The notes under the pieces are model-generated. The model was not told the origin of the DNA and ran no database searches. It saw only the letters and a list, made by a program, of their open reading frames with translations. This document shows positions 1 to 64,000 of a stretch of 64,000 bases of DNA, one piece after another. The position numbers were made by a program, and so were the translations under genes. Origin of the DNA: Solibacillus sp. FSL H8-0538 (GTDB lineage: Bacteria; Bacillota; Bacilli; Bacillales_A; Planococcaceae); NCBI RefSeq assembly GCF_038003525.1, contig NZ_JBBOPI010000001.1, positions 2,285,001 to 2,349,000 on the forward strand. Reading direction: 5' to 3'. How positions within the stretch are numbered: position 1 is the stretch's first letter; the number at the start of each line of letters is the position of its first letter.

Positions 1-196
1 ACTGATTCACGTCAAATACAAAGAGCTCCCAGTTAATTTGATCCTTCATCTTGTCGATTGTTTGAAATTGAGTAAACCACATAATAATTAAAATAACAAT
101 TTGTGCGAATAACATAAATACAATTAGCTGAAAAACTGCTTCAATGAATGTATATCCCGCATCGCCTAAGTAGGATCGCCGTTTTGGTATACGCAT
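1..196 (-). CDS. comGF: Competence minor pseudopilin ComGF (partial)
   Basis: Last visible gene of the comG operon, cut by the left edge of the window; 65 codons are present. The N-terminus is basic (MRIPKRRSYLGDAG) and followed by YTFIEAVFQLIVF, a type IV pilin-like segment with Glu at +5 after the cleavage Gly and then a hydrophobic helix. ComGF is a minor pseudopilin of the DNA-uptake pseudopilus and is cleaved by ComC. The start overlaps the end of comGE by about 30 bases, which implies translational coupling. The identity rests on the pilin signature and the operon position. Confidence 0.85.
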   Translation of the reverse strand, partial: MRIPKRRSYLGDAGYTFIEAVFQLIVFMLFAQIVILIIMWFTQFQTIDKMKDQINWELFVFDVNQ

Positions 197-480
197 TTTT
201 GTCGTTCCTCATGTATATTTTCAAATCGTATACAGATTACACCACGATCATACGACCACGTATAGACAACATCATCTATAAACTGCGCGCCTGCTTGTTC
301 ACCGTATTGCTGTGCAACTAATGCACCGTTTAGAGCAACCTCACTCGCATGCACTTCTAGTTTTTTATTATGCAGTGTAGTGCGCAACTGGTGCGTCATC
401 GGGATTAGAGCACTTGTCAGCAGAAATAAAATTACAACAGCCAAAATTGTTTCCATGAAGGAAATTCCATGCTCATTCAA
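166..480 (-). CDS. comGE: Competence minor pseudopilin ComGE
   Basis: A 104-residue protein with a very short leader (MNEHG) and then ISFMETILAVVILFLL, a prepilin cleavage site with Glu5 and an N-terminal membrane helix. It is the ComGE-type minor pseudopilin, a structural component of the competence pseudopilus at the membrane and wall. It overlaps comGD by 8 bases upstream and comGF downstream, as in other Bacillales comG operons. The rest of the protein is poorly conserved, so the assignment relies on size, leader and gene order. Confidence 0.85.
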   Translation of the reverse strand: MNEHGISFMETILAVVILFLLTSALIPMTHQLRTTLHNKKLEVHASEVALNGALVAQQYGEQAGAQFIDDVVYTWSYDRGVICIRFENIHEERQKCVYQNGDPT

Positions 481-925
481 GTAATAAAAACCTCCCTTTC
501 CCCATGTTAATGGAGTAACTTATTGACTCATCCCCCATTTCAAATATAATTCGTCCTGTATTATAAATATTTCCGAAGCTATTAAAGTCAATTCTTCTCG
601 AAGCTGTTACTACGTATACACTCATCCCCTCTGGAAAATCTTGCACATATATGGGCGCATCGTAATAACCGCGATGAATAAGAAGACGTTTCCCAAATTC
701 AACATAACAGAAAATTGCGTTTTCTTCTTCAATTGCTTGCATTTGAGCTGCACGGATTGTTAATTCAAACTGATCAACCGTTTTCATAAAGGTGTAATGC
801 ACAAGTTTCTTATGGGAAAATTGAAAAACGACGAGGCAGATAATACTTACGACAAATAATACGGCGAGCATTTCAATTAATGTATGACCATACTCATTTG
901 AAACGAATCTACTACGGCGATTCAT
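473..925 (-). CDS. comGD: Competence minor pseudopilin ComGD
   Basis: A minor pseudopilin of about 150 residues. An upstream in-frame extension to 1039 exists, but it would overlap comGC by more than 120 bases. The start at 925 gives a normal leader (MNRRSRFVSNEYG) followed by HTLIEMLAVLFVVSIIC, with Glu5 and the pilin helix, and overlaps the comGC end by 14 bases. ComGD helps initiate or stabilise the competence pseudopilus. Order comGC-comGD-comGE matches the standard operon. Confidence 0.88.
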   Translation of the reverse strand: MNRRSRFVSNEYGHTLIEMLAVLFVVSIICLVVFQFSHKKLVHYTFMKTVDQFELTIRAAQMQAIEEENAIFCYVEFGKRLLIHRGYYDAPIYVQDFPEGMSVYVVTASRRIDFNSFGNIYNTGRIIFEMGDESISYSINMGKGRFLLLE

Positions 926-1247
926 TACTATTGCTTGGTGCTTTACTCGATGCGGTTTTAACATGTCCACCTTCCTCAATGATGATTGTCTCACCGTTTG
1001 GGCACGTTGTATTTTCTGTTTGCAAATATTGATTATCAACTAAATCTTGCATCGTTGGATACTTCATCGTTTCTACTCGATATGCCTCGACTTGTCCTTG
1101 TACCATATTGACATACGCATCGCAGCCCTTTGCATCTATGGAAGCAAAATGCTTTGTCACGTTTGGAATCGTGACTAAAATCAGCACTGAAATAATTAAT
1201 AAAACAATTAACATCTCAATAAGTGTAAAGCCTCGTTCATTTTTCAA
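912..1247 (-). CDS. comGC: Major competence pseudopilin ComGC
   Basis: A 111-residue protein starting MKNERG, then FTLIEMLIVLLIISVLILV, the canonical type IV pilin processing site (G-F, Glu5) and transmembrane helix. ComGC is the main subunit of the competence pseudopilus that brings transforming DNA through the wall. Cysteines in GCDAY and TTCPNG could form the intramolecular disulfide known for ComGC. The Ser/Asn/Pro-rich tail looks disordered. It lies 15 bases after comGB and overlaps comGD. Confidence 0.95.
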   Translation of the reverse strand: MKNERGFTLIEMLIVLLIISVLILVTIPNVTKHFASIDAKGCDAYVNMVQGQVEAYRVETMKYPTMQDLVDNQYLQTENTTCPNGETIIIEEGGHVKTASSKAPSNSNESP

Positions 1248-1262
1248 ACATTCGTTCTCCTC

Positions 1263-2333
1263 TCAAATAAAATCGAGTAAGTTGTACATCGGAATCAAAA
1301 TACTTAAATATGCGGCAATGACACAAGCAGCAATCATTATAAACATTACAGGCTGAATAATCGCCATCGTCGTTCGAATAATCGTTTGTAGTCGGGCCTC
1401 TAATAGCTCACAATAAATGATTAATTCTCGGCCAAGTAAACCACTTGCTTCTCCATGTGCAATAAACTGTTCAAACTTCGGGAAGAAATATCCGAGCTGC
1501 TTTACAGTTAGCGCAAGACTGTCCCCAAAAATAATTCGCTTCTGCATCACCCCAGCAACATATGCAAGTTGTGCCTGATGTTCCTGCTGCTTCAGATGCT
1601 CAAGTGCTTGTTGTAGAGAAAAGCCAGTTAACAGTAAATTGCCAAGAGAGCGCCCAAATTGCCGCGTTAAAATAAGCTTCCAAAAATAACCGATGACCGG
1701 TAATTTAAATAATATATTCAGTTGAATATCTACACGTTTTCGTTGAATATAAAAAAACATTCCGAATATGCCAAGTGCCAATAAACATCCAACTGCAATA
1801 AAATAATCTGGCATGTGCAAAAAAAATTTTGACCACTGAATGCTTGACGTTTCTTGTCCTTGTGCTCTCGAAGTAACCATCAAAGATATATTCGGTAAGA
1901 AATATGTGCGAAATGCAATAAATAAACTAATTAAAAATATGAAGAGAATTGTCGGATACGTCAGAAGTTTTATTAGTTGGGCCTTCATTTTAGTAAAAAA
2001 CTCCAGTTGTTGGGCTACAATCTCTAATGTTTCTGCGAGCTGACCTGTTGCTTCGGCAAGCTCAATTGCAACTAAGTATTGTTTATTAATGCCAAAAAGT
2101 TGCAACACCTGAGTCGGGCTACCCCCATTATGCAATGTATCTTTAACAGTTTGCCGCCAGTACTCATAATTTTTCACATGATACGGCAACAACATATCTA
2201 CACAATCCGCAAAAGTATAGCCTTCCTTCAGCAATGTTCCCATGCGTTGTAAAAATTCCGGAACTTGTGCCACTTTAAGCCGATTTCTTTCGGCAATCGT
2301 CTGACTATAAAGCTTACGAAGTGGAAGGTACAT
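1263..2333 (-). CDS. comGB: Competence pseudopilus membrane platform ComGB
   Basis: A 356-residue polytopic protein of the type II secretion F / PilC family. Two F domains are visible, each a cytoplasmic helical part (FLQRMGTLLKEGYTF near residue 30; FGRSLGNLLLTGFSL near residue 225) followed by membrane segments near 125-150, 180-200 and 330-350. ComGB anchors the assembly ATPase ComGA and supports pseudopilus growth. Its start overlaps the comGA end by 20 bases, so the two are likely translationally coupled. Confidence 0.93.
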   Translation of the reverse strand: MYLPLRKLYSQTIAERNRLKVAQVPEFLQRMGTLLKEGYTFADCVDMLLPYHVKNYEYWRQTVKDTLHNGGSPTQVLQLFGINKQYLVAIELAEATGQLAETLEIVAQQLEFFTKMKAQLIKLLTYPTILFIFLISLFIAFRTYFLPNISLMVTSRAQGQETSSIQWSKFFLHMPDYFIAVGCLLALGIFGMFFYIQRKRVDIQLNILFKLPVIGYFWKLILTRQFGRSLGNLLLTGFSLQQALEHLKQQEHQAQLAYVAGVMQKRIIFGDSLALTVKQLGYFFPKFEQFIAHGEASGLLGRELIIYCELLEARLQTIIRTTMAIIQPVMFIMIAACVIAAYLSILIPMYNLLDFI

Positions 2334-3321
2334 AACTGTCTACCTCAAATCGCTTTAATTGACCTGTAAGTGTCGTTGCGAATGGTAAGTCATAGGATTC
2401 ACCATGCATTAATGCCATCATTGCCTCACCCAAATTTGCTTCAGCAAGTACTTCTATCAATGCCTTTCGCTCTTCTGTGGGTGTAGTAATTAATGTTTGC
2501 GCAACAATGCCGACTAGTGTTTGACGCAGTTCCTCAATCGACAATCCAAGATCAAGTAAACGGTATAAACAATTCACCGTATCTTTCGCATGAATTGTCG
2601 ATAACACAAGATGGCCAGTTAATGCTGCCTCCATTGCAATTTTTGCAGTTTCTTTATCACGGATTTCTCCAATCATAATGACATCGGGCGAATGCCTTAA
2701 AATCGCCTTTAATCCCGAGGCATAAGACACACCTGCCCGTTCATTTACTTGAATTTGAAGTAACTGCTCCTGACTACTTTCAACTGGATCTTCTAGTGAA
2801 ATGACATGGCGCCCTAAGTTTCTACTACAATATTGAACTAATGAATAAAGGGAAGTGGTTTTTCCAGAGCCGGTTGCCCCGCTAAATAGTAGGAGTCCTT
2901 GAGGCTGCTCTACAAGCGAGTATAGTTGCAGAGCAGCGCTACTCTTGTAGCATAGTGAAGTAAGTGGAAGTGCATAGTTCTGACGTAGTAATCGAATTGC
3001 TAAACTTTCCTTTGCAAAAGCAGAAGGTAGTGTGGAAACACGAAACGCAAATAAGTTATCCTGCACTTCTTTTTGAAAGGAGCCGCTTTGAGGTTTACGC
3101 TTTTCACTTATATCAAGTGATGATAAAAACTTAAAGTAGGAGATGACGCGCCCCGCAATATCGTTCGGTAGCTCTCCTGCTTGAATAAATCTGCCGTATT
3201 TCCGAAACATAATGGCGTAATTATGTTCAGCTGGTACAAGATGTAAATCGGAAGCACCAAAATGACAAGCTTTTAGCAATAGTTGTTCGCTCTTTGTTTC
3301 AATGACGGATTCCATTTCCAT
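2314..3321 (-). CDS. comGA: Competence pseudopilus assembly ATPase ComGA
   Basis: A 335-residue GspE/PilB-type ATPase and first gene of the comG operon. Walker A is GATGSGKTT at 148-156, the Asp box lies near 177-190, Walker B is VIMIGE around 214-219, and the His box GHLVLSTIHAKD follows at 236-247. It powers pseudopilus assembly at the cell pole. An AGAGGTG ribosome site lies 7 bases before the ATG. In B. subtilis the promoter is driven by ComK; no convincing paired K-box was found in the AT-rich upstream DNA. Confidence 0.96.
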   Translation of the reverse strand: MEMESVIETKSEQLLLKACHFGASDLHLVPAEHNYAIMFRKYGRFIQAGELPNDIAGRVISYFKFLSSLDISEKRKPQSGSFQKEVQDNLFAFRVSTLPSAFAKESLAIRLLRQNYALPLTSLCYKSSAALQLYSLVEQPQGLLLFSGATGSGKTTSLYSLVQYCSRNLGRHVISLEDPVESSQEQLLQIQVNERAGVSYASGLKAILRHSPDVIMIGEIRDKETAKIAMEAALTGHLVLSTIHAKDTVNCLYRLLDLGLSIEELRQTLVGIVAQTLITTPTEERKALIEVLAEANLGEAMMALMHGESYDLPFATTLTGQLKRFEVDSYVPSTS

Positions 3322-3342
3322 TTATGAACACCTCTTTTCTTC

Positions 3343-3424
3343 GTCGTTTAGAAAAATAACTTTCTTAACGACATAAGTAGAGACATCATCTCGCTCAATT
3401 TTGAGCAAGATTTGTCTTTCTAAT
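3343..3424 (+). repeat. THR two-hairpin repeat, copy 1
   Basis: A divergent copy in the gap between comGA and the regulator at 3716. H2 is GTCGTT...AACGAC, a full compensatory replacement of the usual GTGGAT...ATCCAC, and H1 pairs GAGACATCATCTCG-side bases with the CGAGATG-side of other copies. It ends in GTCTTTCTAAT. No terminator precedes it. The rest of the 394-base gap (3425-3715) is AT-rich and holds only the promoter region and ribosome site of the next gene. Confidence 0.8.
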
Positions 3425-3715
3425 GTTATAAATGACCGCAATGCTATCTTAGCGCCATTATATAACTAGAACGAAAAGAGATGAAGTCATTTTCAGAAAA
3501 TTTCTATTTAGCTCCTTTTTTTACACCAAAAAATGATATTCTTCTAGAATATTGGGGATAGATACTTAATATTTGAATAAATCGAATACTACTATCATTT
3601 TTCGTATAGTTTTTTTAAAATACACTGCTTTTCATGCGTACATGCAATATAATAACTACTATAAGAAGTAATTTGTGTGGAAACATTTATATATCAAATA
3701 GATCGAGGTGAAGAA

Positions 3716-4426
3716 ATGGTGTTACATCCATTGAAGATAACTAGCACATTAGCAGATGAAACACGCTATAATATTTATGAACATATGCTCCAGCAAAAAA
3801 CATACTTCACCGTTCAAGAAATCGCTGACCAGTTTAGCATTCATCCAAATGTAGCGCGCCTACATTTAACAAAGCTTTCTGAGATTGGCATCATCAGCGC
3901 AGACTACTTGAAAACTGGAAAAGGTGGCCGTCCTGGTCGTGTTTATAAAACAACAGATGAAGGTGTCACATTAACTTTCCCAAAGCGGCAGGAGCCACTG
4001 TTACTTAATTGGACTTTGCAATTAATAGCGCAAATAGGCGATACAGCAATCGAACATGGACAACATATAAGTTATGAGGACGGACTGACGATGATGAAAT
4101 CGTTTTTATTATCAAAATCAAAAGGCAAAGTTCTTACTTTAGAAGAAAAAGTTGAAGTTTTAACCGAAAGTTCCACACTAATTGGTTATGTGCCTCAAAT
4201 TATTGATGAGGGGGAAAATAAAAAAATACTATTTACCATTTATAATTGCCCATTCAGTTCTCAGATAACTCAGTATGGAGAAATCGCTTGTGCCTTACAC
4301 GAATCTTACTTAAAAGGTCAAATGGACGCACTTTTCCAAACAAATGAATTCGTTCAGGTAGAGAGCATGGTGCATCATTGTGACTTCTGCAAGTATGAAA
4401 TTGACATAGATAATTCAAATTCATAA
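3716..4426 (+). CDS. HTH regulator, SufR/ArsR-like with C-terminal cysteines
   Basis: The start is the ATG at 3716 behind an AGGTGA ribosome site; a GTG 39 bases upstream lacks one. An N-terminal winged helix (TRYNIYEHML... FTVQEIADQFSIHPNVARLHLTKLSEIGII) reads like a DeoR/ArsR-type DNA-binding domain with a basic wing (GKGGRPGRVYK). The C-terminal half carries Cys in NCPF, GEIAC and a CDFC pair, resembling the iron-sulfur domain of SufR-type regulators, although the spacing is not identical. It probably senses Fe-S or redox state; targets are unknown. It diverges from comGA. Confidence 0.75.
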   Translation: MVLHPLKITSTLADETRYNIYEHMLQQKTYFTVQEIADQFSIHPNVARLHLTKLSEIGIISADYLKTGKGGRPGRVYKTTDEGVTLTFPKRQEPLLLNWTLQLIAQIGDTAIEHGQHISYEDGLTMMKSFLLSKSKGKVLTLEEKVEVLTESSTLIGYVPQIIDEGENKKILFTIYNCPFSSQITQYGEIACALHESYLKGQMDALFQTNEFVQVESMVHHCDFCKYEIDIDNSNS

Positions 4427-4542
4427 AAATTTCTACTTGTTTGTCACAACTATTCTATAAGTTCAGGTTTACATTATACAGTTAAATCATTTATAATAGA
4501 CGAGAGTTATTGTATCCGTTGGCAAAAGGAGGGGAATTCTTC

Positions 4543-4785
4543 ATGGGTAATATGTATAAAGTTTTGGCTTTCTGGACAGGTATCTTCGCCGTTATGTTCT
4601 ACCTTGGTGGTATGAACGAGGTTTCGCTATTATTCGTAGGTAATACAGGTTTATTTCTATTATTAGGTTTCTTAAACCTTTCAGAACGCATGTACATGTA
4701 CATTTTTGGCGCGTATTTAACTGTATTTTTCGCAGGATTTACGTATTTTACAACATTCGTGCACACACCTGGTGCAGGACATTAA
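4543..4785 (+). CDS. yqgY: DUF2626 membrane protein (YqgY-like)
   Basis: An 80-residue protein starting MGNMYKVLAFW behind a strong AAAGGAGGGG site; the longer reading frame from 4510 is not needed. Two or three hydrophobic segments (WTGIFAVMFYLGG, LLFVGNTGLFLLLGFLNL, YIFGAYLTVFFAGFTYF) mark a small integral membrane protein. It matches the DUF2626 family, syntenic with B. subtilis yqgY beside yqgX. The function is unknown. A terminator follows at once. Confidence 0.85.
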   Translation: MGNMYKVLAFWTGIFAVMFYLGGMNEVSLLFVGNTGLFLLLGFLNLSERMYMYIFGAYLTVFFAGFTYFTTFVHTPGAGH

Positions 4786-4793
4786 TTTATGCC

Positions 4794-4828
4794 AACACCG
4801 ACTAACTAAGGTTAGTCGGTGTTTTTTT
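4794..4828 (+). terminator. Intrinsic terminator after yqgY
   Basis: ACACCGACTAAC / GTTAGTCGGTGT stem followed by a run of seven T, a few bases after the stop codon. Confidence 0.9.
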
Positions 4829-4839
4829 GTAGATAAACA

Positions 4840-4921
4840 TTAGAAAGACACATCTCGCTAAAATTAGGGCGAGATGCTGTCCTTACTTATGTAGATAAGA
4901 AAGTTATACTTTCTTATCTAC
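4840..4921 (-). repeat. THR two-hairpin repeat, copy 2
   Basis: A full copy. H2 is a perfect GTAGATAAGAAAG / CTTTCTTATCTAC stem, with the second and third pairs changed together relative to GTGGAT/ATCCAC. H1 is CATCTCGC/GCGAGATG-like. Read on the minus strand it starts directly after the T-tract of the yqgX terminator. Confidence 0.92.
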
Positions 4922-4958
4922 AAATAAAGCGAATGGGGATGCCCATTCGCTTTATTTT
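4922..4958 (-). terminator. Terminator of yqgX, abutted by THR copy 2
   Basis: AAAGCGAATGGG / CCCATTCGCTTT hairpin, then TATTT on the minus strand. It is A/T-flanked on both sides and probably bidirectional. Confidence 0.88.
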
Positions 4959-5601
4959 AAAATCCATTTAAAAACGGATTCGTGTCCATTTCAGTTGCTG
5001 GTGTTGTATAACTACCATGACCTGGATAAATAATTGTGTCCTCTGGCAAACTAAGAAGTTTGTCATGAATCGATTGTAGCAATAGCTTTTCAGAACCACC
5101 CGGTAAATCTGTACGTCCAATGCTACGCTCAAATAATGTATCCCCGACAATCGCAAAGCCGTCCTCTTCAAAAATAAATGAAATACTACCCGGTGAATGA
5201 CCCGGTGTAAATACTGCACTAAATTTGAAATCACCTAGTTCAATTACTTGCTCTTTGCGAATAATATGTGCTTCTTCAGGCTCCTTCACCGCGTAATTTG
5301 GTAACTCTGCATATTTTCCAGAACCATTTTTATACGGATCCGATAGCCAAGATACTTCCTTCTCGTGAATATAAAGTGGTAATTCAAACGTTTCTCTTAC
5401 CGCATCTACCGCACCGATGTGATCAAAATGTGCATGCGTTAAGAAAATTGCAAGCGGCTTAAGCCCTTTACTACGAATTTCTTTAATAATACGTCCTGCT
5501 TCCTCACCTGGATCAAAAATTAAACAGTCTTTATTTTTATTGCTGACAATATAGCAATTTGTTTGTATTGGTCCTAAACTATATGCTCGTACATTTAACA
5601 A
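4957..5601 (-). CDS. yqgX: Metallo-beta-lactamase-fold hydrolase (YqgX, glyoxalase II-like)
   Basis: A 214-residue protein with the family metal motif THAHFDHIG (HxHxDH) near residue 57, and further ligands in GHSPGS and PGHG. This is the hydroxyacylglutathione/hydroxyacyl-bacillithiol hydrolase-like branch of the MBL fold, probably binding two zinc or iron ions in the cytosol. It probably hydrolyses thioesters formed during methylglyoxal detoxification, but the substrate is inferred only. Its neighbour is yqgY, as in B. subtilis. Confidence 0.9.
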   Translation of the reverse strand: MLNVRAYSLGPIQTNCYIVSNKNKDCLIFDPGEEAGRIIKEIRSKGLKPLAIFLTHAHFDHIGAVDAVRETFELPLYIHEKEVSWLSDPYKNGSGKYAELPNYAVKEPEEAHIIRKEQVIELGDFKFSAVFTPGHSPGSISFIFEEDGFAIVGDTLFERSIGRTDLPGGSEKLLLQSIHDKLLSLPEDTIIYPGHGSYTTPATEMDTNPFLNGF

Positions 5602-5764
5602 CTTCCATCACCTCACTTCCATTATACATTTTTCCGTAAAAGCTGACGATAGAATTCGACTAAACATCATTTTTCTTCTCGACAAAAGAGAGGTAAAGCT
5701 TTACAATAGAGAAGGAATATTGTTTGCGACATTCATTTTCTGATGTCGAAAGGAGTGTCTTTTA

Positions 5765-5944
5765 ATGAACTTATTAATGGTTATTTTCGGTTTAATAGCT
5801 ATTTTTGCAGTAGTTGGTACTTTCCAAGCAATCAAAGAAAAAAACATTCTTAGTATTGTTTTTAACTTTGGCGCAGCAGCTATCTTCGGATGGTTCGTTG
5901 TTATGACAGTATTAAACGCTGGTTACCCACCGACTCACCACTAA
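5765..5944 (+). CDS. yqgW: DUF2759 small membrane protein (YqgW-like)
   Basis: A 59-residue reading frame, ATG behind a GAAAGGAG site. It has two hydrophobic helices (LLMVIFGLIAIFAVVGTF and IVFNFGAAAIFGWFVVMTVL) joined by a polar QAIKEKN turn and ends PPTHH. Size, topology and position next to yqgX fit the DUF2759/YqgW family of unknown function. A terminator follows within 15 bases, so it is probably monocistronic. Confidence 0.85.
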   Translation: MNLLMVIFGLIAIFAVVGTFQAIKEKNILSIVFNFGAAAIFGWFVVMTVLNAGYPPTHH

Positions 5945-5951
5945 TAGCAAG

Positions 5952-5990
5952 AAAAAGAAGCATTGCCAACATGGCAGTGCTTCTTTTTTA
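5952..5990 (+). terminator. Terminator after yqgW
   Basis: AAGCATTGCC / GGCAGTGCTT stem followed by CTTTTTTAT. Confidence 0.9.
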
Positions 5991-6000
5991 TTTACCCATT

Positions 6001-6036
6001 TAGAAAGGCGCCTCCTTTATAGGAGACGCCTTTTAT
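6001..6036 (-). terminator. Terminator of the LTA synthase gene
   Basis: AAAGGCG-CCTCC / GGAG-ACGCCTTT hairpin directly downstream of the minus-strand gene, A/T-flanked and convergent with the preceding terminator. Confidence 0.8.
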
Positions 6037-7941
6037 TTATTCTACAGAGCCTTCAATCAAATTCCCTGTTTCAGAATCATAGAAACGAAGTAAATCGCCA
6101 TTGATAATTGCATCGGAATTATCTAGCTCAACTGTGGATCGGTCAATATATGGCTGACAGCTTGCCACGTCAATTTCTTCACCTGTTTCACGGTCATAAC
6201 ATACTTCATTTGCATACACATATTTATCTGTTACGAATCTGCCGTCACGGAAGATGACGAAATCCTCATGCTCTTCAGAGAATAAATCAGCACCTAGCTG
6301 CATGTCTTTTGATGTATCAATACCTAGTAAGTGAAGAATTGTCGGACGTAAATCCATTTGTCCTGAAACTTCTTCCATTACTTGACCATCATTTGACCCA
6401 GGAATATGAACGAATAATGGCACTGATTGCAGTAATGCACTGTCATACGGCGTAATTTCTTCCTTACCTAAATACATAGCCATCGCTTTATTATGGTTTT
6501 CAGAAATACCGTAGTGATCTCCGTACATCACGATAATTGAATTGTCATATAACCCTTTTTCTTTTAAATCATCAAAGAATTCTTTAATTGACTCGTCCAT
6601 ATAGCGTACTGTTTGGAAATAACGGTTTAATGTTCCAGAACTTGATGTATACTCATCAATCATAATATCCTCGTCTTCTAAGTAGAAAGGATAATGGTTC
6701 GTTAACGTAATCATACGGCTATAGAACGGCTGTGGCATCTCTTTCATTAGGTCTGTTGATTGCTCGAAGAACGGAATATCTTTCAAGCCCCAGTTTACTG
6801 AATTTTCATCTGTAACTTCATATGAATCAATATCATAAAATTTATCAATATCAAATGATTGATAAATCATATCTCGATTCCAGAACGATTTATTATTTGA
6901 GTGCATTACGTTTGTGAAATAATCATTTTCGCCTAAGCGTTCCGCAAGTGTATTATACGTATTTCCACCATGCGTAAAGAATACAGCACCTCGACCTAAA
7001 CCAAATAATGAGTTTTCAAAAATAAACTCAGAATCCGACGTTTTCCCTAACCCTGTTTGGTGATAGAAATTATTGAAATAATACGTATCTTTATCTTTTG
7101 TTAACGAATTTAAAAATGGCGATACTTCTTGACCGTTCATTTCATTGTTAATGACAAAGTTTTGTAATGATTCAAGTGAAACAACAATTAAGTTACGGCC
7201 AGCATATTTACCAAACATTTCAACGTTCGGTTCCGCTTGGTTGGCACGTACATAGTTATTTACCTCGACAAGCTCACTGCCATCAGCAAGTGCGCGTTGT
7301 GCAGAGGATTTTGATTGGATATAAATATCATATAAATGATAGTTGTAAGTTCCAATATTTTTCACGAGTAATTCTCGGTCAAAGCTTCGTGTTAATAACT
7401 GTGGACGCTCTGTTTCTGCTAATCCTAAATTTAAAAACAATACAGCGGCTGCTAATACGAAATACGCTTTTCGTGCATCTTTACGGACAACTAATTCTTG
7501 TTTAGTTTTCGGTACTAATTTGATTACTACTAATAAGGCAATCACATCAACAAAGTATAAAATGTCCCATATACTAATGATCGCTGCTGCTGATGTTCCT
7601 AGCTCACCAAAATTGCTCGTTTGAAACAATACTGGTAGCGTAATAAAATCATTATAGAAACGATAAAATGCAACGTTTCCATAGAGCACAACTGCTAAAA
7701 TTATACTAATAGTAACAATATAGCGATTTCTCGCCTTTGCTGATTTGAAAAATAAAGATAATCCGTAAATAAATAATATAAAGCTCAATGGATTAATAAT
7801 CAAAATAAATATTTGCATCGCGTTTTCAAGCTTCATATCAAAGCTTGTTTCATATACAATGACAGTTTTAATCCATGTCGCAAGTATGGCAACCGCTAAT
7901 ATCGAATGTTTAGGCCATTTTAATGACTTCATTCCTAACAT
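6037..7941 (-). CDS. yqgS: Lipoteichoic acid synthase family protein (LtaS/YqgS)
   Basis: A 634-residue polytopic sulfatase-fold enzyme. About five membrane helices occupy residues 12-180, then a linker and an extracellular domain. Key LtaS positions are present: Glu257 (VVSLES), Thr301 nucleophile (GLGKTS), Asp475-His476 (YGDHYG). It polymerises glycerol phosphate from phosphatidylglycerol onto a glycolipid anchor. Position beside yqgQ/yqgN matches YqgS, one of the B. subtilis LtaS paralogues; the main LtaS may lie elsewhere. An alternative ATG is three codons in. Confidence 0.95.
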   Translation of the reverse strand: MLGMKSLKWPKHSILAVAILATWIKTVIVYETSFDMKLENAMQIFILIINPLSFILFIYGLSLFFKSAKARNRYIVTISIILAVVLYGNVAFYRFYNDFITLPVLFQTSNFGELGTSAAAIISIWDILYFVDVIALLVVIKLVPKTKQELVVRKDARKAYFVLAAAVLFLNLGLAETERPQLLTRSFDRELLVKNIGTYNYHLYDIYIQSKSSAQRALADGSELVEVNNYVRANQAEPNVEMFGKYAGRNLIVVSLESLQNFVINNEMNGQEVSPFLNSLTKDKDTYYFNNFYHQTGLGKTSDSEFIFENSLFGLGRGAVFFTHGGNTYNTLAERLGENDYFTNVMHSNNKSFWNRDMIYQSFDIDKFYDIDSYEVTDENSVNWGLKDIPFFEQSTDLMKEMPQPFYSRMITLTNHYPFYLEDEDIMIDEYTSSSGTLNRYFQTVRYMDESIKEFFDDLKEKGLYDNSIIVMYGDHYGISENHNKAMAMYLGKEEITPYDSALLQSVPLFVHIPGSNDGQVMEEVSGQMDLRPTILHLLGIDTSKDMQLGADLFSEEHEDFVIFRDGRFVTDKYVYANEVCYDRETGEEIDVASCQPYIDRSTVELDNSDAIINGDLLRFYDSETGNLIEGSVE

Positions 7942-8281
7942 CCTCTCCTACTTCTCTATAAGTTTAAAATTTTATTCAACAATAATAATTGCAATGAAAC
8001 AAAGTATATAGTAATCCTTTTTGTTTGTTAAAGCAATAGTAATTAGTTGGCAAATAAAAATTCGCAAATTTCATGAAATCCGTTTCCCCTTAATAGTACG
8101 TTTGACGAACAAAAAAGTTTCACTAAACGCGAAAACAGTGAATATATCCACTGTTCACAAAGGGTATTTTAATTCATTGCAACCCAGTTTCCTCTTTAAA
8201 ACCAAGAAAGTTCCCACGTTAAATTTCCCATATAATTACTTTGTTGCACAAAAATGATAAGACAGATTATACTACAATCTT
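7942..8281. other. AT-rich gap without a gene
   Basis: About 340 bases between the LTA synthase start and yqgQ. It holds the synthase promoter region and one small hairpin (CAGTGAATATATCCACTG). A 78-codon plus-strand frame here has no ribosome site and low-complexity composition, so I do not call it. Confidence 0.6.
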
Positions 8282-8485
8282 TTAATTTATTCCTGCTTGA
8301 AGCTTTGTCGCTTCTTGACGTAGTAATAATAATGCCATTTGGTAGTCACGAATATCTAACACATTCGCTTTGTATAATTCTTTAATTTCATCTTCCATTA
8401 ACGCTAAATCACCTAAACGATCTAATGTATAAATGTACGTTCCATATTTTTTTAATAAGTTAATAATATCTAACATTGATTTCAC
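8282..8485 (-). CDS. yqgQ: YqgQ family protein (DUF910)
   Basis: A 67-residue, mostly helical acidic protein (LLKKYGTYIYTLDRLGDLALMEDEIKELY...). It matches the small YqgQ/DUF910 family next to yqgN in Bacillales. The likely start is GTG at 8485, overlapping the yqgN stop (GTGA) with AAAGGAG upstream; an ATG three codons in is possible. Some family members are described as single-strand nucleic-acid-binding, but the role in the cell is not established. Confidence 0.85.
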   Translation of the reverse strand: MKSMLDIINLLKKYGTYIYTLDRLGDLALMEDEIKELYKANVLDIRDYQMALLLLRQEATKLQAGIN

Positions 8486-9069
8486 GATGATAGCTCCTTT
8501 CGATTCGACTTACAATCGATGCGAATTTCTTCCGTTAATATCGTATGTACCGGTAAATCGTAGCATTCATTCGGTACACATTCTGTTATTTGCTCGTTGA
8601 AGGCTAGTGAGATGAGTGTTCCTGAAAACCCCTGCAAATAGCGGTCATAATAGCCCCCACCATAACCAATTCGATATCCACGATGATCAAAAACGATTCC
8701 TGGCACGATGATGACATCAAGATCCTCTTTTGGTACTAATGCCGCGATATCGGTTCTTGGCTCAAGTATGTCCATATAGGCACGTTCTGTTTGAAAGAAC
8801 CCGTCAATTTCATAAAATGCCATTTCTTTCGTCGCTGGCTTACATTTCGGCACAGCTACTCGTTTTCCAAGTCTCCATAATTCCTCGATAATCGCAATTG
8901 TATCCACTTCCGGACGATTTGACATCGTAACAGCAATCGTTTTTCCTTCAATAATTGAAGGTTCTTGAAAAAGTTGCTTCGCAATTGCTAATGAGCGTGC
9001 TTTATATTGTTCATACGTTAAACTTAGCAAAAATTGGCGCATATTTTGGCGCATCTCTTTTTTTTCCAC
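8482..9069 (-). CDS. fau: 5-formyltetrahydrofolate cyclo-ligase (YqgN)
   Basis: A 195-residue enzyme that converts 5-formyl-THF to 5,10-methenyl-THF using ATP, returning stored folate to the one-carbon pool. Family marks: basic N-terminus, FYEID near residue 85, IVPGIVFDHRGYRIGYGGGYYDRYL near 120-145 (read as the ATP/substrate loop), and the C-terminal LPVHTILTEEI. The GTG start at 9069 has a GGGGA site. It overlaps yqgQ by four bases. Confidence 0.95.
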   Translation of the reverse strand: MEKKEMRQNMRQFLLSLTYEQYKARSLAIAKQLFQEPSIIEGKTIAVTMSNRPEVDTIAIIEELWRLGKRVAVPKCKPATKEMAFYEIDGFFQTERAYMDILEPRTDIAALVPKEDLDVIIVPGIVFDHRGYRIGYGGGYYDRYLQGFSGTLISLAFNEQITECVPNECYDLPVHTILTEEIRIDCKSNRKELSS

Positions 9070-9087
9070 AATTATCCCCTACCTTCA

Positions 9088-9170
9088 TTAGAAAGACACA
9101 TCTCACCCGAAGGTAAAGCGAGTTGATGTCCTTTATTATGCGGATAAGAAAGGACTACTTCCCTTTCCAC
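9088..9170 (-). repeat. THR two-hairpin repeat, copy 3
   Basis: A copy with a weakened H1 (CATCTCACC / GCGAGTTG) and H2 (GCGGATAAG / CCTTTCCAC). On the minus strand it starts just past the T-tract of the rpmG terminator and lies between rpmG and the folate gene. Confidence 0.85.
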
Positions 9171-9174
9171 TAAA

Positions 9175-9206
9175 AGTAAAAAGCCAAAACCACAAGTGGC
9201 TTTGGC
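9175..9206 (-). terminator. Terminator of rpmG, abutted by THR copy 3
   Basis: GCCAAAaCCAC / GTGGcTTTGGC stem then TTTTTACTTTTA on the minus strand. Confidence 0.85.
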
Positions 9207-9215
9207 AATGAGCAA

Positions 9216-9365
9216 TTACTTTGTTTCACGGTGAGTAGTGTATTTCTTCTCACGAGAGCAATATTTTTTAAGTTCAAGACGCTCTGGATTGTTACGCTTG
9301 TTCTTTTTTGAAATATAGTTACGTTCGCCGCAATCTGTGCAAGCTAAAGTAATATTTACGCGCAT
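9216..9365 (-). CDS. rpmG: 50S ribosomal protein L33
   Basis: A 49-residue protein: starts [13 protein letters not shown], contains [14 protein letters not shown], ends THRETK, all typical of bacterial L33. It has Cys9, Cys12 and Cys36, but the expected fourth zinc ligand (position 39) is Glu, as in several Firmicutes L33 paralogues, so zinc binding is uncertain. GGAGGG lies 7 bases before the ATG; another ATG is directly upstream. It forms its own unit with the terminator at 9175. Confidence 0.97.
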
Positions 9366-9530
9366 CATTAACCCTCCCACTCTAATTCAAGAATTCTAAT
9401 TTAAAATTGAGCATGATTTATACGACTAACCCATTATAACACAATCTGAAAAAAAATCTAGCGTCATTTAATATTAAGTTGTCCTATGTTAAAATAAATA
9501 TGAAATTACATAAATTCAGGGGGCAAAACG

Positions 9531-9980
9531 ATGGATTTAGAATCTATTTTAATGATTGTCGGTATTTTCTTTATCGCGGTGTCATTGTTCTTCAAAGATA
9601 AAGCAAAGAAAGTCGAAAATGATCTTGAGGATCTTTCCATTAATATTTACCAAGAAGCGAATTCATTAAAGCGCCGATTAAAGATAGTGGAAGAAGAGTT
9701 AATGCTTGAACCAAACTTTCAAGTTTCCTCACCAAAATCCGTACAGATAAAACAGCAGCAATCAATGGATGCTTTTCAGCAAGTAGCAGCTCAAGTTCGT
9801 GCAGGACAAGCACCACAAGCTGTCCCGCTACAACCGTCAGCTACCAAACCAATTAATAGCATTTTAGTAAGCCAAGTAATTGCACTCAATAAACAAGGCT
9901 TATCAATTGAAGAGATTAGTAAGCGTTCAACATTATCAGCAGGACAAATTCAATCCATCCTTGCTTCTGGAGGCCGCTAA
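9531..9980 (+). CDS. Membrane-anchored protein with C-terminal HTH-like motif
   Basis: A 149-residue protein: one N-terminal membrane helix (SILMIVGIFFIAVSLFFK), a charged probable coiled coil (residues 25-55), a Gln/Pro-rich linker, and a C-terminal segment (IALNKQGLSIEEISKRSTLSAGQIQSIL) that looks like a small helix-turn-helix. The architecture resembles DUF6115 / YlxL-type proteins, but the link is by layout only. Its stop overlaps the next start (TAATG), so the two genes form an operon. Confidence 0.75.
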   Translation: MDLESILMIVGIFFIAVSLFFKDKAKKVENDLEDLSINIYQEANSLKRRLKIVEEELMLEPNFQVSSPKSVQIKQQQSMDAFQQVAAQVRAGQAPQAVPLQPSATKPINSILVSQVIALNKQGLSIEEISKRSTLSAGQIQSILASGGR

Positions 9981-10480
9981 TGAGAACATCACTTCGTTCA
10001 TTCGGCATCGGACTATTTTTAGCAGGCGCAGTTTTGACAGTAGGGGAAAAATTTGACGTACCTTTTCTAACAAATAATGATGAGCAATCTGTTTCTTCCT
10101 ATAAAAAGCAAATTCGCGAACTAGAAGATCAGCTAAACTCTCTTGAAAAAGGAAATCCTATTGAACAATCATTTGAAGAAGAAAATACTACAACAGAAGC
10201 TGAGCCCCAGGTTTCAGATGCACAGCCCACCAAAACCGTTTCTTCCGATGATACTACTGACGTTAGAGAAGCAACAATCTATGTATACGATGGCATGTCC
10301 CTTTATGATATTGGGGAGCAGGTTGAAGATTTAGGCATTGTCGAAAATGGTCGTCAAGTGGAATTATATTTGTCGAAGCCTGAATACTCCCGCTCAGTAC
10401 AAAAGGGCGCGTTCGATTTGCGTTCCGATATGACATTAGAGGAAATTGCTAAAACGATTACCGGAAAAAAATTAAATTAA
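9980..10480 (+). CDS. MltG/YceG-like LysM-fold membrane protein
   Basis: A 166-residue protein with an N-terminal hydrophobic helix (FGIGLFLAGAVLTVG), a coiled coil (SYKKQIRELEDQLNSLE), an acidic Ser/Thr linker and a C-terminal domain (YDGMSLYDIGEQVEDLGIV ... KGAFDLRSDMTLEEIAKTITG). The last domain looks like the LysM-like part that precedes the catalytic domain in endolytic transglycosylase MltG, but the catalytic part is absent. It probably sits at the outer membrane face, near peptidoglycan. It is translationally coupled to the previous gene. Confidence 0.75.
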   Translation: MRTSLRSFGIGLFLAGAVLTVGEKFDVPFLTNNDEQSVSSYKKQIRELEDQLNSLEKGNPIEQSFEEENTTTEAEPQVSDAQPTKTVSSDDTTDVREATIYVYDGMSLYDIGEQVEDLGIVENGRQVELYLSKPEYSRSVQKGAFDLRSDMTLEEIAKTITGKKLN

Positions 10481-10481
10481 T

Positions 10482-10520
10482 TGAAAGTGAGTCAGCTTAT
10501 AATAGCCGGCTCACTTTTAG
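10482..10520. terminator. Bidirectional terminator
   Basis: AAAGTGAGTC.GC / GC.GGCTCACTTTT hairpin shared by the convergent genes ending at 10480 and 10517. Confidence 0.88.
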
Positions 10521-11404
10521 TTTTCCTTAAAATATTGCTTTACATAGGTGCTAAACTGTTCGGTGACGGCACTTATAAAACGATTTTCCATATAGGCAAT
10601 TCCAATCTCCCGCTTGCAATTTTCCGCAGCGACTGGAATTACATGTAGTCGGTACTGTTCAAGTCCCTTTATATGAGGAATTAGTGACACGCCAAGCCCA
10701 CTTTCTACAAGCCCGGCAACCGTATGAATCTCCTCCCCCTCAAACGCTACATTTAGTACAAAACCCTCCTGACGGTAAAGCTCATCCACCGATTTGCGCA
10801 AGGAGTTGCCCTTTTTAATCGAAATAAATGGCTCGGCGGCAAATTGCTCAAGCTTCACGCTTTGCTCACCGACTAATGGATGTTCATATGGCACGATTAA
10901 AAATAATTCCTCATCCCAAAGCTTTTCCCAATGTACATGATGACCCAACTCCACTGAAGAAATTAAACATAAATCAAGATCCCCAGCTTCAAGTTTATGA
11001 AGCAACACGCCCGAATTACTTTGCGTTAGCTGAAACTTCATTTGCGGATACACATTGCGCACATCCGTCAACAGTGCCGGTATAACCTGCAAGCCTAGTG
11101 TATGCATAAAACCAATCGACACCTCTCCTTGACCAGGTGCTATTAAATTCGTTAAATCCTCTCGGGCACGATCATATTCTCGTAAAATTAGCTCAGTTCG
11201 CTCTAAAAAAAATTTACCGTATCGATTGAGCCGAATCGAACGCCCATTACGATCAAAAAGCGGTACACCAAGACTTGCCTCGAGCTGAGAGATGGATTTA
11301 CTTAGTGCAGGCTGCGTAATATGTAGTTGTTCAGCTGCGCGTGACATATTTTCTAGTTTGGCAACTAATTTAAAATATATTAATGGCATTAGTTCCATAC
11401 TCAA
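10517..11404 (-). CDS. LysR-type transcriptional regulator
   Basis: A 295-residue regulator. The N-terminal winged helix (YFKLVAKLENMSRAAEQLHITQPALSKSISQLE, residues 10-42) and the periplasmic-binding-like effector domain (about 90-290) are complete. It is divergent from the MFS transporter at 11541 with a 136-base shared promoter region, so it probably regulates that exporter and itself. The effector is unknown. Confidence 0.93.
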   Translation of the reverse strand: MSMELMPLIYFKLVAKLENMSRAAEQLHITQPALSKSISQLEASLGVPLFDRNGRSIRLNRYGKFFLERTELILREYDRAREDLTNLIAPGQGEVSIGFMHTLGLQVIPALLTDVRNVYPQMKFQLTQSNSGVLLHKLEAGDLDLCLISSVELGHHVHWEKLWDEELFLIVPYEHPLVGEQSVKLEQFAAEPFISIKKGNSLRKSVDELYRQEGFVLNVAFEGEEIHTVAGLVESGLGVSLIPHIKGLEQYRLHVIPVAAENCKREIGIAYMENRFISAVTEQFSTYVKQYFKEN

Positions 11405-11540
11405 CGTCCTTTCTTATAACTTTTTTTTATAAGTGACATAAAAACAATGAATTATCATTATAGTTCTTTTCTTATTATAATGAAGGAAACATAAAAGTTC
11501 AAAAAAATGTCAAAATTCGAACGATAAAGAGGTAGACAAT

Positions 11541-12752
11541 ATGACCTATATTCAAAAAGGAACAAAGCCATTTAAGCTCGCCAATTTAGCTTTATTTGCA
11601 GCTGGTTTCATTACATTTGCAAACCTATATATAACGCAGCCACTACTACCACAATTTTCACAGGAATTTAATGTCTCACCAGCAATGGCGAGTTTATCAC
11701 TTTCCCTAACGACAATTATGTTATCAGTCAGCTTAATTTTATTTGGCTCTTTGTCGGAGGCTTGGGGGCGTAAACGGTTAATGACGGCATCTATTTTTGC
11801 AGCATCCGTGCTAACGATTGCACTCGCTTTTTCGCCAACCTTTGAAGTGTTACTATTACTTCGAATTGTGCAAGGCTTTGTATTCGCTGGTGTACCTGCC
11901 ATAGCAATGGCCTATTTAGGAGAAGAAATGGAGCCTACTAGTCTTGGAGTAGCAATGGGGCTCTATATTAGTGGCAACTCTGTCGGAGGTTTAGCTGGGC
12001 GTGTCATTATGGGGACGATGACAGATTTATTTAACTGGCAAATTGGTATGATTTTTATTGGGTTACTCAGTTTAGCCGTGAGCGCGTATTTTGTATGGGC
12101 ATTACCTGATTCAAGGCATTTCAAGCCGCGTCCGCTACAATTTAAAGCCTTAACTACGTCACTGTTCCAACATCTTAAGGACCCCGGTTTACTATGCTTA
12201 TTTGGCATTGGCTTTACGTTAATGGGTGGGTTTGTCACACTGTATAACTATATTAGCTTCAAACTTATTGCCCCGCCGTATAATTTAAGCACGACGATTG
12301 TTGGATGGATTTTCATCGTCTATTTAGTAGGAACATTTAGCTCGGCGTGGTTCGGTAGTTTGTCTGATCGCTTTGGTCGTCAACAGGTACTCTATGCGGG
12401 GATTGCGATTATGCTGTTAGGGGCACTAAGTACGTTACCGGTTAGCCTTTGGATGAAGCTCTTCGGTATTACAGTCTTTACATTTGGGTTCTTCGGTGCG
12501 CATTCCATCGCGAGTGGTTGGGTGAGTAAGCGCGCCATACAAGATAAAGCACAAGCTTCTTCTCTTTATTTATTTTCTTATTATTTTGGTTCAAGCATTG
12601 GAGGAACATCTGGCGGCTTCTTCTGGATTCACTGGGGCTGGAACGGAATTATCGCGTTCATTAGCTGCTCACTTCTATTATCGTTCGCATTAGCCATGAC
12701 ACTTAGCTGGTTGAATCGTACAGTGACCAGTCAAACGGAAGCGCATATTTAA
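11541..12752 (+). CDS. MFS transporter (YnfM-like)
   Basis: A 403-residue, 12-helix major facilitator protein. The loop 2-3 motif is present as GSLSEAWGRKRLM (near residue 70), repeated in the second half as GSLSDRFGRQQVL. Glycine-rich helices and the YITQPLLPQFSQEF start suit the YnfM drug/metabolite:H+ antiporter group. The divergent LysR regulator suggests induction by a small molecule. Substrate unknown. AAGAGGT precedes the ATG. Confidence 0.9.
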   Translation: MTYIQKGTKPFKLANLALFAAGFITFANLYITQPLLPQFSQEFNVSPAMASLSLSLTTIMLSVSLILFGSLSEAWGRKRLMTASIFAASVLTIALAFSPTFEVLLLLRIVQGFVFAGVPAIAMAYLGEEMEPTSLGVAMGLYISGNSVGGLAGRVIMGTMTDLFNWQIGMIFIGLLSLAVSAYFVWALPDSRHFKPRPLQFKALTTSLFQHLKDPGLLCLFGIGFTLMGGFVTLYNYISFKLIAPPYNLSTTIVGWIFIVYLVGTFSSAWFGSLSDRFGRQQVLYAGIAIMLLGALSTLPVSLWMKLFGITVFTFGFFGAHSIASGWVSKRAIQDKAQASSLYLFSYYFGSSIGGTSGGFFWIHWGWNGIIAFISCSLLLSFALAMTLSWLNRTVTSQTEAHI

Positions 12753-12775
12753 GAAATTTAAACTTTATAAACCAC

Positions 12776-12809
12776 TAAAAAAGCTTCCGGGTTCGTCCCG
12801 AAAGCTACT
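12776..12809. terminator. Bidirectional terminator between MFS gene and degV
   Basis: AAAGCTTCCGGG / CCCGAAAGCT stem with A and T flanks, in a convergent gap. Confidence 0.75.
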
Positions 12810-12812
12810 CGT

Positions 12813-13661
12813 TTATTGTCGTACCCAGCTAAGGCCTACTGTTCCTTCGCCTGCGTGTACACCTACGCATGCTGATAATGGCAGTACGATAAATTTTGTA
12901 TCTATGTACTGCTTTTCCAAGTCGTTCTTCCATGCAATTGCGCCCTCTTCATTATTACAGTGAATAACAGCTACTTCTGAAACATTTGATGCTTCACGTG
13001 CCTTATTTAATAAATTTACCACGTAATTGCGGGCACGCTTATCCGCTCGTACCTTTTCAATCATTTTACAAAAGCCGTTATCAAATGCAATAACAAGTTT
13101 AATATTTAATAAGTTACTTAAAAAAGCTGCGGTTCCGGAAACACGTCCACTTTTATGCAGCTGCGTTAAATTCGACGGAATAAATGATAATTCTGAACGC
13201 GTCGTCATATCCTCAAGTTCAGCAACAATTTCCTCTGGCTCACTTCCGCCTGCTACCATTTCTATTCCTTTTTCAAGCATTTTACCCATTGGAAACGACC
13301 CGATTTTCGAATCAATTGGATAACATTTGAAACCCGCTTGCTCTGACGCCATAAATGCACTATTGAATGTACCAGACAGTTGAACAGATGTATGCACAGC
13401 TATCGCACAATCATATCCTTCCGACTTTAGCTTTTCATATAATGCTACGTGCTCACCGAAGTTCGGTTGTGATGTTTTCGGATGCACTTTTGCTACGCGC
13501 AATTTATCGTAAAACTCATTTTGTGTCATATCCACCGTTTCACGAAAAGCGCCTTCTTCAAATACAATATTTAATGCTAATACATGTATATTATGGTCAT
13601 TAATAAACTCTTCTTTTAATAATGCAGCTGTATCTGTCACCCATGCAATTTTCTTTCCCAT
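12813..13661 (-). CDS. DegV family fatty-acid-binding protein
   Basis: A 282-residue two-domain protein. N-terminal TDTAALL, QPNFGEH and HTSVQLSGTFNSA are the DegV lipid-headgroup segments, and the C-terminal domain ends CVGVHAGEGTVGLSW. FakB/DegV proteins hold a fatty acid for phosphorylation by FakA, feeding exogenous fatty acids into phospholipids. No fakA is in the window. It appears to be a single-gene unit. Confidence 0.92.
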   Translation of the reverse strand: MGKKIAWVTDTAALLKEEFINDHNIHVLALNIVFEEGAFRETVDMTQNEFYDKLRVAKVHPKTSQPNFGEHVALYEKLKSEGYDCAIAVHTSVQLSGTFNSAFMASEQAGFKCYPIDSKIGSFPMGKMLEKGIEMVAGGSEPEEIVAELEDMTTRSELSFIPSNLTQLHKSGRVSGTAAFLSNLLNIKLVIAFDNGFCKMIEKVRADKRARNYVVNLLNKAREASNVSEVAVIHCNNEEGAIAWKNDLEKQYIDTKFIVLPLSACVGVHAGEGTVGLSWVRQ

Positions 13662-13876
13662 TTTGACTCCCCTTGATGTGATTTTTCTATTTTAAGAACA
13701 CTGTATAGATAATAGCACTACTAACACAGTGACAACTGTCATATACGAGAACATCAGCGACAATATTCGACATAATATCGACATTTTTTCAACGGACTAG
13801 ATTCCCCAAAATATTGGAACCTTATTGTTTTACTTCTGATTTTATATCGTGTACGATGTTTTTAAGGGGTGATTCA

Positions 13877-14323
13877 TTGGATAAGGCAAAATTAGATAAC
13901 CAGTTATGCTTCGAGGTGTACCGAGCAGCGAACCAATTTACAAAGCTTTACACAAAAGTGTTGCAACCATTTCAGCTGACCTATCCCCAGTACTTAGTGC
14001 TCCTTGTATTATGGGATCAGGACGAGCAAACAAGCTCATCCATAGGTGAAAAGCTAGGGCTTGGTATTGGAACATTGAACCCTATTTTACAAAAGCTCCT
14101 TGAAAAAGGCTGGCTTACAAAAAAGCCCTCGCCCACTGATCGACGCGCAGCCATTTTATCTTTAACAGAAAAAGCAAAACAGGAAGAGCGTACTATTGAA
14201 GAGAAAATTATTAACACAATGTTTTGTTTTGATTATTTAGCACAGCATGGTCCAGAGTTAAAACAAAAAGTACATGAATTAAACGAATTTTTAGGAATCA
14301 TGAATAAGGGGGAGCAATTATGA
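13877..14323 (+). CDS. OhrR-type MarR family peroxide sensor
   Basis: The start is TTG at 13877 with an AAGGGGTGA site; the longer frame from 13814 lacks one. The product (about 148 residues) begins LDKAKLDNQLCFEVYRAANQ, with Cys11 in the position of the reactive cysteine of OhrR, then LTYPQYLVLLVLW and a winged helix with wing PTDRRAA. OhrR-type repressors release DNA when this Cys is oxidised by organic hydroperoxide. Its stop overlaps the start of the peroxidase gene (ATGA), so it probably controls its own operon. Confidence 0.87.
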   Translation: MDKAKLDNQLCFEVYRAANQFTKLYTKVLQPFQLTYPQYLVLLVLWDQDEQTSSSIGEKLGLGIGTLNPILQKLLEKGWLTKKPSPTDRRAAILSLTEKAKQEERTIEEKIINTMFCFDYLAQHGPELKQKVHELNEFLGIMNKGEQL

Positions 14324-14790
14324 ATATTTATGAGATTGAAGTAACTGCGGCGAACGGGGAAAGTTATAAGCTTGAACGTTATAAGGGACACCCGATGCTT
14401 ATTGTTAACACAGCGACAAAATGTGGATTAGTGGGACAATTTGATGCTTTAGAAACGCTGAATAAAAAATACGTAGAGCAAGGTCTTGTCGTACTCGGTT
14501 TCCCTTCCAACCAGTTCAAACAGGAATTAAGTACGGGCGCTGAAGCAGCTGAGGCTTGCCGGCTTAGCTACGGCGTAACTTTCCCGATGCATGATGTAGT
14601 GAAGGTAAATGGGTCTGAAGCCCATCCGCTATTCCAACTGCTATCTGAAGAAACGAAGGGCATTCTAGGTAAAAGCGTGAAATGGAATTTTACGAAGTTT
14701 TTAGTGGACCGCGAAGGAAACGTAATTAAACGCTACGCACCAACAGATAATCCGATGAAATTCGAAAAGGATATTGAAAATTATTTATAA
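14320..14790 (+). CDS. bsaA: Glutathione-peroxidase-family thiol peroxidase (BsaA-like)
   Basis: A 156-residue protein with the GPx catalytic set: Cys35 (NTATKCG), Gln65 (FPSNQF), Trp122-Asn123 (KWNF), plus Cys80 as probable resolving Cys. Family proteins of this type use thioredoxin or bacillithiol rather than glutathione. It reduces organic hydroperoxides in the cytosol. Coupling to an OhrR-type regulator suggests that peroxide induces it, taking the place that Ohr usually holds. Confidence 0.93.
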   Translation: MNIYEIEVTAANGESYKLERYKGHPMLIVNTATKCGLVGQFDALETLNKKYVEQGLVVLGFPSNQFKQELSTGAEAAEACRLSYGVTFPMHDVVKVNGSEAHPLFQLLSEETKGILGKSVKWNFTKFLVDREGNVIKRYAPTDNPMKFEKDIENYL

Positions 14791-14799
14791 TTAATTTCC

Positions 14800-14845
14800 C
14801 CTCCTAACAATTACGTAAACATTAATTATTAGGAGGCTATTTTAT
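14800..14845. terminator. Terminator between bsaA and the DUF2187 gene
   Basis: CCTCCTAA.AATTA / TTAATT.TTAGGAGG stem followed by CTATTTTATTT, in the convergent gap. Confidence 0.75.
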
Positions 14846-14855
14846 TTGAGCATTA

Positions 14856-15056
14856 TTAATTACTAAGGCACTTGTATCGGCGGTGATTTACAACTGTACG
14901 CTCATTTAAAAGCTCACCCTTGTACATTTCGTAAAATATAGGCTTAATTTCAACAAGTACAGAGTTTTGATAAATCTTTAACACGGTACCTTCAACTAAT
15001 TGTTCCATAAATGTAAAAGCAATCGTATCATTAATTTGTGCGATTTTTAAAGTCAT
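14856..15056 (-). CDS. ykvS: DUF2187 family protein (YkvS-like)
   Basis: A 66-residue protein starting MTLKIAQINDTIAF behind AAAGGAGAGG. It carries a small beta-barrel-like pattern (VEGTVLKIYQNSVLVEI) and the family C-terminus ERTVVNHRRYK. This agrees with DUF2187/YkvS, of unknown function. The following 296 bases to 15352 hold its promoter, one short hairpin around AACTGGATT/AACCCAGTT and nothing else I recognise. Confidence 0.82.
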   Translation of the reverse strand: MTLKIAQINDTIAFTFMEQLVEGTVLKIYQNSVLVEIKPIFYEMYKGELLNERTVVNHRRYKCLSN

Positions 15057-15352
15057 TTTAGCCTCTCCTTTCAAGTGTGGGTTTTATTTAATATGCCAAC
15101 AAATGATAACTTAGCAATATTAAGCCTATATAAAATTTTTGTTTTTTTAGGTATATTTATTGTATCCAAGCATATATAGGAGAGTTAATCAGTATATTTA
15201 AAAAAACTGGATTACCTTTGTGGCAACCCAGTTCTTTCATTATATTTATTAGAAGTTTATTTAACGTTTGCCTTCTGATTCCTACGTTACTTTTTATTGA
15301 ATACGCTTATACCTCACAGCTAGCGCATATGCCCTGCAAGCTACTATTTTCT

Positions 15353-15739
15353 TCACACTGTTAGTTCACGTTCCTGGAACACTTGCTGTGCGATGACTAA
15401 TGCATTTTGGACACGTGGAAAACCAATATACGGTACAAGTTGTAATAATGCCTCAACAATTTCTTTCGGCGTCAAACCCGCATGAAGTCCCCGTGTAATA
15501 TGCGTTTTTGTTTGTGGTGCAGCACCTTGTGTCACGACTGTTGTAATGACGACAAGCGCACGACTTTTTGCATCCAATCCTTCACGTGAATACACTTCAC
15601 CGTACGCAAACTCAATAATCATTTTGCGTAAATCCGGTGCGATATCTGCAAGCGCATCATGCTCGACCATCTTTGTAACCTCTTCATCAGTTACATAGTT
15701 TTTAATCGTTTCGAGCCCCTTGTTAAAGCGTTCATTCAT
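15353..15739 (-). CDS. Carboxymuconolactone decarboxylase family protein
   Basis: About 128 residues, start MNERFNKG with GGAGGG seven bases upstream (two other Met codons precede it). All-helical AhpD-like fold with AKSRALVVITTVVTQGA and THITRGLHAGLTPKEIVEAL. There is no cysteine, so the CxxC of AhpD peroxidases is missing and it belongs to the gamma-CMD-like branch. The substrate is unknown. It stands alone. Confidence 0.87.
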   Translation of the reverse strand: MNERFNKGLETIKNYVTDEEVTKMVEHDALADIAPDLRKMIIEFAYGEVYSREGLDAKSRALVVITTVVTQGAAPQTKTHITRGLHAGLTPKEIVEALLQLVPYIGFPRVQNALVIAQQVFQERELTV

Positions 15740-15853
15740 GTTCATCCCTCCCACTAAATTTTACCACAAGTAATGTTCATCCTCTGTAAATTTTGCATAA
15801 ATAAGAACCGACACAATAAATATGCCGGCTCCTCTTCAAACATTATTTAGCTT

Positions 15854-16222
15854 TCACGACTCAAAGCTTAGTAGTACGCTCTTAGCAAGCTTAACTAAAT
15901 CCGCATCACGTGGATTGACGCTTTGTGCGATTTGCTCGACCGCATTTGCGAGTACCATTTTCGAGTAAAACGGCAAGTTCGGCACAATTCGTTGTAAGCA
16001 CCAGTATTTCCACATGTCATCATCTCCTAGTAGCACATCTTCTACAAGGGGAGTAATTTCGGTTGGATACGTCATTAATAGTTCAATTGTAGGCTCTGCT
16101 ACAGGCCAATTCATATCCTGAATCCACGTTAACAGCTCTGGCAACAAAGGAACTACTTGTGAAGGAGGTGCTGTTTTAAAATGCTCAATCGCTTGTATGT
16201 CAAATTTATCTTTTGGTAGCAT
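15854..16222 (-). CDS. DUF5071 family protein
   Basis: A 122-residue helical, HEAT-like protein (LPELLTWIQDMNWPVAEPTIELLMTYP; WKYWCLQRIVPNLP), the pattern of DUF5071. It starts 12 bases after trpG and so is probably cotranscribed with trpEG, although nothing links it to tryptophan synthesis. Function unknown. Confidence 0.8.
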   Translation of the reverse strand: MLPKDKFDIQAIEHFKTAPPSQVVPLLPELLTWIQDMNWPVAEPTIELLMTYPTEITPLVEDVLLGDDDMWKYWCLQRIVPNLPFYSKMVLANAVEQIAQSVNPRDADLVKLAKSVLLSFES

Positions 16223-16233
16223 TTGTTCCTCCG

Positions 16234-16803
16234 TTATATATGATTCAAAAAAGCTTCGACCATTTTGGAGCCCGTTTCTGTGCCGATTGATTCAGGGTGG
16301 AATTGCAAACCAAATATCGGGTACTTTTTGTGTTGGATCGCCATAATTTCACCGTCATCACTTGATGTTGCAACAACTTCAAAATCAGAGTGCAGCGTTG
16401 CTGGGTCAATAATTAGTGAGTGATAACGCATCACTTCTACTTCGCCTTGTAGTTGCTCAAAAAGGCCCGTTGCCGAATACTCCAGCACGCTCGTTTTGCC
16501 ATGCATAATATTATTCGCGCGGACGACCTCTCCACCAAACGCCTCACCAATCGACTGATGACCAAGGCAAATACCTAAAATCGGATATTCTGTATGAAGC
16601 GCACGAATCGCTTCTACTGTAATGCCCGCTTCTGAAGGATTACCTGGACCTGGTGAAATAACGATGGCTTCAGGGTTGAGCTCACGAATGTCTTGAATTG
16701 TCACAGCATCATTGCGGACAACTTGCACTTCTTTTCCTAACATCGCGATTTGATGATACAAATTGTATGTGAATGAATCATAATTATCGATTAGTAAAAT
16801 CAT
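16234..16803 (-). CDS. trpG: Anthranilate synthase component II (glutamine amidotransferase)
   Basis: A 189-residue class I amidotransferase: GICLGHQSIG with the nucleophile Cys near residue 79, and His-Glu in LQFHPESIGTE. It supplies ammonia from glutamine to TrpE. Such subunits can also serve PabB in folate synthesis. Four-base overlap with trpE and the Trp T-box argue that the main partner is TrpE. Confidence 0.95.
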   Translation of the reverse strand: MILLIDNYDSFTYNLYHQIAMLGKEVQVVRNDAVTIQDIRELNPEAIVISPGPGNPSEAGITVEAIRALHTEYPILGICLGHQSIGEAFGGEVVRANNIMHGKTSVLEYSATGLFEQLQGEVEVMRYHSLIIDPATLHSDFEVVATSSDDGEIMAIQHKKYPIFGLQFHPESIGTETGSKMVEAFLNHI

Positions 16804-18188
16804 CGTTTTACCTCCAGCAATGCGCGCGCTTTATTTAAAGTTTCCTCATACTCGGATTCCGGTACTGAATCATAAACAATTCCGGCACCTGCTTGCACGT
16901 ATGCCTTCTCATCTTTCACAATCATCGTACGAATGGCAAGTGCTAAATCCATATTGCCAGTAGTTGAAATATAACCGATCGCCCCTGCATAGACTCCGCG
17001 CTTCTTCTGTTCTAGGCGATTAATAATTTGCATCGCCCGAATTTTTGGTGCACCTGATACCGTTCCTGCTGGTAAGCTTGATGCTAATACGTCCACAACA
17101 TGGGCATCAGCGCGCAGTTCACCAATGACTTCCGATACGATGTGCATTACGTATTTATAACGTTCGATTTCCATGTATTTACTGACCTGAACCGAGCCAA
17201 TTTTTGCGATGCGGCCAACATCATTGCGTCCTAAATCTACTAACATTTTATGTTCGGCAATTTCTTTTTGGTCATTTAGTAAGCCTTCAGCAAGCGCACT
17301 ATCTTCCGCTTCTGTTTTCCCGCGTGGCTTTGTGCCGGCAATTGGATTCGTTGTTACAACACCGTTTTGTACTTTTACTAAGCTTTCAGGTGATGTTCCT
17401 AAAATTTTATAGTCACCGAAATCGACATAAAACATATATGGTGATGGATTCGTTGTGCGTAATTTTCTGTATAGTGCAAACGGATTACCAGTGAATTTTG
17501 ATTCAAATGTTTGGGATAATACTACTTGGAAAATATCCCCGTTACGAATATGCTCCTGCGCCGTCTCAACCATATTAATAAAATGTTCCTTCGCAATTGT
17601 TGGTTGGAATGCAATATCGGTCGCCTCAAGCTCTTCATGAACAACTCCCCGCGTAATTTCTTGTTCAAACTTCACAATCGCTTGTTCCATCTGCTTCTGT
17701 GTGCGGCCTGATTGGAATAAATCAATCGCCGCAATCGTTACTTTCTGAAGTAAATGATCAATGATGACAAATGTATCATAGAAAAATACATGTACATCTG
17801 GCATATTGTAGGCATCATTGACAATTTCTCCAATTGTTTCGAAATGGTAAGCAGTTTCATACCCAAAATAACCAATTGCACCGCCGAAGAAGGCAAATGG
17901 ATACTCGCTGTTGCGCATTGGCAGTACCTCTTTTAATTTTTCTAGCACAGGTACTTTTAGCTCATGCTCTTCCCCGTTTTCATCGCTGTAATACGTGTCA
18001 AATTGATTGCCCTTTAATTCAGCAATCGGACTGGCTGCGATAAATGAATAGCGCCCACTTTCGTTGTACTTGGCGTTTGATTCAAACAACACTTTTTTAT
18101 CACCTTGAAGTGATGAATAAATCGAAATCGGCGTCAGCATATCGCCCTGCAATTCTTTTACTAAAAAATCTCTCGTCTCAACTGTCAT
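16800..18188 (-). CDS. trpE: Anthranilate synthase component I
   Basis: A 462-residue chorismate-binding enzyme making anthranilate, first step of the tryptophan branch. NPIAGT (Ala where PabB enzymes have Lys) marks it as TrpE; LGRNDVGRI, SLPAGTVSGAPK and AGAGIVYDSVPESE complete the active site. The N-terminal LFES...GRYSFI resembles the tryptophan feedback site. The rest of the pathway (trpDCFBA) is not next to it. Expression is controlled by the T-box at 18309-18525. Confidence 0.96.
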   Translation of the reverse strand: MTVETRDFLVKELQGDMLTPISIYSSLQGDKKVLFESNAKYNESGRYSFIAASPIAELKGNQFDTYYSDENGEEHELKVPVLEKLKEVLPMRNSEYPFAFFGGAIGYFGYETAYHFETIGEIVNDAYNMPDVHVFFYDTFVIIDHLLQKVTIAAIDLFQSGRTQKQMEQAIVKFEQEITRGVVHEELEATDIAFQPTIAKEHFINMVETAQEHIRNGDIFQVVLSQTFESKFTGNPFALYRKLRTTNPSPYMFYVDFGDYKILGTSPESLVKVQNGVVTTNPIAGTKPRGKTEAEDSALAEGLLNDQKEIAEHKMLVDLGRNDVGRIAKIGSVQVSKYMEIERYKYVMHIVSEVIGELRADAHVVDVLASSLPAGTVSGAPKIRAMQIINRLEQKKRGVYAGAIGYISTTGNMDLALAIRTMIVKDEKAYVQAGAGIVYDSVPESEYEETLNKARALLEVKR

Positions 18189-18223
18189 ACTCTAACCCTC
18201 TCTCATCTCTGCTATTATGCACA

Positions 18224-18306
18224 TTTAAAAGACATCTTTCGTCCAACAATACAACGTCATCATGTCCTGTATGATGCGGATTGGAAAGTTATACTTTCTT
18301 ATCCAC
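18224..18306 (-). repeat. THR two-hairpin repeat, copy 4
   Basis: A diverged H1 (weak pairing) but a good H2 (GCGGATTGGAAAG / CTTTCTTATCCAC). On the minus strand it starts directly after the T-tract of the T-box terminator and lies in the read-through leader before trpE. Confidence 0.8.
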
Positions 18307-18308
18307 AA

Positions 18309-18525
18309 AAAAAAGGCCCTCCGCTATTAAAGGACGGAGAGCCGTGGTGCCACCTTCATTGACTAATAAATATTAGTATTAGTCCACTCAAATTCTCGTA
18401 ACGTGAGACAGACGGCGAAGCATTTCCTCCTCGCAGCTAGAAAGTCCATTCACAAAGCACATTCGCACTAGCTTCCACCAACCGCTAGTTCTCTATAGCG
18501 CTATACTTTGCTACTCTTTTTCATC
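18309..18525 (-). promoter_or_regulatory. T-box riboswitch, tryptophan-specific
   Basis: On the minus strand: a stem I region (GAACTAGCGG...CTAGTGC...) with a GAA-TGG-A specifier loop whose TGG (18446-18448) codes for Trp; the T-box AAGGTGGCACCACGG at 18342-18356 forming the antiterminator; and a terminator GGCTCTCCGTCC.../...GCGGAGGGCC then T8 at about 18309-18342. Uncharged tRNA-Trp would prevent termination and switch on trpEG. Confidence 0.93.
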
Positions 18526-18674
18526 ATTGCTTTTCTTTTGTACCACTATTTTATTACATATTTTCTTATTATTCAAACTATTTTAGAGAGGTTTTTCATT
18601 TGATGGTATTTATGGGTGTGAATTGCCACCTTTATATCACATTATTGTATTAAATGGATTTCTCGTCTACCTAA

Positions 18675-18716
18675 CAAACAGACGGATTCCTACTCAAGGA
18701 ATTCAGTCTGTTTTAT
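18675..18716. terminator. Terminator after the VWA pseudogene
   Basis: AAACAGACGGATTCC / GGAATTCAGTCTGTTT hairpin followed by TAT, downstream of the minus-strand frames. Confidence 0.75.
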
Positions 18717-19501
18717 TTATTCATTTGCAAAAAAACTTTATCCGCAAATGGAATTGGTTGAACTTCGAAATCAATTTCTTTCATGGCAATAACGGACACT
18801 TCGGCATCCATTTCAGCAAACTGCTCCGCAAACTCACCTTCTAGCATGTCATTAAAATCCGTAAATTTATTATCTGTTATAATAAATAATTCCGGATTTA
18901 GCTTCACTTCAACTTCTACCAATAACGAAACCGCTTTTTGTAGGGCTGGCACAAGCGTAGCATCGCCTTCTTCTGCCTCATGTATAATTTTTTTAAAAGT
19001 TTAGTATCCATAACACCCCGTTCAAATACGATTGGTTCTCCTACTTTATCTCCAAAAGGGATAATGACTAAATCCCGCTTTTGACGTGTGCAATCATTAA
19101 ATAACGGTATGATTAACCCTTTGCAAAACGATTCAAACTCCGCCATTGTGTCGGATTGTTGCATACAAATAATGAACGGTGAATAATGCTTTACATGATC
19201 TACAAACGGCACAAAATATACATTATCCTCTACTTTTGTTCTTTCCTTCACAATTTTTTTATGCTCATTTATCGGCAATGAAAAGTCCTTATTTTGAAAT
19301 TTTGGCATTGTCGCCTCCACCTCTAAAATTATATCCTGTAGCGATATCGCAACTTCTATTACTTCTTCAAATCGCTCGTCACACTGAAACTCTTGTAAAA
19401 AAATCTAGTTGTTGTTTTTCATTTAGTTGTTGAAATGCAGAACTACTATATAAAAACCGAAGAATTTCATCACTTAAAATACCCTTCGAATCATTTGCCA
19501 A
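18713..19501 (-). pseudogene. VWA-domain protein, broken by two homopolymer frameshifts
   Basis: One protein of about 260 residues is spread over three frames. It starts at a TTG (19501, GAGGGG site) as LANDSKGILSDEILRFLY, leaves frame at a 7-T run near 19400, continues as QEFQCDERFEEV...MPKFQNKD, leaves frame again at a 7-A run near 18990 and ends ...DATLVPALQKAV...ELFIITDNKFTDF. The last part, with FIITDN and charged spacing, resembles a von Willebrand A / CobT-like domain. Either a real pseudogene or two assembly errors in homopolymers. Confidence 0.7.
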
Positions 19502-19767
19502 TGAAAATCCCCTCACCTTATGTCAAAATAATATACGTTAGTATAACGAAATTTTTCACAAAAAAGCAGTAATAATATTTGAATGGCCGAGAATTTTTCT
19601 ACTTTTTAATATATTTGTGAAAGGATGTGTACTTACTCTTTCTTTAATAACTCATAGTTTCTAAAGCTCCGCCAAAACTGACCTTACCATTTTTTTAATT
19701 TCTGACTATTTTAATCATGCCAAATATCATCGTATACTAATCCTCAAAGACAAAGAGGAGGAATAGT

Positions 19768-20655
19768 ATGAACATTCAAACAGGTACAAATTTAGTAAAA
19801 CGTGGCATGGCTCAAATGCAAAAAGGTGGCGTCATTATGGACGTGGTAAATGTAGAGCAAGCAAAAATTGCTGAGGCAGCTGGTGCAGTGGCAGTTATGG
19901 CGCTTGAACGTGTGCCATCTGACATACGTGCAGCGGGCGGTGTTGCACGTATGGCTGATCTTCGCATAGTCGAGGATGTTATGAATGCTGTGTCAATTCC
20001 AGTTATGGCAAAAGCGCGTATCGGACATATCGTAGAAGCACGAGTATTAGAATCAATGGGTGTGGATTATATTGATGAAAGTGAAGTATTAACACCAGCG
20101 GACGAAGAATTCCACTTACTAAAAAGCGCTTATAAAGTGCCATTCGTTTGCGGTTGCCGAAATTTAGGGGAAGCTACGCGTCGTATCGGAGAAGGGGCAG
20201 CAATGCTTCGTACAAAAGGTGAACCAGGTACAGGTAATATTGTAGAAGCCGTTCGTCACATGCGAAAAGTTAATGCACAAGTACGTGCAGTTGTTGCGAT
20301 GAGCGAAGATGAATTAATGACAGAAGCGAAAAACTTAGGTGCTCCATTCGAATTACTTTTAGAAATTAAACGTCACGGTGGTTTACCAGTAGTTAATTTT
20401 GCAGCAGGTGGGATCGCAACACCAGCCGATGCTGCACTGATGATGGAACTTGGCGCTGACGGTGTATTCGTTGGGTCGGGTATTTTTAAAGCAGAAAACC
20501 CTGAAAAATTCGCCCGTGCGATTGTTCAAGCAACAACGCATTACCAAGATTACGAATTAATCGCAGCCGTTTCAAAAGAGCTTGGCACACCAATGAAAGG
20601 AATTGAAATTTCAACATTGGCACCTAGCGCACGTATGCAGGAGCGTGGCTGGTAA
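19768..20655 (+). CDS. pdxS: Pyridoxal 5'-phosphate synthase subunit PdxS
   Basis: A 295-residue TIM barrel that condenses ribose 5-phosphate, glyceraldehyde 3-phosphate and ammonia to PLP. Typical segments: [48 protein letters not shown] with the catalytic Lys, and [36 protein letters not shown] precedes the ATG. No pdxR lies next to it. It shares one base with the pdxT start (TAATG). Confidence 0.98.
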
Positions 20656-21245
20656 TGAAAATTGGTGTTCTTGCCTTGCAGGGCGCGGTTGCTGAACATG
20701 CGGCGGCTATTAAAGCAGTGGATGCACAACCCGTTATTATTAAACATGCGGAAGAATTAGCTGAAATTGACGGCTTATTATTACCTGGCGGAGAAAGCAC
20801 AGCAATGCGTAAGCTGATTGATTTCCTTGATTTACTTGAGCCACTTCAAAAATTTGCTGCGGTGAAACCTGTTTTCGGAACTTGTGCTGGTCTTATTTTA
20901 CTGGCAAAACAAATTGAGGGGCAGGATGACGCCCATATTGGTGCCATGAATATTTCCGTTTCCCGCAATTCATTTGGTCGCCAAGTGGATAGCTTCGAAG
21001 CTAGTTTGCCAATAGAAAATGTTGCCGCTGATTTCCCTGCCGTATTTATCCGCGCGCCGAAAATTGAGGCCGTTAGTGAGGGTGTAAAGGTTCTTGCAAA
21101 AATAAATGGTGAAATTGTGTGTGCACAGGAAGGTCATTTACTAGGTTGCTCATTTCACCCTGAACTAACAACTGATGTCCGTTTAATGGAACACTTTAAG
21201 CAAATGATTGCTACTTCCCTATTAGAAAGAAACATTTCGGTCTAA
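20655..21245 (+). CDS. pdxT: Pyridoxal 5'-phosphate synthase glutaminase PdxT
   Basis: A 196-residue glutaminase giving ammonia to PdxS. LLPGGESTAMRKL, GTCAGLILLA (nucleophile Cys) and SFHPELTTD (His, Glu) are the catalytic marks. It is coupled to pdxS. The last codons (LERNISV and stop) coincide with the TTAGAAAGA... end of THR copy 5, so the repeat supplies the C-terminus and stop codon, an unusual coding junction. Confidence 0.97.
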   Translation: MKIGVLALQGAVAEHAAAIKAVDAQPVIIKHAEELAEIDGLLLPGGESTAMRKLIDFLDLLEPLQKFAAVKPVFGTCAGLILLAKQIEGQDDAHIGAMNISVSRNSFGRQVDSFEASLPIENVAADFPAVFIRAPKIEAVSEGVKVLAKINGEIVCAQEGHLLGCSFHPELTTDVRLMEHFKQMIATSLLERNISV

Positions 21246-21294
21246 ATGCAATCCTTTCTAATGTGGTGAAACAAGACATGCTTTTGTTTCAACC
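21232..21294 (-). repeat. THR two-hairpin repeat, copy 5 (overlaps pdxT end)
   Basis: A diverged copy. H1 is shortened to CATTT/AAATG, H2 is changed to GGTGAAACAA / TTGTTTCAACC, still paired despite the different sequence. The conserved TTAGAAAGA end lies inside pdxT. On the minus strand it follows the T-rich flank of the hairpin at 21298. Confidence 0.72.
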
Positions 21295-21297
21295 CTC

Positions 21298-21332
21298 TAA
21301 AAACCCTAAACAGTCGTTTAGGGTTTTAATCT
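21298..21332. terminator. Terminator after pdxT
   Basis: AAAACCCTAAAC / GTTTAGGGTTTT stem with A and T flanks, able to work in both directions. Confidence 0.85.
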
Positions 21333-21705
21333 TTATTAGATAGGAAGATACACTTTTATTTCATCAATATAGATCTGCCTCTGTTCCTATATCATCTACT
21401 ACCTCATTCGCTTGAATCGAGCCCTCGCCCTTTTTAGGTTTGCCCGCTTGTTCGTAAATTTTGATTATCCGTTATGAGATGTCCTTGCCTATTTGTTAAA
21501 GTTTCTCTCTTCAATTCCTTGGAAATATGGTTTTTACCTTTTGCCTGGGTAAAGTCCCTCCTAAATCCATTTACATGCATTGTTACTCTTTATCAAATCC
21601 AATTCAAATTAGTCTGTTTTAAATGGGAAACTTCTGAATTGAAATTCTTTCTGAATGCCTCGCTATGCTATACTAGGGGAAAAAAAGGAAGAAGCGATTT
21701 ACATA
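21333..21705. other. Gap with possible gene fragment and DMT promoter
   Basis: About 370 bases. On the minus strand 21366-21470 a short open stretch (KIYEQAGKPKKGEGSIQANE..., then stop) reads like the tail of a lost gene but has no start and no recognised match. Near 21665 a TATACT-like -10 box precedes the transporter gene. Confidence 0.4.
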
Positions 21706-22566
21706 ATGTCTCAGTCAAAAAATTCACTACTACTCATTACTGTACTCATTCTCATTTGGGGTGCTAGTTGGCCTATTTATAAACAATCTGTGCCGTATAT
21801 TCCACCTCTGTATTTTGCGGGAATTCGGGCACTTGGTGGGGGGCTATTACTTTCCGCTTTATTATGGAAGATTCGCCACGAACTTCATTTCAAAAAGAAT
21901 TGGTTGTTGTATGTTGTGTCAGCTATACTCAATACCGCATTGTTCATAGGCCTTCAAACAAAAGGATTAAACTATTTACCAGGAGGAATGTTTTCAGTAC
22001 TCGTTTACTTACAACCTGTACTCGTAGGGGTTTTATCGTGGCTTTTTTTAAAGGAAAAGATGACGCCCATAAAATTTTTCAGTTTAATTATTGGGTTTAC
22101 GGGTGTGGCAATAGTCAGTATTAGTAACCTTGAGCAGTCATTTAATTGGGTCGGCATCTCACTTGCACTCGCAACCGCCTTTTTTTGGGCAGCTGGTGTG
22201 ATTGTCATTAAAGGTTTTGCTGGCGATGCAAACCCCTACTGGATTGTCTCCATGCAATTATTAATTGGTGGATCCTTGTTATTAGGGGCAAGCTTTATGA
22301 CTGAAACAATAACAAATGTTGAATGGAACTTACCTGTCATCATCGGAATTTCATTTGGCGTTACGGTAGGGTTACCATTATCTTACTTAATTTATTACAA
22401 GCTCATTCGAGAGGGTGAAGCGAGTAAAGTGGCTACTTCTACATTTTTAGTTCCAATTATCGCTGTTTTAATAAGCGTACTTTTTTTAGGGGAATCTTTA
22501 AACATTACTATGTCGTTTGGCATTATTCTCGTTGCAATTAGTGTATTCTCTGTCAATCGCACATAA
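21706..22566 (+). CDS. DMT superfamily (EamA) transporter
   Basis: About 286 residues with ten hydrophobic helices in two EamA repeats (LILIWGASWPIYKQSVPYIPP; LALATAFFWAAGVIVIKGF). The start MSQSKNS at 21706 follows AAAGGAAG; the upstream extension would run through the -10 region. It probably exports an amino acid or other metabolite; the substrate cannot be told. Single-gene unit with a terminator. Confidence 0.9.
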   Translation: MSQSKNSLLLITVLILIWGASWPIYKQSVPYIPPLYFAGIRALGGGLLLSALLWKIRHELHFKKNWLLYVVSAILNTALFIGLQTKGLNYLPGGMFSVLVYLQPVLVGVLSWLFLKEKMTPIKFFSLIIGFTGVAIVSISNLEQSFNWVGISLALATAFFWAAGVIVIKGFAGDANPYWIVSMQLLIGGSLLLGASFMTETITNVEWNLPVIIGISFGVTVGLPLSYLIYYKLIREGEASKVATSTFLVPIIAVLISVLFLGESLNITMSFGIILVAISVFSVNRT

Positions 22567-22578
22567 ACTTTTCAAGAA

Positions 22579-22626
22579 AAAAGCCCTAAAAAGTGATATA
22601 CAGTTCACTTTTCAGGGCTTTTCTTT
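22579..22626 (+). terminator. Terminator after the DMT gene
   Basis: AAGCCCTAAAAAGTGA / TCACTTTTCAGGGCTT long hairpin then TTCTTT. Confidence 0.9.
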
Positions 22627-22796
22627 AGTTTACGAGTGTTAATCTATCGTCTTCCATTTGGTACTCACGGTCAAAGTAAGAAAGCATTTGCTCATACTGT
22701 TAATCTTGGAAATAACAATTTTCTTTTCAAGTTGTAAAATAATATACTTGTAATTTGCTACAATAAGTATCACGAATGAAAGAAATGAGGACAGTT

Positions 22797-24743
22797 ATGT
22801 TTAAAACAATTGGCGTGCTTGCTCATGTGGATGCGGGAAAAACCACCTTTTCAGAGCAGCTCCTTTATCATACGAAAAGCATTAAAGAACGAGGACGCGT
22901 TGATCACCAGGACGCATTTTTAGATAATCACAGTATTGAACGAACGCGCGGCATTACGATTTTTGCTGAGCAAGGACGTATTCAATTTGGCGATGATACA
23001 TACACGCTCATCGATACACCCGGACACGTCGATTTCTCGCCTGAAATGGAGCGTGCCATTCGCGTAATGGACTATGCGATTATTATTATTAGTGCAGTGG
23101 ACGGTATTGAAGGTCATACAGAAACAGTGTGGAGGTTACTACGCGAGTACCATATACCAACTTTTTTCTTCATAAATAAAACAGATCGAGAAGGTGCCGA
23201 TGTACATGGCGTGATGAACCATCTTCATAAAGAATTCTCTACTGATGCCTTATTAATAGAAGAAAATGTAACGGAGCATTCTGTTCCTGAATCTGTGATG
23301 GAATGGCTAGCCGAGCGTGATGAAGAATTATTAGAACGCTATATGGCAGGTACGCTTGATGCTGTCCTATGCATGGAGTCTTTGCGTAATTTTATTAAAC
23401 AGGAGCAGGCGTTCATTTGTATGAGTGGTTCTGCGCTTAAAGACATTGGCATAATGGAGTTTTTCGAGCAACTCGCACTTTTTACATACACCGACTACGA
23501 GACCATTCCTCCCTTCAGCGGACATGTATTTAAAATTCGCCACGATGAACAACATCAACGGATTACGTTTATAAAAGCAACACAAGGCCTATTAAATGTG
23601 CGTGATGAATTTACATTTGGTGAGACGATTGAAAAAGTGACAGAAATCCGCCTCTATAACGGCAGCCGATTTGAAACAGTACAACAAGGGCAGGCAGGAG
23701 AAATCTTAGCTGTAAAAGGCCTACCCAGCGCGAACATTGGAGATGTTTTAGGTAAGAGCACAGTGACACAACCATTTGAACTCGTTCCAACATTGCAAGC
23801 AAAAGTCGAATATCACGGCAATGAGCATATAAAAGACGTACTTCGTGCATTTCGCATGCTTGAAGCGGAGGAACCATCTTTACGTATCGTTTGGAGTGAA
23901 CAGTTTCATGATATTCATGTTCATGTGATGGGGGTTATTCAACTCGAGGTTTTAGTAGAAGTTGTACGTGAGCGGTTTGCCATGCACATTACTTTTGAAG
24001 ACCCGAAAATATTATTTATGGAAACGATTGAATCTGTGGTTACCGGCTACGGCCATTTTGAACCCCTCAAGCATTATGCAGAAGTACATTTGAAGTTGGA
24101 GCCAACAATACGTGGGAGTGGCATGAAATTTAGCAATGCATGTCACACTGATGATTTAACAGTAGGTCAGATGCGCCTTATTGAAAAGCATTTATTTGAG
24201 CGCGAACACCATGGTATATTAACTGGCTATCCAGTAACAGATATTCATTTTACGCTTCTAACTGGTGCCGCACATAATACGCATACAGAAGGCGGCGATT
24301 TCCGTGAAGCTACTTTCCGCGCTCTGAGACAAGGGTTAGAACAAGCACAAAATGTGTTACTTGAGCCGTACTACCGTTTTAAAATGAAAGCGTCCAATAA
24401 TTATATTGGCAGGATGATGACTGATATTCAGCAGGCAAGCGGGATATTTGACCCTCCAATTATGACGGAAGATCAAGTTATCCTTACTGGCCGCGCACCG
24501 GTTTCAACATTTATGAACTATAGTACAGTATTTGCTTCTTACACGAATGGTAAAGGTGCGCTAAGCTTGCAGTTTGATGGCTATGATCGTTGCCATAACA
24601 CCGAACAAGTAATTGATATGCTTGCTTACGATAAAAATGCTGACCCTGAATATTCTTCGTCCAGTATTTTTTGTGCGAAAGGTAAAGGCTATTCGGTACC
24701 GTGGGACGAAGCACGAGCTGCAATGCACTGCTTGAAAAAATAA
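22797..24743 (+). CDS. EF-G-like GTPase of the ribosomal protection (TetM) family
   Basis: A 648-residue translation-factor GTPase. G1 AHVDAGKTT, G2 RGITI, G3 DTPGHVDF, G4 NKTD near residue 127, then EF-G-like domains II-V with a final FCAKGKGYSVPW segment. The ATG at 22797 follows GAGGA. TetM-type proteins remove tetracycline from the ribosome, but this is a divergent chromosomal member, so a role in ribosome rescue or resistance to some other drug is equally possible. No leader peptide or terminator-type attenuator was seen. Confidence 0.85.
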   Translation: MFKTIGVLAHVDAGKTTFSEQLLYHTKSIKERGRVDHQDAFLDNHSIERTRGITIFAEQGRIQFGDDTYTLIDTPGHVDFSPEMERAIRVMDYAIIIISAVDGIEGHTETVWRLLREYHIPTFFFINKTDREGADVHGVMNHLHKEFSTDALLIEENVTEHSVPESVMEWLAERDEELLERYMAGTLDAVLCMESLRNFIKQEQAFICMSGSALKDIGIMEFFEQLALFTYTDYETIPPFSGHVFKIRHDEQHQRITFIKATQGLLNVRDEFTFGETIEKVTEIRLYNGSRFETVQQGQAGEILAVKGLPSANIGDVLGKSTVTQPFELVPTLQAKVEYHGNEHIKDVLRAFRMLEAEEPSLRIVWSEQFHDIHVHVMGVIQLEVLVEVVRERFAMHITFEDPKILFMETIESVVTGYGHFEPLKHYAEVHLKLEPTIRGSGMKFSNACHTDDLTVGQMRLIEKHLFEREHHGILTGYPVTDIHFTLLTGAAHNTHTEGGDFREATFRALRQGLEQAQNVLLEPYYRFKMKASNNYIGRMMTDIQQASGIFDPPIMTEDQVILTGRAPVSTFMNYSTVFASYTNGKGALSLQFDGYDRCHNTEQVIDMLAYDKNADPEYSSSSIFCAKGKGYSVPWDEARAAMHCLKK

Positions 24744-24978
24744 ATAATTATTAAAGGCATTGTTAAATACTACTGTTGATTTCTCAACAAGGGTAAAATT
24801 ATTTTGCTTCCTTATTTTTCCTGATTAATTTCAATCGAGCTTAAAAAAACCTTCATTTACTTCAATTGGCGATATGGACCTACAACATATTCGAAATCAA
24901 GCGACATTGGCACTTATTTACAGTTAAGTTGTATGCTGAATTCGCCTTTTTTAGTTTTTGCGATTTATTATTAAACTA
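24744..24978. other. Gap with a possible decayed minus-strand coding fragment
   Basis: About 235 bases. A minus-strand stretch (MSLDFEYVVGPYRQLK stop, near 24865-24915) looks like a short piece of former coding or mobile-element DNA. I cannot name it. Confidence 0.3.
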
Positions 24979-25045
24979 TTAGAAAGACACAACTCGCAAA
25001 AAATTGGACGGATTTAGGATGAGAAAGTTCTACTTCCTTTTCCAC
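24979..25045 (-). repeat. THR two-hairpin repeat, copy 6 (internally deleted)
   Basis: It has the conserved TTAGAAAGACACAACTCGC end and the H2 region (GAGAAAGTTCTACTTCC..CCAC) but has lost about 15 bases in the middle, including the 3' half of H1. On the minus strand it follows the T6 tract of the next gene's terminator. Confidence 0.8.
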
Positions 25046-25093
25046 TAAAAAAGAGCCGTATGAAAATCAAAACTGATTTCATCCGACTCTTTC
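25046..25093 (-). terminator. Terminator of the 73-residue protein gene
   Basis: AGAGtCGGATGAAATC.../...GATTTTCATaCGGCTCT on the minus strand, then TTTTTTA. Confidence 0.88.
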
Positions 25094-25100
25094 TATCATT

Positions 25101-25322
25101 TTATAGTTTGCTAACTAAAGCATGTAACGTTTCTTTTAATTCTGCGTCGTTATCAGAAAGTTCTACTAGGTTTCCTAAACGCTCACGTAATACTGGACGC
25201 TCGATTACTAGTTGTTCATCAAGAACTTTAATTAATAGTTCGATAATCATGCGGTCGCGTACATTTAACGCTTCTTCTAAACGATCCGGTGCAATTGTAT
25301 ACCCTACTGTTTTTTTTGCCAT
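25101..25322 (-). CDS. Small hypothetical protein
   Basis: 73 residues, not recognised. Starts MAKKTVGYTIAPDRL behind GGGAGGC and is amphipathic helical throughout (EEALNVRDRMIIELLIKVLDEQL; LRERLGNLVELSDNDAELKETLHALV). No membrane helix or cysteine. Good ribosome site and a strong terminator argue that it is real and monocistronic. Confidence 0.72.
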   Translation of the reverse strand: MAKKTVGYTIAPDRLEEALNVRDRMIIELLIKVLDEQLVIERPVLRERLGNLVELSDNDAELKETLHALVSKL

Positions 25323-25541
25323 AAAAATAGCCTCCCTTATGTTTATACATCGTTATTTTAGCATATGCATTTTATATTTTGGGAATTTTATTTTAAATTA
25401 TAGTAAAAACAGCTGTAATCTCTTTTTCTTATTAAAAAGAAATAATTATATACCCCATTCAATACTTTTCAATAATTTTTACCCACTACTTTATTGCTAA
25501 TTATCTTTTTATTATGCTACACTAACTATACAATTTAAAAT

Positions 25542-25645
25542 CCTTCGGGGTCGGGTGAAAATCCCAATCGGCGGTAAAGCCCGCGAGCGTTAGCATGATT
25601 TGGTGGAATTCCAAAGCCGACAGTTACAGTCTGGATGTGAGAAGG
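25542..25645 (+). promoter_or_regulatory. FMN riboswitch, first of three
   Basis: A complete RFN aptamer: GGGGTCGGGTGAAAATCCC, ATCGGCGGTAAAGCCCGCGAGC, GATTTGGTGGAATTCC, AAGCCGACAGTTACAGTCTGGATG, closed by CCTTC/GAAGG. It lies 0.78 kb before ribE, and its own terminator follows. FMN binding would favour termination. Confidence 0.95.
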
Positions 25646-25683
25646 AACAACAGTAATCGTTTTGTCGATTGCTTATTTTCTCA

Positions 25684-25713
25684 TGTCCCCCCATTCATTG
25701 GTGGGATTTTTTA
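25684..25713 (+). terminator. Terminator of FMN riboswitch 1
   Basis: CCCCCAT / GTGGGA hairpin then TTTTTTAC; the THR copy begins at the end of this T-tract. Confidence 0.82.
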
Positions 25714-25795
25714 CTAGATAAGAAAGTATAACTTACTTATCTACACAAGTAAGGACATCATCTCTTCGCATATTGGGCGAGGTGTGTCTTTCTAA
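25714..25795 (+). repeat. THR two-hairpin repeat, copy 7
   Basis: Plus orientation, like the riboswitch transcripts. H2 is TAGATAAG / CTTATCTA, H1 is CATCTCTTCGC / GCGAGGTG with bulges. It lies between FMN riboswitch 1 and 2. Confidence 0.92.
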
Positions 25796-25798
25796 TAG

Positions 25799-25903
25799 TC
25801 TTCGGGGTCGGGTGAAAGTCCCAATCGGCGGTAAAGCCCGCGAGCGTTAGCATGATTTGGTGAAATTCCAAAGCCGACAGTTATAGTCTGGATGAAAGAA
25901 GAC
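25799..25903 (+). promoter_or_regulatory. FMN riboswitch, second of three
   Basis: Differs from copy 1 at only a few positions (AAGTCCC for AAATCCC, GTGAAATTCC for GTGGAATTCC, TTATAG for TTACAG, and the linker before the closing GAAGA). The changes lie in loops or make tolerated pairs, so the aptamer should still fold. Confidence 0.94.
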
Positions 25904-25948
25904 ATTCATTTACGTTAGCACTTTTGCTAGCTTATTTAATGATGCCTA

Positions 25949-25976
25949 AACCCCGTAAAATTTACGGGGTTTTTTA
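25949..25976 (+). terminator. Terminator of FMN riboswitch 2
   Basis: AAACCCCGTAAA / TTTACGGGGTTT then TTTA; sequence unrelated to the terminator of riboswitch 1. Confidence 0.92.
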
Positions 25977-25977
25977 T

Positions 25978-33816: not shown

Positions 33817-34695
33817 TTAATAACGTTTTTGGAATTTATTTCGAATGAAAATTGCAATCGAGTTCATAAATACGAGCACAACCATCAAGATGATAATGCC
33901 AGCTGATGCAACATATTGGAATGCTTCTTGTGGACGTTTTGCCCAGTCAAAGATTTGCATTGGTAATGCTGTAAATGAGCTCATGAAACTCTCTGGTAAA
34001 AACTGTAGGATAACCGGAATCCCGATCACGACTAGCGGTGCAGTTTCACCAATTGCCCGGGATAACGCTAAAATACTCCCAGTTAATATTCCTGGAATCG
34101 CTGCAGGTAGCACGACACGTACGATGGTTTGCCACTTTGTTGCCCCCATGCCGTAAGATGCTTCACGTTGCTCTTTCGGTACTGCGCGAATGGCCTCCTG
34201 CGCTGCCACGATAATAACCGGTAAAATCAGTAAACTCATCGTTAAACCAGCTGCCAGAACACTTTTCCCCATACCAAGCATACGTACGAAAATTGTTAAC
34301 CCGAGTAACCCGAATACAATTGAAGGTACACCAGCTAAGTTTGAAATATTCATACGAATAAAATCATTAATTTTATTCTTTTTCGCATATTCCTCTAAAT
34401 AAATCGCTGTGCTCACACCTAATATAATGGATACTGGCGCAACTACTACCATTAGCCAAAGTGATCCGATAAGTGCCGCTTTAATCCCGGCATTTTGAGG
34501 TATGCGTGATGCGAAATTTGTGAGGAAGTCCAAATTTAAATATCCTATACCCTGTGAAAAAATACGGTATAGCAAAATGGCTAATGAAATGAGTGCAAAA
34601 CTCGTTGCGGCAATAAAAATCGCCTTCCATATTTTATTGAACACAAGTCGTTTTTGCATACGCTTCATTACTAAATCATCTTGTAAATATCTCAT
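33817..34695 (-). CDS. pstA: Phosphate ABC transporter permease PstA
   Basis: A 292-residue permease with six helices. The EAA loop region (QEAIRAVPKEQREASYGMGATKWQT) that contacts PstB is present, followed by ALSRAIGETAPLVVIG, the PstA signature. It follows pstC by one base, so the two are coupled. Confidence 0.97.
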   Translation of the reverse strand: MRYLQDDLVMKRMQKRLVFNKIWKAIFIAATSFALISLAILLYRIFSQGIGYLNLDFLTNFASRIPQNAGIKAALIGSLWLMVVVAPVSIILGVSTAIYLEEYAKKNKINDFIRMNISNLAGVPSIVFGLLGLTIFVRMLGMGKSVLAAGLTMSLLILPVIIVAAQEAIRAVPKEQREASYGMGATKWQTIVRVVLPAAIPGILTGSILALSRAIGETAPLVVIGIPVILQFLPESFMSSFTALPMQIFDWAKRPQEAFQYVASAGIIILMVVLVFMNSIAIFIRNKFQKRY

Positions 34696-34696
34696 G

Positions 34697-35641
34697 CTAG
34701 TACTCCTCTCGGAAGCGTTTTGAAATATATTGCGCGAGTAAGTTCATCGCTAATGTAAACATAAATAAGGTAAATCCAACTGCATAAATTGAGTAGTAAA
34801 TTGTTGTACCATAACCAGCATCACCTGTTGTTACTTGAACAATATACGCTGTCATCGTTTGAATGGAGTCCGTAACTCCGAATTCAAAGCGAGGTGTTGA
34901 CCCACCAGCAAGCGATACGATCATCGTTTCACCAATTGCCCGGGAAATTGCTAATACGACGGATGCGATAATGCCTGATAAAGCGGCTGGTAGTACTACT
35001 TTAATAGAGACTTCCAATTTTGTAGCTCCTAATGCAAGCGCGCCTTCACGAATGGATCTTGGTACCGAGCCCATTGCGTCCTCAGACATCGACGCGATCA
35101 TAGGTAAAATCATAATCCCGACAACAATCCCAGGGCTGAGCGCATTAAATATTTTTAAACCAGGAACAATTTGTTGAAGCAGTGGCGTAACGAATGTTAA
35201 AGCAAAGAATCCATAAACAATCGTCGGTACACCAGCTAAAACTTCAAGAATAGGCTTTACTGTTCGACGTACTTTTTCTGACGCATATTCACTTAAGTAC
35301 ACAGCGGCACCAAGCCCAAATGGAACGGAAACTATAATAGCAATAAACGTAACTTTAAATGTTCCTATAATGAGTGGTAAAATGCCGTATAACGGTTCGT
35401 TCCCGGAGAAAGGTAACCATTCTGTACCGAATAAATAATCTGTTAATGAGACACGTTGGAAAAATTCAAACGTTTCAAAAATAAGTGTAAACACAATCCC
35501 AAAAGTCGTTAGTACCGAAATCGCTGCCGCTAAAAACAACCCTAGCGGTATAAGCTTTTCAACTACTTTCTTTCCTTTGCGATTACGAGACTTCGTTATC
35601 ATCTCTTGAATGGTTTGTTGTGGTTGTATTTTAGAAGTCAT
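34697..35641 (-). CDS. pstC: Phosphate ABC transporter permease PstC
   Basis: A 314-residue permease with six helices, EAA loop (PRSIREGALALGATKLEVS), and the family ISRAIGETMIVSLAGG. First gene after the pstS terminator and THR copy 11, so pstCAB-phoU are probably made by limited read-through, as the lower demand for membrane parts would require. Confidence 0.97.
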   Translation of the reverse strand: MTSKIQPQQTIQEMITKSRNRKGKKVVEKLIPLGLFLAAAISVLTTFGIVFTLIFETFEFFQRVSLTDYLFGTEWLPFSGNEPLYGILPLIIGTFKVTFIAIIVSVPFGLGAAVYLSEYASEKVRRTVKPILEVLAGVPTIVYGFFALTFVTPLLQQIVPGLKIFNALSPGIVVGIMILPMIASMSEDAMGSVPRSIREGALALGATKLEVSIKVVLPAALSGIIASVVLAISRAIGETMIVSLAGGSTPRFEFGVTDSIQTMTAYIVQVTTGDAGYGTTIYYSIYAVGFTLFMFTLAMNLLAQYISKRFREEY

Positions 35642-35665
35642 TATGAAAACTCCTTTCTATATCTA

Positions 35666-35750
35666 TTAGAAAGACACATATCGCCCCGAAATAGGACGAT
35701 ATGATTTCTTTTCTTATGCGGATATCCTAAAATTCTACTTTCCTATCCGC
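35666..35750 (-). repeat. THR two-hairpin repeat, copy 11
   Basis: H1 CATATCG / CGATATG and H2 GCGGAT / ATCCGC, both compensated relative to the consensus. It sits in the pstS-pstC gap directly after the T-rich end of the pstS terminator (minus strand), hence inside the read-through transcript. Confidence 0.92.
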
Positions 35751-35751
35751 T

Positions 35752-35790
35752 AAGAAAATGTGTGGGACAACTCTATCCCACACTTATTTC
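35752..35790 (-). terminator. Attenuating terminator between pstS and pstC
   Basis: AAGTGTGGGATAG / GTCCCACACATT hairpin then TTCTTA on the minus strand; would let pstS transcripts outnumber pstCAB. Confidence 0.85.
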
Positions 35791-35796
35791 CCTTGA

Positions 35797-36759
35797 TTAT
35801 TTTAAGCCTTCTAATGTTGTTAAACCGGCTGAGTACTTTTCTTCTGGTAAGCTAACATACCCTACTGCTTCTGCCATATCGCCGCTATTTTCTAGTGAAA
35901 ATTTAATAAAGTCATATACTGCTTCATTTTCAGCAAGTGCTGTGTTTTTCACATAAACGAATAGTGGACGTGATAGTGGTGAATATTCACCTGATTCAAT
36001 TGTTTCGTTTGTAGGTTCTACACCATCTACAGTAACAACTTGCAATTTGTCTGCATTTTCAAGGTAGTATGCATAACCGAAGAACGCAATTGCATTTACA
36101 TCTGCCGTAACCCCTTGTACTAATACGTTATCATCTTCTGATAATGTTGCAGTTTTTACTAAGTCTTCTCCGTCTAAAATTACTTCATCAAAGTAATCAA
36201 AAGTACCTGAGTCAGCGCCTGGTGAGTAGAATACGATTTCTTCGGCTGGCCAAGATGGATCAATATCAGACCATTTTTTTGTTGTACCATTTTCAACCCA
36301 AATTTGTTTTAATTGGTCTACAGTTAAGTTTTTTGCCCATGTATTTTCTGGGTGAACGACTACTGATAAACCGTCGTATGCAAGTTCAAATTCTGTATAG
36401 TCAATGCCAGCTGCTTCTAGTTGCGCTTTCTCGTCATCTTTAATTGGACGAGATGCATTTGAGAAGTCTGTTTCGCCGTTAATGAATTTTTCAAAGCCGC
36501 CACCTGTACCAGATACGCCAACAGATACTCGAACATCCTTTTGTACAGCTGCATATTCTTCAACTAATGCTTCTGTAATTGGCGCTACTGTTGATGAACC
36601 ATCGCCGACTACATCACCAGTTAATTGCGCTGTGCCAGCTTCAGCTTGTTCGTTGTTGTCAGTTGATGTTGTTGCTTCGTCATCTGAGTTACCACATGCA
36701 CCTAAAAATAATGCCGATCCTAGTACTGCTGTCATAGATAAGTACTGCCACTTTTTCAT
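35797..36759 (-). CDS. pstS: Phosphate-binding lipoprotein PstS
   Basis: A 320-residue extracellular binding protein: signal peptide with lipobox LGAC (Cys22), an acidic Thr-rich linker, then GDGSSTVAPI (phosphate loop), GVSGTGGGFEKF and SRPI. It captures phosphate and hands it to PstCA. It is the first gene of the operon and has a Pho box upstream. Confidence 0.98.
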   Translation of the reverse strand: MKKWQYLSMTAVLGSALFLGACGNSDDEATTSTDNNEQAEAGTAQLTGDVVGDGSSTVAPITEALVEEYAAVQKDVRVSVGVSGTGGGFEKFINGETDFSNASRPIKDDEKAQLEAAGIDYTEFELAYDGLSVVVHPENTWAKNLTVDQLKQIWVENGTTKKWSDIDPSWPAEEIVFYSPGADSGTFDYFDEVILDGEDLVKTATLSEDDNVLVQGVTADVNAIAFFGYAYYLENADKLQVVTVDGVEPTNETIESGEYSPLSRPLFVYVKNTALAENEAVYDFIKFSLENSGDMAEAVGYVSLPEEKYSAGLTTLEGLK

Positions 36760-36804
36760 TGTTATTCCTCCGTCAAATTCGAATTAAGTTTTCTTACATT
36801 CCCT

Positions 36805-36810
36805 ACTATA
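36805..36810 (-). promoter_or_regulatory. pstS -10 box
   Basis: TATAGT on the minus strand, 20 bases downstream of the last Pho-box repeat and about 45 bases before the pstS ATG. No separate -35 is seen, normal for a PhoP-activated promoter. Confidence 0.65.
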
Positions 36811-36830
36811 GAGATAGTTTGTTGAGAACA

Positions 36831-36878
36831 TATAAACCAATTGTAAAGGGTCTGTAAACCATTGTTCAAAATTGTAAA
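36831..36878 (-). promoter_or_regulatory. Pho box (PhoP binding repeats) of pstS
   Basis: On the minus strand TTGAAC, TTTACA, TTTACA and TTTATA lie at exact 11-base intervals, with another TTTACA 9 bases before the first. This is the TT(A/T)ACA direct-repeat pattern bound by PhoP dimers. It predicts induction under phosphate starvation. Confidence 0.87.
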
Positions 36879-36884
36879 GAACAA

Positions 36885-37005
36885 AAGCGCTAAAGCGCCT
36901 GCTTAGCCCGACAAGTTGCTTGCGAGTCCGAAGTGAAGGCGCTCCCTTTGCCTTCGCCCGAGGGATCGAAGCGACCTCGAGGGGCTGGCGCTTTAGCCTA
37001 GACGT
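36885..37005. repeat. GC-rich palindromic repeat upstream of pstS
   Basis: About 120 bases far richer in GC than the flanks, with ends TAAAGCGCC.../...GGCGCTTTA and AGCCC/GGGCT inside. It resembles the GCGCT-rich intergenic palindromes common in Bacillales. It sits just upstream of the Pho box. The remaining gap to 37107 holds the next gene's terminator. Confidence 0.7.
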
Positions 37006-37067
37006 TGCATTTACTTTTTTTAAAAGTTGTCCACATGGCGAAAATTTTTTATTTTCTTAACAAGAAC

Positions 37068-37104
37068 AAAAAACGATGCAAGGAGAACCCCTGCATCGTC
37101 TTGT
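37068..37104 (-). terminator. Terminator of the 137-residue membrane protein gene
   Basis: ACGATGCA / TGCATCGT hairpin followed by TTTTTTG on the minus strand. Confidence 0.85.
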
Positions 37105-37107
37105 AAG

Positions 37108-37521
37108 CTATTGAACTTTCTTTACTTCTAAAATGTTAGCAAGCATCACTTGATGACTTGTCACGATTGCCGCCTGCTTTTTCGTTTTAGGTGTTGTCAC
37201 ATCCAGCACGATTGTTTTCGCATCTTTACTATGTATGTACCTAGTAAATGCCGCATTATAAAGCGTTTCACCATTTTCCAACTTAATCGTTGCACGCTTT
37301 GCCTCTAGTAAATCTCTCATAAATGGATACTTCTTTACATTACGTTTCCGCACCGCTAGCACTAGCCTCGGCTCCAGAAACAAAATAACGAGCTCAAACA
37401 GTACCACATACAATATCGTCGTTGAAATAATGATCACGCTTGAGGCATCCGTCATGGACAAGGCAAGCGCATTGCTAATTGCACCTAAGAAAATAACCCC
37501 GTGAAATAATTTTTTTCTCAT
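37108..37521 (-). CDS. Hypothetical membrane protein
   Basis: 137 residues, not recognised. Two hydrophobic segments (FHGVIFLGAISNALALSM and SVIIISTTILYVVLFELVILFL), then a basic cytoplasmic tail (VRKRNVKKYPF) and a small beta-rich C-terminus. It lies directly after pbpA in the same direction, but pbpA has its own terminator, so separate expression is likely. Confidence 0.72.
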   Translation of the reverse strand: MRKKLFHGVIFLGAISNALALSMTDASSVIIISTTILYVVLFELVILFLEPRLVLAVRKRNVKKYPFMRDLLEAKRATIKLENGETLYNAAFTRYIHSKDAKTIVLDVTTPKTKKQAAIVTSHQVMLANILEVKKVQ

Positions 37522-37547
37522 TCTAAAAAATTCCTTTCTCTAAAAAA

Positions 37548-37576
37548 AATCCCGTAGCCAACACTACGGGATTTTA
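37548..37576 (-). terminator. Terminator of the PBP2 gene
   Basis: AATCCCGTAG / CTACGGGATT stem then TTTTT on the minus strand. Confidence 0.9.
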
Positions 37577-37582
37577 GATCAA

Positions 37583-39799
37583 TTATTCATTAATTGTTTC
37601 TACAGCTTCGTCCTCATTCAGTTTTTTCTCTGTCGTAGGAGAAATCATCGTTTGTTGTACTGAACTTGTTGACACACCTTCATCAGCATATTTCTTTTGT
37701 AAATCGAAATAAACGTCCAGAATTTCACGTGCAATATGGTTCGCTTGCGATCTATACTGTTCAAAGTTCGTTGTTGCCCATGGAATCATTACCGCGTACG
37801 CTACTTCTGGATTTTCAAATGGTGCAAATCCTACGTGTACGAGGTTTAAAGTATTTGTACCGTATTTATCCTTCTGTGGTCCGTAGTAAACTACTTGGGC
37901 AGTACCCGTTTTACCAGCTCCGGTATATGGTGCATTTCTAAATGCAGAACCTGCAGAACCTTGTGAACCAAAGTAAACACGGCGAAGCCCTTCTTTCACA
38001 TGGTCAATTTCCTCTGTTGAATTTGAAATACGATTTAAAATCGTTGGTGTCACCTCTTGTACGAGTGAACCTATTGTTTCCCCGTCTGTAGAAGGGTTAC
38101 GAATTTCTTTCAGCATACGGGGCTGAATGCGGTAACCACCGTTTGCAATTGTAGAAATATATTGTGCTAACTGCATCGTTGAATACGTATCAAACTGTCC
38201 AATTGCTAAATTGAGGATTTTACCATTATTATCAAGAATCCCCTGGTATCCGGTAGCTTCACCAGGTAAATCGATTCCGGTTGGCACCCCTAAACCAAAT
38301 TGTGCGTAACCATTACGCATAATTTGTAATGTATCGTCCTTAATTTTAAATGGCATATTATAGTAATACGTTTGGCCTGCAATCGCCATCGCAGTTTTAA
38401 ACATATAGACGTTAGATGATCGTTCTAGTGCTGTTAAATCATTCAATTGAATACGGCCAGAACGGTTAAAAATAGAACTTTTTGGCACTGTACCCGCAAG
38501 TTTAACGGGCTCATCGACAAATGATTGACCTGGAGTAATTGCCCCTGCTGAGTAGCCTGTTAATAAGGTTGCTGCCTTAACTGTAGATCCAGCTTCATAA
38601 GCAGTCGTAAATGTTCCGTAAGAATAATCTACAATATAACGCTTGCCGGTCTCCTCATCATATTCAATCTTCTTACCAACTACAGATAATAATTCACCAG
38701 TATTTGGATTCATCATGACATAAAAAGCACGGTCTAGTAGACTTGAACTCCCCATTGATTTTAGTTCAAGCAGTTTCTCCTCGACTATTCGCTCTGCTTC
38801 TTTTTGCAGCTCAATATCAATAGTGGAAACTAAGTCTTTGCCTGGCTCCCCGTCATAAGTTGTGAGCGTCTCAACAACTTGACCTTGTTTATTTGTTAAG
38901 TTTTTAACAACGGATTTTTCACCTTGTAAAATTTCCTCATACTGCGCTTCAAAATAACTTTCGCCGACGCGATCATTACGTGAATAGTCTCGCGCTAAAT
39001 AATAGTTTAGCTTTGCCTTCGGTACCCCTTTACTCGGCACGGTAGTACGACCTAAAATCGCGAGTGGTGATAAACGTACACGCTTCCAATCGGTCGTCGT
39101 GTTAACCCCTGCTAAATCAGCTAGGCGTTCGGATACACGGGCAAATTCCTCATCCGTTACATTCTCACTTTTTATTATTTGTGGAGATAAATTATAACCG
39201 GATGTCATCTCACGATAGATTGCTAGTACTTCAATATCAAAATCTGTTAACTGCGCCAGCTCTTCTTCTGTAATGCGCTCACGCACTCGGCGATCCAGCT
39301 CTGCATTGACCGTGCTTTCTTCCATTTCCTCATCTGTTGCACGAAATTCTTTCATTTCATCTTCTGTTACTTTATCGTAAGCAGCTTCTTTATTTTTCAT
39401 AATCCAGAAATCGAGCTTATCACGATGTGTCACTCGTTTTGTTGGTTGATCAATTAACTGTGCTAGCTGCTCTGCAATTATTAGCATGTCTTCCGTTTTC
39501 GTCGCTTGCATTTTCGTATATGTAATCGCATTTTCTGGTTGATTATCTACTAGTACACGACCATATCTGTCAAAAATTCGTCCTCGCGGCACACTCGTAT
39601 TCACACGAACCTCTTCAGTTCGCTCAAGTGCACGTACATAATCTTCACCTTTAACAATTTGTAAATAACCTAAACGGAAAATTAACAATGAAAATAGCAC
39701 AAAAATAGTGAAGAAAAGGACATTCATTCGAAATGTTAAACTTGATCGTTGCTTCGATTTTACATTAGATGCACGATTTTGTGGTGATACTTTTCGCAT
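37583..39799 (-). CDS. pbpA: Class B penicillin-binding protein 2 (PbpA-like)
   Basis: A 738-residue transpeptidase. A basic N-tail and one membrane helix (27-45), PBP dimerisation domain (about 70-320, starting SVPRGRIFDRYGRVL), then the catalytic domain with STVK (405-408), SSN (461-463) and KTG (630-632). It cross-links peptidoglycan during elongation and would be a beta-lactam target. Synteny with sodA and the pst operon matches B. subtilis pbpA (PBP2A). Confidence 0.96.
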   Translation of the reverse strand: MRKVSPQNRASNVKSKQRSSLTFRMNVLFFTIFVLFSLLIFRLGYLQIVKGEDYVRALERTEEVRVNTSVPRGRIFDRYGRVLVDNQPENAITYTKMQATKTEDMLIIAEQLAQLIDQPTKRVTHRDKLDFWIMKNKEAAYDKVTEDEMKEFRATDEEMEESTVNAELDRRVRERITEEELAQLTDFDIEVLAIYREMTSGYNLSPQIIKSENVTDEEFARVSERLADLAGVNTTTDWKRVRLSPLAILGRTTVPSKGVPKAKLNYYLARDYSRNDRVGESYFEAQYEEILQGEKSVVKNLTNKQGQVVETLTTYDGEPGKDLVSTIDIELQKEAERIVEEKLLELKSMGSSSLLDRAFYVMMNPNTGELLSVVGKKIEYDEETGKRYIVDYSYGTFTTAYEAGSTVKAATLLTGYSAGAITPGQSFVDEPVKLAGTVPKSSIFNRSGRIQLNDLTALERSSNVYMFKTAMAIAGQTYYYNMPFKIKDDTLQIMRNGYAQFGLGVPTGIDLPGEATGYQGILDNNGKILNLAIGQFDTYSTMQLAQYISTIANGGYRIQPRMLKEIRNPSTDGETIGSLVQEVTPTILNRISNSTEEIDHVKEGLRRVYFGSQGSAGSAFRNAPYTGAGKTGTAQVVYYGPQKDKYGTNTLNLVHVGFAPFENPEVAYAVMIPWATTNFEQYRSQANHIAREILDVYFDLQKKYADEGVSTSSVQQTMISPTTEKKLNEDEAVETINE

Positions 39800-39998
39800 T
39801 CGAAACTCCCCTTTCTTACAAAAACTAATTGTTTCATATAATTAAATCAATACCTTTTAGTATAGCACTCTGTAGGCTTTGAAAAAAGACTCATCTGCTA
39901 TGAACTTCACTTTTTAGACGGCAATTATTAATAAAGGTTTCATTTTTTATAAAGTTAGCGGAAAATAGTATTTATTATTATGGATTGGGGTGAGTCAT

Positions 39999-40364
39999 TT
40001 GAATATTTTCGCCGTCGGGATTGGCGGCGCACTCGGAGCAATGCTACGTTATGTTGTGAGCGAAGTTATACCATTTAACGGCGGATTTCCGATTGCTACA
40101 TTAATCGTCAATCTACTTGGCAGCTTCTTACTTGCCTTAATAGTAACAAAATCTTCTCTTGTGAAAAATGCACACTTAAAACTCGCCATGACAACAGGCT
40201 TTTTAGGAGCCTTTACAACATTTTCAACCTTTAGCTTCGAAACGTTTATACTTATTGAGAACGAAGCATATTTTACCGCTGTTTGTTATGTAGGGATATC
40301 TTTAATTGGTGGCATTGCTCTTAGCTTTTTCGGCTTTTGGTGCGGAAAAGGTGAGCAGGTATGA
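39999..40364 (+). CDS. crcB1: Fluoride channel subunit FluC/CrcB 1
   Basis: About 121 residues with four helices: GIGGALGAMLRYV, FPIATLIVNLLGSFLLAL (pore Asn), and TTGFLGAFTTFSTFSFET (phenylalanine box). Start TTG 39999 with GGGGTGA. Overlaps crcB2 (ATGA). Two unequal subunits form a dual-topology heterodimer that expels fluoride. No fluoride riboswitch is seen in the 190 bases upstream. Confidence 0.95.
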   Translation: MNIFAVGIGGALGAMLRYVVSEVIPFNGGFPIATLIVNLLGSFLLALIVTKSSLVKNAHLKLAMTTGFLGAFTTFSTFSFETFILIENEAYFTAVCYVGISLIGGIALSFFGFWCGKGEQV

Positions 40365-40702
40365 TATATGTAGCGATTGGAGGCTTCTTCGGTGCGATTG
40401 CTCGTTTCCTAGTAGGTGGCTGGATAACAAATTGCACGAGCAGCACCTTTCCTGTGGGAACATTGTTCATCAATGTTGTCGGGTCATTTTTATTAGGGAT
40501 TTGCTTTAGCTTAAACCCGTTGGAATCCGTTGTCTTATTATGTGCAATTGGATTTTTAGGCGCCTTTACAACATTTTCGACTTTTTGTTATGAGATTGTA
40601 AAGCTGTGGCACGATAAAAAAAGAACTGTGGCATTAGTTTATGTTGCACTGTCATTTATTATTGGAATTAGTGCAGCCGTCCTTGGATTTCAACTAAACT
40701 AA
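40361..40702 (+). CDS. crcB2: Fluoride channel subunit FluC/CrcB 2
   Basis: 113 residues with the same four-helix plan: GGFFGAIARFLVGGW, FPVGTLFINVVGSFLLGI, and AIGFLGAFTTFSTFCYE. It should insert in the opposite orientation to CrcB1 to build the channel. Translationally coupled to crcB1 and followed by a strong terminator. Confidence 0.95.
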   Translation: MIYVAIGGFFGAIARFLVGGWITNCTSSTFPVGTLFINVVGSFLLGICFSLNPLESVVLLCAIGFLGAFTTFSTFCYEIVKLWHDKKRTVALVYVALSFIIGISAAVLGFQLN

Positions 40703-40745
40703 AAAGCGGTGCTAAGTGGTTGTCCCACTGTAGCACCGCTTTATT
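40703..40745. terminator. Bidirectional terminator between crcB2 and sodA
   Basis: AAAGCGGTGCTA.AGTGG / CCACT.TAGCACCGCTTT long stem with A and T flanks, convergent gap. Confidence 0.93.
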
Positions 40746-40755
40746 TATATTTAAA

Positions 40756-41361
40756 TTATTTTGCGTCTTGGAATTTAGCTTCTACTACGTCCCAGTTCAC
40801 TACGTTCCAGAAAGCGCCGATATAGTCTGGACGACGGTTTTGGTAGTTTAAGTAGTATGCGTGCTCCCAAACATCTAAGCCTAGGATAGGCGTTTTGCCT
40901 TCCATAACAGGAGAGTCTTGGTTTGGAGTTGAAGTAATTGCTACGCCGTCACCGTCAATGATTAACCAAGCCCAACCTGAACCGAAGCGAGTAGTTGCCG
41001 CTGCAGCGAAAGCTTCTTTGAAAGCTTCGAAAGAACCGAATTTAGCTTCGATAGCTGCTGCTACTTCGCCAACTGGAGTGTTAGAACCGCCTGGAGCGAT
41101 TACTTCCCAGAATAATGAGTGGTTAGCGTGACCGCCACCATTGTTGCGTACAGCTGTTTGTTTGTCAGCTGGTAAAGCGTCGATAGCAGCGATTAACTCG
41201 TTGATGTCTTTGCCTTCGAATTCAGTACCTGCGATTGCAGCGTTTAAATTTGTTACATACGTATTGTGGTGTTTAGAGTGGTGAATCTCCATTGTTGTTG
41301 CATCGATATGTGGTGCTAATGCGTCATAAGCATAAGTTAATTGTGGTAATTCATAAGCCAT
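40756..41361 (-). CDS. sodA: Superoxide dismutase (Mn/Fe)
   Basis: A 201-residue SOD. Metal ligands: His27 ([12 protein letters not shown] region), His in NHSLFW, and Asp-His in [12 protein letters not shown]. The [12 protein letters not shown] context and Gln in TPNQDSP favour manganese. It destroys superoxide in the cytosol. Synteny with pbpA and yqgC matches B. subtilis. Monocistronic. Confidence 0.98.
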
Positions 41362-41580
41362 TGTAAATTTCCTCCCTGGAACTAATTTAATGTTGATTAC
41401 AATACTAGGTTATCAAAATACTAGCTTTCATTCAATGAAAAAAATCCATTAAAGGATATTTCAGTCTTTTGACGGAAGTCTTAGATTTCTCTAACTAAGC
41501 TGAGCATTAAACTCACTTGTAATCTTTCCCAATATCAGTGTACGCCAAACATTTTCCGCTATCAACTAATATGCCTTCAA

Positions 41581-42060
41581 TTAAATAGCAAATACAAAAA
41601 TCACGAGCATTACTACTTGAATAATTCCCTTTGTGACAACGGATGTTAAAAACCCGATAACAGAGCCAATACCGATTTTAATCGCCTGCTGTATAGACGT
41701 TCGAGTAATTATTAATTCTCCGATAACTGCACCTAGAAATGGGCCGACTAAAATCCCAAAAATCGGAATGACGAACGGACCCACTAATAATCCAATTGTA
41801 CTACCCCACATGCCCGCCTTTGAACCGCCGAACTTCTTCACGCCAACTAAGTTTGCTATAGTATCTGCAGCAAATAATAATACAACAAATAATAGTTCAA
41901 TTAACCAGAACCACCATGGTAGCTCACTAAAACTATAAAAAAGGCCATACGCAATAAAGCCGCCTAGTATAAATAGCACGGACGGAATGATCGGATAAAT
42001 AAGACCAATAAATGCGATGATAAACAATGCAATAATGACAATCCAAGCTATACTATCCAA
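41581..42060 (-). CDS. yqgC: DUF456 membrane protein (YqgC)
   Basis: About 159 residues. The likely start is TTG 42060 (LDSIAWIVI) with AAAGGAAGTG upstream; a TTG six codons earlier overlaps the ribosome site. Several hydrophobic, glycine-rich helices with GPFVIPIFGILVGPFLGAVIGEL fit the DUF456/YqgC family, unknown function. Divergent from yqgB. Confidence 0.88.
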   Translation of the reverse strand: MDSIAWIVIIALFIIAFIGLIYPIIPSVLFILGGFIAYGLFYSFSELPWWFWLIELLFVVLLFAADTIANLVGVKKFGGSKAGMWGSTIGLLVGPFVIPIFGILVGPFLGAVIGELIITRTSIQQAIKIGIGSVIGFLTSVVTKGIIQVVMLVIFVFAI

Positions 42061-42170
42061 CGTGTCACTTCCTTTCAAAACTACTTAGTTATACGGAAAC
42101 GTTTCTTAAAAGTTTCAAATTCAAAAAAACGTTCATTTCTCTAGCATCCAAGTTCATGTTAAAATACTGC

Positions 42171-42248
42171 TTAGAAAGACACATCTCGCCTTAAAATGAG
42201 ATGATGTCCTTTATTATGTGGTTGAAAAAGTTATATTTAATTAACCAC
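42171..42248 (-). repeat. THR two-hairpin repeat, copy 12
   Basis: H1 is shortened to CATCTC/GAGATG, H2 is GTGGTT / AACCAC (compensated). It lies in the divergent yqgC-yqgB gap; its end CCACTAAA runs directly into GGAG, so the repeat end is part of the yqgB ribosome site. No terminator adjoins it. Confidence 0.85.
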
Positions 42249-42264
42249 TAAAGGAGCATTACAT

Positions 42265-42774
42265 ATGAAAATTTCTCACATGCAATTATTAGTTGATAGT
42301 TTAATCCATCCAAAAAAGCTTGCCGCTTACCGCATTATGTCGATCGGCAAGGTTATTCAGTATGTTTTCTTACTGATCCTACTCGTGACGGCATTTTCGC
42401 TTGGTCAATTTATCACAACAGGTGCACAGGAAGTATTTAATTATGAAGAGATTGAACAATATGCTACCGACTTAAAATGGCTTGTGTATCCAATTGCCGC
42501 AGTGTTGTTATTCGTTATGAATTCACTCATTATGTTCGCTAAAATTAGCTTTTATGCTTTTGCTTGTTCATTTTTACTAAAGCCGATGAATCGTCGCGGT
42601 GAGTATCGTCAAATTTGGCGTACTACTGCCTTTGCCATTACATGGGCAACTTTATTATCCATTGTATTTGCTATTTTCCCTGTATCTAGTAAATTTATTA
42701 CAATTGTGAGTATTTTTATTACAATGATGATCGTAATTGTTGCACTAACAAAATATCCTTTACTAAAACGGTGA
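42265..42774 (+). CDS. yqgB: DUF1189 membrane protein (YqgB)
   Basis: A 169-residue membrane protein: four to five helices (VIQYVFLLILLVTAFSLG; WLVYPIAAVLLFVMNSLIMF; FAITWATLLSIVFAIFPV; FITIVSIFITMMIVIVAL). It begins with a long amphipathic segment (LVDSLIHPKKLAAYR), the DUF1189 pattern. Unknown function. The ribosome site AAAGGAG borrows bases from THR copy 12. Confidence 0.88.
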   Translation: MKISHMQLLVDSLIHPKKLAAYRIMSIGKVIQYVFLLILLVTAFSLGQFITTGAQEVFNYEEIEQYATDLKWLVYPIAAVLLFVMNSLIMFAKISFYAFACSFLLKPMNRRGEYRQIWRTTAFAITWATLLSIVFAIFPVSSKFITIVSIFITMMIVIVALTKYPLLKR

Positions 42775-42819
42775 ATGATTCCCTTCTCTTTTCATATAGT
42801 GAAAAAAGGGGGGATTTTT

Positions 42820-43155
42820 TTGCGCTTTCTAGTAACTGCTGCCGTACTTATTTTGATTGGTATAGTTATCAAATTTGATTTACAGCAAGGGACTGTCCCG
42901 CTTACGTCGTTTTATCAAGATACCGTACCCTGTGTGGAGCAGGAGAGTTACCAGTCTATTTCGGTTCGCGTAACAGAGGGTGACACAATTTATAGTCTAT
43001 TCGCAGCTACCCCTTCCCCAATAGCAATGCCATTTCCTGAGCGTCTTGCCAGATTTTACGAACTAAATCCACATCTACAGCTACAATCCCTTGTCGCAGG
43101 AGAACTCATTCTGCTTCCAATTCATGCGAGAACGAGCGAAATCTGTTCGAAATGA
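42820..43155 (+). CDS. LysM-like secreted/anchored protein
   Basis: About 111 residues. The start is most likely TTG 42820 behind AAAAGGGGGGA, although an ATG at 42775 abuts the yqgB stop. One N-terminal helix (LVTAAVLILIGIVI), then an outside part with VRVTEGDTIYSLFA and FYELNPHLQLQSLVAGELILLPI, a LysM-type fold. Two Cys (PCVEQE, EICSK) could pair. Probably wall-associated. Confidence 0.75.
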   Translation: MRFLVTAAVLILIGIVIKFDLQQGTVPLTSFYQDTVPCVEQESYQSISVRVTEGDTIYSLFAATPSPIAMPFPERLARFYELNPHLQLQSLVAGELILLPIHARTSEICSK

Positions 43156-43237
43156 ATTGTTAATGTTTCATCCTTGTTCTTACTTTCCTACACTGATAAA
43201 ATAAGTCTCAGTGACGGCTTACATAAGAATAGCCAAA

Positions 43238-43360
43238 TACGCTCGCTTCTCCCCATTTCGGCAAAATCGTCGCGATCATGCGGCACTGCCGAAATGGGGA
43301 GAGCGCATTTGACTAAACATGGACTAAAAAATAAATTTCTTAGTCCATGATAAGAGCCCG
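43238..43360 (+). promoter_or_regulatory. Two hairpins in the ispG leader
   Basis: TCTCCCCATTTCGGCA / TGCCGAAATGGGGAGA is a perfect 16-base stem with a 23-base loop (43246-43301). CATGGACTAA / TTAGTCCATG (43317-43350) follows just before the ribosome site of ispG. Neither ends in a T-tract, so they are not simple terminators. They may be an mRNA leader structure or a mobile palindrome. Confidence 0.6.
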
Positions 43361-43377
43361 AAAAGGAGAGAATTTTC

Positions 43378-44493
43378 ATGAGTGAGATTATTCACCGTTC
43401 AAAAACACGTCCTGTACGTGTAGGTAACTTAACAATTGGTGGTAGTAACGAATTATTTATTCAAAGTATGTGTACTACTAAAACACATGACGTAGAAGCA
43501 ACAGTAGCAGAGATTCTACGTTTAGAGGAAGCGGGCTGTCAATTAGTACGTGTGGCCGTTCCAGATGAGCGCGCAGCAGATGCTATCGCAGAAATTAAAA
43601 AACGTATTAATATTCCATTAGTTGCTGATATTCACTTTGACTATAAACTAGCATTAAAAGCTATTGAAAATGGTATTGATAAAGTACGTATTAACCCTGG
43701 TAATATCGGACGCCGCGAAAAGGTAGAAGCCGTTGTAAATGCTGCCAAGGCTAAAAATATTCCAATTCGTATCGGTGTAAACGCTGGATCATTAGAACGT
43801 CATATTCTTGAAAAGTACGGCTACCCTACTGCTGACGGTATGGTTGAGTCTGCTCTTCATCATATAAAAATTTTAGAAGACCTTGATTTCCACGACATTA
43901 TCGTGTCAATGAAGGCTTCTGATGTTAACTTAGCAATTGAAGCGTATGAGAAAGCATCAAAAGCATTTGACTACCCGCTTCATTTAGGGATTACAGAGTC
44001 AGGTACATTATTTGCAGGTACTGTGAAATCTGCAGCTGGTCTTGGTGCGATTCTTTCTAAAGGCATCGGTAATACATTACGTATTTCACTTTCGGCTGAC
44101 CCAGTCGAAGAAATTAAAGTAGCACGTGAATTACTTAAATCATTCGGCTTAGCATCAAATATGGCAACACTTATTTCTTGCCCAACTTGTGGCCGTATTG
44201 AAATTGACTTAATTTCAATTGCTAACGAAGTAGAAGAATATATTTCTACACTTAAAGTACCTTTAAAAGTAGCTGTACTAGGCTGTGCTGTAAATGGCCC
44301 TGGTGAGGCACGTGAGGCGGATATCGGCATTGCCGGTGCACGTGGTGAAGGTTTGCTATTCATGAAGGGGAAAACAGTTCGTAAAGTACCTGAGGCGACA
44401 ATGGTAGAGGAACTGAAAAAAGAAATTGACAAGCTTGCTGCCGAAATGGAAGAAAAGATTGCCGCAGAGGAAGCAGCAAACGCATCGAAATAA
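43378..44493 (+). CDS. ispG: 4-hydroxy-3-methylbut-2-en-1-yl diphosphate synthase (flavodoxin)
   Basis: A 371-residue [4Fe-4S] enzyme of the MEP isoprenoid pathway. TIM-barrel part ([30 protein letters not shown]) and reductase part with cluster cysteines in SCPTCGR and [11 protein letters not shown]. It makes HMBPP. The C-terminus has an Ala/Glu-rich helix. Good AAGGAGAG site; yqfW follows after 12 bases. Confidence 0.97.
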
Positions 44494-44505
44494 GGAGAAT
44501 TACCT

Positions 44506-45084
44506 ATGACGAAAAAATTAAAGCCGCGCTTTGGGATTGATATTGACGGGACAGTCACTTGCCCGGCGACTTTAATTCCTCATATAAATAATCAATACAA
44601 TGTCAATATAACAATTGCGGATATTACAGAATATGACTTTTTAAGCGGTTTCCCTCACCCTGTAGACCGCAATGAATTTAATCAGTGGTTTAAAGCGAAT
44701 GAACCTATGATGTATGAAGTAAGTGAACTTGCTCAAGATGCAAAAAAAATCTTAGTAGATTGGCAAAATTCCTATGAGCTGTTTTATATTTCAGCACGTG
44801 GTGAAAACGTATTTGATGTTACGCAAAATTGGTTTAAGAAGCATTCGTTGCCATTTGACCATATTGAGTTAATCGGCAGTCATGACAAAATTAGTGTGGC
44901 AAAAAAACATGCAGTAGAAGTGTTTTTTGAGGATAAACATGATAATGCGGTGATGATAGCTGAAGAATTAAGTATTCCAGTTATATTGTTTGACACGCCG
45001 TATAACCAAATGCCTGCCCCAACTAATGTCATACGCGTTAATAACTGGATTGAGGCAAATGACTGGATTCGTAAAAACTATTAG
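44506..45084 (+). CDS. yqfW: HAD-like 5'-nucleotidase family protein (YqfW)
   Basis: A 192-residue HAD-fold protein: motif I FGIDIDGTV, motif III and IV region SVAKKHAVEVFFEDKHDNA. It belongs to the 5'(3')-deoxyribonucleotidase-like (NT5C) group, probably dephosphorylating nucleotides. Operon with ispG, as in B. subtilis. Confidence 0.88.
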   Translation: MTKKLKPRFGIDIDGTVTCPATLIPHINNQYNVNITIADITEYDFLSGFPHPVDRNEFNQWFKANEPMMYEVSELAQDAKKILVDWQNSYELFYISARGENVFDVTQNWFKKHSLPFDHIELIGSHDKISVAKKHAVEVFFEDKHDNAVMIAEELSIPVILFDTPYNQMPAPTNVIRVNNWIEANDWIRKNY

Positions 45085-45089
45085 TCCTA

Positions 45090-45144
45090 TTAGAAAGACA
45101 CATCTCGCCCAATATAGGGCGAGATGCTGTCCTTTCTTATCTAC
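45090..45144 (-). repeat. THR repeat, copy 13 (short form, H1 only)
   Basis: A perfect H1 CATCTCGCCC / GGGCGAGATG. It lacks H2: CTTTCTTAT runs directly into CTACTAAAAA. This is what deletion between the two CTTAT repeats flanking H2 would leave. The hairpin at 45150 adjoins it. Confidence 0.92.
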
Positions 45145-45149
45145 TAAAA

Positions 45150-45200
45150 ATTGAAGGACTGTTTGAAAGTGTAAATTCACTTTCAAACAGTCCTTTTCTA
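45150..45200. terminator. Terminator after yqfW
   Basis: AAGGACTGTTTGAAAGTG / CACTTTCAAACAGTCCTT perfect 18-base stem, TTTTC on one side and CAATTTTTA on the other; bidirectional. Confidence 0.92.
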
Positions 45201-45393
45201 TTAAAGTTCAATGGCGTCATGGGCATACGAATCATCATCTTGCTGTCCAACTGCTTCAATACCATTAAATATCTAAAATCCCTCTTGACCAACGATCTAC
45301 AAAACTTTCGAACGTAATGCCATATCGATCATACACTTGATGATAGACAAAATAAACACCCAATTTGTCTAACATTTCATCATCAATTTTCAT
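45201..45393 (-). pseudogene. Small frameshifted gene
   Basis: ATG 45393 behind CGGAGGGAC opens MKIDDEMLDKLGVYFVYHQ...WSRGILDI then a stop at 45265. One base out of frame, coding sense continues NGIEAVGQQDDDSYAHDAIEL to a stop at 45201. The two parts give a 64-residue acidic protein. Likely a one-base insertion near 45267, or a 42-residue product if not. Not recognised. Confidence 0.6.
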
Positions 45394-45534
45394 CTTACCA
45401 GTCCCTCCGCATAAAATTGTTAACGATGTCGGCGAGTGCTTTCCGTTGCAACTTGTAATGCTGTAGACTATACAATATCCACGTAAAATCCCCTTTATTA
45501 CACTGTTTAGGATTATTAATAATATTTTAGTAAG

Positions 45535-45753
45535 GGTTTTTACCAGATCATATGCTTTACTTTAAAAGAAAGTGTACTACTTTATTAGCACATAGAACAG
45601 AAGGCGGCGACTCCTGCGGGAAAGCGTGAGCCTTGAGACCCCGCACGTAGCGAAGCGGAGGAGGAGGCTCAAGCCACGCCCGCGGAAAGCGTCCGCCTGG
45701 AGTGGAATGTGCTGACTAGTACAGATTTTGGTATAGAGCCTTTAGTAATATAC
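45535..45753. repeat. Long GC-rich palindromic repeat, full copy
   Basis: AT-rich ends (GCTTTACTTTAAAAGAAAG...; ...ACAGATTTTGGTATAGAGCC) around a GC-rich core (45599-45700) starting AAGGCGGCGACTCCTGCGGG and ending GGAAAGCGTCCGCC. The core's ends pair. A copy with the core deleted lies at 54401-54528 in opposite orientation. Confidence 0.85.
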
Positions 45754-45878
45754 TATTTTTTTAGTGACTCCACATATTGTGACAAAATTTTCACATTCAA
45801 TTTGTAAAACAGCATGTTTGAGGTTGTACATTTTAGTAAGATGAATAATGACTAAGTAGAATAATTGGAGGTAGAGTA

Positions 45879-46382
45879 ATGCGGCATATACAGGCATTTT
45901 TAATGCTCATGTTAGTAACAATTATTTTGACAGGCTGCGGGGAAACGTTTGAGGAGTTAAAGGACGCAGCATATGGTATTAATTCAAAGGCAGATGAGGC
46001 AGCATCAGCATTGTCAATGGATGTACACTCCATTCGAACGACCGAAATTCAATTCAACAACCAAACATTCACAATTAATGACTTATATAAAACCATTTTA
46101 CGTGACGTTCAGTGGCATTATGAAAAAATAGATGAAGTTGACACGTTAACAGTGACGGGTACATGGAAAAATAATGGACTATTCAGTGCCTATAAATTTG
46201 ATGAAGACATAAAAAAGCAACTACTTGAACATGGAGAAATCACAGTATTTTTAACATTCCCTAACGGAAAATTGAGTGAAGAGGATGCGGTAATTTCGAT
46301 GCACCTGAACGATGAAACAGTTGTTCAAGATATAGGAACAACGGCTTTACATGCTTTATATGATGTGTATTTAAACCTTTAG
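45879..46382 (+). CDS. Putative lipoprotein
   Basis: A 167-residue protein with signal peptide and lipobox LTGC (Cys20), then a mostly helical and beta domain (EIQFNNQTFTINDLYKTIL; TLTVTGTWKNNGLFSAYKF). Not recognised. Ribosome site TGGAGG. It stands alone between repeats. Confidence 0.8.
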   Translation: MRHIQAFLMLMLVTIILTGCGETFEELKDAAYGINSKADEAASALSMDVHSIRTTEIQFNNQTFTINDLYKTILRDVQWHYEKIDEVDTLTVTGTWKNNGLFSAYKFDEDIKKQLLEHGEITVFLTFPNGKLSEEDAVISMHLNDETVVQDIGTTALHALYDVYLNL

Positions 46383-46383
46383 G

Positions 46384-46600
46384 AGTAGTAATTAGGGCTC
46401 TAATTTAATTATTGGAATTGTTTGAATGCTAAAGTAGATTTTTAAGCAAGCATACAATCATTCAACACGACGTTGGTCATGGTGGCAATACCGCATGGAG
46501 GCGGTGTTTTTGCCAGCCAGCCGCTATGTAAGGAGCGATAGTAATGATTTTGCATTCATATTATCTCACTCAAAATATCCATAATGAAATTTAATAAAGC
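46384..46600. other. Gap with a possible terminator
   Basis: About 215 bases. CAATACCGC / GGCGGTGTTTTT around 46482-46511 can form a short terminator hairpin. Nothing else is recognised. Confidence 0.4.
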
Positions 46601-46966
46601 CTAATAGTTAAAATGGTCTGCTAGTCGCTTAGACATGCCGAAGCTACCGTCAATCCCCTTTAGCCATGCTTTCGCAAATTGGTCGTAGCTAAACACTCTT
46701 ACCTCATGCCCTAATGCTTCCTTGAATTCTTCTAAAAATTCATGGTGTAAAACAGGTTGCCCTATTTCTAATTGATGCACATATTTTTTTGTAATATCTA
46801 GCAGATTTTGAAATTGATTTCTAGATAAATCATGTGAAATAATTTCATCAAATAAACTATTTTCCTCATAGCTTCGCGTTAATTGCTGCAGTAAAGATTT
46901 ATGAAATTCTAATTTTTCAATTCGTTGTTCAAGCAATTGTAATTTTTCAAGTAATTCTATTGTCAT
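46601..46966 (-). CDS. DUF1878-like (YhaI) protein
   Basis: About 121 residues, start MTIELLEKLQLLEQRIEKLEF with GGGGGAAG upstream. An N-terminal coiled coil precedes a helical body (EIISHDLSRNQFQNLLDITKKYVHQLE; LHHEFLEEFKEAL). The layout matches YhaI/DUF1878 proteins, which have no known function. The match is by pattern only. Confidence 0.65.
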   Translation of the reverse strand: MTIELLEKLQLLEQRIEKLEFHKSLLQQLTRSYEENSLFDEIISHDLSRNQFQNLLDITKKYVHQLEIGQPVLHHEFLEEFKEALGHEVRVFSYDQFAKAWLKGIDGSFGMSKRLADHFNY

Positions 46967-47156
46967 TTTACTTCCCCCAATTCTATACAAAAAATAATAA
47001 TAATTCTAACTCCATTATAAACAACGTCTATGCACAATCAATGCATTATTATTTTGTTCCCATTTACGACAAATAATTTGAAATTTCTACCACATTAATT
47101 TTATACTTATTAAATAATTGAAACAAGCAAACATTTATCAACAGGGAGGAATTACT

Positions 47157-47555
47157 ATGTCACTATTTTGTATGAAACATACGTACGGGATTCATGAGAT
47201 CTCAGATGTTAAAAAGCATAAAACAAACATTGAACTGCGCACGTCAACGAACGAAGTATTACATATTATTATTATTACCGATGAAAATTACACGGTATAT
47301 GATGATCGCTTTGCTGGTGCTTCTAAGCAACTGAGCTCGGTGGAGGCTTTTGATATTAATAGCAGCTTCCGTAATAATGATTTTGATCATATGCGTGAAT
47401 TGTTTACGAATGCGTTTACTGAATTGTTAGAAAAATTAGCTACATATGTTGGCAAAGAGACAATCTTAGATTTAGATAGCATTCGTCATGATATTAGTGA
47501 TAGCCATAAAGGTATTTATTTTAAAGTCATCTCGGATACGAAAATGTATGAATAG
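47157..47555 (+). CDS. Hypothetical protein
   Basis: 132 residues from ATG 47157 (MSLFCMKHTYG) with AGGGAGGA upstream; the frame opens earlier at 47118 without a ribosome site. Mixed alpha/beta protein without signal or membrane segment (TNIELRTSTNEVLHIIIITDENYTVYD). Not recognised. Confidence 0.68.
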   Translation: MSLFCMKHTYGIHEISDVKKHKTNIELRTSTNEVLHIIIITDENYTVYDDRFAGASKQLSSVEAFDINSSFRNNDFDHMRELFTNAFTELLEKLATYVGKETILDLDSIRHDISDSHKGIYFKVISDTKMYE

Positions 47556-47590
47556 TTTAATAGAATTCCAATTAAAGCTTTTTGGAGGCT

Positions 47591-47726
47591 ATGTTACATA
47601 ACACTGTAGTTTTTAAGAACTAAAAAGTGCTACACAAGTAACGGTAGGTGGTTTAAATAAAGTACAATCAATAAAGAAACAATAGTGACAACCACAACGA
47701 AACAAGTTAAAGAGGCTGTTGAGTAA
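47591..47726 (+). pseudogene. Possible small decayed gene
   Basis: After TTGGAGGCT an ATG opens MLHNTVVFKN and a stop. In other frames coding-like pieces follow (ATQVTVGGLNKVQSIKK, then IVTTTTKQVKEAVE and stop). They could be one small protein broken by two frameshifts. The terminator at 47709 follows. Family not recognised. The rest of the gap to 47869 is AT-rich. Confidence 0.35.
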
Positions 47727-47757
47727 GTATACTTCTATACTTATTCAACGCCTTTTT
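47709..47757 (+). terminator. Terminator
   Basis: AGGCTGTTGAGTAAGTATA / TATACTTATTCAACGCCT long stem followed by TTTTTT. Confidence 0.9.
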
Positions 47758-47869
47758 TATGGTTAACTCAAATAGTGTGACGTCAGCTTTATTCTCGCAT
47801 TTTATTGCTTTTTCATTTAAAGTGGAACTTATACAATTAGAGTAAATTTACACGAAAAGGTGAGGTAAA

Positions 47870-48319
47870 ATGGACCGAGATTTTGCAATTGATATTGTAT
47901 CTGAAAAGTTGAAGCTTATTCGGACTGAAAATGACTACACACAGGATAAAATGGCAGAAGTAATCGGAATTTCTAAAAAAACTCTTGTGCAAATCGAAAA
48001 AGGACGCATTTCCGCTGGTTGGACAACTTCTGTAGCGGTTTGCGCTTTGTTCCGTGAAAGTTCCATTTTGCAAAATGCATTTGGCGGTGATCCATTAGAA
48101 GTCATTGAATTAACGGCTCACGATGTCATTAGTAGACCAAAGGAGAAAACACTCGGAGGCTATATCTGGTGGCGTGATGTCAAGATAGGGAACGGCTATC
48201 GCTTACAACAAAATATTTTAAGTCAACATTTTCGTATATTAGATGAAGATAACTATCGCCTTTATAGCTCATTCGAGGAACAAATTATATTAAAAAAATG
48301 GCAGACTATCGTTAACTAA
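47870..48319 (+). CDS. XRE-type helix-turn-helix regulator
   Basis: 149 residues. N-terminal HTH (LIRTENDYTQDKMAEVIGISKKTLVQIEKGR, residues 17-47) of the XRE family, then a C-terminal region (WWRDVKIGNGYRLQQNILSQHFRILDEDNYRLYSSF) that reads as a small unknown sensory domain. Ribosome site AAGGTGAGG. Target unknown; the next gene is 260 bases away. Confidence 0.85.
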   Translation: MDRDFAIDIVSEKLKLIRTENDYTQDKMAEVIGISKKTLVQIEKGRISAGWTTSVAVCALFRESSILQNAFGGDPLEVIELTAHDVISRPKEKTLGGYIWWRDVKIGNGYRLQQNILSQHFRILDEDNYRLYSSFEEQIILKKWQTIVN

Positions 48320-48333
48320 ATATATCCCATTTA

Positions 48334-48415
48334 TTCGAAAGACAAAACTCGCCCAAAATAGAGCGAGTTAATGTCCTTTCTTATGTGGAGGAGAAAGTTA
48401 TATTTTCTTATCCAC
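48334..48415 (-). repeat. THR two-hairpin repeat, copy 14
   Basis: H1 AACTCGCCC / GAGCGAGTT and H2 GTGGAGGAGAAAG / TTTTCTTATCCAC. It lies between two plus-strand genes; no hairpin terminator adjoins it, only TTTTTAAG. Confidence 0.9.
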
Positions 48416-48561
48416 TTAAAAACAGTTACGAATTACATCGTATATTTAATGATTTACACCAAAAGTCGAAATATATTTGTATTTTTTAGAATATTTCGTG
48501 TGTTACCAGCAGGAAGTTTGATATACTTTTATAGAAAATCTTACATTTAGGGGGAATTTTT

Positions 48562-50751
48562 CTGTTAATCAATCATACAATGCCCCTATCAAAGGAACAG
48601 TTATTTTCATGGTTAAAAAATGTAGGTGAACAGTATAGTACGGGTGTCGTTATTATTGACCCTTCCGAAGCATGTTTACCGATCGTTTACTACAATGCAG
48701 CTTTTACTAATCTATGTGGTTATACAGAACAACAATTAATTGGTAAAAGCTTATCAGTACTAAATGGAATTAAAACCGATTCTGAGATAGAGACCGAACT
48801 AAATTATCATCTTCAACAAGCAATATCAAATCAGTTTACTATTTTACAATACGCATGTGACGGAACAGCTTATTGGAATTTCATGACGTTACATCCGTTT
48901 CGCGATGCAGGGGATACGGTTCAATTTATTTTTCTAACATGTGAAGACGTTACAGAATTAATGCTCAACAAAATGCTCTCTAAGCTAGAAAGAGAAGTGT
49001 ATATCGAGCTTGACAGAGACGATGAGTTAGAAACAATTTTAAATGTCATTACTGATCAAATAGAAAAACATTATATTCGTGACGCCTATTGTGCAATTCA
49101 TCTAGTTCAGCCTGACGGGTCGATAAAAGCGGTCGCAACTGGCTCCTTACCTCACTCGATAGTAGAACAATTGCAAACGGTTGAAATGGAGCTACTAGCA
49201 GATTGTAGTGGAACGGCAATTGACTTAAAGGAATTTATTGTTGCAGAGGATGTACTTAATGATTGGCGATGTGAAGGATTTCATGACTCTGAACTGAATT
49301 CCCATATAGTAACATGCTGGGCTAAGCCAATACTAAATCAACAACAGAAAGTGCTCGGTTCCTTCACCTTGTACTTCAATGAAAAGACGGAGCTAAAACG
49401 TACAGACATTGATTTCCTCAATCGTCTAATTCCACTTATTTCCTTGTCGGTTAAGTACGCTGAGCAAAAGCAGCAATTATCGCGATTAGCCTATTATGAT
49501 GTAGGAACGAATATTCCTAATCAGCATTATTTTAACAATGAATTATCAAAATGGATTGTTGAGGGTCATGAAGGTTTAATTATATTAATTCAACCTGGGG
49601 AATATTCTAATATTGTTGAATTATATGGTCGCAAAGCTGGTGATGAGTTACTTAGCCAAATTGTGGAGCGCCTAAATCAGCATTCTGGTAACCATGAGGA
49701 ATTTATTGCACGATTCACTAATTCAGCCATTATTGTCGCGAGTAAATATAAGCTAACAGAACTGGATACATATGATTTCCGGGTACGCCAATTAACGATT
49801 ATTCCGTACTTTATTAATGGAAAAGAGTTGTATATTACACTTAAATTAGGGATTGGCTTTTTTAGCGCGGACCTGTCTGCAGAAGATTGTATTCGTCAGG
49901 CAGATATAGCACTAACAAAATCTCGTGCGACAAGCGGGACGAAGGTAGTATTTTTTGAAGAAGAAAGTGATGCTAAACTGCAGCAAGAAATGGATATATT
50001 GAATCAGTTATCTTATGGGCTTCAGCATAATGAATTTACGATCTATTTACAGCCTAAAATCAATTTTGAAACATCTGAAATTGAAGGATTCGAGGCATTG
50101 TCTCGTTGGAACTCACATGTTTTAGGCGCTGTCTCTCCTGCTATTTTTATTTCAGCGGCTGAACAATCTGGGAAAATTAGAGAAATTGATACACTGGTCA
50201 TCAAAAAGGTGCTAAGTTGGCAGCAACAGCGCCTAATAAAAGGTTTAAAAATAGTACCGATTGCAGTAAATATATCACCTGACCATTTTTATTACGAATC
50301 GTTTATTAATGATTTTTTAGCGTTATTGTCCAAATATAATGTGCCAACACAATATATTAAACTTGAAGTAACTGAAAGCATAGAGCTCGTTGATTTTTCT
50401 AAAGCGAAGGATATATTATCGACTTTAAAAAGTGCGGGTATTAATAGTTCGATTGATGATTTCGGGGTAGGCTTCTCATCGCTGAGCTATTTACCACAGT
50501 TGCCCTTTTCTGAAATTAAAATTGATCGAAGCTTTGTCAATGCAATGGATGATCCCGGTATGCATGCTGTCGTTCAAACAATCGTTCAATTAGCCTCTAA
50601 TTTACATATGTGTGCTGTAGCAGAAGGTATTGAAACACTTGAGCAGTTTATGATGCTTAAAGCAATGGGCTGCCATACTGGACAAGGCTTCTATTTTTAT
50701 AAGCCAATGCCACTTGAGGAAGCTACAACACTGTTAGATCTAAAACTATAA
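48562..50751 (+). CDS. PAS-GAF-GGDEF-EAL c-di-GMP phosphodiesterase
   Basis: About 729 residues. PAS (15-125), GAF-like (135-290), GGDEF (about 300-455) and EAL (about 470-720) domains. The GGDEF signature is replaced by TNSAI (ARFTNSAIIV), so cyclase activity is unlikely. The EAL domain keeps EALSRW (near 505), AVNIS, EVTES, DDFGVGFSSL and AEGIET, so it should hydrolyse c-di-GMP. A GGGGGA site fits a CTG start at 48562 better than the ATG 18 bases later. Cytosolic, no membrane helix. Confidence 0.92.
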   Translation: MLINHTMPLSKEQLFSWLKNVGEQYSTGVVIIDPSEACLPIVYYNAAFTNLCGYTEQQLIGKSLSVLNGIKTDSEIETELNYHLQQAISNQFTILQYACDGTAYWNFMTLHPFRDAGDTVQFIFLTCEDVTELMLNKMLSKLEREVYIELDRDDELETILNVITDQIEKHYIRDAYCAIHLVQPDGSIKAVATGSLPHSIVEQLQTVEMELLADCSGTAIDLKEFIVAEDVLNDWRCEGFHDSELNSHIVTCWAKPILNQQQKVLGSFTLYFNEKTELKRTDIDFLNRLIPLISLSVKYAEQKQQLSRLAYYDVGTNIPNQHYFNNELSKWIVEGHEGLIILIQPGEYSNIVELYGRKAGDELLSQIVERLNQHSGNHEEFIARFTNSAIIVASKYKLTELDTYDFRVRQLTIIPYFINGKELYITLKLGIGFFSADLSAEDCIRQADIALTKSRATSGTKVVFFEEESDAKLQQEMDILNQLSYGLQHNEFTIYLQPKINFETSEIEGFEALSRWNSHVLGAVSPAIFISAAEQSGKIREIDTLVIKKVLSWQQQRLIKGLKIVPIAVNISPDHFYYESFINDFLALLSKYNVPTQYIKLEVTESIELVDFSKAKDILSTLKSAGINSSIDDFGVGFSSLSYLPQLPFSEIKIDRSFVNAMDDPGMHAVVQTIVQLASNLHMCAVAEGIETLEQFMMLKAMGCHTGQGFYFYKPMPLEEATTLLDLKL

Positions 50752-50754
50752 ACG

Positions 50755-50809
50755 TTAGAAAGACACATCTCGTCCAAACTAGGGCGAGATGCTGTCCTTA
50801 CTTATCTAC
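50755..50809 (-). repeat. THR repeat, copy 15 (short form, H1 only)
   Basis: H1 CATCTCGTCC / GGGCGAGATG. H2 is missing exactly as in copy 13 (CTTACTTATCTACTAAAAA). On the minus strand it follows the T7 tract of the esterase gene's terminator. Confidence 0.92.
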
Positions 50810-50811
50810 TA

Positions 50812-50845
50812 AAAAAAGAGCTGACGATTTAGCGCCAGCTTTTAT
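50812..50845 (-). terminator. Terminator of the esterase-like gene
   Basis: AAGCTGGCGCTAAATCGTCAGCTC hairpin then TTTTTTT on the minus strand. Confidence 0.87.
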
Positions 50846-50853
50846 TTTTCATA

Positions 50854-51501
50854 TTAGTTTAAAGTCGTAACCAAGTCCTGCGCGATAAATGCGACTAAAT
50901 CTCGAAGATTTTCCGGTGTTACCCCATGACCATCCGCATATGTTTTAAACGTCACATCTGTTCCATAATCTGCGAAAAATGTAGCACTAGCTTCCCCCCA
51001 TGCGAACGGGTACACATAATCATATTCCCCATGTGAAATAAAAATTTTCGAGTTGTCCATTGATTTTTTACTGTACTCAGTAGCAACAAACTCTGGAATA
51101 TAACCGCTCAGTGCAGCTGTCCCGCGAATGGCATTGCCCATTATTAGTGCAAGAGTTTGCGCGATAACAGCACCTTGGTTAAAACCGACGACATAAATTT
51201 TTTCAGCGTCTAGATTAAATTCATGTATCGCCTCTAAAATAAATGCCTCTGTAAATTTTACGACTTTATCAAAAACGTCGCGTTGCGGCTTACCCTCTTC
51301 TTCAAATGTATAAAATGCATAGCCCGGCTTATGCTGAATTGGCCCTTGTAAGCTGAAAATATGACATTGTGCTTTAAAATCCCCAACTAATTGTACTAAA
51401 TCCTGTTCATTGCTTGCTAAGCCGTGTAATAAAAAAATTGCTGGTTGCTTCTCTCCTGTTACTTGCGGTGCTGTACGTTGAAATATATATGGTGAATTCA
51501 T
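50854..51501 (-). CDS. Phospholipase/carboxylesterase-like alpha/beta hydrolase lacking the Ser nucleophile
   Basis: A 215-residue alpha/beta hydrolase of the carboxylesterase/thioesterase (YpfH/EstB) type: oxyanion region LLHGLASNE, catalytic Asp161 (HGEYD) and His192 (DGHG). The nucleophile elbow, expected GFSQG, reads GFNQG: Asn108 comes from AAC, one base from the AGC Ser codon. As read, it cannot act as a serine hydrolase. It is either inactive, a binding protein, or carries a sequencing error. It lies 14 bases after the next gene upstream. Confidence 0.85.
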   Translation of the reverse strand: MNSPYIFQRTAPQVTGEKQPAIFLLHGLASNEQDLVQLVGDFKAQCHIFSLQGPIQHKPGYAFYTFEEEGKPQRDVFDKVVKFTEAFILEAIHEFNLDAEKIYVVGFNQGAVIAQTLALIMGNAIRGTAALSGYIPEFVATEYSKKSMDNSKIFISHGEYDYVYPFAWGEASATFFADYGTDVTFKTYADGHGVTPENLRDLVAFIAQDLVTTLN

Positions 51502-51515
51502 ATGATCTCTCCTCT

Positions 51516-52082
51516 CTAAACAAGTTCCATTTTATTAACGAACTGATCTGCATAATATGCAATATAGCCATCAATCATTTTTAAAGTTGCTCTCACATCG
51601 CCCTCAGCTAACAGTGTCGCTTCTTTTTGCAACGTAACATACGTTAAAAAATCGAAGCGCAACGAATGTTCTACCGATGCATAAGCATAATCATAGATAA
51701 CAGCATCTTCCGTTACTTTTAATGCCTTGTACTGGCTATGAAACACTTTTTTATAATCGTCCATTTTTTCCGACACAAATTGCCGAATCCGCATTTGCTG
51801 TGCTATCAATTCGTTTTCAATATACGAAATTTTCGGTACGGAGCCTGTTCCATACGTATCAGTAAAAACTTTTGTCCATGCCGCCTTGTTTTCCACATAA
51901 TATGTAATGTTGAGCATTAAGCGGTCATAAAAATCTTCTTGAGAAGTGGACGATTCTTTTTTCATCGTAATATTTTTTTGTATCGTTTGTTCCAGTTGCT
52001 TGACATCCGCTTTTGCTGTTAAATGAAAAAATTGTTGCTCAATATATTTTGTAATATTTTTTTGCAGTTGCTCATTTATCAT
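51516..52082 (-). CDS. Hypothetical protein
   Basis: About 188 residues, start MINEQLQKN with AAGGAAGTG upstream (another ATG three codons earlier). Long helices (NITKYIEQQFFHLTAKADVKQLEQTI; YIENELIAQQMRIRQFVSEKMDDYKKVF). No signal or membrane segment. Not recognised. Cotranscribed with the esterase-like gene. Confidence 0.7.
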   Translation of the reverse strand: MINEQLQKNITKYIEQQFFHLTAKADVKQLEQTIQKNITMKKESSTSQEDFYDRLMLNITYYVENKAAWTKVFTDTYGTGSVPKISYIENELIAQQMRIRQFVSEKMDDYKKVFHSQYKALKVTEDAVIYDYAYASVEHSLRFDFLTYVTLQKEATLLAEGDVRATLKMIDGYIAYYADQFVNKMELV

Positions 52083-52298
52083 ACGTTTCACTTCCTTAAA
52101 ATCTTCTGTCTTTTGCCCTTTCTATCGTACCATTCATTTTCATTTAAGGCACGAGAGATCCGAACGAAAGCAATTTTTTTTTAAGCGTTGTACATTATTA
52201 AGGCTCTATAGTTCCATACAATCTATAAATCCTAAAATGTAAAGTTAACTATTTTACTAGCTCGACTACAATTATAAATAGGAACAGGAGGAGTCAAA

Positions 52299-53021
52299 AT
52301 GAGAAATGTGGTGCTGATGGTCATTGCTTATATTGCAATGGTGACCGTGAACATATTGTCAAATACATTGCCAATTAATGGCCAAACGACACAAGAAATT
52401 TCCGCTAAACAAGTTGTGTTATTTACACCGGCTGGGTATGTATTTTCGATTTGGGGCCTTATTTATTTCCTGCTAGCAATTTGGCTGATTATCCAATTCT
52501 TAAGACGCAATACTAAAGAGGCAACCTCAGATGACATTGCAATTTTATTTATTACAAGCTGTCTATTAAATATTTGTTGGCTATTAACTTGGCATTATGA
52601 ATATTTCGGGTTGTCAGTCATTGTGATGCTTGGTTTGTTGGCTACATTAATACTATTGTACCAAAGCTATAGTATTGATGATTTTACATTTGGTGGTCGA
52701 CTACCGTTCTCATTTTATTTAGGATGGATTTCCGTCGCAACCATTGCAAATATTACTTACACACTACAGTACTATAATATTAGCCTCGGAATTGATGAAG
52801 TAACAGGCACAATTGGCTTAATTATTCTTGCCGGTATATTGGCGATTACTGTACTGTATGTATCGAATGATATTTTTTTTGCACTAGTGTTTGTATGGGC
52901 CCTTATTGGGATAGCTCGTTCAAATAGTGATATCCGCATCGTCACAGCTGCCTATTTAGTTGCAGCGGTCATTTTCATAGCGATTGTTGCGGTTTTACTT
53001 ATTCGAAAACCGAAAACCTAA
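52299..53021 (+). CDS. TspO/MBR-like tryptophan-rich membrane protein
   Basis: A 240-residue polytopic protein with about seven helices. Family marks VLFTPAGYVFSIWGLIYFLLAIW and NICWLLTWHYEYFGLS resemble TspO/MBR relatives often annotated as tryptophan-rich sensory proteins. Such proteins bind porphyrin-like or lipid ligands, but the function of this long branch is unknown. Ribosome site AGGAGGAG. Confidence 0.82.
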   Translation: MRNVVLMVIAYIAMVTVNILSNTLPINGQTTQEISAKQVVLFTPAGYVFSIWGLIYFLLAIWLIIQFLRRNTKEATSDDIAILFITSCLLNICWLLTWHYEYFGLSVIVMLGLLATLILLYQSYSIDDFTFGGRLPFSFYLGWISVATIANITYTLQYYNISLGIDEVTGTIGLIILAGILAITVLYVSNDIFFALVFVWALIGIARSNSDIRIVTAAYLVAAVIFIAIVAVLLIRKPKT

Positions 53022-53023
53022 AT

Positions 53024-53060
53024 GTGAAATGGTACAGAAGCAAGTTGCTTCTGTACCATT
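53024..53060. terminator. Bidirectional terminator
   Basis: GAAATGGTACAGAAGCA / TGCTTCTGTACCATTC perfect stem with TTTAATTAA after it; convergent genes on both sides. Confidence 0.92.
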
Positions 53061-53062
53061 CT

Positions 53063-53770
53063 TTAATTAAATACATAGTCGCGCATATTTTCAATCGTAT
53101 TTTCTATTGCACCTTTCAGTGATTTTTGCACTGGTCGGCAGCTCGTTAATGCTTGTTCAAGCGCAATAAGAGCATTTTCTAAAAATGCCTCCTGCTGTAA
53201 ATCTTTATAGAGCTGCGTTAGCACAAGCCCTTTATTCCAGTGCCAACGAGCATTTTGTGGGTTTAATTCAATTGCACGCTCTAAGTACCCCATCACTTCA
53301 AATGGTGACCAACTGAAACGGTGCATTGTTTGTGCAGCATAGCCGTAATAAAGCCCATGATTAGGATTGTATATTACAGCTTGCATGAAACAATGAATAC
53401 TCTCATCATAATGATGTGCCAGTAAAAATAACTGTCCCTGAACAAAAAGAGACTGTGCCTTGCGTTCATTAGACCCCTCAATTGCATCTATTTCGAGTTG
53501 CTTAATTGCTTCTCCGAACTCGGCTTCTCCTTTAATTGCACGAATGGTTTCTACTTCATCTAACTCAGCATATGTTTCGTCTTCACGTTCTTCACTTTGC
53601 TTGTGTTCACAAGTTGTATACGTAGGAATCTTTTCGTATTGATATTGCGAGAATAATTCGATAAATCGACATGCAACTTCACCTTGCTGCATATCTTCTT
53701 TAAGTTGTGTTGCTAATTTGTAGCAAGCATGAAATTGACCATTATAAAAATATGTTTCCATGTCTGTCAT
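53063..53770 (-). CDS. TPR-like repeat protein
   Basis: A 235-residue helical protein. Helical pairs such as YYGYAAQTMHRFSWSPFEVMGYLERAIELNPQNARWHWNKGLVLTQL match tetratricopeptide repeats (about 125-215); earlier helices are more divergent. Acts probably as a protein-protein scaffold. The partner is unknown. GAGGGAG lies 8 bases before the ATG. Confidence 0.8.
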   Translation of the reverse strand: MTDMETYFYNGQFHACYKLATQLKEDMQQGEVACRFIELFSQYQYEKIPTYTTCEHKQSEEREDETYAELDEVETIRAIKGEAEFGEAIKQLEIDAIEGSNERKAQSLFVQGQLFLLAHHYDESIHCFMQAVIYNPNHGLYYGYAAQTMHRFSWSPFEVMGYLERAIELNPQNARWHWNKGLVLTQLYKDLQQEAFLENALIALEQALTSCRPVQKSLKGAIENTIENMRDYVFN

Positions 53771-53868
53771 CTGTTGAACTCCCTCTATGTAATTTCATAA
53801 AAGTATACACTACAATTTCATGAAATCCTATGTATCTTACACAACTGATGACAGAATTAACAGAATTA

Positions 53869-53913
53869 AAAAAGCATAAGTAATGATGAGGTTTACCTCT
53901 CTACCTATGCTTC
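53869..53913 (-). terminator. Terminator of the heme monooxygenase gene
   Basis: AAGCATAGGTAGAGAGG / CCTCATCATTACTTATGCTT imperfect stem then TTTTTTAATT on the minus strand. Confidence 0.75.
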
Positions 53914-53960
53914 ACTATCTAGAAAGGTCAAAGCCAGTAAACTGACTTTGTCCTTTAAAT

Positions 53961-54287
53961 TTATTTAGAAATTGAACCTGCAACTTCAGAAATAATAATT
54001 TGGGATTTAATTACTGGTGAGTTTGGATCTGGCTCACCTGAACCTTCAGATGGACGCTTGTGAGCTGCTTTAAAGGCATCGCTTGCACGCCAAACTTCAA
54101 ACACTTCTAATGAATCCCAGTACATAACTACGTTCATTTCGTCATATTCTTCAAATTGAGTTGATACGGTTACCTCTACTTTATGGAAACCTTCAAATTG
54201 TTGTAGTGGACCTGGTTGAACGAAAGCTGGAGCCATTTTCATGCCCATGCCTTTTTTTACGTGGATACGGTTCGTAACTGTGATCAT
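53961..54287 (-). CDS. hmoA: Heme-degrading monooxygenase (HmoA/IsdG-like)
   Basis: 108 residues from ATG 54287 (MITVTNRIHVKKG) with AAAGGAGA upstream; the longer frame is unnecessary. ABM-fold protein resembling HmoA: FEGFHKVEVTVST, NVVMYWDSLEVFEVWRASDAFKAAHKR, where the His in AAH is the likely heme ligand. It cuts heme to release iron. Overlapping Fur boxes upstream predict iron-starvation induction. Confidence 0.88.
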   Translation of the reverse strand: MITVTNRIHVKKGMGMKMAPAFVQPGPLQQFEGFHKVEVTVSTQFEEYDEMNVVMYWDSLEVFEVWRASDAFKAAHKRPSEGSGEPDPNSPVIKSQIIISEVAGSISK

Positions 54288-54324
54288 GTTAAGCATCTCC
54301 TTTAAGGTATGTAATTTAGTCGAC

Positions 54325-54355
54325 AATAACGAGAACGATTATCATCTATGATAAT
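54325..54355 (-). promoter_or_regulatory. Overlapping Fur boxes
   Basis: Minus strand GATAATCGTTCTCGTTATT (54325-54343) matches 14 of 19 positions of GATAATGATTATCATTATC, and ATTATCATAGATGATAAT (54338-54355) adds a second, overlapping palindrome. They lie 38 bases before the HmoA start. Confidence 0.82.
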
Positions 54356-54400
54356 TAAATCACAATGGTGACAAATGTGCTACTAATAAATCTTCTGTTT

Positions 54401-54528
54401 TTAAGGCTCTAAACCAAAATCTGTACTCGACGGCACATTGCACTCTAGGCGGACGCTTTCCGTTCCATGTGCTTATAAAGTAGTACGCTTTCTTTTAAAG
54501 TAAAGCACATGTTTTGGTAAAGACCCGT
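54401..54528. repeat. Long GC-rich palindromic repeat, internally deleted copy
   Basis: Reverse complement of the ends of the repeat at 45535-45753: GGCTCTAAACCAAAATCTGT..., GGCGGACGCTTTCC, and CTTTCTTTTAAAGTAAAGC. About 90 core bases are missing. The rest of the gap to 54660 is AT-rich. Confidence 0.82.
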
Positions 54529-54671
54529 TTTTGATTTTCTGTTTTTTTAAAAGCTTACGTTGACAACACTGTATTTCCACATCTATAGCCAAAACAATCG
54601 TGAATGATTACAATTATTAGCATTGCTTGAACTTGCTACATGCTATGACAACAATAAAAACAAACCTTGTA

Positions 54672-54722
54672 CTATTTGACGTTGCTACGACGGTTCTCCC
54701 CTTCTAGCAACGTTTTTTTATA
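54672..54722 (+). terminator. Orphan terminator upstream of the nucleotidase gene
   Basis: ACGTTGCTA / TAGCAACGT stem with a 22-base loop then TTTTTTT, 40 bases before the nucleotidase start. No gene lies upstream in this direction, so it may be a leader attenuator. No known aptamer was seen. Confidence 0.7.
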
Positions 54723-54761
54723 TTATACTATTAATACATACATATTAAACGAGGGATCAAC

Positions 54762-56213
54762 ATGAAATTTACAATACTAGCAACAAGTGATGTTCACGGG
54801 CAGGCGGAGCGATTTTCAAAGCTAGCACATATGATTTGCAGCAAACAGCCTGCCCTCCTTATTGATAACGGAGATTTTCTACAAGGGAGCCATTTAAGTT
54901 ATTTTTATGAACGGGTAAAGAAGTCCCCTCATCCATTGCTTCAAATGGCCAACGAGCTAAAATATGATGTTGCTGTTTTTGGTAACCATGAATTCAATTA
55001 TACGCTGAGCGAGATTGAAAAGATGCGTTTGGCGTGTAATTTCCCTTGGATTGCTGGGAATATTGGGGACTTTTCAAAGGCTTACTATATTAAAGAAATA
55101 GAAAATATACGTGTTGCTGTTGTCGGCATTGTCACGCATCATGTACCTGTTTGGGATGAAGAAAATCTCACACAAAATTTAACCTTCACAGATGCACTAG
55201 AAGCTGCAAAACACTGGGTCCATTATGTACGTGAGCAGGAGCAACCTAATTTAGTCATTCTTTGTTACCACGGTGGATTTGAACGCGATGTGGATACAGG
55301 AATCCCCTATGATGAAAATATGGGTGAAAATCAAGGCTATGCGATGCTTCAGGAAATTGACGGCATCGATATTTTCATTACTGGTCATCAGCATTTACAA
55401 TTTGCCACAAAAGTAGGTACTGTTCCAGTTATACAACCTGGCTCACATGCTCACTGCCTTGCACAAATTGACGTAACAATTGAAAACGGTTGTATTTCCC
55501 ATGAACCGAGCCTCGTTTTTGTTGATGAAGAAGCAGCTGGGGTGACTTTTTCTGAAGTCGATGCTTGGTTGGATTTGAAAGTCGGATATGTAAATGGAGA
55601 CATGTCGTTTCATGATTTCATGGAAATACGTCTTGCGGATCATCCATATTTACAGTTTTTACACAATGTACAACTCGAAGCAAGTAACGCTCAGCTATCC
55701 GTCACTGAACTGTTTTATCATGATTGTGGTGGTTTCTCTGGTAACGTAACTATCCGCGACATACTAAAAAATTATCCGCGAGCGAACTATTTACAAGTTA
55801 TAAAGCTTAGTGGAGCAGAAATTCGAGAAGCACTAGAGCAATGCGCTACAGTTTTTGCAATTGATAAAGACAGAGAAATTGCCCTTAGTACGATGGTGTA
55901 TTATCCGGAGCCTCAACCTTATGTGTATGATTTTTGGGGCGGTATCGAGTATGAACTTAATATTTCAAAAGCTGTTGGAAAGCGTGTGACCAAGCTGTTA
56001 TACAAAGGTGAACAAATTCTTAATGAAGCAACATTTGAAGTGGTCGTAAATAGCTACCGGGCTACAGGTGCACACGGCTTTCATATGATGAAAAAGCAGG
56101 CGATTCGTGAAATACGTATCGATATTCCTGAACTAATGATGCGTTATTTTAAAAAAAATAGCCCTATTCAACTAACAGACATTAAAAATTGGCATGTAAT
56201 TAAAAATAGCTAA
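54762..56213 (+). CDS. Bifunctional metallophosphatase/5'-nucleotidase
   Basis: A 483-residue protein: N-terminal calcineurin-like phosphatase with SDVHGQ, DNGDFLQGS, FGNHEFNY, YHGGFE and GHQH metal motifs (1-240), then the 5'-nucleotidase C-terminal domain (about 290-460). There is no signal peptide, unlike surface-bound UshA enzymes, so it probably acts in the cytosol on nucleotides or cyclic nucleotides. An orphan terminator lies in its leader. Confidence 0.92.
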   Translation: MKFTILATSDVHGQAERFSKLAHMICSKQPALLIDNGDFLQGSHLSYFYERVKKSPHPLLQMANELKYDVAVFGNHEFNYTLSEIEKMRLACNFPWIAGNIGDFSKAYYIKEIENIRVAVVGIVTHHVPVWDEENLTQNLTFTDALEAAKHWVHYVREQEQPNLVILCYHGGFERDVDTGIPYDENMGENQGYAMLQEIDGIDIFITGHQHLQFATKVGTVPVIQPGSHAHCLAQIDVTIENGCISHEPSLVFVDEEAAGVTFSEVDAWLDLKVGYVNGDMSFHDFMEIRLADHPYLQFLHNVQLEASNAQLSVTELFYHDCGGFSGNVTIRDILKNYPRANYLQVIKLSGAEIREALEQCATVFAIDKDREIALSTMVYYPEPQPYVYDFWGGIEYELNISKAVGKRVTKLLYKGEQILNEATFEVVVNSYRATGAHGFHMMKKQAIREIRIDIPELMMRYFKKNSPIQLTDIKNWHVIKNS

Positions 56214-56303
56214 TCTATCAACAAAATACATTGGGCTGTCAAATAAGTCAGATTTTGAATGAAACGGAGAAAGTCTTTTTACCATCGCTAAATACATAAA
56301 TAC

Positions 56304-56461
56304 GAAGGCACTGAAAAAGTTAATTTCTACTGAAAATTCTAATAAGTATTTGCTAAATAGTGAAAGATGATTGGTGCTCTGGCACTCGCTTTCTGAAAAA
56401 ATAAAGAAGAAGCATAAAATTATTATGAAAAAATAATGTTTCGGGTTTTTTCAGTGCCCGC
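56304..56461. mobile_element. MITE with 15-bp terminal repeats and 9-bp target duplication
   Basis: A 158-base non-coding element. Ends GAAGGCACTGAAAAA and (reverse complement) GCGGGCACTGAAAAA match at 13 of 15 positions. Identical CATAAATAC copies flank it at 56295-56303 and 56462-56470, a 9-base target duplication. The same terminal repeat adjoins the transposase relic at 30967, the probable parent family. Confidence 0.87.
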
Positions 56462-56670
56462 CATAAATACTAGCCCCTTTTTTAAACTCTTTCCTTCTTC
56501 AATCACTGAACACTCTGTTGATTAGTATTACAATAGTCTGCTACGAAATTGTTCAATGCTTTGCTAATACGAAAAATAAATCCTTTATTTTACAATTTAT
56601 CCTTAAATCACGAATCTTTTTATGCAGTCATTCGTAAGTAGTAGTAATCCTCAACGAAGGGGGTGTAAGC

Positions 56671-57210
56671 ATGTTATTCGGATTTTCAATAACGATGATT
56701 TATATGACCATTCTTGTCATTATCGGAAGCTGTACTCTTCTTTATTTATTCTTTGGAGATCTAACGGATGGTGTTAGTGAGGGTATTCCCTTTTTCGACC
56801 CAGCTGTTATTTTAGCATTCATCACGATTACTGCAGCAAGCGGCTACTTATTTGAAAAATTTACAGCTTGGTCAAGTCTCCTCGTTTTTATTGCAGCCCT
56901 TTTTTGTTCTAGTATCTTAACGGCATTACTGTACTTTTTCTTACTCATTCCACTTCGTTCGGCAGAGGTTTCACTCGCCTACACAGACGCATCACTTGAA
57001 GGTCAAACAGCAAAGGTTATTGTACCGGTACCTCTGGGTGGCTTTGGAGAAATCATTATTGAATCAGTAAACGGGATTATCGCGAAGCGGGCAGCAAGCT
57101 TTCACGAAGTAGAAATTCCTTATGGCACGGAAGTTTTGATTATTGAAGTAAAAGAAGGGACTGCTTTTGTAGCAATTTATGAACAGACCTGGCCTGAATA
57201 CTTAAACTAA
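56671..57210 (+). CDS. yuaF: NfeD family membrane protein (YuaF-like)
   Basis: A 179-residue protein with three or four helices (MIYMTILVIIGSCTLLYLFF; PAVILAFITITAASGYLF; LLVFIAALFCSSILTALLYFFLL) and a C-terminal OB-fold (EGQTAKVIVPVPLGGFGEIII...YGTEVLIIEV). NfeD proteins work with flotillins in membrane microdomains; the flotillin gene follows 12 bases later. In B. subtilis yuaF-floT is controlled by SigW; I did not locate that promoter. Confidence 0.9.
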   Translation: MLFGFSITMIYMTILVIIGSCTLLYLFFGDLTDGVSEGIPFFDPAVILAFITITAASGYLFEKFTAWSSLLVFIAALFCSSILTALLYFFLLIPLRSAEVSLAYTDASLEGQTAKVIVPVPLGGFGEIIIESVNGIIAKRAASFHEVEIPYGTEVLIIEVKEGTAFVAIYEQTWPEYLN

Positions 57211-57222
57211 GGAAGATGGATT

Positions 57223-58730
57223 ATGTTAGGAGCACTTATTGCCATTGGAATTGTGGCCTTTTTAATTGTGGCAATTGTGGCGGTGTATATTGCTAAATAC
57301 CGCACAGCTGGACCAGATGAGGCATTAATCGTTACAGGAAGCTATTTAGGATCAAAAAATGTACATACAGATGATGCCGGCAACCGCATTAAAATTATTC
57401 GCGGTGGTGGTGCATTTGTATTCCCTGTATTCCAGCAAGCGAAGCCGCTTAGTCTTTTATCGAGCAAATTAGATGTGACAACGCCTGAAGTGTATACAGA
57501 GCAAGGAGTTCCCGTTATGGCAGATGGCACAGCGATTATTAAAATCGGCGGCTCGATTTCTGAAATTGCGACAGCTGCGGAACAGTTTTTAGGGAAAGAA
57601 AAGCATGAACGCGAAAGTGAGGCGCGTGAAGTATTAGAAGGTCACTTACGCTCCATTTTAGGCTCCATGACCGTAGAAGAAATTTATAAAAATCGGGATA
57701 AATTCTCGCAGGAAGTACAACGTGTTGCCTCACAGGATTTAGCAAAGATGGGCCTAGTTATTGTGTCCTTTACAATTAAAGATGTACGTGACAAAAACGG
57801 CTACTTAGATTCACTCGGGAAGCCGCGTATTGCGCAGGTGAAGCGCGACGCAGACATTGCAACAGCTGAAGCAGATAAAGAAACTCGTATTAACGTGCGC
57901 AAGCAGCTCAAGAGGCACAAAAGGCAGAGCTTGAACGTGCGACTGAAATCGCTGAAGCTGAAAAAGAAAATGCATTAAAAGTAGCCGAGTTCCGCCGTGA
58001 GCAAGATATTGCAAAAGCCCGCGCTGACCAAGCATATGAACTCGAAACAGCCCGTGCGAAGCAGGAAGTAACCGAGCAAGAAATGCAAATTCAAATTATT
58101 GAACGTCAAAAACAAATTGAGTTAGAAGAACGTGAAATTTTGCGCCGCGAGAAGCAATATGATTCAGAAGTGAAGAAGAAGGCTGATGCCGAGCGTTACG
58201 CTGTTGAGCAACGTGCCAGTGCGGAAAAAATGAAGCAATTTGCAGAGGCGGATGCCGAAAAATATCGTATTGAAACACATGCACAAGCAGAAGCAGAGCG
58301 TGTTCGCTTAGATGGTTTAGCAAAAGCTGACGCCGAGCGTGCACAAGGTACAACAGAAGCAGACATCATTCGCTTACGTGGTCTTGCTGAAGCCGAAGCA
58401 AAACAAAAAATTGCGGAAGCGTTCGAGCAATATGGCCAGGCAGCTATTCTTGATATGGTTGTACGTATGATGCCAGAATATGCGAAACAAATTGCGAGCC
58501 CATTAGCGAACATCGATAAAATTACGGTAGTAGATACAGGAAGCGGTGTTGGTGGTGGAGCCAATAAAGTGACGTCCTACGCAACAAATTTAATGTCGAC
58601 ACTGCAGGAAACATTAAAAGAATCGTCCGGCATTGATATGAAGGATTTAATTGAAACGTATGTAGGGAAAGAAAAATCAGTGAAAGCCCCTGTTTTAACT
58701 TCAGAAGCAAAAGAGCTAATCAAGCAATAG
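57223..58730 (+). pseudogene. floT: Flotillin FloT (YuaG) gene with a one-base frameshift
   Basis: Frame 1 from 57223 carries the membrane hairpin, PHB/SPFH domain and GNRIKIIRGGGAFVFPV up to KETRI. The coding sense then moves to another frame (AQAAQEAQKAELERATEIAEAEKEN...), giving the EA-repeat coiled coil and the C-terminus ending at 58730. Restoring one A in ATTAA-CGTGCG (57891-57893) gives a 502-residue flotillin of normal length. Either recent inactivation or a base-calling error. The stop TAG coincides with THR copy 16. Confidence 0.9.
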
Positions 58731-58800
58731 TAAGACACAACTAACTATAAAGATGATGTCCCTTATTATATGGTTGTGGAAGGTATACTTCCTTAATCAC
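58731..58800 (-). repeat. THR two-hairpin repeat, copy 16
   Basis: A diverged copy. Its conserved TTAG begins in the floT stop codon (ATAGTAAGACACA). H1 is weak, H2 is ATGGTTGTGGAAGG / CTTCCTTAATCAC. On the minus strand it follows the T7 tract of the ilvE terminator. Confidence 0.8.
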
Positions 58801-58853
58801 TAAAAAAATTGGGATGGACGATAAGTTTCCACCTATCGTCCATCCCTTTTCAA
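58801..58853 (-). terminator. Terminator of ilvE, abutted by THR copy 16
   Basis: GGGATGGACGATAGGTGG / CTTATCGTCCATCCC stem then AATTTTTTTA on the minus strand. Confidence 0.92.
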
Positions 58854-58854
58854 T

Positions 58855-59925
58855 TTATAGCTTAATTGTCCAACCGAATGCATCTTCAATTGTGCCGTTT
58901 TGGATACCTGTTAATGTTTCGTAAAGCGTTTGTGTAACTTCACCGATTTCACCATTGTTCACGATGATTTTTTCGTCCTGCCATTTGAATTCGCCGATTG
59001 GAGAAATAACAGCAGCTGTACCTGTACCGAATGCTTCTTCTAAAGTACCAGCTTTCGCAGCTTCTAATACTTCTTCAAACGCAATTTGTCGCTCTTCTAC
59101 CGGAATGTTTTTTGATTTTAACACCTGGATCATTGAATCACGTGTAATCCCAGATAAAATACTACCATTAAGTGCAGGAGTAATAACTTTTCCGTTAATT
59201 TTGAAGAAGATGTTCATGCTTCCTACTTCTTCCACATAACGATTTTCTTTGCCGTCTAACCATAACGTTTGAGAATAGCCCTCTTTACTTGCTAGTTCCT
59301 GACCTTTTAAACTGCTTGCATAGTTCCCGCCTGTTTTTGCTTCACCCGTTCCCCCTACAACCGCGCGTACATAATGCTGCTCTACTAGAATTTTTACGGG
59401 ATTAATTCCTTCTTTGTAGTATGAGCCTACTGGTGACATTATAATAATAAATTGATATTTTTTCGAAGGTGATACACCTAAATAAGGCTCCGTTGCAATA
59501 ATAAATGGTCGAATATATAGCGATGTGCCTGGTGCATTTGGAATCCATTCACGGTCTACTATTACGAGTTGCTTTAATGCCTCTAATGCAAGCTCCTCAT
59601 CAATTGTCGGAATGCATAAACGATCATTTGATGCATTTAAACGTTTAAAGTTGCGATCTGGGCGGAATAATAACACTTCGTTTTCCGCCGTTACAAATGC
59701 CTTTAAACCTTCAAATACCGTTTGCCCGTAGTGAAAAACCATGGCAGATGGGTCAAGTGATAGTGGTTGATACGGAATAATACGAGCATCATGCCATCCT
59801 TGCCCTGCTGTGTAGTCCATTACAAACATATGGTCTGTAAAGATTTGCCCAAAGCCTAGCTGATCCACAGTCATTTTTTGTTTTTTATTTGTCGTTAATT
59901 CAGTTGTAATTTGGTATGTAGTCAT
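58855..59925 (-). CDS. ilvE: Branched-chain amino acid aminotransferase
   Basis: A 356-residue fold-type IV PLP enzyme interconverting Val/Leu/Ile and their keto acids. HYGQTVFEGLKAF, RPDRNFKRLNASNDRL, Lys of GEAKTGGNYASSL as PLP anchor, and EEAFGTGTAAVISPIG. Start ATG 59925 with AAGGGG eight bases upstream. Single gene with a strong terminator. Confidence 0.97.
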   Translation of the reverse strand: MTTYQITTELTTNKKQKMTVDQLGFGQIFTDHMFVMDYTAGQGWHDARIIPYQPLSLDPSAMVFHYGQTVFEGLKAFVTAENEVLLFRPDRNFKRLNASNDRLCIPTIDEELALEALKQLVIVDREWIPNAPGTSLYIRPFIIATEPYLGVSPSKKYQFIIIMSPVGSYYKEGINPVKILVEQHYVRAVVGGTGEAKTGGNYASSLKGQELASKEGYSQTLWLDGKENRYVEEVGSMNIFFKINGKVITPALNGSILSGITRDSMIQVLKSKNIPVEERQIAFEEVLEAAKAGTLEEAFGTGTAAVISPIGEFKWQDEKIIVNNGEIGEVTQTLYETLTGIQNGTIEDAFGWTIKL

Positions 59926-60014
59926 GATCATAGCCCCTTATTGTCATTTTTCACACTCTAATCATACCATGTTATTATTTTAAATATTTGTAATTTTTCA
60001 TTTTCCATCAAAAT

Positions 60015-61052
60015 TTATAGGTCATCAAATCCATTATCTTCAATATTAATTTTTGTATATTGACGTGAACGTTGCTCGAAGAAATCGGTTTTGCCAAGAT
60101 CCACTTCCTCATAAGCTTTAATCCATTTTAACGGGTTTTTGCGGTAGCCTTCAAATGGGCGCTCATAACCAAGCTGATGACAGCGGACATTCGCATAAAA
60201 GTAAATATAGTCCTCGACATCTTCTACATCTAGCCCATCAATTTTATCGCCAATGACTTCTCGAGCCCAGCCAACTTCAAGCGCTGCTGCCTCACGAAAA
60301 ATGGCTTGTACTTCAGCTTCCCACTCAGGTGTATTGTACTGCGGATATTCTTCTACTAGCTCTTTGTAAATTTTCACGAATAAGTCTACATGTAGCTGCT
60401 CGTCGCGGTTAATATAATTGATCATCGTACTTGTCGCAACCATTTTTTGCTTGCGTGCAAGATGGTAAAAGTACGCAAAGCCAGAATAGAAAAACAGCCC
60501 TTCTAAAATAACATCATAAACGATGGCACGAAGCATATTTTGAACATTTGCTTCCTCTGAAAATGCCGCATAACCTTTAAAGACAAAATCATTACGTTCC
60601 TGTAACACAGGCTCCGTACGCCAAAAATCAAATGTTTTATCCTGCATATCCTTCGTCACCAAGCTCGATAATATATACGAGTAGGAATGATTATGGATTA
60701 CTTCCTGCTGCGCTAAAATAATCATAAGCGCATTTAGGCTAGAATCGGTTAAATAGTCCGCAACTTTACCGGCAAAATCAGTTTGAATACTATCAAGTAA
60801 TGCCAGAAGTCCAATAATTTTTAGAAACGAATCTTGTTCATCTACATTTAGCGTTGGAAACTGCTTCACATCTGTACTCATATTAATTTCAAATGGCGTC
60901 CAGAAATTACCGAGCATTTTTTTGTATTTCGGATAGGCCCAACTAAAACGCACATCATCCCAGTTTAAAATATTTGAAGAGCGCCCGTTCACAATTGCTG
61001 TCGAACGGTTTGGTGCCTCTTTATCCATTAATTTACGTTTCGTTACTTCCAC
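60015..61052 (-). CDS. nrdB: Class I ribonucleotide reductase beta subunit
   Basis: A 345-residue di-metal radical protein. Ligands Asp87, Glu117, His120, Glu184, Glu218 and His221 and the radical Tyr124 (EVIHNHSY) are all present. It generates the radical passed to NrdA. GTG start with AAGGGGGAA, 12 bases after nrdA. No nrdI is adjacent, so class Ib is not indicated by context. Confidence 0.95.
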   Translation of the reverse strand: MEVTKRKLMDKEAPNRSTAIVNGRSSNILNWDDVRFSWAYPKYKKMLGNFWTPFEINMSTDVKQFPTLNVDEQDSFLKIIGLLALLDSIQTDFAGKVADYLTDSSLNALMIILAQQEVIHNHSYSYILSSLVTKDMQDKTFDFWRTEPVLQERNDFVFKGYAAFSEEANVQNMLRAIVYDVILEGLFFYSGFAYFYHLARKQKMVATSTMINYINRDEQLHVDLFVKIYKELVEEYPQYNTPEWEAEVQAIFREAAALEVGWAREVIGDKIDGLDVEDVEDYIYFYANVRCHQLGYERPFEGYRKNPLKWIKAYEEVDLGKTDFFEQRSRQYTKINIEDNGFDDL

Positions 61053-61064
61053 AGTAATTCCCCC

Positions 61065-63278
61065 TTAGCTTGAGCAAGACTCGCATTCAAGCATTTCGTC
61101 CGATGTTGAACGTACATAATACGTCGTTTTAATGCCGCTTCCCCATGCATCTAAATGTAATTGCAGTAGCTCTTTTGCTTTAACCGTATTTTGTACATAA
61201 ATATTGAGTGAAATGCCTTGGTCAATATGCTTCGCTCGCGCTGCATTTTGTTTAATGGTCCATGCTTGGTCGATAAAGTAAGCAGACTTGTAATACCAAG
61301 TTGTTTTAGCATTTAAATCTGGCACAGTTACGGGGATTTTATAGTCCTTCTTCTCCTCGGAGTAGCTCTTTTGGAAAATAGGATCAATGGTTGCTGTCGA
61401 GCCCGCTAAAATTGACGTTGAAGAGTTCGGTGCAATCGCCATTAAATAACCGTTACGGAGTCCGCCTGCTGCGACTAGCTGTGCAAGCTCACGCCATTTT
61501 TCATCCGTTAAGCCGCGTTCTGTAAAATACGCACCCGTTTGCCAGTCTGAGCCTTTGAATAGTGGATAAGCGCCTTTTTCTTGAGCGAGTGCATTCGACG
61601 CACGAATTGTTAAATACGCAATTTCCTCGTAAAGCTTATCTGCAAAATCAACTGCCTTATCACTTTCCCAAGCAATTTCCTTAAGTGCCAGTAAATGATG
61701 CCAGCCGAATGTCCCAAGGCCGATGCCACGGTAACGTTTATTTGTGCGATCTGCCTGCACGACTGGGATCGTATTTAGTTCAATAACATTATCAAGCATA
61801 CGTACTTGAATCGGAATCAAGCGCTCAAGGACACCTGCTGGCACTGCACGACCAAGGTTGACCGAACTTAAATTACATACAACAAAGTCACCTGGCTTAC
61901 GGCGTGTCACAATGACATCATCCTCTAAAGTTACCGACTCAAACTGTGTAGGTGACATATTTTGAAAAATTTCTGTACACAAATTACTCGAGTAAATCAT
62001 TCCCGCATGCTTATTCGGATTTTTACGGTTCACCTCATCACGGTAAAACATAAACGGTACGCCAGTTTCAAGCTGACTACGCATAATGCGCTTCATGATT
62101 TCAATCGCCGGGATTGTTTCTTTTGAAAGCAATGGATGTGCAACACATTCCGCGTAACGAGTACGGAAGCTTCCTTCACCACGTTGCTCATCATAAATAT
62201 CTTCTAGAGAATAGCCCATCAATGTACGCACTTCATGTGGGTCAAATAAATACCAATTTGAGCGTGCTTCCACTGCCTCCATAAAAATATCGGGCAAACA
62301 TACACCAGTGAAAATATCATGTGCGCGCATACGCTCGTCACCATTATTAAGTCGCAAATCTAAAAACGTTAAAATATCTTTATGCCAAACGTCTAAATAA
62401 ACTGCGATCGCACCTTGTCGCTGTCCAAGCTGATCAACTGAAACTGCGGTATTATTTAATTGTTTAATCCAAGGAAGAACGCCGCTTGATGCGCCTTTAT
62501 AGCCACGAATTGATGAACCACGACTTCGCACTTTGCCCATATAAACACCAATTCCGCCACCATATTTAGACAATGTCGCCACATCTGTATTCGTGTCATA
62601 AATGCTTTGTAAACTATCATCCACAGTATCGATAAAGCAACTTGATAATTGGCCATGTGTTTTCCCCGCATTGGATAATGTCGGTGTTGCTACTGTCATA
62701 TATAAATTACTTAATGCCCAGTACGCCTCTTCTACTTTTTGCAGGCGACTATCCGTTTCATGCATCATGAGTGTCATCGCAATAATTAGCCAGCGCTGTT
62801 GCGGGAGCTCCGCATTTGTACCGTCAAAATCACGCACAACATAGCGGTCCATTAATGTACGTAGGCCAATGTATGTGAAGTATTGGTCGCGCTCAGGCTG
62901 AATGATTGTGCCTAGTAATTGGCGCTCGGCTTTTGAATATTGTTGAATGAGTAACTCGTTTAGTAAACCTTTTTCAACAAGCACCTCAATCCAACCACTG
63001 AAATCGGCATACGGCTGTTCTATATTAAATTTTTGCTTCTGCGCTTCATATATTTTTTCAAGTAGCAGGCGCTCGGCAACAAACGTCCAGTATGGCTCCT
63101 GTTCGTCAATATAACTAATCGTTTCTAAAATGCACGCATCTGTCCATTGTGCATATGTCGCTTGTTCATTTTTACGTCGCCATTTTGCTGAAAAACGAAT
63201 AAATTGTTCGAGCTGTTCCTCACCGAATTCTTTGATTAAATTTTCTACTACTTGCTGCTCATCTTTTACCTCAATCAT
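61065..63278 (-). CDS. nrdA: Class I ribonucleotide reductase alpha subunit
   Basis: About 737 residues from ATG 63278 (MIEVKDEQQV), with AAAGGA upstream; the longer frame runs through THR copy 17. Active-site Cys in LSSCFID, thiyl SNLCTE, and VCNLSSVNLG, plus the C-terminal CESCSS shuttle pair. No ATP-cone is evident at the N-terminus. It reduces ribonucleoside diphosphates with NrdB. A cobalamin riboswitch precedes it, so expression should fall when B12 is available. Confidence 0.96.
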   Translation of the reverse strand: MIEVKDEQQVVENLIKEFGEEQLEQFIRFSAKWRRKNEQATYAQWTDACILETISYIDEQEPYWTFVAERLLLEKIYEAQKQKFNIEQPYADFSGWIEVLVEKGLLNELLIQQYSKAERQLLGTIIQPERDQYFTYIGLRTLMDRYVVRDFDGTNAELPQQRWLIIAMTLMMHETDSRLQKVEEAYWALSNLYMTVATPTLSNAGKTHGQLSSCFIDTVDDSLQSIYDTNTDVATLSKYGGGIGVYMGKVRSRGSSIRGYKGASSGVLPWIKQLNNTAVSVDQLGQRQGAIAVYLDVWHKDILTFLDLRLNNGDERMRAHDIFTGVCLPDIFMEAVEARSNWYLFDPHEVRTLMGYSLEDIYDEQRGEGSFRTRYAECVAHPLLSKETIPAIEIMKRIMRSQLETGVPFMFYRDEVNRKNPNKHAGMIYSSNLCTEIFQNMSPTQFESVTLEDDVIVTRRKPGDFVVCNLSSVNLGRAVPAGVLERLIPIQVRMLDNVIELNTIPVVQADRTNKRYRGIGLGTFGWHHLLALKEIAWESDKAVDFADKLYEEIAYLTIRASNALAQEKGAYPLFKGSDWQTGAYFTERGLTDEKWRELAQLVAAGGLRNGYLMAIAPNSSTSILAGSTATIDPIFQKSYSEEKKDYKIPVTVPDLNAKTTWYYKSAYFIDQAWTIKQNAARAKHIDQGISLNIYVQNTVKAKELLQLHLDAWGSGIKTTYYVRSTSDEMLECESCSS

Positions 63279-63300
63279 CCTGACACATCCTTTTTGCATT

Positions 63301-63385
63301 TTAAAAAAGACACATCTCCCCCAAATATAAAAAGAGATGATGTTCTTTCGTTTGTGAATAACATAAATTTTCATTTTTTATCCAC
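63301..63385 (-). repeat. THR two-hairpin repeat, copy 17
   Basis: H1 shortened to CATCTC/GAGATG, H2 GTGAATAA... / ...TTTTTATCCAC with mismatches. It begins directly after the T-tract of the riboswitch terminator and lies in the nrdA leader. Confidence 0.85.
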
Positions 63386-63422
63386 AAAAAAGCGAATCCT
63401 GCATTTAACAGGATTCGCTTAT
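63386..63422 (-). terminator. Terminator of the cobalamin riboswitch
   Basis: AAGCGAATCCTG / CAGGATTCGCTT stem then TTTTTT on the minus strand. Confidence 0.9.
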
Positions 63423-63499
63423 ATAAGAAATGGAAAGAGAAGCACACTGAAAAGAGAGCTCTCGCTTCCATTTCCTAGCCCCCGAAGAAATGCGCAAAT

Positions 63500-63660
63500 T
63501 GTTTACAAGGCAGGTCTCCTGGCTTCGCTTCATCCTCATCATTCACCTTCCCGTACCTTCGTACAGTGGCTATTGAATATTCGTCAGCGTTACAGTTGCG
63601 GGGACAGCATCAGCATCTCACTGATTTCCCTTTTAATCTACATATAGTAGAACCTTAATA
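63500..63660 (-). promoter_or_regulatory. Cobalamin riboswitch
   Basis: Minus strand: AAAGGGAATCAGTGAGA, TGCTGTCCCCGCAACTGTAA, GCCACTG, GGTACGGGAAGG and the B12 box AGCCAGGAGACCTGCC (63508-63523), in canonical order. It lies upstream of nrdA with a terminator between, so B12 should shut off nrdAB. A hairpin AGGAAATGGAAGCGAGAG / CTTCTCTTTCCATTTCT (63430-63477) could be the alternative structure. Confidence 0.95.
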
Positions 63661-63806
63661 AACAAAACACTATATATTGTATCGTTAGAAACTCATGTCA
63701 TTGTATCACACGTATTAATGTCACTTCAAGCACTATATTTTTTGTGCCATTTTAAAAACGGGGATATGCGCTGAAACTATGCTGTAAAAATGATTTTTCA
63801 TAAATT

Positions 63807-64000
63807 TCACGCACGGTAAATTTTCTTCACCGGGGCTGTTATTAACTTATTAAATTTTTCCACAAACTCTTCGCGCACTGCGACAAGTACTGCCGTGGAT
63901 GGCCCTGCTGAGCATTGTAAATCAATGTCACATGTATAGCCTGCTCCGATAAAGCGCTCAATTTCTGCACCAATTCCTTTTGAACCAGTTGGCCACACTG
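63807..64000 (-). CDS. C-terminal end of an unidentified protein (partial)
   Basis: About 64 codons enter from the right edge. IERFIGAGYTCDIDLQCSAGPSTAVLVAVREEFVEKF looks like the C-terminal strand-helix pattern of AIR-synthase-related proteins, but this is too little to name. It ends KKIYRA. It runs in the nrd direction but is separated from it by the riboswitch. Confidence 0.6.
   Translation of the reverse strand, partial: VWPTGSKGIGAEIERFIGAGYTCDIDLQCSAGPSTAVLVAVREEFVEKFNKLITAPVKKIYRA

Follow-up and report, generated by a model that had tools for sequence, protein, structure and literature searches.

A 158-bp MITE lying between two genes of the window (the whole 64,000-nucleotide stretch of Solibacillus sp. 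FSL H8-0538 DNA analysed here) is very probably an internally deleted element moved in trans by a resident IS1182-family transposase, whose clade favours the axes of hairpins and duplicates 8-9 bp at the loop. Taken alone, the MITE is unremarkable and belongs to a known kind; the targeting pattern of its parent clade is the interesting part.

The element in the window and its genomic family

The element occupies window positions 56304-56461 and is flanked by perfect copies of CATAAATAC. Read directly, the sequence agrees exactly with the first-pass annotation, which had placed a 158-base element with terminal repeats and a perfect 9-base duplication at 56295-56470. The element and its surroundings comprise the following features, with the basis of each in brackets where one applies.

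54762-56213: 5'-nucleotidase-like gene, upstream of the MITE
56287-56290, + strand: GCTA, left arm of a weak 4-bp stem of the empty site, pairing with TAGC at 56471-56474 (score 10, p 0.43)
56295-56303, + strand: left target-site duplication CATAAATAC (sequence)
56304-56318, + strand: left terminal repeat GAAGGCACTGAAAAA; its counterpart in the resident IS is GAGGGCACTGAAAAA (sequence comparison)
56304-56393, + strand: left arm of the MITE, element positions 1-90, common to about 20 other genomic copies (genome comparison)
56388-56393, + strand: GCTTTC where 98 bp are missing from the interior compared with the 256-bp copy L002; in L002 the missing part is the GC-rich core, with the same six bases on both sides (comparison with L002)
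56388-56461, + strand: right arm of the MITE, element positions 85-158 (genome comparison)
56447-56461, - strand: right terminal repeat GCGGGCACTGAAAAA (sequence)
56462-56470, + strand: right target-site duplication CATAAATAC (sequence)
56471-56483, + strand: TAGCCCCTTTTTT, directly past the right duplication, a possible remnant of a terminator arm and T-tract (sequence; not significant alone)
56671-57210: 179-aa ORF next to a flotillin-like gene; the MITE lies between this ORF and the nucleotidase gene

Within the 15-bp ends, 12 bp are perfectly complementary (GGCACTGAAAAA / TTTTTCAGTGCC). These ends stand above chance, because GGCACTGAAAAA has 50 exact occurrences in the 3.93-Mb genome vs. 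0 for a reversed-pattern control and both arms have many relatives across the same genome. No ORF of at least 50 aa in the window's ORF list overlaps the 158 bp. The element is thus short and without a transposase gene, has inverted repeats shared with a resident IS, carries a duplication and has about 20 related copies, and on these sequence features we classify it as a MITE, as the first-pass annotation had done. That annotation had also proposed a genome search for the terminal repeat, which yielded both the further copies and the IS with the same ends.

The relatives, about 20 in all, are distributed over the element's own genome (3.93 Mb, two contigs). Among 18 other copies measured, most were 230-260 bp, three were about 318 bp and three were 193-214 bp long; the window copy is the shortest of the family in the genome, and its 158-bp form is present once. 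Two arms are common to all copies, and in most of them a GC-rich core of about 100 bp, foldable into a long hairpin, lies between the arms. Compared with its nearest full-length relative, L002 (256 bp), the window copy has four differences over 158 shared positions. The 98 bp present in L002 and absent from the window copy are this hairpin core and are bounded in L002 by two GCTTTC repeats; the window copy is therefore identified as a deletion form of a larger (~256-bp) MITE. Such a non-autonomous MITE would arise as an internally deleted derivative of the ~256-bp family, and the window copy would have lost its core by deletion between the two GCTTTC repeats, before or after landing. Perfect duplications surround other copies as well, measuring 9 bp in L001, L006 and L008 and 8 bp in L002, L009 and L028.

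There is a sizeable possibility, somewhat short of even, that the window copy is a dead relic unable to move, with its core lost in place after insertion, which is compatible with the main explanation. The single occurrence of the 158-bp form points that way, as does the right end, which departs from the family (CCCGC for CCCTC), while both terminal repeats and the duplication are intact. Small size would be no bar to mobility, because MITEs just 128-129 bp long, likewise bearing these ends and flanked by perfect duplications, exist in relatives (L213, L214, L221).

The only intact resident IS found with the MITE ends is 1872 bp long, in six identical copies and one diverged 1875-bp copy, all seven with 8-bp duplications. 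A version of the GC-rich core is present in both MITE and IS, in the latter between the left end and the transposase start. Because MITE and IS otherwise have little in common (~16 bp and the diverged core), the shared ends and similar duplications form the whole footing of mobilisation in trans, by which the transposase of the 1872-bp IS would move the MITE via the shared ends, with staggered target cuts leaving the 9-bp duplication.

Other elements of the genome carry the same kind of ends. Four loci (L037, L038, L083 and L237, of 1009, 918, 601 and 683 bp, all in G000) are gene-less or degraded members with 9-10 bp duplications, one with a mismatch. L003 (G000:C1:2175621-2175850) looks by eye like a fusion of the left half of the MITE with the diverged IS copy's left end in inverted orientation, and has no duplication.

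The same kind of core also occurs alone and in a second family of MITEs (L101-L107 and L109 in G000, e.g. C1:3316740-3316817), which differs in its ends, GGCTCTACACCAAAA / GGGTCTTTACCAAAA, and has 8-bp duplications. An ISL3 origin was rejected for this family, as the two intact ISL3 loci examined (L184, L185) were without its ends. The full-length MITE was matched by 208 of 261 family genomes, and among the matches listed most covered the core region only. For 28 aligned core sequences one consensus hairpin was predicted, and both partners vary in 9 of its 19 base pairs; because the structure derives from the same alignment, this covariation leans towards a hairpin, a conserved palindromic structure being what a REP-type repeat would show. 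A search of five core loci against Rfam gave no match.

Insertion at hairpin axes

We followed the same ends into relatives. GRGGGCACTGAAAAA was found in 68 of 261 genomes of the family, representing 14 of 19 genera, vs. two genomes for the reversed control, and paired ends in relatives lay 1.6-1.9 kb apart (IS), 128-250 bp apart (MITEs) or at distances between. Targets were reconstructed by joining the insertion flanks with one copy of the duplication kept, and hairpins centred on the duplication were scored. A strong hairpin was defined as a stem score of at least 19, a threshold picked after set 1 had been seen and reused unchanged for sets 2 and 3.

Set 1 comprised 48 insertions and solely pairs with a duplication, so that own-genome copies without one are absent (e.g. 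L003, L004, L013, L014, L020, L025, L027). Copies with an identical nearest 20 nt of flank were merged, the four IS copies at GGCGAAAG giving two entries; L160, whose ends are nested, appears twice, and the pairing is doubtful for L239 and L243. Set 2, fetched later, consisted of 29 pairs chosen among the matches listed for 12 genomes, and the five without a duplication were left unscored, giving 24. In set 3 the ends came from a de novo search of named genomes; of 52 loci, the 32 that were neither partial nor at a contig end were scanned, and nine of these gave no pair, leaving 23. The pooled count omits L279 and L280 as repeats of L223 and L225.

Strong centred hairpins were present in 20 of 48 set-1 sites vs. 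0.65% of 4000 random window positions, in 5 of 24 set-2 sites vs. 0.83% of 6000 random positions, and in 15 of 23 set-3 sites. When pooled with repeated places removed, 39 of 93 distinct insertions with 8-10 bp duplications had such a hairpin and 54 did not, vs. less than 1% of random sites with one. Under an RNAfold criterion (a stem of at least 10 bp), 25 of 72 sites in sets 1 and 2 were positive vs. 3.8% of 3000 random sites. Within set 1 the signal was stronger in relatives (17/26 at a score of at least 19) than in the home genome (3/22, or 6/22 at score 15); of the own-genome MITE copies with a duplication, 3 of 12 reached score 15 (expected 0.4, p 0.007).

The axis of the hairpin and the middle of the duplication coincided in 22 of the 39 cases and lay within 0.5 nt of each other in 30. 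Even loops had duplications of 8 (or 10) bp in 13 of 17 cases and odd loops had 9 bp in 16 of 22, such that loop parity fitted duplication length in 29 of 39 (p 0.003-0.004, a post hoc test with all sets pooled). Many of the target hairpins are terminator-like, with A-tracts before and T-tracts after them and the duplication spanning the loop, and 39 of 48 set-1 sites had A- or T-tracts on one side or the other, vs. 31% of random sites. These results indicate that the transposase clade with these ends tends to prefer hairpin axes in DNA, chiefly those of terminator-like hairpins; the transposase would insert at the axis, duplicating 8-9 bp around the loop.

GC-rich repeats hold other insertions: four of the seven home IS copies share one spot, and ten non-independent copies share another. 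The latter, in genome G138 (L249-L251, L253-L256, L259, L260, L228), are IS copies at a single spot of a GC-rich repeat resembling the core, with the sequence GACGCTGATC, a one-base variant of it or their complements, and 10-bp duplications. A separate case, L263 (G146:C4:155649-155853), is a 205-bp end pair with no duplication and with mutually reverse-complementary flanks, possibly the deletion outcome known for IS1272 or else a rearrangement.

The association with hairpins could also be a by-product of selection, if intergenic insertions survive and intergenic DNA is rich in terminators. The A- and T-tracts near set-1 sites are what an intergenic position predicts, yet intergenic survival does not explain why the duplication lies within 0.5 nt of the axis in 30 of 39 cases, and off-centre scoring of the same set-1 sequences (threshold at least 19) gave 0-1 of 48 for most offsets; with these controls, which are random positions and not matched terminators, we consider selection an improbable source of the pattern.

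Under the preferred reading of insertion at the hairpin axis, there is a further mechanism to which we give a little less than an even chance, namely that transposases of the clade recognise as their target a hairpin extruded as a cruciform, cutting both strands at positions symmetrical about its axis. The loop would then be duplicated, with the length of the duplication set by loop parity and not by a fixed transposase spacing, and terminators and the GC-rich hairpin of the IS and MITE themselves would serve as landing pads. If duplication length does track loop parity, genome data by themselves would suffice to test for structure-guided cutting.

At the window copy's own site, joining the flanks produced GCTA/TAGC around a 13-nt loop, followed by CCCTTTTTT, with a score of 10 that is matched by 43% of random sites. 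A terminator scan of 56100-56800 recognised none. Of 13 family relatives in which the locus includes both flanking genes, none had the MITE, and in most a terminator-like hairpin follows directly after the nucleotidase gene (judged by eye); intergenic spacing was 79-131 bp in 12 and 457 bp of unrelated sequence in one, with the target too diverged to align. Because relatives mostly show a hairpin behind the nucleotidase gene and none was recognised in the window, the MITE may have split a terminator, though we regard its landing in a now-decayed terminator of the upstream gene as possible but rather doubtful. Terminator splitting would alter read-through between neighbour genes with coding sequence spared.

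The first-pass annotation had taken the perfect duplication as a sign of recent insertion and had proposed looking for the empty site in relatives. No strain-level empty site was found, as the genus search returned the own genome alone and the family relatives are diverged (~70% identical at the flanking genes); with the four differences from L002, a recent insertion was not borne out. A pattern scan of genome contigs for the MITE left end gave no match, the home genome perhaps being outside the scanned set.

Two further observations concern the neighbourhood. Positions 56233-56276, just upstream of the MITE, hold a short relic that recurs at three other genomic places (L246-L248) and may be the end of another repeat. 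The flotillin gene appears to be in two parts (a frameshift, a pseudogene or an assembly error): the FloT model covers its first half only, in ORF 57223-57978 (416.6 bits, cut-off 700), and a second ORF at 58083-58730 resembles the remainder (by eye).

Transposase family of the parent IS

The resident IS transposase scored 358.3 bits against the IS1182 model NF033551 (cut-off 270), and five transposases from relatives scored 345-378 bits against the same model and cut-off. By this comparison the IS carrying the MITE ends is assigned to the IS1182 family. The resident transposases carry the DDE_Tnp_1 domain (Pfam PF01609); another PF01609 protein of the genome, in a 454-aa frame, was nearest to the IS1182 model at 232 bits, below the cut-off of 270. 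The NCBIfam IS4 model NF033592 had no match over its cut-off of 115 in the genome, and of two sub-threshold matches (23 and 19 bits) one sits at the diverged IS1182 transposase. A YREK motif is a mark of IS4.

The nine-base duplication and the PF01609 domain would suit mobilisation by an IS4-family element, which the first-pass annotation had read from the nine bases, but we rejected this parentage as very improbable indeed, given that the intact IS with the same ends is IS1182 (358 bits), no IS4-model match exceeded the cut-off, and even the additional PF01609 protein is closest to IS1182. Nine bases are undiagnostic here, because the resident IS produces 8 bp and the MITE copies 8 or 9.

Relation to known systems

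The MITE resembles the bacterial MITEs described in the available text of PMC10969869 in being short and gene-less, with the ends of a resident IS, duplications and many size-variable copies. It is unlike them, as far as they are described there, in that most copies enclose a GC-rich hairpin core akin to the leader of the IS, a core that the window copy has lost. Insertion into palindromic repeats recalls IS1397 and ISPpu10, linked to repetitive extragenic palindromes by the titles in PMC10433421; some copies here likewise lie in GC-rich palindromic repeats, whereas unrelated terminator-like sequences are also targeted.

With its NF033551 match over the cut-off, the parent IS resembles the IS1182 family, some members of which have palindromic targets (Siguier et al. 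2015, as quoted in PMC4923244 and PMC5678879). Such palindrome or hairpin targeting was found for the clade at 39 of 93 insertions, and not at the window copy's own site. Duplications vary in the family, as for ISPse1 with 4 bp (PMC3281130, on our reading of the table column) vs. 8-9 bp here. The literature searched held no account of loop duplication at terminators by IS1182 elements; most subscription papers and the ISfinder notes were outside its scope, and we claim no priority.

The closest likeness is to IS1272/TnSha1, an IS1182-family element of staphylococci. Furi et al. 2016 (PMC4923244) describe its insertion at hairpins, of which five were confirmed as terminators; the target undergoes deletion and is not duplicated. 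In Wan et al. 2017 (PMC5678879), IS1272 replaces inverted repeats, and duplication of the loop is drawn as one hypothetical route (Fig. 13, pathway c). By these papers' account the transposase family is the same, and in both cases hairpin targets are chosen by structure; the hosts differ, and the likeness concerns family and targeting. Stem-loop replacement of the IS1272 kind was not what we found in the scored insertions, which have 8-10 bp duplications with the arms kept (five of the 29 set-2 pairs lacked a duplication). Because IS1272, as described there, removes all or part of the stem-loop without duplication, whereas the clade here keeps the stem arms and duplicates 8-9 bp at the loop, the clade's targeting is a variant of the published IS1272 behaviour. 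The wider pattern matters because IS1272 entered the literature as an IS that targets hairpins and deletes them, and a related clade, present in many Bacillota, seems to follow the route of loop duplication, formerly only drawn as a possibility.
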